Positions 1 through 37,896 of a stretch of DNA of 37,896 nt are shown here, piece by piece. Position 1 is the first letter of the stretch. Every line of letters starts with the position of its first letter. Below the pieces are notes generated by a model, which saw only the letters and a list, made by a program, of their open reading frames with translations, did not search any database and had not been told where the DNA came from. Source of the stretch: Sedimentimonas flavescens (GTDB lineage Bacteria; Pseudomonadota; Alphaproteobacteria; Rhodobacterales; Rhodobacteraceae); assembly GCF_019264375.1 (NCBI RefSeq), contig NZ_JAHVAI010000020.1, forward strand, positions 1 through 37,896, given 5' to 3'. Made by a program: the position numbers and the translations under genes.

Positions 1-74
1 CCGCTTCCGTCCGCCTTCACGCGAACCTTCACGTTGTAGTCAATCACCCGCTTAACAGGCACCAATACCTTCAT
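1..74 (-). CDS. etfB: Electron transfer flavoprotein beta subunit, N-terminal fragment (runs off the left edge)
   Basis: Only the first 24 or so codons are present. The reverse strand from 74 reads [20 protein letters not shown] and continues to the edge, which is the characteristic start of bacterial EtfB. EtfB with EtfA forms the FAD/AMP-containing heterodimer that takes electrons from acyl-CoA dehydrogenases and passes them to ETF-ubiquinone oxidoreductase. The start is supported by an AGGAG motif 8 nt upstream of the ATG. It lies downstream of livM on the same strand, 54 bp away, with a strong hairpin between them, so it may be a separate transcription unit or the tail of the transport/acyl-CoA synthetase operon. 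The placement fits acyl-CoA metabolism. The identification rests on the N-terminus alone. Confidence 0.85.
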
Positions 75-100
75 GGGAACACTCCTGTGGGCAGAAGAGG

Positions 101-122
101 CCGGGGCCCCGATGGGCCCCGG
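101..122 (-). terminator. Strong GC hairpin between livM and etfB
   Basis: Positions 101-109 (CCGGGGCCC) pair perfectly with 114-122 (GGGCCCCGG) around a 4-nt loop, giving a 9-bp all-GC stem just after the livM stop. There is no clear U-tract on the minus strand, so it may be a terminator-like or transcript-stabilising intercistronic hairpin rather than a full intrinsic terminator. Confidence 0.55.
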
Positions 123-128
123 ACAGGA

Positions 129-1052
129 TCAGAACGAGCGGCGCAGGAACTCACGCAATTCGCCGACGACACCGCGGCGGAACGAGAGCACGCAGGCCAC
201 GAAGATCACGCCAAGCACCACCGGCACCCAGGCGGCCAGCGGCCCCGAGGCAAGGTAGTTTTGCAGCGTCACGATGATACCCGCGCCCACGGCCGGACCG
301 GCGATGGTGCCAAGGCCACCGAGCAGCGTCATCAGCACCACCTCGCCCGACATGTGCCAATGCGCGTCGGTCAGCGAGGCCAGCTGGAATACCACCGTCT
401 TGGTCGCACCGGCCAGGCCCGCCAGCGTCGCCGAAAGCACGAAGGCCAGAAGCTTGTAACGCTCGATGTCATAGCCGAGCGAACGAGCGCGGTCTTCGTT
501 GTCGCGAATGGCGCTGAGCACCTGACCGAAGGGCGAATGCACGGCGCGCGCGATCAGCAGGAAGCCGGCCAGACAGATCGCCAGCACGAAGTAATACATC
601 GAGCGGTCATTCGTCAGGTCGATCATCCCGAGCGCCATGCCACGCGGCACGCCCTGAAGACCGTTCTCACCGCCGGTGAAGGGCGAGGAGATGAAGACGA
701 AGTAAGCCATCTGCGCCATGGCCAGCGTGATCATGGCGAAGTAGATGCCCTGACGACGGATCGCCAGAGTGCCGATCGCAAGCCCGAGGACACCGGCCGA
801 AAGCGCGCCGACAAGGATGCCCAGTTCAGTCGGCAGGCCCCAGACCTTGAGCGCATGGCCCGAGATATAGGCTGCGCCGCCGAAGAAGGCCGCGTGACCG
901 AAGCTGAGCAACCCGCCATAGCCCAGGATAAGGTTGAAGGCCGAGGCAAAGAGCGCAAAGCACAGCAGCTTCATCAGGAAGACGGGGTAGATGAAGAGCG
1001 GCGCTGCCAGCGAGATGGCCAGAACGATGAGATAGCCGAGAAACTTGTTCAT
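129..1052 (-). CDS. livM: Branched-chain amino acid-type ABC transporter permease LivM
   Basis: A 307-residue, very hydrophobic inner-membrane permease of the LivM (BPD_transp_2) family. After a first helix (MNKFLGYLIVLAISL) it shows the LivM hallmark GYGGLLSFGHAAFFGGAAY near residues 44-62 and a conserved cytoplasmic loop with AIRDNEDRARSLGYD, which contacts the ATPases. It would pair with LivH and the ATPases LivG/LivF to move a ligand delivered by the periplasmic protein at 2030-3235. I chose the ATG at 1052 because it has a GAGAGGA ribosome-binding site and matches the family length. A longer reading up to 1124 would run back into livH. livM follows livH by 13 bp, so the two are cotranscribed. 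The substrate may be a carboxylate rather than an amino acid, given the adjacent acyl-CoA synthetase (inference). Confidence 0.93.
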   Translation of the reverse strand: MNKFLGYLIVLAISLAAPLFIYPVFLMKLLCFALFASAFNLILGYGGLLSFGHAAFFGGAAYISGHALKVWGLPTELGILVGALSAGVLGLAIGTLAIRRQGIYFAMITLAMAQMAYFVFISSPFTGGENGLQGVPRGMALGMIDLTNDRSMYYFVLAICLAGFLLIARAVHSPFGQVLSAIRDNEDRARSLGYDIERYKLLAFVLSATLAGLAGATKTVVFQLASLTDAHWHMSGEVVLMTLLGGLGTIAGPAVGAGIIVTLQNYLASGPLAAWVPVVLGVIFVACVLSFRRGVVGELREFLRRSF

Positions 1053-1065
1053 TGTCCGTATCCTC

Positions 1066-1956
1066 TCACGCGGGCTTGCCGAACAGCCCTGCCGGGCGCA
1101 GCACCAGAACGATGGCCATGACAACGAAGATCACGGTCGAAGACGCCTCGGGCCAGAACACCTTGGTCAGGCCTTCGATGACGCCCATGCTCAGACCGGT
1201 CACCACCGCGCCCATGATCGAGCCCATGCCGCCGATCACGACTACGGCGAAGACGACGATGATCAGGTTCGAGCCCATCAGCGGATTGACCTGCGTGATC
1301 GGCGCGGCGAGCACACCGGCGAAGGCGGCAAGTGCGACGCCATAGCCATAGGCCAGCGTGGTCAGCAGCGGTACGTTCACACCGAAGGCCTGCAGCAGGC
1401 GCGGGTTTTCCGTGCCGGCGCGCAGATAGGCGCCGATCTTGGTGCGCTCGAACAGATACCAGGTCGCCACACAGACCGCGAGCGAAGCCACCACGACCCA
1501 GCCGCGATAGAAGGGCAGGAACATGAAGCCAAGGTTCACGCCGCCTTGCAGCGCTTCCGGCGTGGGATAGGGAATGCCCGAGGCGCCAAAGAGTTTGACG
1601 AAGGTCCCCTCGATCACCAGCGCAAGACCGAAGGTCAGCAGCAGGCCGTAGAGGTGGTCGATGCCCGACAGGCGGCGCAGCAGCACGCGCTCAAGCCCGA
1701 CACCGATGGCACCGACGATCAGCGGCGCAAAGATCAGCGCGCCCCAGTAGCCGATGCCCAGATATTGCGTCAGCCCCAGCGTGGCGAAAGCGCCCAGCAT
1801 GTAAAGCGCGCCATGAGCGAAGTTGACGATATTGAGAAGGCCAAAGATGACGGCCAGGCCGAGCGAAAGCACCGCGTAGAACGCGCCGTTGATGAGGCCC
1901 AGAAGCAATTGGCCGAAAAGCACTTGCGGGGGAAAGCCCAGCAGATCCGTCAGCAT
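1066..1956 (-). CDS. livH: Branched-chain amino acid-type ABC transporter permease LivH
   Basis: A 296-residue integral-membrane permease of the LivH family. The first half carries the family signature GLINGAFYAVLSLGLAVIFG and NIVNFAHGALYMLGA. The C-terminal half has the cytoplasmic loop TKIGAYLRAGTENPRLLQAFGV followed by the GGMGSIMGAVVTGLSMGV helices. It forms the transmembrane pore with LivM. It lies between the binding-protein gene (stop 2030) and livM (start 1052) on the same strand. The 73-bp gap to the binding-protein gene holds a long hairpin, so the permease genes are probably expressed at a lower level than the binding protein. There is nothing unusual in the protein itself. Confidence 0.93.
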   Translation of the reverse strand: MLTDLLGFPPQVLFGQLLLGLINGAFYAVLSLGLAVIFGLLNIVNFAHGALYMLGAFATLGLTQYLGIGYWGALIFAPLIVGAIGVGLERVLLRRLSGIDHLYGLLLTFGLALVIEGTFVKLFGASGIPYPTPEALQGGVNLGFMFLPFYRGWVVVASLAVCVATWYLFERTKIGAYLRAGTENPRLLQAFGVNVPLLTTLAYGYGVALAAFAGVLAAPITQVNPLMGSNLIIVVFAVVVIGGMGSIMGAVVTGLSMGVIEGLTKVFWPEASSTVIFVVMAIVLVLRPAGLFGKPA

Positions 1957-1982
1957 AGGTTATGTCCTTGTTTGCATTGCCG

Positions 1983-2024
1983 GATGCTCCACCGGATGCC
2001 ACGAAGGCACCCGGTGGTCGCATC
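1983..2024 (-). terminator. Long intercistronic stem-loop between binding-protein and permease genes
   Basis: Arms GATGC (1983-1987), CCACCGG (1989-1995) and TGCC (1997-2000) pair with GGCA (2006-2009), CCGGTGG (2011-2017) and GCATC (2020-2024), interrupted by single mismatches, around the loop ACGAA. That is 16 base pairs with no U-tract. Its place just 3' of the binding-protein stop is typical of structures that stabilise the upstream part of a transporter mRNA so that more periplasmic protein than permease is made. It could also be a partial terminator. Confidence 0.6.
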
Positions 2025-2029
2025 TCGCA

Positions 2030-3235
2030 TTACTTCGTGGGGCAGGTGCTTTCGGAAAGAGGGCCGAAAGCCTCTTCACCCGGAATGGTCCGCACGATTT
2101 TGAGGTAGTCCCAGGGCCCGGAGGAGTCGGCCGGAGATTTGACCTCTGCGAGATACATGTCGTGCACCATGCGGCCGTCGGTGCGCAGAACGCCGCCATT
2201 GGCGAACATGTCCTCGACCGGCATTTCGCGCATCTTGGCCAGAACGGTATCGGTGTCATCCGAGCCGGTGGCTTCGATGGCCTTCAGGTAGTGACGCACG
2301 GCCGAGTAGGTGCCAGCCTGGATGCCCGTCGGCATCTTGCCGGTCTTCTCGAAGAAGCGCTTCGACCACTCGCGGGTCTCGTCGTTCATGTCCCAGTAGA
2401 AGCTCACGGTCATCTGCAGGCCCTGCGCGGTGTCGAGGCCAAGCGCGTGGACGTCCGACAGGAAGACCAGCAGACCGGCGATCTTCTGACCGGCTTCGAC
2501 GATGCCGAATTCCTTGGCGGCCTTGATCGCGTTGATGGTGTCGCCGCCGGCGTTGGCCAGGCCGATGACCTTCGCGCCCGAGGCCTGCGCCTGCAGCATG
2601 AAGGAGGAGAAGTCAGACGCCGGGAACGGATGCTTGACCGAGCCCAGAACCTTGCCGCCAGCGGCCTCGACCACTTTCGACACGTCGCCCTGAAGCGCCT
2701 CGCCAAAGGCGTAGTCGGCGGTCAGGAAGAACCAGCTGTCGCCGCCCTCGGCCACGACGGCCGAACCGGTGCCGACGCCGAGCGCGCGCGTGTTGTAGGT
2801 CCAGTGCAGGCCGGTCGGGATGCAGGCGTCGTTGGTCAGCGGCGAGGAGGCCGCACCCGAGACGAGCGCGATCTTGTTCTGCTGCTTGGCCACTTCGAAG
2901 ACCGCCATGGCAACCGAGGTGGTCACGAGTTCCGCGAAGGCGTCGACCTTCTCGGTGTCGCCCCACTGGCGCGCCTTGTTGGCCGAGATGTCGGCCTTGT
3001 TCTGGTGGTCGGCCGAGACCAGCTCGATCGGTGCGCCGGCGACGGTGCCGCCGAATTCCTCGATCGCCATTTCGGCTGCGGTGATGGTGCCCGGACCCGC
3101 CACGTCCGAATAGGTGCCCGACATGTCGGTCAGCAGGCCGATCTTGACGACGCCATCGCTGATTTCGGCGCTTGCACCGCTGGCGAGCATCGCCAGAACC
3201 GAGGCGCTGGCCGCGAGTTTCTTGAACAGTTTCAT
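2030..3235 (-). CDS. LivK-type periplasmic substrate-binding protein
   Basis: A 401-residue precursor with a clear Sec signal peptide (MKLFKKLAASASVLAMLASGASA, cleavage near residue 23) and a type I periplasmic-binding fold of the leucine-binding-protein superfamily. Visible landmarks are VKIGLLTDMSGTYSD at the start of the mature protein, ELVSADHQNKADIS, the LVTTSVAMAVFEVA segment, TADYAFGEALQ and the C-terminal YSAVRHYLKAIEATGS. An AGGAGGA ribosome-binding site precedes the ATG at 3235. It delivers a ligand to LivHM/LivGF. Relatives of this subgroup occur in many paralogues in alphaproteobacteria, often beside CoA ligases. I therefore expect an aliphatic or aromatic carboxylate rather than leucine, but the sequence does not fix the ligand. 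Convention would call it livK; I leave the symbol blank because specificity is open. Confidence 0.9.
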   Translation of the reverse strand: MKLFKKLAASASVLAMLASGASAEISDGVVKIGLLTDMSGTYSDVAGPGTITAAEMAIEEFGGTVAGAPIELVSADHQNKADISANKARQWGDTEKVDAFAELVTTSVAMAVFEVAKQQNKIALVSGAASSPLTNDACIPTGLHWTYNTRALGVGTGSAVVAEGGDSWFFLTADYAFGEALQGDVSKVVEAAGGKVLGSVKHPFPASDFSSFMLQAQASGAKVIGLANAGGDTINAIKAAKEFGIVEAGQKIAGLLVFLSDVHALGLDTAQGLQMTVSFYWDMNDETREWSKRFFEKTGKMPTGIQAGTYSAVRHYLKAIEATGSDDTDTVLAKMREMPVEDMFANGGVLRTDGRMVHDMYLAEVKSPADSSGPWDYLKIVRTIPGEEAFGPLSESTCPTK

Positions 3236-3272
3236 TAAGTTCCTCCTCCTAGGATGATTTCCGGCGTCCTCC

Positions 3273-4025
3273 TCAGACGCTCAGATATTGGTCGAAAATG
3301 TGCTGCTTGCTCTCCAGCTCATCGGCCTTGATGGTCGCGACGATCTTGCCGTGATCCATCACGAAGTGACGGTCGGCGAGCGGGGCTGCGAAGCGGAAGT
3401 TCTGCTCGACGAGAACGACGGTGTAGCCGCGCGTCTTCAGCTCAAGCAGCACCTCGCCCAGCTTGTCCACGATGACCGGGGCAAGGCCCTCGGTGATCTC
3501 ATCGAGCAGCAGGATATTGGCGCCGGTGCGCAGGATGCGGGCCATGGCCAGCATCTGCTGCTCGCCGCCCGACAGGCGGGTGCCCTGGCTGCGGCGACGT
3601 TCGGCAAGGTTGGGGAACATCTCGTAGAGTTCCTCGACCGACATGCCGCCATCGGCCACGCGCGGCGGCAGCATCAGGTTCTCTTCGACCGACAGGCGCG
3701 AGAAGATGCCGCGCTCTTCGGGGCAGTAGCCAACGCCCAGATGCGCGATGGAATGGGGCGTCGCGTGGATCACCTCTTCGCCCTTGAGCATGATCGAGCC
3801 GGTGCGGTGGCCGATCAGCCCCATGATCGAGCGCAGCGTGGTGGTGCGCCCCGAGCCGTTGCGGCCCAGAAGCGTGACCAGTTCGCCCTGATAGACCTTC
3901 ATGTCGATGCCGTGCAGCGCATGGCTTTCGCCATAGAAGGCGTGCAGGTCCTGGATGCGCAGCTCCTCGATATGCTCCGAGACGTGCTGGCCGCCGATGT
4001 CGTGGTTCTCGATCACGTCGCTCAT
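3273..4025 (-). CDS. livF: Branched-chain amino acid-type ABC transporter ATPase LivF
   Basis: A 250-residue ABC ATPase of the LivF family. It has an ABC signature LSGGEQQMLAMARIL, a Walker B ILLLDEITEGLAP and a switch His region VLVEQNFRFA, where LivF proteins typically have EQN instead of EHD. The Walker A reads GRNGSGRTTT: the lysine that normally holds the beta-phosphate is Arg60, confirmed from the codon CGC. The start ATG at 4025 overlaps the livG stop (ATGA), so translation is coupled. About 20 residues precede the fold (ENHDIGGQHVSEHIEELRIQ), slightly longer than usual. It powers the LivHM permease together with LivG, and the binding-protein gene follows 37 bp downstream. Confidence 0.92.
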   Translation of the reverse strand: MSDVIENHDIGGQHVSEHIEELRIQDLHAFYGESHALHGIDMKVYQGELVTLLGRNGSGRTTTLRSIMGLIGHRTGSIMLKGEEVIHATPHSIAHLGVGYCPEERGIFSRLSVEENLMLPPRVADGGMSVEELYEMFPNLAERRRSQGTRLSGGEQQMLAMARILRTGANILLLDEITEGLAPVIVDKLGEVLLELKTRGYTVVLVEQNFRFAAPLADRHFVMDHGKIVATIKADELESKQHIFDQYLSV

Positions 4026-4780
4026 GCCGCTTTCCCCATATAGGCTTCCTTGACGCGCGGATCGGCCGAGACCTCGGCATAGGTGCCTTCGGTCAGAACG
4101 GCGCCGCGTTGCAGGACGGTGATCTGGTCGCAAAGCGTCGAAACGACGCCCAGGTTGTGCTCGACCATCAGGATTGTGCGGTTCTTCGAAACCTTGCGGA
4201 TCAGCTGGGTGATCAACTCGACATCCTCGCGGCCCATGCCCTGCGTGGGCTCGTCGAGCAGCATCATCTCGGGTTCGAGCGCGAGGGTCGTGGCGATCTC
4301 CAGCGCACGCTTGCGGCCATAGGGCAGATCGCCGACCATCGCGTCGCAGAAGCGCTCAAGCCCCACCATGCCGAGCAATTCGTCGGCGCGGTCATTGAGC
4401 TTGTGCAGCGTCTTTTCCGAGCGCCAGAAGTGGAACGAGGTGCCGAGCTTGCGTTGCAGCGCCACGCGGACGTTTTCGCGCGCGGTCATATGCGGGAAAA
4501 CGGCCGAAATCTGGAACGAACGCACCACGCCCATGCGCGAGATTTCCGCGGGCTTGGCATTGGTGATGTCGCGCCCGTTGAACGCGATTGAGCCGCGCGT
4601 CGGGATCAGGAACTTGGTCAACAGGTTGAAGACCGTGGTCTTGCCCGCACCGTTCGGCCCGATCAGGGCGTGGATGGTGTGGCGGCGGATACGAAGGTCA
4701 ACCTCGCTCACGGCGGTGAAGCCCTTGAACTCCTTGGTCAACCCGCGGGTTTCCAGAATGAAATCGTCGGATTTGCTCAT
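4022..4780 (-). CDS. livG: Branched-chain amino acid-type ABC transporter ATPase LivG
   Basis: A 252-residue ABC ATPase. Walker A is intact (GPNGAGKTT, Lys47), the Q-loop is at VRSFQIS near residue 90, Walker B reads MMLLDEPTQGM near 172-182 and the switch is VEHNLGVV. The ABC signature is unusual, LPYGRKRALEIA instead of the common LSxGxQR form. I start it at the ATG at 4780 (MSKSDD) because homologues begin close to the ETRGLTKEFKGF segment; the upstream GCGAGTG is only a weak ribosome-binding site. The stop overlaps the livF start by 4 nt. The acyl-CoA synthetase lies 67 bp upstream across a hairpin, so the whole set may be transcribed from the 6489-6674 region. Confidence 0.92.
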   Translation of the reverse strand: MSKSDDFILETRGLTKEFKGFTAVSEVDLRIRRHTIHALIGPNGAGKTTVFNLLTKFLIPTRGSIAFNGRDITNAKPAEISRMGVVRSFQISAVFPHMTARENVRVALQRKLGTSFHFWRSEKTLHKLNDRADELLGMVGLERFCDAMVGDLPYGRKRALEIATTLALEPEMMLLDEPTQGMGREDVELITQLIRKVSKNRTILMVEHNLGVVSTLCDQITVLQRGAVLTEGTYAEVSADPRVKEAYMGKAA

Positions 4781-4805
4781 GACACTCGCTTTGCAGAAAG
4801 AGGGC

Positions 4806-4832
4806 GGCGTGCGGGGCAAGCCCCGCAACGCC
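4806..4832 (-). terminator. Hairpin between acyl-CoA synthetase and livG
   Basis: GGCGTGCGGGG (4806-4816) pairs with CCCCGC plus ACGCC (4821-4826 and 4828-4832) with one bulged A, around the tetraloop CAAG: an 11-bp, nearly all-GC stem in the 67-bp gap. There is no U-tract. It probably tunes the ratio between the ligase and the ABC genes. Confidence 0.5.
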
Positions 4833-4847
4833 TCCAGTTCAGGGGGG

Positions 4848-6488
<1,641 letters not shown>

Positions 6489-6674
6489 GATGTAAGTCCC
6501 TCCGCTCGACCCGGAACCCCTCCTGCTCCGAGTCAATGCGCAAAACTTACACACGGGCATATTGCCCAATTTTCCACGAAATGTATCCAATTGTGACATG
6601 CCGGGAATTTGGCTTGGGAAACCCGGCCCGCTGTCGCATCGTAGGATGTGCCAAGCCAACGCCCAACGGACGAC
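6489..6674. promoter_or_regulatory. Divergent promoter region between CoA ligase/liv operon and the kinase cassette
   Basis: This 186-bp gap separates divergent starts. It is more AT-rich than its surroundings in its middle (6541-6600) and holds a perfect inverted repeat GGGCA-TAT-TGCCC at 6555-6567. A second weaker dyad pairs GCCGGG (6600-6605) with CCCGGC (6622-6627). These are candidate binding sites for the response regulator at 8666-9382. I could not assign -35/-10 boxes with confidence. Confidence 0.45.
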
Positions 6675-8669
6675 ATGATGCGAGACGCGCCAAATGATCT
6701 CGGCCTTTCCGGCCTCGTCCTGGAGGGGCTTGGCAAGCTTGACCAGGGCATTACCATCTTCGATCAGCACCTGCGCATGATCGCGTGGAACGACCAGTTC
6801 CTTGAGATGTGCGACTACCCCGCGCATCTGGCCTTTCAGGGCGCGGATTTCGCCAGCTTCATCCATTACAATGCCGCGCGCGGTGAATATGGCCCCGGCG
6901 ATCCCGATGCGCTGGTGGCCGAGCGCGTCGAGAAGGCCCGCCGGTTCGAGCGCCACCAGTTCGAGCGCGCGCGCCCCAACGGACGCGTACTGGAGGTGAC
7001 CGGCTCGCCCCTGCCCGGTGGCGGCTTCGTGACGATCTACACCGACGTCACCGAGCGCCGGAACCAGGAGGCGCGACTGCAACAATTGGTCGAAGAGCGG
7101 ACCCATGCGCTGCAACTCAGCGAGGCGCGGCTCAAGCTGATCGCCGACGAGGTGCCCGCCGGCATCGCCCATATCGCCCGCGACATGAAGGTGCTGTACG
7201 CCAATCGTCGCTTTGCCGGGGCCTATGGGCGCACGCCCGAAGAGGTGATCGGCCTCTACGCCTCGGACATCCTGCATCCGCGCACCCTGAGCGAGTCTGC
7301 GCGGTTCTTCGAACAATCGCGGCGCGGTGCGCTTGTGGACTTCGAGATGCGCATCGAGCTGCCCGATGGTCGTTTCAAGGATATTCGCACCCTGTTGCGC
7401 CCCGAGACGCCCTCGTCGGGCGAGGTGATCGGGTTCTACCTTCTGTCGATCGACGTGACGCGCCGCAAGGCCACCATGTCGGCGCTGATGGGTTCGCAGA
7501 AGATGGATGCGCTTGGCCGTATGGCCAGCGGCATCTCGCATGATTTCAACAACCTGCTGACGATCATCCTGGGCAATCTCGTGCCGTTGGCCGAGGAATT
7601 GGGCGAGGGGGAACTGGTCGCGGATTACCTTGCCCCGGCGATCTCGGCGGCGCGGCGCGGCTCGGCGCTGACGCAGCGGCTGCTGACCCTGGCGCGGCGT
7701 GAGCAATTCGCCCCCGAACCCACCGATATTGTCGGCGCCGTGGAAGAGATCCACACGCTGCTGCGCTCATCCCTGCCGCGCAGCCTAGAGATCGTGCAGG
7801 AGTATCGCACCGATGTGCCCTCGGCCCTTGTCGACCGGGCGCAGCTGGAGATGGCGCTGCTGAACCTTGCGATCAACGCCAAGGATGCGACCGGGGGCGT
7901 CGGGCGGATCGAGATCGAGGTCGCGCCGTACGACCTGCCCCCCGAAGAGGCCGAACTGCTGCACCTGCCGGTGGGCCATTACGTGCGCATCCGCTTCTCG
8001 GATGACGGCTGCGGCATGTCGGCCGAACAGACCGAGCGGGTGTTCGAACCCTTCTACACCTCGAAAGCCGCAGGGGCAGGGTCGGGCCTTGGGCTATCGA
8101 TGGTCTATGGTTTCGTCAAACAGTCGAACGGGGCAATCTCGGTGGACAGCGCGCCGGGGCAAGGCGCGCGCTTCACCATCCTGTTGCCGGGGGTGGAACT
8201 GCGTGCGCCCGCCGAACCCGCCCCCACCGCAGAGGCCAGCCCCGAGGCGGGTGCGGCCGAGTTGCTTCTGCTGGTCGAGGATGACATGCAGGTGCGGCGC
8301 ACCATCCGCCGTCAGATCGCGGCGCTTGGCTATCCGCTGATCGAGGCCGAAACCGGGGACGAGGCATTGAACCTGCTGGATCATATCGAAGAGGTCGGCA
8401 TCGTGCTGACCGATATCGACATGCCAGGCAAGACCGACGGCTTCGCGCTGGCCCGGCATCTGGCCGCCACCCGCCCCGAAATCGCCGTCCTGCTGATGAG
8501 CGGTCAGGCCAGCCTGACCCAGCCCGATGATGGCGCGCTGTCCGATATTCCCGCATTACGCAAACCTTTTACCGATGCGCAGCTGACCGACGCGCTTTCC
8601 AAGGCGCGCCAGCGCGCGCGCCGCGATATTTCCCGTGGAATGTCCATTGCAGAGAGATCGAGCAAATGA
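6675..8669 (+). CDS. Soluble PAS-PAS hybrid histidine kinase with C-terminal receiver
   Basis: About 664 residues with no membrane segment, so a cytosolic kinase. Order: a PAS domain of the PAS_7 type (residues ~14-127, LDQGITIFDQHLRMIAWND), a short coiled coil (127-155), a second PAS (150-265), a HisKA with the phospho-accepting His289 (GISHDFNN), an ATPase domain (N-box Asn401, DDGCGMS, GSGLGLSMVYGF), and a receiver (VLTDIDMPG, Asp580, Lys630). The start is uncertain: ATG at 6675 or 6678 has only a weak GGACG site, and GTG at 6648 is a possible earlier start with GTAGGAT before it. Its stop overlaps the response-regulator start (ATGA). Because it lacks a periplasmic domain, ligand sensing must come from PAS binding or from the membrane proteins encoded downstream (inference). 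Confidence 0.9.
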   Translation: MMRDAPNDLGLSGLVLEGLGKLDQGITIFDQHLRMIAWNDQFLEMCDYPAHLAFQGADFASFIHYNAARGEYGPGDPDALVAERVEKARRFERHQFERARPNGRVLEVTGSPLPGGGFVTIYTDVTERRNQEARLQQLVEERTHALQLSEARLKLIADEVPAGIAHIARDMKVLYANRRFAGAYGRTPEEVIGLYASDILHPRTLSESARFFEQSRRGALVDFEMRIELPDGRFKDIRTLLRPETPSSGEVIGFYLLSIDVTRRKATMSALMGSQKMDALGRMASGISHDFNNLLTIILGNLVPLAEELGEGELVADYLAPAISAARRGSALTQRLLTLARREQFAPEPTDIVGAVEEIHTLLRSSLPRSLEIVQEYRTDVPSALVDRAQLEMALLNLAINAKDATGGVGRIEIEVAPYDLPPEEAELLHLPVGHYVRIRFSDDGCGMSAEQTERVFEPFYTSKAAGAGSGLGLSMVYGFVKQSNGAISVDSAPGQGARFTILLPGVELRAPAEPAPTAEASPEAGAAELLLLVEDDMQVRRTIRRQIAALGYPLIEAETGDEALNLLDHIEEVGIVLTDIDMPGKTDGFALARHLAATRPEIAVLLMSGQASLTQPDDGALSDIPALRKPFTDAQLTDALSKARQRARRDISRGMSIAERSSK

Positions 8670-9382
8670 GCACGCTTGTGTACCTTCTCGAGGATGATCT
8701 GGATATCAGCCGGCTGATCGAGCGCAGCCTCGTGCAGCAGGGCTTCACCATGCGCAGCTTCCGCCGCCTGGCCGAGTTCGAGCGCGAATTGCGCCGCCAG
8801 ACACCGGACCTTTGCCTGATCGACCTGTCACTGCCCGATGGCGACGGGCTGAGCCTGATCAACGGCAATACCCTGCCCGAGAACATGCCGCGCGTGATCG
8901 TGACCGGGCGCGGTTCGGTCACCGACAAGGTCGTCGGGCTTGAGATCGGCGCGGATGACTACATCGTCAAGCCCTTCGAGCCGCGCGAACTGGTAGCCCG
9001 CCTGCGCGCCGTCCTGCGCCGCAGCCGCAAGAGCCGCGAGGCCGCCGAGAGCGATCCACATTCGGTGGCCAGCTTTGGCGGCTGGACCGCGAACCTCAAG
9101 GCCTGCACCCTGACGCATACCGATGGCCACCAGGTCACGCTCAGCTCGTCGGAGAACAGCCTGCTTGAGGCTTTCCTGCGCGCACCGGGCCGTGTGCTGA
9201 GCCGCTCGAACCTGCTCGATGCGACGCAGGGGCGCTCGAACGAGCCCTTCGATCGCAGCATGGACGCCCGTGTCTGCCGCCTGCGTCGCAAGATCGCGCG
9301 CGCACCCGACGATGGCGAAGTCATCCGCACGGTCTATGGCGCGGGCTACATCTTTAGCGCCGAGGTGGACTGGAGCGACTGA
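8666..9382 (+). CDS. OmpR/PhoB-type response regulator
   Basis: A 238-residue two-domain regulator. The receiver domain (1-115) has the acidic pair Glu9/Asp10/Asp11 (LLEDDLD), phosphoacceptor Asp53 (CLIDLSLPDGDG), Thr80 and Lys102 (YIVKPFEP). A winged-helix trans_reg_C domain follows (130-235), ending RVCRLRRKIARAPDDGEVIRTVYGAGYIF, which is the recognition helix and wing. It is translationally coupled to the kinase by a 4-nt overlap, so they are almost certainly a pair. The presence of a second receiver on the kinase implies either a phosphorelay or feedback competition for phosphate. Likely targets are the divergent region 6489-6674 and the gap upstream of 9511 (inference). Confidence 0.93.
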   Translation: MSTLVYLLEDDLDISRLIERSLVQQGFTMRSFRRLAEFERELRRQTPDLCLIDLSLPDGDGLSLINGNTLPENMPRVIVTGRGSVTDKVVGLEIGADDYIVKPFEPRELVARLRAVLRRSRKSREAAESDPHSVASFGGWTANLKACTLTHTDGHQVTLSSSENSLLEAFLRAPGRVLSRSNLLDATQGRSNEPFDRSMDARVCRLRRKIARAPDDGEVIRTVYGAGYIFSAEVDWSD

Positions 9383-9401
9383 AGCCGCTCACGGTTTTTT
9401 T
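9373..9401 (+). terminator. Candidate intrinsic terminator after the response regulator
   Basis: GAGCG (9373-9377) pairs with CGCTC (9386-9390) around an 8-nt loop that includes the stop codon, followed 4 nt later by seven T residues (9395-9401). The stem is short, so termination would be partial. The following 110 bp to the next start could hold a separate promoter. Confidence 0.4.
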
Positions 9402-9510
9402 CGAAATCGCTGCGCGTTATGGCATGCTGTGTGTCGGAACCCGTAATCGACGCGAGAGATCACTCCGTGCCAGTCCCGACCCCAACCATCGCTAGCCGGA
9501 GCCGGGGCTA

Positions 9511-10242
9511 GTGGCGGTCTTCCTCCGGCTCTGGGCCGTTGCGGTGGCCACGCTGGCGCTGGTGCTGGCGCTGTTCGTCGGGCTTGCGATCCTGAACTTC
9601 AAGCAGATCCAGACCGACCTGCTCAGCGGGCGGCTGGCGGTTCTGGCCGAGATGACGGCAGAACCCTTCGAGGCGGCGGCGCGGATCGGGTTGCCGTTGG
9701 CCAGCGTCCGCAATTCCGCCGCACTCCTTGAACGCGCGCGCCAAAGTGACGATGCCATCGCGGGCGTCTATGTCATTGACGCAGACGGGGCGGTGATCCG
9801 CGCCACGGGTGGGGCAGGTCTGCAGATGCCCGCGCGCCGGGCCGAGGACACCCGCTGGAACTGGTCGGATGGCGCGCACCTGTTCAGTGCCGTGCAGATC
9901 GTCGGCGCGACGGGGCACCCCTTGGGAGCCGTGGTGGTCGAGATCGACCGGCGCGAAAGCACCATCCTCGTGCGCGCGATGGCGGCGGAACTGCTGACCT
10001 CGGCACTGGCGATCTGGGCAGTGATGTCGGCCCTGTCCGGCGCCGGGATCTGGCTATGGCTGCGCCCGCAGATCGCGGCCTTTAGCAGCGCCGAGGCACA
10101 GATCGAAGCGTTCGAACAGGATGTCTGGTCTGGCCGCGTGACGGCCGGAGTGGCAAGCACGAACGGTCTCGGCCAGGCGCTGAGGGCGGTCTTTGCGGGT
10201 TACCGGCAGGCCCTGCGCGACCGGGGTGACGAGCATGGCTGA
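9511..10242 (+). CDS. Two-helix periplasmic sensor-like membrane protein without output domain
   Basis: A 243-residue protein I do not recognise as a named family. It has a membrane helix at residues ~4-27 (LWAVAVATLALVLALFVGLAIL), a periplasmic region of about 125 residues with the hydrophobic strand pattern of a small Cache-like domain (DDAIAGVYVIDADGAVIRA, then GHPLGAVVVEID), a second helix at ~155-182 and a short cytoplasmic tail. The architecture is that of a histidine-kinase or chemoreceptor input module with the HAMP/kinase part missing. The start is GTG 9511: an in-frame TAG lies at 9493-9495, and GGAG precedes the GTG by about 9 nt. It overlaps the next gene by 8 nt. It probably senses or relays a periplasmic signal for the soluble kinase (inference). 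Confidence 0.7.
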   Translation: MAVFLRLWAVAVATLALVLALFVGLAILNFKQIQTDLLSGRLAVLAEMTAEPFEAAARIGLPLASVRNSAALLERARQSDDAIAGVYVIDADGAVIRATGGAGLQMPARRAEDTRWNWSDGAHLFSAVQIVGATGHPLGAVVVEIDRRESTILVRAMAAELLTSALAIWAVMSALSGAGIWLWLRPQIAAFSSAEAQIEAFEQDVWSGRVTAGVASTNGLGQALRAVFAGYRQALRDRGDEHG

Positions 10243-12151
10243 GGGGGCGGATATTACAGGAACGCAGCGGATCCGGGGCCGGATGCTTACCATGCTGGCG
10301 CTGCTGATCGCTGCAACCGTGCTTGCCTTCAGCTTCGTCACGCTGGTTTCATTCGACCGCGCCGTCGCCCCCGAACTGCACCAGCGCACCCGGCTAATCG
10401 GCGAGATCATCCGCTCCAAGGTCGAGCAAAGCGTCGCATCGGGCATCCCGATCGGCTCCATCGCCGGGCTTGAGGGCTATCTCGCAACCACCATCGCCCA
10501 ATTCCCCGAGGTTCAGCGCGTGTCGCTGGAAACCCGGCACGGCGAGACCATCGCCGAGGCCGCGAATGAGGTCAGCCTGACACTGCTGAGCCGCACCGGC
10601 CTTGACGTCCGGCTGGGTGTCGAGGCGACGGGTTTTGCCCTGCCGATCCTTGTACGCAACGACATGGTGGGTACCGTCCGGGTCGAAAGCTCGGCGCAGT
10701 TTGCCGAGACGAAGCTGCGCGGTGTACTGCTTGACGTATCGGTGCTGGCCATCGCGCTTCTGCTGATCGGGGTCGAGCTGGCGCTGGCGGTCGTGGCCGC
10801 ATCAATCTGGAAACCCCTGCGCCGTATTCAGGGGCTGCTCGCGCAGCAACAGGCCGGAGATTATTCGCGCGCCATCCGACCCACTGGCATCGCGCTGTTC
10901 CGCCGGCTTGCGCGGCGCCTCAATGCATTCTCGGCGGCGGTTACCCGTCAGGCGGCAGACGCGCTGCCCCGCCTGCGCTATGCCGAGATCATCGACATCC
11001 GCTTTGCCCTCTTCGTCTTCGTCGCGGGGACCGAGGTCTCGGCCTCGTTCCTGCCGGTCTTTGCGCGCGCCGAGGGGCGGCCCGAGTGGCTTTCGGCCAA
11101 TCTGGCAGCAGCCCTGCCGTTGCTGTTCTACCTGCTGGCGGTGATGACCCTGTCGCCCTTCGGCGGGCGCATGGCCGAGCGGTTCGGCGCGCGGCGGCTG
11201 TTCGTGGCCTCGGCGCTCCCCGCGGCGCTTTCACTTCTGGTCATGGCCGTGGCGCGCGATGTCTTCATGATCGCCGTGGCACGCGCGGGCGTCGGCATCA
11301 GCTACGCGCTGGCCTCGATCGCCTGTCAGGAATATGCGCTGCGCGCCGAGCGCGGGGCCGCGCTGTCGCGCACCTCGGGCACCTTCATCGCGATGATCTT
11401 CGGCGGAACCTTCTGCGGCTCGGTTCTGGGCGGGGTCATGGCGCAGCATTTCGGCTACGGCTTCGCCCTGACGGTCGGTGCCGCGCTTGTCCTGGGCGCG
11501 GCGATGATGGGCCAGCTAACCATGGCGTCCGACACCCCGGCCGACACCGCCTCGGTGGCAACGGCGCCGGGAAGACGAGAACCTCTGGCAACTCTGCGCT
11601 ACGCCGCGCTGACAGTTGGCATCGCGATCCCCCTCAACCTCGTGACGGCGGTCTTTGTATGGTTTCTGGCGCCGATGCAGCTTGCGGCGCTTGGGGCGGA
11701 CACCTCGGAAACCGCACGGGTCGTCATGCTCTACTACCTCGCGCAGATCCTGCTGGGCGGCACCCTGAGCGGCCTGGCACGCGGCCGATGGGCCGCCGTG
11801 ACGCTTGGGGCGATGGTCACTGCCGCAGCGCTTGTCGCGCTGTCGCGCGATATGGGGTTCGTGACCATGATCCTTGCGACCGCTGGCATCGGGATCGGCC
11901 ACGCGCTGATCCGCGGGCCGCTTCTGGCCCTGATCACCGAAATCGCGCAGGCGGCGGGCCTGAGCCTTTCCGGCCTGCGCATCGCCGAGCGCCTCGGCGC
12001 GCTGGCAGGGCTGGCGCTGACAACGCTGGCCATGAGAACACTGCCCACGGGATCGATTTTGGAAATGCTTGCACTGTTGGTAGTCTTGGGAGTCGTGGGC
12101 GCGGGCGGCATCGCATGGGCTGGCCGCGAGAAGGGAGAGCGCAGGCCATGA
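10235..12151 (+). CDS. Sensor-domain/HAMP-like/MFS transporter fusion
   Basis: A 638-residue fusion. Residues ~17-40 form a helix, 41-165 a periplasmic sensor-like domain (ending MVGTVRVESSAQFAETKL), 166-190 a second helix, and 191-240 a HAMP-like cytoplasmic stretch (IWKPLRRIQGLLAQQQAGDYS). From ~250 to the end comes a 12-helix major facilitator domain with the loop motif GGRMAERFGARRLFVAS and the mid-protein PGRREPLATLRYA linker. The start ATG at 10235 overlaps the upstream stop by 8 nt, and the stop overlaps the downstream start (ATGA). Joining a chemoreceptor-style input to an MFS permease suggests a transporter that also signals (a transceptor), or transport gated by the sensor. The MFS substrate cannot be read from the sequence. 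The upstream small protein at 9511 looks like a paralogue of its N-terminal part. Confidence 0.85.
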   Translation: MAEGADITGTQRIRGRMLTMLALLIAATVLAFSFVTLVSFDRAVAPELHQRTRLIGEIIRSKVEQSVASGIPIGSIAGLEGYLATTIAQFPEVQRVSLETRHGETIAEAANEVSLTLLSRTGLDVRLGVEATGFALPILVRNDMVGTVRVESSAQFAETKLRGVLLDVSVLAIALLLIGVELALAVVAASIWKPLRRIQGLLAQQQAGDYSRAIRPTGIALFRRLARRLNAFSAAVTRQAADALPRLRYAEIIDIRFALFVFVAGTEVSASFLPVFARAEGRPEWLSANLAAALPLLFYLLAVMTLSPFGGRMAERFGARRLFVASALPAALSLLVMAVARDVFMIAVARAGVGISYALASIACQEYALRAERGAALSRTSGTFIAMIFGGTFCGSVLGGVMAQHFGYGFALTVGAALVLGAAMMGQLTMASDTPADTASVATAPGRREPLATLRYAALTVGIAIPLNLVTAVFVWFLAPMQLAALGADTSETARVVMLYYLAQILLGGTLSGLARGRWAAVTLGAMVTAAALVALSRDMGFVTMILATAGIGIGHALIRGPLLALITEIAQAAGLSLSGLRIAERLGALAGLALTTLAMRTLPTGSILEMLALLVVLGVVGAGGIAWAGREKGERRP

Positions 12152-13140
12152 GATCGAAGATTGCCACCGCCGCACTGGCTGTCGCTCTGGGGGTCGGGAC
12201 GGCGACTGCCGAGACCGCGAATATCATGATCGTGACATGGCGTGGCTGCGAAGAGGCTTGCGCGGGCTTTCAGGATTACCTCGCAGCCAGCGGGCACGAC
12301 GTCACCTTCACCCTGCGCGACGCCGCACAGGACAAGACCCGCCTGCCCGGCTTCCTCGACGAGGCGCGCCAGCGCGGGACCGGGTTGATCCTGACCTGGG
12401 GCACCAGCGCCACCATCGGCATCGCCGGAACGCTGGCCGATCTGGAGGCGCCGCAGTTCAACCACACGATCCCGCAGATCTTCATGATCGTGGCCGACCC
12501 GGTCGGCGCGGGCGTCGTGCAATCGCTTGAGGAGACCGGCCGTGCGAATATCACTGGCACCTACAACCGGATGCCCGAGACCGTCACCCTCCAGACCATC
12601 CGCAGCTACATGCCCGCCTTCGCCCATCTGGGCCTTCTGTTCAACGCGGATGAAAAAAACTCGGTCGTGAAGCGCGACGAGATGGCCGCGCTTGCCGCCG
12701 AACGGGGGATCGCCTTCACCGCCGTCGAACTGCCGCTTGGCGAGGATGGACACCCCCGCGCGCAGGATATCGAGGCCGGCATGGCCGCCCTGAAAGCGGC
12801 TGGCGCCGAGTTTGTCTATGTCGGAAGCTCGTCCTTTCTACAGGCCGAAAGCGAGGCGCTCCACGCGGCGGCCCTTGCCACGAAGATGCCCGTCATCAGC
12901 CCCTATGAGGATATGGTGCGCAAGGGCCACGCGCTGATCTCGGTCGCGGCGCGTTATGGCGACGTGGGCAGGCTTGCAGGCCAACTGTCCGAGCAGATCC
13001 TGTTTGAGGGCGCCCTGCCCGGCAGCCTGCCCGTGGCGCGGATGCAGGATTTTGCCATCACCATCGACACGAACATGGCGCGCAAGATCGGTGTCTACCC
13101 ACCGCTGGAACTGCTCGACATCGCTGAAACGGTCGAGTGA
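12148..13140 (+). CDS. ABC_sub_bind (TrpX-like) periplasmic binding protein, orphan
   Basis: A 330-residue secreted protein: signal peptide (MRSKIATAALAVALGVGTATA) then a two-lobed periplasmic-binding fold of the ABC_sub_bind family. The family pattern shows at IMIVTWRGCEEACAGFQDYL, the LILTWGTSATIG segment, PQIFMIVADPVGAGVVQSL, ANITGTYNRMPETVTLQ and the C-terminal MARKIGVYPPLELLDIAE. Two cysteines at the N-terminus (CEEAC) could form a disulfide. The start at 12148 overlaps the MFS stop. Family members such as TrpX normally sit beside a permease and an ATPase. None is present here, so it probably acts as a periplasmic ligand receptor for the two sensor-like membrane proteins (inference). It ends 4 bp from the convergent aminotransferase gene. 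Confidence 0.85.
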   Translation: MRSKIATAALAVALGVGTATAETANIMIVTWRGCEEACAGFQDYLAASGHDVTFTLRDAAQDKTRLPGFLDEARQRGTGLILTWGTSATIGIAGTLADLEAPQFNHTIPQIFMIVADPVGAGVVQSLEETGRANITGTYNRMPETVTLQTIRSYMPAFAHLGLLFNADEKNSVVKRDEMAALAAERGIAFTAVELPLGEDGHPRAQDIEAGMAALKAAGAEFVYVGSSSFLQAESEALHAAALATKMPVISPYEDMVRKGHALISVAARYGDVGRLAGQLSEQILFEGALPGSLPVARMQDFAITIDTNMARKIGVYPPLELLDIAETVE

Positions 13141-13144
13141 CGCC

Positions 13145-14320
13145 CTAGACCTGCGCGGCCGCCTGAAACGCGGGCAGCGCCGCTGTAATCATGTCATCGG
13201 TCGCGGTCAGGCAGATGCGGAAATCCGTGGGCCGGTCGAAGATGGTTCCGGGCATCACGTAGATCCCGCTCTGGGCCAATGCCTCGGCAAAGGCCCCGCT
13301 ATCGTCGCCGGGTGCGCGGCCCCAAAGATAGAAGGTGCCCTCGGGGCGCGTCATCCGGTAGCCCCAGTCCGACAGCGCCCCCAGCATATGGTCGCGCCGA
13401 CGCGCAAGCGCGCCAAGGTCGATGCTGAGTGTTTCCAGATCGGGCAGCGCATAGATCAGCGGCGCGTCCGGCACGTTCCAGCCATCGGCCATCTGCACGG
13501 CAAAGCGTAACGCGCGCAGCTCGTTGCGCTCCTCGGCGGGAAGGGTCGGCGTGATCGCCAGATAGCCAAGGCGCAGCCCCGGCGCCAAGAGGATCTTGCC
13601 GTAGGAATAGTCGATCAGCGTATGCGGATAGACCGCCGCCGGAGAAGTAAAACCGATGCCGTCAAAGCGGATACGCCGGTAGGGTTCATCCGAGAGGATC
13701 CAGATCCGCCGCCCGATCTCGCGCGACTTGGCGTTCAGCAGATCGGCAAGCGCCTCAAGCTCTGCGCGGGAATAGATTCGCCCGGTCGGGTTGTGGGGCG
13801 TATTGACGACGACGATGCGGGTCTTCGGCGTAATCGCCCCGGCAATCGCCGCCAGATCCAGATCGAACGTCTCCGACGCCAGCGGCACCTGCACCTCAAC
13901 CGCCCCCGCCGCAGCCAGCATCGAGCCATAGCAGAACCAGCCGGGCAGCGGCACGATGCATTCGTCGCCCGCCTCCAGCAGCATGGTGAAGGCCATCTTG
14001 ATCGCGCCGAAAGCGCCCTTCGTCAGGGCGATATCCTCTTCCTCATAGGGCAGCCCGAGTTCCTCCGAGAGCACCCCGGCAAGGAAGGCGCAGGCCTCAC
14101 TTTCGTTGGATTTATAGGCGTACCAGTTGACGTCCTGTGGCTCGGCGCGGGTCTTGATCGCCTGAACAAGCGGCGGCAGCGCCATCTCATGCGGGTTGCC
14201 GAAGGTGAAATCGGCAACCGCGGGGGTCTGGCTCACGGCGGCGTGGTGCGCCATGAAGAAGGTCTCGACTTTGCTGATCGATTGCGCGGCGGCATGGGCA
14301 CGCGCGGCGGCGGTAGACAT
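13145..14320 (-). CDS. PLP-dependent class I/II aminotransferase
   Basis: A 391-residue fold-type I aminotransferase. Visible are the substrate/PLP segment TKGAFGAIKMAFTMLL, the NTPHNPTGRIYSRAEL motif with the pyridine-contact Asn, the DEPYRRIRFDG segment with the Asp that holds the PLP nitrogen, the Schiff-base lysine in SYGKILLAPGLRLGYLA, and the C-terminal FRICLTATDD arginine that binds the substrate carboxylate. Length fits the aspartate/aromatic aminotransferase superfamily. The ATG at 14320 follows a GGAGAAG site. The exact amino donor is not clear. It is convergent with the kinase cassette and divergent from pabB by 253 bp, in which I see no clear regulatory site. A link to methionine or aromatic amino acid metabolism is possible but unsupported. 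Confidence 0.85.
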   Translation of the reverse strand: MSTAAARAHAAAQSISKVETFFMAHHAAVSQTPAVADFTFGNPHEMALPPLVQAIKTRAEPQDVNWYAYKSNESEACAFLAGVLSEELGLPYEEEDIALTKGAFGAIKMAFTMLLEAGDECIVPLPGWFCYGSMLAAAGAVEVQVPLASETFDLDLAAIAGAITPKTRIVVVNTPHNPTGRIYSRAELEALADLLNAKSREIGRRIWILSDEPYRRIRFDGIGFTSPAAVYPHTLIDYSYGKILLAPGLRLGYLAITPTLPAEERNELRALRFAVQMADGWNVPDAPLIYALPDLETLSIDLGALARRRDHMLGALSDWGYRMTRPEGTFYLWGRAPGDDSGAFAEALAQSGIYVMPGTIFDRPTDFRICLTATDDMITAALPAFQAAAQV

Positions 14321-14573
14321 CGGCTTCTCCCATCAGATGGGCCGTGAACGAACCGGCGGTGAAGGGTGGATGATACCCGATCTTCGTCGATTTCGCACTT
14401 GCCGATTGCAGTCACCCCGGTGCGGCCACGGCGCCCGTTCAAGAGACGCGCGAGCCAGTTTTCGATCGAAACCCCCGGTGCAGTTATCCCGAGAGGCAAG
14501 TTGAACCTTCGCGGGTTGTGTTCTAGGCATCGCGGACAGTACGCGTCAGAACATCTGCCGGAGGGCCGCGCGA

Positions 14574-15725
14574 TTGGATATCCGCTTTGATGCCGGCCCG
14601 GCCCTGCGCGGCGACACGGCAGGCAGCCCCTCCGCAGCCCTCTTCGCGCGCCCGAGCGCGATCATCGAGGCGCGTGAGCTATCGCAAGTCGATGCGGCCC
14701 TGCTTGCGCTCGACCGGGCGCTGGTAGAGGGCCACTGGCTTGCCGGTTACGCAAGCTACGAACTTGGCTACGCGCTGGAACCCAGGCTGAACCCCTTGCT
14801 GCCAGACGGGCGGGCTTTGCCGCTGCTGCGCTTCGGCGTCTATGATGGCCCGCAAGAGGCCCCGCCCCTGCCCCCCGCGGCGCAGGCGATCTCGGCGCTT
14901 CAACCGCGCTGGACGGCAAGCAATTACGCGCAGGCCTTCGAGCGCCTGCACGCCTATATCGGCGCGGGTGATGTGTATCAGGCGAACCTGACCTTCCCGC
15001 TCGACTGCGCGGTTTCCGGCGATCCGGCGGCGCTCTATGCGACGCTTTGCGAAGGCCGTCCGGTGGGGCATGGCGCGCTGGTGTTGCAAGGCGGCGATCT
15101 GCCCGCGCTGCTCAGCCGCTCGCCCGAGCTGTTCTTCCGCACGCAAGCCGATGGCGCGATCGTCACGCGGCCGATGAAGGGCACGATCCAACGCGGCCAG
15201 ACCACTGCCGAGGATGCGGCGAACCGCGATTGGCTGCAAAACGACGCCAAGAACCGGGCCGAAAACCTGATGATCGTCGATCTGCTGCGCAACGATCTGA
15301 GCCGGATCGCCGAGCTTGGTTCGGTGCGTGTCCCCGCGCTCTACCAGATCGAGACCTACGCGACCGTCCACCAGATGACGAGCACGGTCGAGGCCCGCTT
15401 GCACCCCGAGGTCAGCCTGTCCTGCGTCCTGCGCGCGCTCTTCCCCTGCGGCTCGATCACCGGCGCCCCGAAGCTGCGCGCGATGGAGATCCTGCACGAG
15501 CTGGAGCCCTTCCCGCGTGACGCCTATTGCGGCACGATCGGTTGGGCTGCCCCGGACGGGCGCGCAGAGTTCAACGTCGCGATCCGCACGCTGATGGTGC
15601 AGCACGGGCAAGGCGTTCTCAATGTGGGCGGGGGTGTCGTGTGGGACAGCACTGCCGCCGCTGAATATCAGGAGGCACTGTGGAAGAGCCGTTTCGCGCA
15701 GATATCCCCGCCGGCACGCGGCTGA
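14574..15725 (+). CDS. pabB: Aminodeoxychorismate synthase component I
   Basis: A 383-residue chorismate-binding enzyme that converts chorismate and ammonia (from PabA) to 4-amino-4-deoxychorismate for folate. The catalytic lysine motif appears as TRPMKGTIQRG, the PabB form, where anthranilate synthase has Ala instead of Lys. Other landmarks: GDVYQANLTFPLDC, NRAENLMIVDLLRNDLSRIA, PCGSITGAPKLRAMEIL, YCGTIGWAAPDGRAEFNVAIRT and the GGGVVWDSTAAAEYQE end. It is shorter than E. coli PabB because the N-terminal barrel part is reduced, as in many alphaproteobacterial forms. The start is TTG at 14574, preceded by GGAGG at 9 nt spacing. It overlaps the pabC-like gene by 46 nt. No pabA is present in the window. 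Confidence 0.9.
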   Translation: MDIRFDAGPALRGDTAGSPSAALFARPSAIIEARELSQVDAALLALDRALVEGHWLAGYASYELGYALEPRLNPLLPDGRALPLLRFGVYDGPQEAPPLPPAAQAISALQPRWTASNYAQAFERLHAYIGAGDVYQANLTFPLDCAVSGDPAALYATLCEGRPVGHGALVLQGGDLPALLSRSPELFFRTQADGAIVTRPMKGTIQRGQTTAEDAANRDWLQNDAKNRAENLMIVDLLRNDLSRIAELGSVRVPALYQIETYATVHQMTSTVEARLHPEVSLSCVLRALFPCGSITGAPKLRAMEILHELEPFPRDAYCGTIGWAAPDGRAEFNVAIRTLMVQHGQGVLNVGGGVVWDSTAAAEYQEALWKSRFAQISPPARG

Positions 15726-16336
15726 TCGAGACCTTTGGCTGGTGGCCCGGCGAGGGCGCAAGGCGCTGGCCGCTGCACCGCGCCCGGATGCTGCGCAGCG
15801 CGCGCAGTCTGGGGTTTCCCTGCGACACGGCGAAACTGGAACGCGCAGTTGCGGGCATCGACCCCTCCGATGTGCCGCTGCGGTGTCGCCTGACGCTGGA
15901 CGCCGAGGGGCGGATCGAGTGCACGACCGCGCGCTTCGATCCGGCGCCGGTCACATGGCAGGTCGCGCTCGCGCCCGAGCGGGTCTCTTCCGTCGACCCC
16001 TGGCTTGGGGTCAAGACGACCCAGCGCGTGCTTTACGATCGGGCGCGCGCCGCACTGCCGCCAGGCGTCGACGAGCTTTTGTTCTGCAATGAACGCGGAG
16101 AGCTTTGCGAGGGAACCATCACCTCGATCTTCGTGATCGACCAGAACGGACGCAAGCTGACCCCGGCGCTGTCCTGCGGTTTGCTGCCGGGTGTGCTGCG
16201 CGAACAGATGCTGATGGACGGCTGGGAGGAGGCGGTGCTGACGCTTGAAGACCTAGGGCGCGCGGAAGAGGTTTTCGTAGGCAACAGCTTTCGCGGGTTG
16301 ATAGGGGCACGTCTTGCCGGGCGGGACTCGCACTGA
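15680..16336 (+). CDS. pabC: Class IV aminotransferase-fold lyase, probable aminodeoxychorismate lyase
   Basis: A 218-residue fold-type IV PLP enzyme that would release pyruvate from aminodeoxychorismate to give p-aminobenzoate. The PLP lysine is in WLGVKTTQRVLYDRAR, the conserved Glu segment is NERGELCEGTITSIF, and the C-terminal region has LLPGVLREQML and VFVGNSFRGLIGA. It is shorter than E. coli PabC (269 residues) mainly at the N-terminus, typical of the forms encoded next to or fused with pabB. The GTG start at 15680 follows AGGAGG at 5 nt spacing and lies inside pabB, 46 nt before its stop in another frame, so expression is coupled. The D-amino acid/branched-chain aminotransferase relatives of the fold are less likely given the neighbour. 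Confidence 0.82.
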   Translation: MEEPFRADIPAGTRLIETFGWWPGEGARRWPLHRARMLRSARSLGFPCDTAKLERAVAGIDPSDVPLRCRLTLDAEGRIECTTARFDPAPVTWQVALAPERVSSVDPWLGVKTTQRVLYDRARAALPPGVDELLFCNERGELCEGTITSIFVIDQNGRKLTPALSCGLLPGVLREQMLMDGWEEAVLTLEDLGRAEEVFVGNSFRGLIGARLAGRDSH

Positions 16337-16497
16337 ACGGCCGCGCCATCTTGAACGCCTGAACGACTGCCGGATGGCCCGCCCAGTGCAGCCTGAGTGA
16401 TCGCTCATGGAGAAGGCCTGCTCCGGACGCTGCGGCTCGGTTGCATCTGGCAAGGCGTTCCCGCCGTGAAGCGTGCCTGGCGGTGTGACCTCGGTCG

Positions 16498-17529
16498 TCA
16501 CACGTCGTTTGCGGCCCCCGACTGGCGGAAGGCGCCCGGCGTGGAGCCAGTCCAGCGAAGAAAGGCCCGATGGAAATTCGCTGCAGAGGAAAATCCAAGC
16601 TCCTGCGAGATCTGCTCAATGCTCTTTTGATCGTCCGACAGATCGTGGATCGCAATGTCGCAACGCAGCCGATCCTTGATTGCCTGAAATGATACGCCTT
16701 CGGCATCGAGAAGGCGCATCAAGGTGCGCGGCGTTTTCCTGAACTCGGCAGCGGCATCGACAAGACGGCAGTCTTCCCAATTCGAGCGGCTCAGGAATTC
16801 GCGGACCAGAAGCGACCAGGCATGGGTTCGATACCCTGTGAAGATCCAGTCGCGCGGGGCTCGGCTGAGAAACTCCGCCACTTCGGACTTGCTTCTCGAA
16901 ACCAGACGGTCGGGGCCAGCGACCTCGAACACGATTGTCGAAGACGCCGCCGCGAAAGTGACCCTGGCCGGAAAGATAACCGCGTAGTCCACCGCGAAAT
17001 CCGGCCGAGGAAACGCGAACTGGACCGAGTCGACGCGAACCTCATATCCGGCGAGCCATGACAGCAGGCCATGCGCAAGCTTCAAAGTTAGCATATGCCC
17101 AAAACGCTGAACCGGCTGACTTCCGTATGGCAGCAAACTCAGGCTCATCTTGCCCCGCTCGGCGCGCGTCTCGAAACGATAGTCGTCCAGAAGCAGGTTC
17201 CAGAAAGTGGAGAAGCGATACAGCGCCGAACCCAACGTGTCGGAAACCCGGATTGAGGTGAGCAGATGCTGAAGCGCCCGCGGACGGATCGGACGGCTCC
17301 AGAGCCCCATCATCTCGTCCCGGCTTTCCACGGCGGCGATCTGGTAGAGGCTAACGATCTGGTCAAGCGTCACGCGCGAGTCGGAATGGCTCTTCTCCGG
17401 GTTTAGGCCAGCGCGCCGCAGCAGGCCTTGCAATTGTTCCTCGGTGTAGCAACCGCGCAAGGCATCAAGCCAGTCTTCGATGAAGCGCCAGGAAACGGTC
17501 GAGAGGCTGGAGCTGAAGGAGACAGACAT
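16498..17529 (-). CDS. AraC-family transcriptional regulator (Arabinose_bd/HTH_18 type)
   Basis: A 343-residue regulator. The N-terminal two thirds match the layout of the arabinose-binding-like domain of OruR/ArgR-type AraC proteins (GLNPEKSHSDSRVTLDQIVSLYQ, then YRFSTFWNLLLDDYRFE). The C-terminal ~85 residues carry two helix-turn-helix units: LVDAAAEFRKTPRTLMRLLDAEGVSFQ and SIEQISQELGFSSAANFHRAFLRWTGSTPGAFR, the last being the AraC signature. I start at ATG 17529, with GGGAAGAA upstream. A GTG at 17553 would add 8 residues. It diverges from the acyl-CoA dehydrogenase/crotonase genes by 115 bp and is their probable regulator, likely activated by a pathway acyl compound (inference). Confidence 0.88.
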   Translation of the reverse strand: MSVSFSSSLSTVSWRFIEDWLDALRGCYTEEQLQGLLRRAGLNPEKSHSDSRVTLDQIVSLYQIAAVESRDEMMGLWSRPIRPRALQHLLTSIRVSDTLGSALYRFSTFWNLLLDDYRFETRAERGKMSLSLLPYGSQPVQRFGHMLTLKLAHGLLSWLAGYEVRVDSVQFAFPRPDFAVDYAVIFPARVTFAAASSTIVFEVAGPDRLVSRSKSEVAEFLSRAPRDWIFTGYRTHAWSLLVREFLSRSNWEDCRLVDAAAEFRKTPRTLMRLLDAEGVSFQAIKDRLRCDIAIHDLSDDQKSIEQISQELGFSSAANFHRAFLRWTGSTPGAFRQSGAANDV

Positions 17530-17644
17530 CCGCGTTTCTTCCCGGTTTGTCACTTTATGATAATATCTTGTTCAATAATGACGTGGTTTCGCGCTGACAA
17601 CCAACATATTTGTCGTTGATCAACATCACTCACCGAGTTTGCGC
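17530..17644. promoter_or_regulatory. Divergent AraC / acyl-CoA dehydrogenase promoter region
   Basis: A 115-bp gap clearly more AT-rich than its surroundings. It contains a perfect 10-bp palindrome GTTGATCAAC at 17615-17624, which sits 20 bp before the dehydrogenase start. Candidate operator of the AraC-type regulator; no unambiguous direct-repeat AraC site was found. Confidence 0.4.
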
Positions 17645-19411
<1,767 letters not shown>

Positions 19412-19456
19412 CCCCGACGCCCATCGGCATCGCCTTATCCAAGAAAGGACACGACC

Positions 19457-20263
19457 TTGACCATCGACATCCGTCTCGACGACTATGCCAATCTTGCTTT
19501 CGACGTCCGCGACAACGGTGTTGTCGTCGTTACGCTGAACCGGCCCGCGAAGCGCAACGCGCTGGACGCGGCCACCATCGACGAGTTGATCCAGTTCTTC
19601 ACCTTTGCGCCTCGCGGTGGGGTGCGCGCCGTGGTGCTTGCCGGTGAGGGGGATCACTTCTGCGCGGGGCTCGATCTGGTCGAGCACTGGAAGGCCGATC
19701 GCAGCCCCGACGAATTCATGCATGTCTGCCTGCGCTGGCACGAGGCATTCAACAAGATGGAATATGGCGGGGTTCCGGTGATCGCGGCACTCAAGGGCGC
19801 GGTCGTAGGCGGCGGGCTCGAACTGGCCAGTGCGGCGCATGTGCGGGTGATGGACCAAACCACCTATTTCGCCCTGCCCGAGGGCCAGCGTGGGATCTTT
19901 ACCGGCGGGGGGGCGACCATCCGGGTCAGCGACCTGATCGGCAAGGCGCGCATGATCGACATGATCCTGATGGGCCGCGTCTATCAGGGCAAGGAGGCCG
20001 TCGATCTCGGCCTGGCGCAATACATCACCGACGGGTCAAGCCTGGATAGGGCGCTTGAGCTTGCAGACCGGGTTGCAGCGAACCTGCCGCTGACCAACTT
20101 TGCGATCTGCTCGGCGATCAGCCACCTCAACAACATGTCCGCGATGGATGCGGCCTATGCCGAATCCGTCGTCGCCGGGATCGTCAACACCCAACCCGCG
20201 GCGCGCGAGCGGCTGGAGGCTTTCGCCAGCAAGACGGCCGCGCGTGTGCGGCCCAACAGCTAA
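19457..20263 (+). CDS. Crotonase-family enoyl-CoA hydratase (DmdD-like candidate)
   Basis: A 268-residue crotonase. The oxyanion-hole strands are [10 protein letters not shown] (residues ~68-77) and [23 protein letters not shown] (~109-131). Both hydratase glutamates are present, Glu122 in GGGLELAS and Glu142 in LPEGQRG, followed by [21 protein letters not shown]. The pair of glutamates 20 residues apart is general for hydratases, and in the methylthioacryloyl-CoA hydratase DmdD the same pair supports hydration and thioester hydrolysis. Size and adjacency to a DmdC-like dehydrogenase favour DmdD, but sequence alone cannot exclude ordinary enoyl-CoA hydratase. The start is TTG 19457 with AAAGGA upstream; it lies 45 bp after the dehydrogenase, so cotranscribed. 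A strong hairpin follows at 20322. Confidence 0.85.
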
Positions 20264-20321
20264 CCCCTCCCCTGAGCGTCGAGGCCGCGCCCGCCGTTCC
20301 TTCCCGGCGCCGGTCCTCATG

Positions 20322-20390
20322 CGCAGGGCGCCATCCCCCGTGAGAGATGGCGCCCTGCGGTGAGATCGCGCGGCCTCGCGCTATTTTTTT
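20322..20390 (+). terminator. Double-hairpin terminator after the crotonase gene
   Basis: CGCAGGGCGCCATC (20322-20335) pairs perfectly with GATGGCGCCCTGCG (20346-20359), a 14-bp stem with a 10-nt loop. A second short stem GCGCG/CGCGC (20368-20372, 20377-20381) is followed directly by TATTTTTTT to 20390. The second unit has intrinsic-terminator form for plus-strand transcripts; the first alone could work both ways between the convergent crotonase and marR genes. Confidence 0.7.
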
Positions 20391-20445
20391 GCATCCGATC
20401 ATTCAGAGCCCATGCTCGGGCTTGTCGCCACCCGGCCAAGCAGGG

Positions 20446-20871
20446 CTACCGGCTGGCCTCGATGATACGCCTCGCCAATATGAGGAACTGGCGCTGCTCG
20501 GCCAGGGAAAGCGGTGAGAGTGTCAATGCGTTCACGGTCTGCGCGGCTGCGATAGCGGCCCCACGCTTCTCCTTGGCGGCTTCGGTCAGGAAGACGTGCT
20601 GCACCCGCCCGTCTTCCTCGTTCTTTGTGCGGACGATCAGCCCGTCACGCTCCATCCGTGCAAGCGTATTGGCCATTGTTGCCTGCTTGATGCTGAGCCG
20701 CTCCACAAGCTGCCCCTGCGTCAGACCGTCTGCCTCCCAAAGCTCCAGAAGAACAGGGAAGGCGCCGATACTGAGCCCCAGCGGCTTGATCCGCTCCGAG
20801 AGCCCGTGAGCAAAGAGTCGCGCCACATGGTTTACGAGATAGCCAGCGGACCGGTTCTTGTCGAAATCCAT
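20446..20871 (-). CDS. MarR-family transcriptional regulator
   Basis: A 141-residue winged-helix regulator. The N-terminal dimerisation helix (NRSAGYLVNHVARLFAHGLSER) is followed by the DNA-binding core LTQGQLVERLSIKQATMANTLARMERDGLI and the wing RTKNEEDGRVQHVFLTEAA. The wing arginine and Asp-Gly-Arg pattern are typical of MarR proteins. The C-terminus is a second dimerisation helix. It diverges from a small membrane protein gene by 76 bp, and the gap carries two copies of an AGCTAGCT-centred palindrome that are almost certainly its operators. It probably represses itself and the membrane protein. The inducer is unknown. Confidence 0.92.
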   Translation of the reverse strand: MDFDKNRSAGYLVNHVARLFAHGLSERIKPLGLSIGAFPVLLELWEADGLTQGQLVERLSIKQATMANTLARMERDGLIVRTKNEEDGRVQHVFLTEAAKEKRGAAIAAAQTVNALTLSPLSLAEQRQFLILARRIIEASR

Positions 20872-20888
20872 TGATCATTCCCCTCTTC

Positions 20889-20926
20889 ATAGCTAGCTAT
20901 TCATTATTATATAGCTAGCTATATAA
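20889..20926. promoter_or_regulatory. Twin palindromic MarR operators
   Basis: ATAGCTAGCTAT at 20889-20900 and the 20-bp perfect palindrome TTATATAGCTAGCTATATAA at 20907-20926 share the core AGCTAGCT. The two cores are exactly 22 bp apart, about two helical turns, so two dimers would sit on the same DNA face. They lie between the divergent marR (start 20871) and membrane-protein gene (start 20948), where they would overlap both promoters. Confidence 0.8.
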
Positions 20927-20947
20927 CGTCATTATCGGAGGTGTTCC

Positions 20948-21403
20948 ATGTCCAAAGTAATCCACCCGATCGCCGGCGCGGTAGCTTTGCTGATGATCGC
21001 CAGCTTCTGGCTTTCTACCGTTGTTGTCGAACTGAGTGGTCGCGCGGCGACCATAGCAACTGTCAAATCGATGATCCCCTGGGGCTTTAGCGTTCTGATA
21101 CCGGCTCTGATCGTGGCGGCCATCTCGGGCCGCAGTCTTGCGAAAAAGCGAGGCGGCCCGATTCTGGCGCGAAAGCAGAAACGTATGCCCTTCATCGCCG
21201 CCAATGGCATCCTCATCCTCGTACCGTCTGCCTTCTATCTATCCTTCAAGGCGCAGGCCGGGGATATGGATGTCGGGTTCTACCTCGTTCAGGCCCTCGA
21301 ACTGATTGCCGGTGCAGTCAACATTACCCTTCTTGGGCTCAACACAGCGGACGGACTACGGCTGTCGGGCAAGTTGCGCCGCCCGCCGGTGTCACGAGGC
21401 TGA
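20948..21403 (+). CDS. Four-helix membrane protein, function unknown
   Basis: A 151-residue protein with about four membrane segments: residues ~8-27 (IAGAVALLMIASFWLSTVVV), ~43-60 (IPWGFSVLIPALIVAAIS), ~84-103 (FIAANGILILVPSAFYLSF) and ~113-135 (FYLVQALELIAGAVNITLLGL). A basic loop (SLAKKRGGPILARKQKRMP) between helices 2 and 3 and a basic C-terminus place both on the cytoplasmic side. I do not recognise a catalytic or transport motif. ATG 20948 has an excellent GGAGGTG site. Its divergent neighbour is a MarR repressor with twin operators in between, so it is likely induced by whatever that regulator senses. It resembles small uncharacterised proteins found beside MarR genes in other alphaproteobacteria (recollection, not verified). 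Confidence 0.75.
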   Translation: MSKVIHPIAGAVALLMIASFWLSTVVVELSGRAATIATVKSMIPWGFSVLIPALIVAAISGRSLAKKRGGPILARKQKRMPFIAANGILILVPSAFYLSFKAQAGDMDVGFYLVQALELIAGAVNITLLGLNTADGLRLSGKLRRPPVSRG

Positions 21404-21409
21404 CGGCCT

Positions 21410-21435
21410 GCCCGGAGCCACGCGCGGCTCCGGGC
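21410..21435. terminator. Hairpin between convergent genes
   Basis: GCCCGGAGCC (21410-21419) pairs perfectly with GGCTCCGGGC (21426-21435) around a 6-nt loop. It lies between the membrane-protein stop (21403) and the mdeB-like stop (21482) and could end transcription from both sides, though neither side has a strong U-tract. Confidence 0.5.
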
Positions 21436-21481
21436 GGGGCGCTCTGCTGCGCCGGTCGAACACCGGCTCAGCGGCCACGTC

Positions 21482-23863
21482 TCAGCCCGCCACAACCGAC
21501 ACCGGCCGCCCTTGGGTCAGCCCCTGCACCTTCTCGACGATCGCACGGGCGTCGATCCCGTGATGACGGTAGAGGTCGCCGATGGTGCCGGTCTGGCCGA
21601 AATGCTCGACCCCGAGCGGGATGGTCCGGTGCCCCTGGACCGAGCCGAGCCAGGCCAGCGTCGCCGGATGGCCGTCGATGACGGTCACCAGCTTGCAATG
21701 CGGCGGCAGGTCGCGCAGCAGAGTCTCGATATGGCTCTCGGCATTCGCATTGCCGCGCGAGCGGGCACGTTGTGCCGCCGTCCAGCCAGCGTTCAGCCGG
21801 TCAGCCGAGGTGACCGCCAGAACGCCGACATCGCGCCGCCCCTCGCCGATCATACCGGCGGCGTTGATCGCCTCGGGCGCGACGGCGCCCTGATAGGCGA
21901 TGACCACGTCGCAGTTCGGCCCCGGCTTGCGCAGCCAGTAGGCCCCGTCGATCGCGCCTTGGCGGAACGCGTCGTCCACGCGTTTTCCCGGCTGCTCGAT
22001 CGGGTTGGTCGTCAGCCGCAGATAGACGCTGCCACCGGTTTCATCGCGAAGCCAGGTCCGCTCGTCGGGATCGCCGTCGCCATCGCGCTGCAAGTAGTCG
22101 AAGGCCCATTCCATGATCACCGCCAGCTCGTCCGCGAAGGCGGGTTCGAACGCGGCCAGCCCGTCCTGGCTCATGCCGATCAACGGCGTCCCCACCGACT
22201 GGTGTGCACCTCCTTCGGGGGCCAGCGTCACACCCGAGGGTGTACCAACCAGCAAGAAGCGAGCATCCTGGTAGCAGGCATAGTTCAGCGCATCGAGACC
22301 GCGCACGACAAAGGGATCGTAGACAGTGCCGATCGGGATCAGCCTCTTCCCGAACAGGCTGTGGCTCAGCCCTGCCGCCGCAAGCAGCAGCATCAGGTTC
22401 ATCTCGGCGATGCCCAGTTCGATATGCTGACCCTCGGGCGTGAACTCCCATTTCGCGGTGGAAGGAATACGGTGCTCGATGAAAGCATCGGCCTGCTCGG
22501 TGCGGGCGAAAAGCTTGCGCCGATTCACCCAGGGGCCGAGGTTCGTGGTGCCGGTCACATCGGGTGAGGTGGTGACGATCCGCTCGGCAAGCTGGCTGTC
22601 ACCCTTGGAAAGGGTGTCAAGGATCTTGCCAAAGGCCATTTGGGTCGAGGTTTCCTTGGCGGTATCGATCTCGATCGCCGGAACTTCGATCACCTCATCG
22701 CTATAGCGGCGGCGCCCTTTAGCGAAGAACGGCACCTGATCCAGGAACTTCTGCAGCGCGGCGACATCCTGCACCGTGGCGAACTTGTCCCACTCCTGGC
22801 CCGCAGGCACGCCCATCTGGACCTGCCATTCCGCCATCTGCGTGGAGTTCATCAGCCCGCCGTGATTGTCCTTGTGCCCGGCAATCGGCGTACCCCAACC
22901 CTTGACGGTATAGGCCAGGAAACAGACCGGACGGTCATGGTCGATCGCATCGAAGCTTTCGGCCATGGTCTGCACGCAGTTGCCGCCCAGGTTTTCCATC
23001 AGCGCGGCCAGTTCTTCATCCGACCGTTTCTCGATCAGCGCGGTCACGTCACCCTGGTCGCCCAGATCGTCCATCAGCCGCTTGCGCCAAACCGCCCCCC
23101 CCATGAAGGTCAGCGCGGAGTAGAGCTGGTTGGGACAGCTGTCGATCCACGCACGCAGCTTCTCGCCGCCCGGCTCCTGGAAGGCCGCGCGCTGCAAGGC
23201 GCCGTATTTGATCTTGACCACATCCCATCCGAACGCGTCGAAGATCTGCTCGATCCGCTTGAACAGCCCCTCGCGCACCACGCCATCAAGCGACTGGCGA
23301 TTGTAGTCGATGATCCACCAAGTGTTGCGCAGATCGTTCTTCCAACCTTCCTGCAAGGCCTCGTAGATATTGCCTTCGTCCAGTTCGGCATCACCGACCA
23401 GCGCCACCATACGGCCCATCGGCGCACCCTGCCCCCAGGCCTTCGCCGAGATATAGTCCTGCACGATCGAGGCGAAAGAGGTGATCGCAACGCCAAGCCC
23501 GACCGAGCCGGTCGAGAAATCGACATCGTCGATATCCTTGGTCCGGCTAGGATAGGACTGCACCCCGTGGAACCCACGGAAGTTCTCCATCTTCTCACGC
23601 GTCTGGTTGCCCATCAGGTATTGGATCGCGTGGAAGACCGGGCTGGCGTGCGGCTTGACCGCGACCCGGTCCTCGGGGCGCAGACTGTGGAAGTAGAGCG
23701 CCGTCATGATCGACACCATCGAGGCCGAAGACGCCTGATGCCCGCCAATCTTGATCCCGTCGACCTTGGGCCGAATGTGGTTGGCGTTATGGATCATCCA
23801 ATGCGACAGCCACAGGAGCCGCTGTTCGATGGTTTTCAGATGGGTCTGGCGGGTCGGGGTCAT
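21482..23863 (-). CDS. mdeB: Single-chain 2-oxo-acid dehydrogenase E1 (mdeB-like, 2-oxobutyrate dehydrogenase)
   Basis: A 793-residue thiamine-diphosphate enzyme of the homodimeric pyruvate dehydrogenase E1/transketolase superfamily. The N-terminal part has GGHQASSASMVSIMTALYFHSLRP, and the ThDP/Mg motif is GDAELDEGNIYEALQEGW...IIDYNRQSLDG. The central pyrimidine domain has the activating-Glu region EGQHIELGIAEMNLMLLL, and the C-terminal domain ends with QTGTIGDLYRHHGID. In Pseudomonas putida the homologous mdeB lies beside methionine gamma-lyase and makes propionyl-CoA from 2-oxobutyrate; the same gene set here supports that role. No E2 or E3 gene is adjacent, so it must share subunits encoded elsewhere. 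The ATG at 23863 has GAGGA at proper spacing; ATG 23869 two codons earlier is too close to it. Confidence 0.85.
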   Translation of the reverse strand: MTPTRQTHLKTIEQRLLWLSHWMIHNANHIRPKVDGIKIGGHQASSASMVSIMTALYFHSLRPEDRVAVKPHASPVFHAIQYLMGNQTREKMENFRGFHGVQSYPSRTKDIDDVDFSTGSVGLGVAITSFASIVQDYISAKAWGQGAPMGRMVALVGDAELDEGNIYEALQEGWKNDLRNTWWIIDYNRQSLDGVVREGLFKRIEQIFDAFGWDVVKIKYGALQRAAFQEPGGEKLRAWIDSCPNQLYSALTFMGGAVWRKRLMDDLGDQGDVTALIEKRSDEELAALMENLGGNCVQTMAESFDAIDHDRPVCFLAYTVKGWGTPIAGHKDNHGGLMNSTQMAEWQVQMGVPAGQEWDKFATVQDVAALQKFLDQVPFFAKGRRRYSDEVIEVPAIEIDTAKETSTQMAFGKILDTLSKGDSQLAERIVTTSPDVTGTTNLGPWVNRRKLFARTEQADAFIEHRIPSTAKWEFTPEGQHIELGIAEMNLMLLLAAAGLSHSLFGKRLIPIGTVYDPFVVRGLDALNYACYQDARFLLVGTPSGVTLAPEGGAHQSVGTPLIGMSQDGLAAFEPAFADELAVIMEWAFDYLQRDGDGDPDERTWLRDETGGSVYLRLTTNPIEQPGKRVDDAFRQGAIDGAYWLRKPGPNCDVVIAYQGAVAPEAINAAGMIGEGRRDVGVLAVTSADRLNAGWTAAQRARSRGNANAESHIETLLRDLPPHCKLVTVIDGHPATLAWLGSVQGHRTIPLGVEHFGQTGTIGDLYRHHGIDARAIVEKVQGLTQGRPVSVVAG

Positions 23864-23910
23864 GGCCATCCTCTTGTTATCTTGGCATGGGGGCGATCAG
23901 GCGGCGCTGC

Positions 23911-24462
23911 TCAGCCTTCGATACGGGTGCTGACGATGGCCCCGTTCAGCTTGACCGGGTTCAGGATCGTCTGGGCGTTGGGGCTATGAGCAACCGACTT
24001 GCGGTGCAGTTCGGCGAACTCTTCTTCGCTCGCGTCACCGGTTGCATGGATCGTGTAGCGGATCTCGGGGAAGCCCACGGTCGCATTCGAGCCGATCCCG
24101 AGGAAGCCACGCAGATCGAGCGTCGCGTCAAAGTCGATCCGAACCGATTCAAGCTGGATGCCCGCAGCGGTTGCACCGGCGATAAAGCTGACCATCATGC
24201 ACGAGCCAAGGCCCGACAGAAGCAGTTCCTGCGGATTGGCGCCATGGTTGTTACCCATCAGCTGGCGCGGCTCGTCGGACTTCCAGCTGAACGAGCGGCT
24301 GACCTGATGCGGGCCAACCTTCATCGCCTTGGTCTCGGTCCGCGAGCGCGTGCCGCTTTCCCAGTTGATCTCGATGCCATACTCCATCACCGCCTCTTCG
24401 GGGGTGTTCTGGACTTCGTTGACGAATTCGCTGAGCGCAGCGGTGGGGATGCTGTTACGCAT
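23911..24462 (-). CDS. OsmC-like protein with a single cysteine
   Basis: A 183-residue OsmC/Ohr-fold protein: an N-terminal strand region (MEYGIEINWESGTRSRTETKAMKVG), the helix carrying the conserved cysteine in ELLLSGLGSCMMVSFIAGATAAG (Cys88), and a C-terminal sheet/helix part. Peroxide-reducing OsmC and Ohr proteins use two cysteines, the second in a helix that here reads HRKSVAHSPNAQT and has none. Cys88 is the only cysteine in the protein. It starts at ATG 24462 with AAGAAGGAA upstream and overlaps the stop of the preceding PLP-enzyme gene by 8 nt, so it is coupled to sulfur-amino-acid breakdown. A role in handling thiols, persulfides or methanethiol is inference. The mdeB-like gene follows 47 bp downstream. 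Confidence 0.85.
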   Translation of the reverse strand: MRNSIPTAALSEFVNEVQNTPEEAVMEYGIEINWESGTRSRTETKAMKVGPHQVSRSFSWKSDEPRQLMGNNHGANPQELLLSGLGSCMMVSFIAGATAAGIQLESVRIDFDATLDLRGFLGIGSNATVGFPEIRYTIHATGDASEEEFAELHRKSVAHSPNAQTILNPVKLNGAIVSTRIEG

Positions 24463-25777
24463 ATGCGGGTTCCTTCTTTGCGTAGATGGCGGCAAGAGCC
24501 TGTTCAAAATCAGCGATCAGATCGGCGGCATCCTCGATCCCGACCGAAAGTCGTACACAGCCGGGGTCAATGCCGACATCGGCGCGCTGGCGCGAGGTGA
24601 ACGTCGCCTGCGAGGTGTTGAACGGCAGGCTGATCAGGCTTTCCACCCCGCCGAGGCTGGTGGCCTGCTTGGGGATACGCAGCGCGTTCACAAGTCGCAG
24701 CGCGGCGGCGTCACCGCCCTCGATCACGAAGGTGATGTTGCCGGTGCCGTTCTTCAGCAGTCGGCGTGCCGTGGCATAATCCGGGTGGCTTTCGAGGAAG
24801 GGGTAGAAGACCTTCTTCACGCGCGGATGGCCCTCAAGGTATTTGGCCAGCGCCGTCGCGCTTTCCTCATGCGCGCGCATCCGCACCGCCAGCGTCTTCA
24901 GTCCGCGCTCCAGCAGGAAACAGGCATGGGGATCGAGCGAACCGCCGTAGTTCAGCAGGCGCGGCCAGATCATGTCGATCAGCTTGCGCGGACCAGCCGC
25001 AACCCCGGCGATCAGATCGCTGTGGCCGTTGAGGTATTTCGAGGCCGAATGCACGACCACGTCGACGCCGTGTTCCAGCGTCCGCATCGCCACCGGCGGC
25101 GCGAAGGTCGCATCGATCACCAGACGCACCTTGCGCCGCTTCGCAATCTCGGCCAGGCGCGGAATGTCGATGATCTTCAGAAGCGGATTGGTGATCGCCT
25201 CAAAGTACATCAGTTGCGTATTGGGCTGGATCGCCGCCTCGATCGCGTCGAAATCGTAGGAATCGACCATCGTGCAGGACATGCCCATGGTCGGGAATTC
25301 CTGGTTGAACAGGTTATAGGTGCCGCCATAGAGGTCGCTGGAGGCCACCACATGCGCACCCTTGTCGACCAGCGCCATCACCGTGCTGGTGATCGCCGCC
25401 ATGCCCGAGCTGAAGACGATCGCCGATTCCGCGCCTTCGAGAGCCGCCAGCTTTTCCTGAACGGCCCATTGCGACGGGTTGCCATAGCGCGAATAGATGA
25501 ACCGGTCGCGCGCGAAACCCTCTTCCACCGATTGATACTGATTGTCGTTCAGCACAAAGGTCGAGGCCTGATAGATCGGCGTACCGACCGCGCCTGTGCG
25601 CGGATCGTCATGGGTCCCCGCATGGACTGAGACGGTCGACATGCCGGAACCGGGCGCTGCGTGATCGGCCAGGAACGGGCCGGGCTTGCGCGCGCGATCA
25701 AGAGTGTTGAGCCAGTCGTCCGCTGTATGACGGGGCGACTTGCTGGACGGATCACCAAGAATCTTCTCGTTGGACAC
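24455..25777 (-). CDS. Cys/Met-metabolism PLP enzyme (cystathionine gamma-lyase/synthase family)
   Basis: A 440-residue fold-type I PLP enzyme of the trans-sulfuration family. It has SVHAGTHDDPRTGAVGTPIYQASTF, the PLP phosphate segment SSGMAAITSTVMAL, the Tyr of SSDLYGGTYNLF, the aspartate segment VRLVIDATFAPP, the Schiff-base lysine in VVHSASKYLNGHSDLIAG and the C-terminal RLSVGIEDAADLIADFE. At the position of the methionine gamma-lyase cysteine it has Gly (LYGG), and the Lys-Asp pair of that enzyme is also absent, so it is not a second copy of mdeA. The N-terminus is about 45 residues longer than usual. GTG start at 25777 with CAGGAG at 7-nt spacing. It lies 71 bp after mdeA. Candidate activities: cystathionine gamma-lyase, homocysteine lyase, or C-S lyase on an S-methylated substrate. 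Confidence 0.87.
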   Translation of the reverse strand: MSNEKILGDPSSKSPRHTADDWLNTLDRARKPGPFLADHAAPGSGMSTVSVHAGTHDDPRTGAVGTPIYQASTFVLNDNQYQSVEEGFARDRFIYSRYGNPSQWAVQEKLAALEGAESAIVFSSGMAAITSTVMALVDKGAHVVASSDLYGGTYNLFNQEFPTMGMSCTMVDSYDFDAIEAAIQPNTQLMYFEAITNPLLKIIDIPRLAEIAKRRKVRLVIDATFAPPVAMRTLEHGVDVVVHSASKYLNGHSDLIAGVAAGPRKLIDMIWPRLLNYGGSLDPHACFLLERGLKTLAVRMRAHEESATALAKYLEGHPRVKKVFYPFLESHPDYATARRLLKNGTGNITFVIEGGDAAALRLVNALRIPKQATSLGGVESLISLPFNTSQATFTSRQRADVGIDPGCVRLSVGIEDAADLIADFEQALAAIYAKKEPAYA

Positions 25778-25848
25778 GTATTGCTCCTGTGCTGATGAAA
25801 GGAGACGCGGGCAACTCCCACGTCCGTCGCCGAATTTCGTCGAAAGGG

Positions 25849-27051
25849 TCAGGCGGCCTGCATGTTGTGCGCGCCAAGCGCGTCATAGAGATCGTCGATG
25901 ATGTCATCGACCGCTTCGAGCCCCACCGAGAGACGGATCAGCCCTTCGGCGATGCCATGCGCGGCGCGCTCTTGGGGCGTATAGGTCGAATGGGTCATCG
26001 AGGCGGGATGCTGGATCAGGCTTTCGGCATCGCCAAGGCTGACCGCGCGCTGGATCAGATTCAGCCGGTTCATGACCGCGATACCGCCCGCCTTGCCGCC
26101 CTTGACCTCGAAGGGGATCATCCCGCCGAAGGCAGCCATCTGCCGACCGGCGAGATCGCGCTGCGCGAAGCTGTCGAGGCCCGGATAGGCCACGCGGAGC
26201 ACGGCCGGATGCGACTCGAGCGCCAGAGCCACCTTCATCGCGCTCTGACAGTGCCGCTCGACGCGCAGCTCTAGCGTCTTGATCCCGCGCAAAAGCAGCA
26301 TCGCCGTCATCGGCGACATGACCGCACCGGTCATATCCTTGACGCCGACAAGCCGGATCTGGGCGATATCTTCCGCGCGGCCAACCACGAGGCCGGCGAT
26401 CACATCGCCATGGCCCCCAAGAAACTTGGTCGCGGAATGCACGACGATATCGGCGCCATGCTCGATCGGCCGGGTCAGCACCGGGGTAGCATAGGTATTG
26501 TCGACCACCACCTTGGCGCCATGCCGATGCGCGATCTCGGCCACCGCCGCAATATCGACCAGATGGTTGTTCGGGTTGGCCGGCGTTTCGAAATAGACAA
26601 TCTTGGTCTTGCGGCTGATCACGGCGGCCAGGTTCGCCGGATCGGTCAGGTCGACCAGCGTGACCTTGACGCCAAAGCGCGGCAGGCCATGGGTCATGAA
26701 GGCGAAGGTGCAGCCGTAAAGCGTCTTGTCGATGATCACCTCATCGCCTGCCTCCAGGAAAGACCACAGGGTCGAGGTGATCGCCCCCATGCCCGAGGCA
26801 GTGCATAGCCCGGCCTCGGCACCTTCGAGATCGGCGATACGCTCTTCCAGATGGCTGAGCGTCGGATTCGAGATGCGGGTATAGAAGTGCCCGGCTTTCT
26901 CGCCAGCAAACATCGCGCCCCCGGCCTCGGCCGTATCGAACGTGAAGGTCGAGGTCATATAGATGGGCGGGTTCAGGGCGCCTTGCTCCGACCGGGCATC
27001 ATAGCCGTGATGAATGGCGCGGGTGGCGAATCCCTTTCCGGCGGTGTTCAT
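25849..27051 (-). CDS. mdeA: L-methionine gamma-lyase
   Basis: A 400-residue tetrameric PLP enzyme that splits L-methionine into methanethiol, ammonia and 2-oxobutyrate. It parallels the P. putida enzyme closely (GFATRAIHHGYD, AGHFYTRISNPTL, ASGMGAITSTLW, AVSLGDAESLIQHPASMTHS). The residues that distinguish this activity are present with a constant offset of two: Cys114 in TLYGCTFAF (Cys116), Lys209 Schiff base in HSATKFLGGHGD (Lys211), and Lys238-Asp239 in GVKDMTGAV (Lys240-Asp241). The start is set at ATG 27051, which has GGGGAG 7 nt upstream; ATG 27066 lacks a ribosome-binding site. It is divergent from the Lrp-type gene at 27147 and first in a four-gene set with the second PLP enzyme, OsmC-like and mdeB-like genes. 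Confidence 0.95.
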   Translation of the reverse strand: MNTAGKGFATRAIHHGYDARSEQGALNPPIYMTSTFTFDTAEAGGAMFAGEKAGHFYTRISNPTLSHLEERIADLEGAEAGLCTASGMGAITSTLWSFLEAGDEVIIDKTLYGCTFAFMTHGLPRFGVKVTLVDLTDPANLAAVISRKTKIVYFETPANPNNHLVDIAAVAEIAHRHGAKVVVDNTYATPVLTRPIEHGADIVVHSATKFLGGHGDVIAGLVVGRAEDIAQIRLVGVKDMTGAVMSPMTAMLLLRGIKTLELRVERHCQSAMKVALALESHPAVLRVAYPGLDSFAQRDLAGRQMAAFGGMIPFEVKGGKAGGIAVMNRLNLIQRAVSLGDAESLIQHPASMTHSTYTPQERAAHGIAEGLIRLSVGLEAVDDIIDDLYDALGAHNMQAA

Positions 27052-27094
27052 GTCGATACTCCCCATTGAATTGAGGGCAGTATACGCTGGTCAG

Positions 27095-27134
27095 ATTGCG
27101 TATTTATTGCTATATTAGCCAATGCTAGCGCAAT
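27095..27134. promoter_or_regulatory. mdeA/mdeR divergent operator region
   Basis: AT-rich stretch between the divergent starts. ATTGCG (27095-27100) and CGCAAT (27129-27134) form an inverted repeat 28 bp apart. Between them GCTA-TAT-TAGC (27109-27119) is a perfect 11-bp dyad. Nested, degenerate, AT-rich dyads are usual for Lrp/AsnC octamers. Candidate site for the regulator at 27147. Confidence 0.6.
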
Positions 27135-27146
27135 TTTTGGAATAAT

Positions 27147-27626
27147 ATGCCAACATCACCCAAATTAGACGCCACAGACAGGCGCATCGTCCGCGCCCTT
27201 CAGCGGAATGGGCGCATGACCAACCTGGAGCTTGCGTCGGAGATCAACCTGTCGCCGTCGCCCTGCCTGCGGCGGCTGCGTATCCTTGAGAAAAGCGGTG
27301 CGATCACCGGCTATAGCGCGAATGTCGATGCGCAGGCTTATGGTCTTCCGGTTCTGGCCATCGTGCGGATCAGCCTGGAAAAGCACACCGAGGAAACCGT
27401 GAATCGCTTCGAGGCGCGGATCAGAACGACACCCGAAGTGCTGGAATGCCTTCTCGTGACAGGGGTATCTGACTATCTGCTGCGGGTCGTGGTCAGCGAT
27501 CTGGAGGATTATGAGCGGTTCGTGCGCGAACGCTTGCATCCCATCGGCGGGATCAGCTCCATCGACACCAACTTCGTTTACAGTATCGTCAAGCACACAC
27601 ATGTCTTTCCCGAAACCCGGGATTGA
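27147..27626 (+). CDS. mdeR: Lrp/AsnC-family regulator (mdeR-like)
   Basis: A 159-residue Lrp/AsnC protein. The N-terminal helix-turn-helix is KLDATDRRIVRALQRNGRMTNLELASEINLSPSPCLRRLRILEKSGAITGY, followed by the linker strand and a RAM/effector domain (PVLAIVRISLEKHTEETVNRFE ... VTGVSDYLLRVVVSDLEDYERFV ... ISSIDTNFVYSIVKHTHVFP). The V-G-x-x-D-Y-L-L effector-site loop is conserved. In P. putida the divergent Lrp homologue MdeR activates the methionine-lyase operon; gene order here is the same, so I infer that methionine or a product is its effector. Start ATG 27147 has only a weak TGGAAT site. The 80-bp gap to the next gene shows no obvious terminator. Confidence 0.9.
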   Translation: MPTSPKLDATDRRIVRALQRNGRMTNLELASEINLSPSPCLRRLRILEKSGAITGYSANVDAQAYGLPVLAIVRISLEKHTEETVNRFEARIRTTPEVLECLLVTGVSDYLLRVVVSDLEDYERFVRERLHPIGGISSIDTNFVYSIVKHTHVFPETRD

Positions 27627-27706
27627 GACGAAGCGCTGCGCGCTAGGCCGGTCCGGCAGATGCGCGCCACACCCAAATTCATCGCCAACCCAAGAGAGAC
27701 CAAGAC

Positions 27707-28033
27707 ATGAATACTGCGTGGCTGATGCTTATTCTCGCTGGCCTGTTTGAGATCGGCTGGCCACTGGGGCTCAAGAACGGATACTCTGATCAAGGCGCCA
27801 ACTGGCCCTGGATCGGCTTCGCGGTGCTCTGCATGGCGATCAGCGGCGTGCTCTTGTTGCTTGCACAGCGAACGATCCCCATTGGCACCGCCTATGCGGT
27901 CTGGACGGGCATCGGGGCGGCCGGAACCTTCTTGGTCGGCGTATTCCTGTTCGGAGACGCCTTGAGTCTGGCGCGCGCGCTGTCGGTGCTGCTGATCATT
28001 GCCGGCGTCGTCGGACTCAAGCTCGCGGCCTAA
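27707..28033 (+). CDS. Small multidrug resistance protein of the SugE/Gdx type
   Basis: A 108-residue four-helix SMR exporter. The first helix carries the essential proton/substrate glutamate (AGLFEIGWPLGLK, Glu15) with the W-x-x-G/A-L-K pattern that marks the SugE/Gdx subgroup rather than EmrE. The third helix has TIPIGTAYAVWTGIGAAGTFLVG, and the protein ends with AGVVGLKLAA. Gdx members export guanidinium; others in the family export quaternary ammonium. It functions as an antiparallel dimer in the inner membrane. ATG 27707 follows AAGAGAGACCAAGAC. I looked for a guanidine riboswitch in the 80 bases upstream and could not recognise one, so regulation is unknown. It lies between mdeR and a convergent flavin oxidoreductase, with no obvious functional link to either. 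Confidence 0.9.
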   Translation: MNTAWLMLILAGLFEIGWPLGLKNGYSDQGANWPWIGFAVLCMAISGVLLLLAQRTIPIGTAYAVWTGIGAAGTFLVGVFLFGDALSLARALSVLLIIAGVVGLKLAA

Positions 28034-28139
28034 CGGAAGCGTCGCGATCGGGCCGGGCCGCAGTTTTGAGGGCCGAAGGTTCCCCGCCGCCCAGACTCTC
28101 GGGTCTGAGCGACGGATGATCGGTTGAAGCGGTCGCCCC

Positions 28140-28832
28140 TTACTCGAAGACCGACATCACCTCTTCGAGCGGCTTCTTCATCTTTGCGACGGCGGGAACC
28201 GTGGCTTCCTCTGCCGGCCATCCGACGGGGATGATCATAACGCCCTTTTCATGCGCAGGTCGGCCGCAGAGCGCGGGAAGAAACTTCATGGGGTTCGGGG
28301 TATGCTCAAGGCAGACCAACCCTGCATGATGGATTGCCGTGATCAACATGCCGGTCGCAATGCCGACGCTTTCGGGGACGTAGTAATTCTTGTAGCGCTC
28401 CTGATCGCCGGTAAGACCATAGCGCTGCGCGAAGACGACGATCAGCCAGGGGGCCGTCGTGAGGTGGGGCTTGGAAACGCCGGTTCCGATAGGCTCCAGG
28501 GCTGCCAGCCATTCATCCCCCGCGCCTCCCGCGTAGAAGTCGCGCTCTTCTTCTTCCGCCGCCTCCCGGATGCGGGCTTTCATCTCTGGGTTTGCAATCG
28601 CCACGAAATGCCACGGCTGGTGGTTCGCGCCGGAGGGGGCGGTCGCGGCAGCCTCGATGCAGGCAGTGATGATCTCTTTCGGGACCGGCCGGTCGGAGTA
28701 GTCGCGCACGGAGTGCCGTTTGCGCATATAGTCCCGAAACGCTTCTACCGCCTTCAAGGCTTCGGCGTCGGGCAGCTGAACCCGATCCGGCAGGGGAAGC
28801 GGTTTGTAGGAAACCTCGCCTTTCTTGAACAT
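28140..28832 (-). CDS. FMN nitroreductase-fold enzyme, halotyrosine dehalogenase (IYD)-like
   Basis: A 230-residue nitroreductase-superfamily flavoprotein. FMN-binding features are RKRHSVRDYSDRPVP and AAATAPSGANHQPWHFVAI near the N-terminus, and the C-terminal MIIPVGWPAEEATVP. The substrate lid has Glu96, Tyr100 and Lys121, at the +4 and +21 spacing of the Glu/Tyr/Lys triad that clamps iodotyrosine in mammalian iodotyrosine deiodinase (Glu157/Tyr161/Lys182 in human). That suggests an enzyme acting on halogenated tyrosines or similar zwitterions rather than a general nitroreductase (inference). The ATG at 28832 follows GCGAGGA; upstream reading frame extends further but is not family-like. It is convergent with the SMR gene and divergent from the sugar operon, with a 313-bp gap. 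Confidence 0.87.
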   Translation of the reverse strand: MFKKGEVSYKPLPLPDRVQLPDAEALKAVEAFRDYMRKRHSVRDYSDRPVPKEIITACIEAAATAPSGANHQPWHFVAIANPEMKARIREAAEEEERDFYAGGAGDEWLAALEPIGTGVSKPHLTTAPWLIVVFAQRYGLTGDQERYKNYYVPESVGIATGMLITAIHHAGLVCLEHTPNPMKFLPALCGRPAHEKGVMIIPVGWPAEEATVPAVAKMKKPLEEVMSVFE

Positions 28833-29046
28833 GCTCAAATCCTCGCATTTGTATGAGGGGGACAATAGGGCCTGCGCTGGAAAGGGCCAACAAAGAGATC
28901 GCTCTCGTGATCCGGAGACGTGAATCCTCTGCGCAACGGCGGCGCGATGCCGCGAGCACAGAGCAGGCCGCGGCAAGATGATCGCGCGGCTTCACGGCCC
29001 GGCACCCCCGGCGGCACTGCTTGTGTGATGCATAGCCGAACGCGCG

Positions 29047-29075
29047 TTGACAGATTTGGAACGTTCCACTAAAAG
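29047..29075 (+). promoter_or_regulatory. Sigma-70-type promoter of the sugar-oxidation operon
   Basis: A perfect -35 box TTGACA at 29047-29052, a 17-bp spacer and TAAAAG at 29070-29075 as -10 (4 of 6). The first operator fills the spacer and the second covers the expected transcription start near 29082. About 70 bp later comes the AGGAG site and ATG 29146. Confidence 0.65.
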
Positions 29076-29090
29076 AACTGGAACGTTCCA
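29057..29090. promoter_or_regulatory. Two perfect 12-bp palindromic operators TGGAACGTTCCA
   Basis: TGGAACGTTCCA occurs at 29057-29068 and 29079-29090, each a perfect palindrome with a central CG, 22 bp centre to centre. The central CG and the symmetric half-sites are typical of LacI-family sugar repressors. Position over the spacer and the start site predicts repression. No LacI-type gene lies in the window. Confidence 0.8.
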
Positions 29091-29145
29091 TACGCTGACA
29101 ATAACTAGCGCAGCCGTTTTCTGCGGTACGAGGAGAACCAAGTTG

Positions 29146-30303
29146 ATGACGGAAGTCAGAGTTGCCGTTCTGGGGGCGTCGGGTTGGATGGGGCGGGTCC
29201 ATACGATGGCCTATCAGACCTTCCCGCATTTCTTCGGTGCCGATGACGGGACGGCCCGTGTCGTGGCGCTTGTCGCGGCGGACGCCCAAGATGATCTCGC
29301 ATTTCGAGCACCCGGCGCCCGGATCCTACAGGATTGGAAAGCTGCGGTCGCAGACCCCGAGATCGACCTGATCGACGTCTGCCTGCCCGACAACATGCAC
29401 TACGAGGTCGCCAAGGCAGCCTTGCTTGCTGGAAAGCACGTCTATTGCGAGAAGCCATTGGCCGACACAGCGGCCGAGGCGCGGGAACTGGCCGATATCG
29501 CCCGCCAGAAGGGACTGATCACACGGGTTGGCCACGCCTTTCCCCGAAACCCAGTTCATGACCTCGCCAAGGAGATCATCGACTCGGGCGAAATCGGCGA
29601 AATCAAGCTATTCAAAGGCTGCCAGCACATCGATGTATTTGCTGATCCGCTCGCACCATACATGTGGCGCGCGGATGGCAACCTGGCGCCAACCGGTATC
29701 GTCGGAGATACCGGCAGCCATGTTTTCAGTTTCATGAACTTCCTTGTCGGACGCGTCAGTTCGCTGATTGCGGACAACTTCATTGTCACTCCCACGCGCC
29801 CGGTCGTTCGAGATCTCGCCATCGGCGAACAGGCCACCCTGAGCGGCGAAGAAAAATGGTCCGAAGTGACCAACCCGGATGGCACCAACATGCTATGCCG
29901 CTTTGCCAACGGCGCGCGCGGGATCGTCGATTTCAGCCGGATCGCGACCGGGCGGAAATTCGTCCAGACCTACGAGGTCTACGGCACCAAAGGGAGCCTT
30001 CTCTATAACTACGATGAGGTAAACCGACTGCGGTTCTACAGCAGTGACGACAAGACAGGCCGTCGTGGCTTTCGAGAGATCGACGTCGGACCGGAGAACG
30101 ACACCTACCGGTCCTTCCTGCCGCTTCCGAACTTCGCGCTCGGCTACAACGAGAGCAAGATCATCGAGGCCGCAGAGGTCATCCGCTCCATCGTCGCGAA
30201 CCGTCAGATGTGGCCAACATTCGAAACGGGTCACCACCTTTGTCAGATTGTTGATGCCTGCATGGAGTCATCGCGCCAGCGACGGTGGGTAGAGATCGAA
30301 TGA
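29146..30303 (+). CDS. Gfo/Idh/MocA-family NAD(P)-dependent sugar dehydrogenase
   Basis: A 385-residue oxidoreductase. The N-terminal Rossmann fold has VRVAVLGASGWMGRVHTMAYQ, an LPDNMHYEVAKAALLAGKHVYCEKPLADT segment with the catalytic-region lysine of EKP, and the C-terminal alpha/beta domain carries GDTGSHVFSFMNFLVG, the D-x-x-x-H substrate motif of the family. It oxidises a sugar or polyol at a hydroxyl; the exact substrate is not readable. The ATG at 29146 has AGGAG upstream. A longer frame from 29047 would start inside the -35 box and is rejected. It overlaps the next gene by 4 nt (ATGA) and is the first gene under the twin-operator promoter. Confidence 0.9.
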   Translation: MTEVRVAVLGASGWMGRVHTMAYQTFPHFFGADDGTARVVALVAADAQDDLAFRAPGARILQDWKAAVADPEIDLIDVCLPDNMHYEVAKAALLAGKHVYCEKPLADTAAEARELADIARQKGLITRVGHAFPRNPVHDLAKEIIDSGEIGEIKLFKGCQHIDVFADPLAPYMWRADGNLAPTGIVGDTGSHVFSFMNFLVGRVSSLIADNFIVTPTRPVVRDLAIGEQATLSGEEKWSEVTNPDGTNMLCRFANGARGIVDFSRIATGRKFVQTYEVYGTKGSLLYNYDEVNRLRFYSSDDKTGRRGFREIDVGPENDTYRSFLPLPNFALGYNESKIIEAAEVIRSIVANRQMWPTFETGHHLCQIVDACMESSRQRRWVEIE

Positions 30304-32393
30304 CCCAGAAGATCCCTCAGCACATCCTTGATGCTCTGACCGATGTCGAAATGCCGCGTCTTGGCCAAGAGCCTGACTTCCCCGAGAACGCCGAAATCGC
30401 GGGTTGGAATATTCCTGTTCGCAGATCTGCTGCAATCGTCGTGGGTAGCGGCGCCGCGGGACTGCGAGCGGCAGTCGAATTGAAGCGCAGAAACATAGAT
30501 GTAAGCATCGTCAGCCAGAGCGCCTGGGGAGGAACATCCGCCTGTTCCGGCTCCGACAAGCAGACGCTGCACACGGCGAATACAGCCGACCGGGGTGACA
30601 ACTTCAAGGAAATGGCGCGTGCGATCAGGTCGGGCGGTGCGATGGACGAAGACACCGCCTATATCGAGGCGGTTGGTTCCGTCCGCGCCGTGGCATCACT
30701 GCAATTCCTTGGTCTGCCTTTGCCGCAGGATACTCTGGGCGGGACACTTCGCTATCAGACGGACCATGACGAGGTTGGCCGCGCGACGAGTTGCGGGCCG
30801 CGAACGTCGCGCTTGATGGTCAAGGTTCTGGCGCAGGAGGCCATCCGGCTTGAGGTTCCCTTCTTCAACCAGACGACGGTCATTCGGATCCTGACCGAAT
30901 GCCGCGATGGCGCGTCCCGCGTGACGGGTCTCCTTGCGGTCAGGTCCAGAAACCAGAGCGACGAGAACCCGCTTGGGCTGGAGCTCTTCTCATGCCCCAC
31001 GGTGGTATTGGCAGCGGGCGGGCCCGGAGAGCTTTATCGCGACAGTGTTTTCCCGAATGGCTGCTTTGGCTCACTCGGTCTCGCGCTGGAGGCGGGCCTG
31101 GAAGTCGTGAACATTACGGAAAGCCAGTTCGGCATCGGGACTCGGCGCGAGGGCTTTCCCTGGAACCTGTCCGGCACCTATGTTCAGGTCATTCCGCATA
31201 TCTATTCGGTCGATGCGGATGGAAGCGAGCACCATTTCCTTTCGGATTACTATCGGACGACGCAGGAACTGGCGTCGAACGTTTTCCGGAAAGGGTATCA
31301 ATGGCCCTTTCACGCGACGCGCATGCTGGATTTCCAGTCGAGCCTCGTCGACCTCGCCGTCTTCCAAGAAACGCAGAAAGGCCGGCGGGTCTACATGGAC
31401 TTCAACCGCAATCCGGAGCCGGTGCCGGGCGATGAACCGTTCAGCCTGTCGCGGCTTGACGACGATGTTCGGACCTATCTGACAAATGCAGGGGCGAACC
31501 AGGGCGCGCCGATCGACCGTTTGCGGCACATGAACCCGCTCGCGATTGAACTCTATCGTCGCTACAAGATCGATATCGCCGCCGAGCCACTGGAGTTCGC
31601 CGTCAACAATCAACACATGAACGGCGGAATAGCGGTCGATATCTGGGGCCGCACGAACATCCACGGCATCTACGCGATCGGAGAGGCCGCTGGCACGCAT
31701 GGGATCACAAGGCCCGGCGGCGCGGCTTTGAACGCGGGTCAGGTCTTTGGTACGCGCGTGGCGGAACACATTGCCGCAGCTTCTCGCACAGCCATTCAGC
31801 TTTCGGAATGCAGCACTGTCGCGATTTCGGTCGAGATCGACCGGATCAAGCAGATGCTGAAGACCGACGTTGGCCTGCCGATCAAGACGATCCGGCACGA
31901 AGTTCAAGCCCGGATGAGCGATAGCGCCGGTATTCTGTGCCGGTCAGACGAGGTGGCCGAAGCGCTCGCTGCCGCCCGCGCATTGAACCAGTCGATCCGT
32001 GCCGCTGGCGTAGCTTGCAGTCGCGCCGGAGAGATCGCCCGGGCCGTGCAATGGCAGCAGATGGCGCTGGTTTCGGAGGCTGTGCTGGCTGCGCTCGACT
32101 TCTACATTCGTCAGGGCGGCGGCAGCCGCGGCGCCCGCGCGATTTGCGACCCTGCGGGCGAGGCGCTGCCGATGTCGGCTCGGGGGCCGCTTTCGGACAT
32201 GAGGTTCCGCGTCGAGCGCGAACAAGACAAATCCGAGCAGATTCTAGTCCGACTGGAGGGGGACCAGATGGCAATCACCACGCGCCCCAATCGTTCGTTT
32301 GATGAAACCGCAAAGGCATTCTTTGAGCGGGACTGGCCCGCTTGGCTCACCGGCACGATCTTCGATCTGGACAATGGGATGGTGGGATCATGA
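30300..32393 (+). CDS. FAD-dependent oxidoreductase, fumarate reductase/succinate dehydrogenase flavoprotein-like
   Basis: A 697-residue flavoprotein. The dinucleotide-binding motif is AAIVVGSGAAGLRAAVELKRR (residues ~43-64), followed by the FAD/substrate loop AWGGTSACSGSDKQT, the second FAD motif PTVVLAAGGPGELYRDS, and the C-terminal FAD contact NIHGIYAIGEAAGTHGITRPGGAALNAGQVFGTRVAEHIA. That is the layout of the FAD_binding_2 family, with a helical C-terminal domain. No iron-sulfur partner is encoded next to it, so its electron acceptor is unclear. Start and stop both overlap the neighbours by 4 nt (ATGA), so it is obligatorily coupled to the dehydrogenase and the kinase. It probably carries out a second oxidation of the sugar acid produced upstream (inference). 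Confidence 0.88.
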   Translation: MTQKIPQHILDALTDVEMPRLGQEPDFPENAEIAGWNIPVRRSAAIVVGSGAAGLRAAVELKRRNIDVSIVSQSAWGGTSACSGSDKQTLHTANTADRGDNFKEMARAIRSGGAMDEDTAYIEAVGSVRAVASLQFLGLPLPQDTLGGTLRYQTDHDEVGRATSCGPRTSRLMVKVLAQEAIRLEVPFFNQTTVIRILTECRDGASRVTGLLAVRSRNQSDENPLGLELFSCPTVVLAAGGPGELYRDSVFPNGCFGSLGLALEAGLEVVNITESQFGIGTRREGFPWNLSGTYVQVIPHIYSVDADGSEHHFLSDYYRTTQELASNVFRKGYQWPFHATRMLDFQSSLVDLAVFQETQKGRRVYMDFNRNPEPVPGDEPFSLSRLDDDVRTYLTNAGANQGAPIDRLRHMNPLAIELYRRYKIDIAAEPLEFAVNNQHMNGGIAVDIWGRTNIHGIYAIGEAAGTHGITRPGGAALNAGQVFGTRVAEHIAAASRTAIQLSECSTVAISVEIDRIKQMLKTDVGLPIKTIRHEVQARMSDSAGILCRSDEVAEALAAARALNQSIRAAGVACSRAGEIARAVQWQQMALVSEAVLAALDFYIRQGGGSRGARAICDPAGEALPMSARGPLSDMRFRVEREQDKSEQILVRLEGDQMAITTRPNRSFDETAKAFFERDWPAWLTGTIFDLDNGMVGS

Positions 32394-33337
32394 TCACGTT
32401 CAACTCAACGAAAGCCATTGCCATCGGGGAAGCGATGATCGAGATGGCCCCTGTGCAAGACGGGCTTTATCGTCGGGGCTTTGCGGGCGACACTTTCAAT
32501 ACTGCATGGCACCTTGCACAGGCGCTTGGTTCCCGGGGCAGGGTCGGATTTGCAACAAGGGTCGGAACAGATCGGCTCTCCGACGCCTTTGTCGCGGAGC
32601 TGGACAGCGACGGGCTCGACACGTCGTCGATTGGCCGCGACGCCGAGCGTACCATGGGGCTTTACCTGATCGAGCTTGATGGAGTTGAGCGGAGTTTTCA
32701 CTATTGGCGAAAGGACTCGGCCGCACGTCTGATCGCCGATGACCGCGAATGGATGGAGCAAGCGTTCGTCGGGCAAGGCCTTATTCATCTGTCCGGCATC
32801 ACGGTAGCTATCCTGCCCGAGTCCGCCCGAACTCACCTGATCGATGCGCTATCAAGCGCACGCGCACGCGGTACCCGAGTGTCTTTCGACCCCAATATTC
32901 GACCTCGGCTGTGGTCATCGAACGAAGAGATCCGCTCGACGATACCTCGTTTTCTTGAAGTCGCCGATATTGCGCTTCCAAGCTTTGACGACGAGCAGAC
33001 AATCTGGGGAGACGCGACACCGCACGACACGGTTGCGCGGTTTTCCGCGTCAGGCGTAACCGAAATCATCGTTAAGAACGGTGCCGGTCAGGTCGCCATG
33101 CTGGTTGATGGCCACGAAGCTCAGATCGATACGCCGGCCGTCTGGGAGATTTGCGACACAACGGGCGCTGGCGATGCTTTCAATGCCGGATACCTCGCCG
33201 CGCGCTTGATCGGAAAGCAGCCGCGAGCGGCGGTTGCCTTCGGACAGCAAATGTCAGGCGAAGTCATTCGACATTTTGGCGCACGGATACCGAAAGACTC
33301 GGTTCCGCCCATTGCGCGCAGCCTTATCGATGACTGA
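32390..33337 (+). CDS. PfkB-family carbohydrate kinase, 2-keto-3-deoxygluconate kinase-like
   Basis: A 315-residue ribokinase-fold enzyme. The N-terminal IAIGEAMIEMAPVQDGLYRRGFAGDTFNTAWHLAQALG holds the substrate GDTFN motif typical of KdgK. The Tyr/Arg of GLYLIELDGVERSFHYWRKDSAAR and the DPNIRPRLW segment also match KdgK. The C-terminal CDTTGAGDAFNAGYLAARL is the anion hole with the catalytic Asp. It would phosphorylate 2-keto-3-deoxygluconate to KDPG or a related sugar acid. ATG 32390 overlaps the preceding stop. It ends the operon 49 bp before the IS6 remnant, with a small hairpin CGGCAC/GTGCCG at 33341-33357. No aldolase, dehydratase or transporter follows, perhaps because the insertion removed them. 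Confidence 0.88.
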   Translation: MITFNSTKAIAIGEAMIEMAPVQDGLYRRGFAGDTFNTAWHLAQALGSRGRVGFATRVGTDRLSDAFVAELDSDGLDTSSIGRDAERTMGLYLIELDGVERSFHYWRKDSAARLIADDREWMEQAFVGQGLIHLSGITVAILPESARTHLIDALSSARARGTRVSFDPNIRPRLWSSNEEIRSTIPRFLEVADIALPSFDDEQTIWGDATPHDTVARFSASGVTEIIVKNGAGQVAMLVDGHEAQIDTPAVWEICDTTGAGDAFNAGYLAARLIGKQPRAAVAFGQQMSGEVIRHFGARIPKDSVPPIARSLIDD

Positions 33338-33386
33338 ACCCGGCACACACCGTGCCGAACTCCCGCTCCAAGGTGGCATTCCGAAC

Positions 33387-33683
33387 GGCTTTGTCAGGTT
33401 GCTGACGTCGCCGCGTCCGGGTAGTTCAGGTCCATGTTGAACATCGAAGATTTGTCGCGGATCAAAGGCTTTCGGTTTCCGAAGAGTGTCATCGGATACG
33501 CCGTCTGGGCCTACCACCGGTTTGCTTTGAGCCTGCGCGACGTGGAGGATCTTCTGGCGGAACGGGGTGTCACCGTTTCCTACGAGACAATCCGTGACTG
33601 GGTGAACCGCTTCGGCCACAGGTTCGCCGCCAAGATCCAGCGTGATCGGCCAGTGCCGGCCGACAAATGGCATCTCGACGAGG
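33387..33683 (+). mobile_element. Truncated IS6-type insertion sequence, left part
   Basis: Begins with the terminal-repeat-like GGCTTTGTCAGGTTG (33387-33401), 47 bp before the transposase start, as usual for IS6 elements, and breaks off where a second copy of the same 15 bases begins at 33684. No right end of this element in the expected inverted orientation is present, so it cannot transpose by itself. Confidence 0.7.
33434..33683 (+). pseudogene. IS6-family transposase, N-terminal fragment
   Basis: About 83 codons of a transposase whose full length would be near 230. It reads KGFRFPKSVIGYAVWAYHRF, then DVEDLLAERGVTVSYETIRDWVNRFGHRFA with the helix-turn-helix, and stops being transposase-like directly after PADKWHLDE, which holds the first aspartate of the DDE triad. 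The remaining catalytic Asp and Glu are lost. The frame then continues 25 codons into the next repeat as unrelated sequence. It is a pseudogene, left by an adjacent deletion or a nested insertion. Confidence 0.8.
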
Positions 33684-33941
33684 GGCTTTGTCAGGTTGTT
33701 GCCGCTCAGACACAGCTTGGCGCAAGGGATCGAGCGCGCGGGGAATCTCCTCAGCCGTGACCATCAACGGAATGCTCACCATGCCGGAACGGCAGAACGC
33801 GCAGGATCGTGTTCGGATGTCCACGACACCGGCCGGTTCGATGATGTCCACCAATTTCTGCCGCATGCCGTCGCTTTGTCAGAAAATGATTGCCAGCCCT
33901 ATGTTCAAATACCTCCGAATTGAAGACTTGGATTGTGAAAA
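33684..33941 (+). other. Second terminal-repeat copy and residual DNA after the IS fragment
   Basis: GGCTTTGTCAGGTTG recurs at 33684-33698 in the same orientation as at 33387. After it come about 170 bases with codon-like composition on the minus strand (frame from 33866 down, containing SGMVSIPLMVTAEEIPRALDPLR) that I cannot assign. A third shorter GCTTTGTCAG occurs at 33873-33882. I see no intact gene here. Most likely it is the remnant of a second IS copy or of a gene broken by deletion. Confidence 0.45.
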
Positions 33942-33959
33942 ATGAGAGGTGAACACATC

Positions 33960-35027
33960 ATGCGAGGCGGACAATTGGCAAACCGCGCGTTTGTATTTCT
34001 GGCGTTCCTGGCCGCAATCGGCGCAGGTCCCGTTTACTCCCAGAGTTCCGAAGCCACTGTGGACCAACCTGCGAACGGCGGGGCAATTCCGGTCAACGTC
34101 GACAACTTCATCCGTGCCGCGACAAACATCGAGTTCGGCAAATATGCCGCCCTCTCCGGAGGGGTGAACAAGTTCTACCACTTCCGCGATGTGATGCCTG
34201 TCGACGCTCAGACGACCATCAGCGCGAACCGGGATACGCTCTATAGCACCGCGATCATCGATATCAGCAAGGGCGCCACCTTCACCCTTCCCGATGTCGG
34301 CGATCGCTACATGTCGGCGATGATCATCAACCAGGATCACTACCTCAACAAGGTCTTCCACGGCGGCGGCACCTATACGCTCGACATGGACACGTTCGGA
34401 ACGCCCTATGTCGCGGTCTACCTGCGCGTGCTGCTGGATACGACCGACCCTGCGGACGTGGCTGCCGTGCACGCGATCCAGGACCAGATGTCGATCGATG
34501 CCGCCGCGTCCGAACCCTTCGTCGTGCCGCCCTATGACGAGGAAAGCTATAAGGGGCTTGTGCGGGCCGCCGTCGGTGTCGGCGCCTACCTGCCGGACAG
34601 TTTCCGCATGTTCGGCAAGAAGGAAGATGTCGACCCGGTCCGGCATTTCATCGGGACGGCCGGGGGCTGGGGCGGGTTGCCCGAGCATGAGGCGCTCTAT
34701 CTCGGGATCGCGCCGAACCTCCCGGTCGGGAAATACAAGATCGAGGTGCCTGCCGAGGTCCCCGTCAAGGATTTCTGGTCGGTCAGCGTTTACGATGCGG
34801 ACCGCTATTTCGCGCCGAATGATTTGGACGCCTATGTTGTCAACTCAGTCACGGGCGAGCGCAATGCCGACGGCTCCATGACCGTGCACCTGGGCGGCTG
34901 CGAGGACGGGCGCGTGAACTGCCTGCCGCTCGTCGAGGGCTGGCAATACACCGTGCGGCTCTATCGGGCAGCGCCGGAAGTGCTGGACGGAAGCTGGGTC
35001 TTCCCCGGCGTCGAACCCGCGAATTGA
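33960..35027 (+). CDS. Secreted DUF1254/DUF1214 protein, first copy
   Basis: A 355-residue exported protein with a signal peptide (ANRAFVFLAFLAAIGAGPVYSQ). The DUF1254 part has FYHFRDVMPVDAQTTISANRDTLYSTAIIDIS and the SAMIINQDHYLNKVFHGGG region; the DUF1214 part has PVKDFWSVSVYDADRYFAPND and ends with WQYTVRLYRAAPEVLDGSWVFP. The biochemical role of this family is not established. ATG 33960 has GAGAGGTGA at the right spacing; ATG 33942, six codons earlier, has no good site. It is followed 17 bp later by a second, divergent copy. Two paralogues in tandem beside a secreted phosphatase suggest a periplasmic function, unknown. Confidence 0.87.
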   Translation: MRGGQLANRAFVFLAFLAAIGAGPVYSQSSEATVDQPANGGAIPVNVDNFIRAATNIEFGKYAALSGGVNKFYHFRDVMPVDAQTTISANRDTLYSTAIIDISKGATFTLPDVGDRYMSAMIINQDHYLNKVFHGGGTYTLDMDTFGTPYVAVYLRVLLDTTDPADVAAVHAIQDQMSIDAAASEPFVVPPYDEESYKGLVRAAVGVGAYLPDSFRMFGKKEDVDPVRHFIGTAGGWGGLPEHEALYLGIAPNLPVGKYKIEVPAEVPVKDFWSVSVYDADRYFAPNDLDAYVVNSVTGERNADGSMTVHLGGCEDGRVNCLPLVEGWQYTVRLYRAAPEVLDGSWVFPGVEPAN

Positions 35028-35044
35028 CAGAAAGGATAGAGACT

Positions 35045-36046
35045 ATGCGACATCTCCTTCTTGCCATTGCGCTCTGCGCACCCGCATCAGTCCTCGCCGA
35101 GGACATCACGATCCAGAACCTCATGCGCGCCGAGAGCGACACGATGTTCCGGCTCTCCATGCAGAACAACGGAACCGGTGTCGGCGAGATCGCCCATGAG
35201 CGCGAAGTAACCTCCGCCGACAAGCCGCAGCCGATCATCCGACCGAACCAGGACACCTTGTATTCGGCCGCCATCATCGACCTGTCCGAGCCGGTGACGG
35301 TGACGCTGCCCGAGGGCGACGGGCGGTTCCAGTCCGTGCTGGTGATCAGCCAGGACCACTACAACTTTGCCTACGCCAAGCCCGGTTCCTATAAGCTGAC
35401 CGAGGAGGAGGTCGGGACCCGTTTCGCGATGCTCCTGTTCCGCACCTTCATCGACGCGGGCGATCCCGACGATGCCGCCCGCGCCCATGCCGTGCAGGAC
35501 GGAATAACCCTCGAAGGCGGCGGAACCGGCCCCTTCGAGGCGCCGGGCTGGGATCTCGAGAGCCTTGCAGCAGCGCGGAAGGCGGTCAGTGACCTCGCCT
35601 CCGTCGTCGGCCTTGATGCCAGCATCGCCTTCGGCCGCAAGGACGAGGTAGACCCGCTGGGTCACCTGATCGGGATGGCGGGTTGGGCTGGGCAGCCGGC
35701 CACGACGGCCTCGGCCTTCCTTGACGTCGTCCCCATGAATGATGGCAAGACCCCCCATGCCGTGACGCTGCGCGACGTGCCGGTGGATGCGTTCTGGTCG
35801 ATCACCATCTACGACGCCGACGGTTTCCTCGCGCCCAACGATCTGGGGCGGAACAGCTACAACAACACCTCGGCCACCCCGAACAAGGACGGCTCCTACA
35901 CCATCCATTTCGGCGCCTGCGAGGACGGGCGGATCAACTGCATCCCGATCACGCCGGGCTGGAACTATACGGTCCGTCTTTACGAACCGCGGGCCGAGAT
36001 CCTTGATGGAAGCTGGACTTTCCCGGAACTCGAGGCCGTCAACTGA
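35045..36046 (+). CDS. Secreted DUF1254/DUF1214 protein, second copy
   Basis: A 333-residue exported protein (signal peptide MRHLLLAIALCAPASVLA) with the same order of blocks as its upstream neighbour: PIIRPNQDTLYSAAIIDLSEPVTVTLPE, SVLVISQDHYNFAYAKPGSYKL, FGRKDEVDPLGHLIGMAGWAG, VDAFWSITIYDADGFLAPNDLG, CEDGRINCIPITPGWNYTVRLY and EILDGSWTFPELE. The cysteine pair in CEDGR(I/V)NC is shared by both copies and probably forms a disulfide. ATG 35045 follows AAAGGATAGAGACT. The two genes are an old tandem duplication rather than a recent one, since identity is limited to motifs. It is separated from the phosphatase gene by a strong hairpin. Confidence 0.87.
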   Translation: MRHLLLAIALCAPASVLAEDITIQNLMRAESDTMFRLSMQNNGTGVGEIAHEREVTSADKPQPIIRPNQDTLYSAAIIDLSEPVTVTLPEGDGRFQSVLVISQDHYNFAYAKPGSYKLTEEEVGTRFAMLLFRTFIDAGDPDDAARAHAVQDGITLEGGGTGPFEAPGWDLESLAAARKAVSDLASVVGLDASIAFGRKDEVDPLGHLIGMAGWAGQPATTASAFLDVVPMNDGKTPHAVTLRDVPVDAFWSITIYDADGFLAPNDLGRNSYNNTSATPNKDGSYTIHFGACEDGRINCIPITPGWNYTVRLYEPRAEILDGSWTFPELEAVN

Positions 36047-36055
36047 CCACACCAA

Positions 36056-36078
36056 CGGCCCGCGCACGACGCGGGCCG
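36056..36078 (+). terminator. Strong hairpin between DUF1254 and phosphatase genes
   Basis: CGGCCCGCG (36056-36064) pairs perfectly with CGCGGGCCG (36070-36078) around a 5-nt loop, 9 bp all GC. It sits 10 bp after one stop and 24 bp before the next start, without a U-tract. It acts more probably as an mRNA stabiliser or attenuator than as a full terminator. Confidence 0.55.
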
Positions 36079-36102
36079 ACCGATTTGCAGCAGGAGCTTT
36101 CA

Positions 36103-37803
36103 ATGTTGATAAAGCCACTTATCCAAAGAGCCGGCTACGCTCTCTTCTTGGCAATGTTTTCGGCGAACGGTGCAGTGGCGGAGGAAAAGCCACGGCTCAT
36201 CCTCCAGATCACGGTAGATCAGCTGCGCGGCGATCTGCTGCAACGCTACTTCGATGCATTCGGTCCGGGTGGGCTCCGCTACCTGATGGAGGGCGGCGTC
36301 TATTACGACAACGCCCATCACGCCCACGCCAATACCGAGACAGTCGTCGGCCACACCACTCTCGCGACCGGAGCGCATCCCGCCGCGCACGGGATGGTGG
36401 GCAACCTTTGGTACGACAGGAAAGAGGGCCGCACTGTCTACAACGTTGAGGATCCAGACTATCCGATACTCTCTGACGGGGCGGGCGTCAGCGCCAAGAC
36501 CGAGATCGACCCCACGCAGCTCGCGGCGGGCACCGACGGCCGCTCGCCGAGGGCAATCCTGACGACGACCTTTTCGGACGAGCTGTCGATCGCGACACAA
36601 GCTCGGGCCAAGGTGTTCGGCGTATCGGTGAAGGACCGGGGCGCGGTCTCGATGGCGGGTCACACCGGCAAGGCATTCTGGTTTTCGAAAGCGGCCGGAC
36701 AGTTCGTGACCTCGAGCTACTACTACGACGCCTATCCGGACTGGGTGACTGACTGGAACGCGAAGGATCTGCCCAAACGCTACAGCGGCACCGCCTGGGA
36801 GCTTCTTCACCCAATCGAAAGCTACCTGTTCGCAGAGCGTGACGATCAGCCCTGGGAGCCGGAATTCGCGGGCTTCGGCCGGGTCTTTCCGCATCCCTTC
36901 TCGACTGCGGATGACCCCTATTTCACGACCCTTCTGACGCTTAGCCCCGCGGGGGACCAGATCACCGCCGACTTCGCCAAGGCTTTGATCACCGCCGAGG
37001 AACTCGGTGACGACGAGGTGACCGACTACCTCTCGGTCAGCTTCTCCGCTACGGACTATATCGGGCATTTCTTTGGCCCTTCCAGCCTCGAGTCCGAGGA
37101 CAACCTGTTGCAACTCGACCGGACTCTGGCGGACCTCTTTGCCTTCATTGATGCCGAGATCGGCCTCGACCGGACCCTGATCGTGCTCTCGGCAGACCAC
37201 GGGACACCCGAAGCGCCGGGATATCTTCAGGAACTCGGTCAACTTGGCGGCTACGTCGCTCCCGACGAGTGGGATACGGCTGCGGCCGCCGAGCGTATCC
37301 GCGAACGGTTCGGCATCACCGGAAAGCTCATCGAGGGCTACGACCACCCCTATCTCAACCTCGCGGAAGAAACGCTCAGCATCGAGGGTGTCGATCCCGT
37401 CGAACTGCAAACCGCCATCGCCGACGAACTGGTTGCCCTCGACGGGGTCGCCTATGCGGTGCCGAGTGCCCGGCTGCGCGAGGGGTCGGTTCCAGACAAC
37501 GCGCTAACCCGCGCTGTCCTGAACAACTACAATCCCGACCGCTCCGGCGACATCTACGTCGTCTTCAATCCTGGGTGGTTCATCGCCGACTTCGACGGGC
37601 TTTCGGTTACTGCCACCCATGGCTCGCCCTGGCGCTATGACAGCTATGTCCCGATCATCTTCGCGGGCTTCGGACTGGCGCCGCAACCGGTGTCCAGACG
37701 GGTTCTTACCGTCGACGTGGCGACAACGCTTTCGGCAGTCGCGGGCGCGCGTCCACCCGACGGCGCCGCGGGGGAGGTGCTGAGGGAAGTAGTCGGTCAC
37801 TAG
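36103..37803 (+). CDS. Secreted PafA/PhoK-type alkaline phosphatase
   Basis: A 566-residue exported enzyme (signal peptide MLIKPLIQRAGYALFLAMFSANGAVA) of the nucleotide pyrophosphatase/alkaline phosphatase superfamily that uses a threonine nucleophile. Key residues line up with PafA offset by one: Asp39 (ITVDQLRGD), nucleophile Thr80 (ANTETVVGHTT), Asn101 (GNLWYD), and the Lys177-x-Arg179 pair (SVKDRGAV) that marks the PafA/PhoK monoesterase subgroup. The metal ligands follow in SATDYIGHFFG, SADHGTPE and the final TATHGSPWRYD. PafA-type enzymes are insensitive to phosphate and act in the periplasm. ATG 36103 has AGGAG at 7 nt. The 18-bp longer frame from 36085 is less likely. It releases phosphate from organic esters. 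Confidence 0.9.
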   Translation: MLIKPLIQRAGYALFLAMFSANGAVAEEKPRLILQITVDQLRGDLLQRYFDAFGPGGLRYLMEGGVYYDNAHHAHANTETVVGHTTLATGAHPAAHGMVGNLWYDRKEGRTVYNVEDPDYPILSDGAGVSAKTEIDPTQLAAGTDGRSPRAILTTTFSDELSIATQARAKVFGVSVKDRGAVSMAGHTGKAFWFSKAAGQFVTSSYYYDAYPDWVTDWNAKDLPKRYSGTAWELLHPIESYLFAERDDQPWEPEFAGFGRVFPHPFSTADDPYFTTLLTLSPAGDQITADFAKALITAEELGDDEVTDYLSVSFSATDYIGHFFGPSSLESEDNLLQLDRTLADLFAFIDAEIGLDRTLIVLSADHGTPEAPGYLQELGQLGGYVAPDEWDTAAAAERIRERFGITGKLIEGYDHPYLNLAEETLSIEGVDPVELQTAIADELVALDGVAYAVPSARLREGSVPDNALTRAVLNNYNPDRSGDIYVVFNPGWFIADFDGLSVTATHGSPWRYDSYVPIIFAGFGLAPQPVSRRVLTVDVATTLSAVAGARPPDGAAGEVLREVVGH

Positions 37804-37823
37804 GCGCGGGCATTGTTGGTACA

Positions 37824-37896
37824 GGCTGCGTTGCACAAATCAGCTGACGGTCGAGTTTCCCCTTTCCCCGGACAGACTTATCCTACGACCTTTGTG
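37824..37896 (+). mobile_element. Possible insertion-sequence end at the right edge
   Basis: GGCTGCGTTGCACAAAT at 37824-37840 followed by a GC-poorer stretch resembles the terminal sequence of IS5-type elements common in alphaproteobacteria. No transposase is visible before the window ends, so this is a guess from the terminal motif only. Confidence 0.3.

Follow-up and report, generated by a model that had tools for sequence, protein, structure and literature searches.

A conserved sensor, sensor-MFS and binding-protein module beside a probably independent two-component pair in Sedimentimonas flavescens

Do the five genes between positions 6675 and 13140 of a Sedimentimonas flavescens contig encode a single receptor divided among separate proteins, or do they belong to more than one system? 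The window, by which we mean the whole 37,896-nucleotide stretch that was analysed, comes from a host genome of 3.38 Mb in 62 contigs. An initial annotation had grouped the five genes as one signalling and transport cassette, directed at a divergent CoA-ligase/liv operon. The relevant features are as follows.

4848..6488, minus strand: CoA ligase (AMP-binding), which opens the divergent CoA-ligase/liv operon accompanying the kinase/regulator pair
6675..8669, plus strand: hybrid PAS histidine kinase (PAS_7, PAS_4, HisKA, HATPase_c, Response_reg), putatively in a module apart from the triad
8666..9382, plus strand: OmpR-type response regulator, putatively in the module of the kinase and apart from the triad
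9373..9390, plus strand: terminator-like hairpin followed by a T run, at the end of the regulator gene
9511..10242, plus strand: S1, a sensor-only protein of 243 aa with two TM helices flanking a single predicted Cache/PDC-like periplasmic domain and no output domain
10235..12151, plus strand: S2-MFS, with an S1-like sensor (residues ~10-206), a linker and a 12-helix MFS (~253-633)
12148..13140, plus strand: SBP, a secreted binding protein of the ABC_sub_bind family, 330 aa, signal peptide recognized by eye

All five genes lie where the initial annotation had placed them and have the contents it gave, and the overlaps it described are real, amounting on reading of the sequence to 4 bp between kinase and regulator, 8 bp between S1 and S2-MFS and 4 bp between S2-MFS and SBP. 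The kinase, for which a GTG at 6648 is an alternative start, shows no membrane helix on inspection by eye, in keeping with its description as soluble. Positions 6675-9382 hold a hybrid two-component system, with a HisKA-HATPase_c-REC kinase and an OmpR-type regulator. A 128 bp gap separates the regulator from S1, with the terminator-like hairpin at its regulator end, one such site being found against 0.2 expected from shuffled sequences.

The distribution of the two halves in other genomes speaks to whether they form one system. Kinase orthologues were found at E 1e-80 in 7 of 148 genomes of the same family, host included. Six loci were fetched from genomes other than the host (L087-L092); in every one the regulator adjoins the kinase, and no triad genes were found near the pair. 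In three of them (L087, L089, L090) the kinase is divergent to a CoA ligase and a full liv set, the same arrangement as in the window; in L088 the CoA ligase is divergent from the kinase at ~2.6 kb, and in L091 and L092 liv-type genes are more distant, with no CoA ligase detected at 1e-20. Conversely, when the other 45 triad loci, the window left aside, were searched by tblastn (1e-5), a close relative of the kinase/regulator pair was found in L094 alone, L063 and L108 having merely distantly related kinase-type genes; the pair could be missed in six of these loci (L059, L062, L075, L097, L100, L101), because less than 1.4 kb of DNA lies upstream of S1.

L094 belongs to Sinirhodobacter sp. WL0062, the nearest named relative found, whose S2-MFS is 87% identical. 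Here the pair sits beside a CoA ligase and livG, and S1 starts ~3.9 kb past the regulator, beyond opposite-strand methyltransferase-like and glycosyltransferase genes and a PMT_2-family gene. A single five-gene system, in which the soluble kinase and its regulator take their input from SBP and the membrane sensors, could appeal to the common strand and close packing of the window genes and to the presence of both pair and triad in L094. Against it stand the genes and distance separating the halves in that same locus, the six loci that have the pair without the triad, the other 44 triad loci without close relatives of the pair (six of them with little upstream DNA), and the terminator-like site between regulator and S1. 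A lack of co-occurrence of the five families beyond close relatives had been named beforehand as grounds for refuting the cassette, and the loci show that lack. We consider a single system highly improbable, and the five-gene cassette is rejected by synteny, correcting a misleading grouping in the window. Positions 6675-9382 and 9511-13140 are, on gene order, probably two adjacent, independent modules. Synteny likewise makes the divergent CoA-ligase/liv operon the most probable object of control by the pair, so that the regulatory target originally proposed for the whole cassette is retained as the putative target of the kinase and regulator only.

The remaining three genes constitute a conserved module of binding protein, split sensor and MFS, and to that extent the initial annotation is supported. 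Triad loci were recruited through S2-MFS, whose presence is therefore given by construction, and it is S1 and SBP that provide the real test. The order S1, S2-MFS, SBP was found in 43 of 46 loci, which are not independent of each other, nine T6SS-linked ones being close kin. The other three hold all three genes rearranged, with SBP first in L067 and SBP divergent at ~1.1 kb from S1 in L072 and L074. Within the first 31 loci (the window, L094-L101, L022-L026 and L059-L075), the genes are in order on one strand in 28; in L026, one of these loci, the triad follows an RsbW-like domain and S1 and S2-MFS share one open frame. SBP lies directly 3' of S2-MFS in all fifteen further loci (L108-L122); ten of these have S1 fused, and five (L108, L109, L111, L114, L115) have it as a separate gene. 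L075 was counted even though its contig ends before SBP does; left out were L027, L028 and L042 (truncated at contig ends), G969 (a contig-edge fragment), L076 and L077 (divergent sensor-MFS, no clear triad), and L020 and L021, which duplicate the places of L098 and L101. Across 35 less similar loci, MFS and SBP distances are correlated (r 0.655, 0 of 5000 permutations), a result that fits genes travelling together and cannot separate coevolution from common descent.

In the host class, 45 of 385 genomes match model A1 at 1e-20; 18 of these, host included, cover nearly the full sensor-MFS, and the rest are partial or match the MFS alone. At 1e-60, 9 of 398 genomes of the phylum match, host included, 5 of them outside the host class. 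Matches occur in 13 of 121 genomes of family f203 and in 1 of 115 of the order of G665. A search with a three-row alignment profile returned 8 loci, its reach being confined to close relatives, and a search of viral contigs with the MFS protein as query found no relative.

What, then, are the three proteins? Neither in Pfam nor in NCBIfam does S1 match any family above its cut-off. Its AF2 model (pLDDT 84) resembles in fold the periplasmic PDC/Cache-type sensor domains of WalK, KinD and CitA, with five chains at E <=1e-3. The model of S2-MFS (pLDDT 76.6) predicts a front part laid out as in S1, namely a long helix, a helix, a beta sheet and a long helix. Profiles of the S1 and S2 sensors match partly by construction after three recruitment rounds; the pairwise comparison is the cleaner test and gives E 3.4e-4 with a low probability of 37.6%. 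In S2-MFS the sole family over cut-off is MFS_1, at residues 257-592. This part has 12 helices in the AF2 model and appears closest in fold to the exporters NorA, VMAT2 and MdfA, which would make it DHA1-like and exporter-like. The protein had been described as a sensor-HAMP-like-MFS fusion: the fusion of sensor and MFS holds, whereas Pfam detects no HAMP in the window protein, although a related sensor of L072 has one after its second helix (45 bits, residues 198-248). S1 and S2-MFS both lacked a kinase domain in the domain search. Among residues compared across 50 loci, E181, which lies in TM2 of S2, is conserved in 49 and D167 in 46, and in the MFS R582 is conserved in all 50 and E585 and R586 in 48; that E181 meets the conserved arginines is a guess.

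SBP matches ABC_sub_bind with 87 bits. Against NCBIfam TrpX it scores 93 bits where the cut-off is 390, and it is therefore TrpX-like and not TrpX itself, in line with its first description. The statement that no ABC permease or ATPase accompanies it also stands, none being encoded within the triad. The liv operon, next upstream, has its own binding protein, and the host genome has one ABC_sub_bind gene. Searching that genome for PF06541 permeases found none, in a family that is presumably not the one fitting this SBP, and an ABC partner may be encoded elsewhere.

A link of the split sensor, SBP and MFS to signalling, as the initial annotation had proposed, is seen in the gene neighbourhoods of many other genomes. 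In 13 of the 23 triad genomes covered, the triad has a SpoIIE/PP2C gene at a distance of 10 kb or less, where ~0.25 would be expected as reckoned from genome lengths and a total of 55 SpoIIE matches; a nearby SpoIIE is absent in the other 10, and G215, G222, G154 and G497 were left out of this control. RsbW-like and STAS genes often stand beside the triad in relatives. Furthermore, L072 carries a second sensor pair with HAMP and PP2C, the PP2C taking the place of the MFS, L074 has a second sensor pair with a PP2C alike by profile, and L065 a second sensor set ahead of a dCache-HAMP adenylate cyclase. T6SS genes (TssC, Hcp or VgrG) are present in the fetched stretch of 13 of 14 loci outside the host class, mostly from one family. 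L119 is an example, with the Pfam order TssF, TssG, ClpV, S1-S2-MFS, SBP, SBP_bac_3-like, FHA, TssK, TssL, TssM. L113 has PP2C, RsbW and STAS genes. T6SS-linked triads also occur inside the host class (L022, L066), where L111 has neither T6SS nor PP2C/RsbW/STAS company, and T6SS-linked copies occupy three separate places in the MFS tree.

Enzymes are a further element of this company. One GNAT family is present in 11 of 26 triad genomes, as a single copy in each and always adjoining the triad; eight of the 11 supplied the profile, and weight therefore rests on the absence of extra copies and on the three further matches. An alanine racemase is found beside the triad in L024 and L070 (Pfam) and in L060 (profile), and an ATP-grasp gene in L064 and L065. 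These neighbours hint that some triads stand close to chemistry of an amino-acid type.

The window copy keeps different company. In its clade (L094-L101) no PP2C or T6SS gene of the query set lies beside the triad, and signalling by the window copy is therefore unsupported. No PP2C, RsbW-like or STAS genes were seen beside the window triad; the single SpoIIE of the host genome lies on a different contig, and searches of this genome found no VipB sheath gene (VipB/TssC) and no triad-type GNAT. The window triad is thus an orphan, which acts alone or via partners elsewhere. Several triads of this clade are found near other uptake genes.

We regard it as fairly probable that the locus holds two modules, of which the triad couples a paired receptor, fed by the binding protein, to an exporter-like MFS. 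The secreted SBP would capture a small ligand, for which its family suggests an amino-acid-like or aromatic compound, and the loaded SBP would dock on a paired receptor to which S1 and S2 each contribute a Cache-like domain. The resulting change may travel along TM2 and the linker of S2 to the DHA1-like MFS fused behind them, which would then be gated for transport or report its own state. We infer ligand, docking, gating and transport direction in this scheme, and only neighbouring genes suggest that the MFS is coupled to a signal.

The triad could instead be a transporter and nothing else, a binding-protein-dependent MFS importer operating in the manner of TRAP or TTT systems, in which the Cache-like domains serve as docking sites without signalling. 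The four window-clade loci with ~9 kb of upstream DNA (L095, L096, L098, L099) have no regulators beside the triad, which, with the uptake genes near several triads of the clade, would suit such an importer; yet the predicted MFS fold is most like exporters, relatives keep company with PP2C, cyclase or T6SS genes, and like sensor pairs exist in which PP2C replaces the MFS. We judge an importer rather unlikely. It is tempting to speculate, alternatively, that the MFS exports a small amino-acid-derived molecule that SBP and the sensor pair then sense outside the cell, in a loop of self-made signal. The exporter-like MFS, the adjoining GNAT family and the alanine racemase and ATP-grasp genes would all be accommodated. 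However, none of these enzymes lies beside the window copy, the host genome has no such GNAT, and the GNAT is missing from 15 of 26 triad genomes, besides having had most of its positives built into the profile. Such a loop seems distinctly unlikely. Broader still is the idea of a new class of machine, a paired Cache-like receptor in an exporter-type MFS that both exports and senses an amino-acid-derived signal and in relatives sets the activity of PP2C switches, a cyclase or T6SS; this we hold to be unlikely, if conceivable.

An arrangement of this kind, with SBP feeding a paired receptor joined to an MFS, would share features with several known systems. In TRAP (DctPQM) and TTT (TctABC) transporters, a secreted binding protein is co-encoded with a small and a large membrane protein, and there is no ATPase. 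The triad has the same composition, but its membrane proteins are MFS_1 and Cache-like sensors and its SBP is of the ABC_sub_bind family; no DctQ/DctM or TctA/TctB family was found in the triad, in which S2-MFS matches only MFS_1 and S1 no family over cut-off. In TorT/TorS and LuxP/LuxQ a periplasmic binding protein acts on a membrane sensor kinase. The SBP would likewise be expected to act on a membrane sensor, whereas S1 and S2 have no kinase and S2 ends in an MFS. UhpC, of the UhpC/UhpB system, is an MFS protein with a receptor role that is not known to have a Cache-like front domain or a binding protein. A receptor role of the MFS protein would be common to both, while the triad lacks a UhpB-type kinase. 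The SLC5/STAC histidine kinases CrbS, CbrA and RpuS have a transporter fused to signalling parts (PMC9100948). Unlike these, S2-MFS has MFS_1 only, without SLC5 fold, STAC or kinase domains, and the triad has a binding protein, which the accessible text of that paper does not mention for the SLC5/STAC kinases.

Genes of this kind have been listed before. A table of a Vibrio T6SS cluster gives tssH, an MFS of 2568 bp, an ABC protein, a transporter protein and FHA (PMC10385127), an order that, as far as the accessible part of the table extends, is that of L119. In V. fluvialis, the accessible description of a T6SS cluster has an MFS transporter and a periplasmic component of ABC type lying together at one of its ends (PMC5371669). 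The accessible portions of these two papers describe no function, sensor domain or module for these genes. The literature searched contained no description of the S1/S2-MFS/SBP module, and the three-gene unit is apparently undescribed.

The swapping of outputs among relatives, from MFS to PP2C to cyclase, makes the signalling logic directly testable. If our reading is right, binding-protein-dependent receptors and transporters would gain an MFS-based type, and wherever a T6SS cluster or PP2C partner switch includes the triad, it would be a testable candidate for the input.

A GNAT family adjoins the triad of output-less sensor (S1), sensor-MFS fusion (S2-MFS) and secreted binding protein (SBP), and is single-copy in 11 of the 26 triad genomes searched; the triad loci bearing it are L023, L024, L026, L060, L064, L065, L067, L070, L073, L111 and L113.

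The sensors also occur in other combinations, listed here in coordinates local to each fetched locus:
L072:6634-10293, second sensor pair, the S2-like protein with a SpoIIE/PP2C end replacing the MFS
L074:14215-17873, second sensor pair of the same kind, with the SpoIIE/PP2C end in place of the MFS
L065:11314-16163, second sensor pair, its MFS weak at 34.2 bits, then a dCache-HAMP-Guanylate_cyc protein
L026:6458-9892, 1144-aa open frame in which two sensors and the MFS are fused to an RsbW-like HATPase_c_2 domain
L119:7322-10884, single S1+S2+MFS protein directly ahead of the SBP, within a T6SS cluster
L076:8153-10645, divergent sensor-MFS type, about 815-830 aa
L077:6949-9396, divergent sensor-MFS type, also about 815-830 aa

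STAS, RsbW and SpoIIE genes adjoin the 1144-aa frame. Fused S1-S2-MFS proteins of about 856-873 aa, each directly followed by an SBP gene within a T6SS cluster, were found in L119, L110, L112, L116-L118 and L120-L122, and in L119 an SBP_bac_3-like gene comes next. Around the two divergent genes a clear triad is absent, and PP2C genes lie on the same stretches. In one genome (G089), sensor-MFS genes or fragments of them are spread over three contigs (L021, L027 and L028), the last with a single open frame comprising two sensors.

The SBPs of the window (12148-13140, forward strand) and of its clade members L095, L096, L097, L099 and L100 have in common the motif WRGCEEAC, close to the mature N-terminus, and its two cysteines might form a disulfide.
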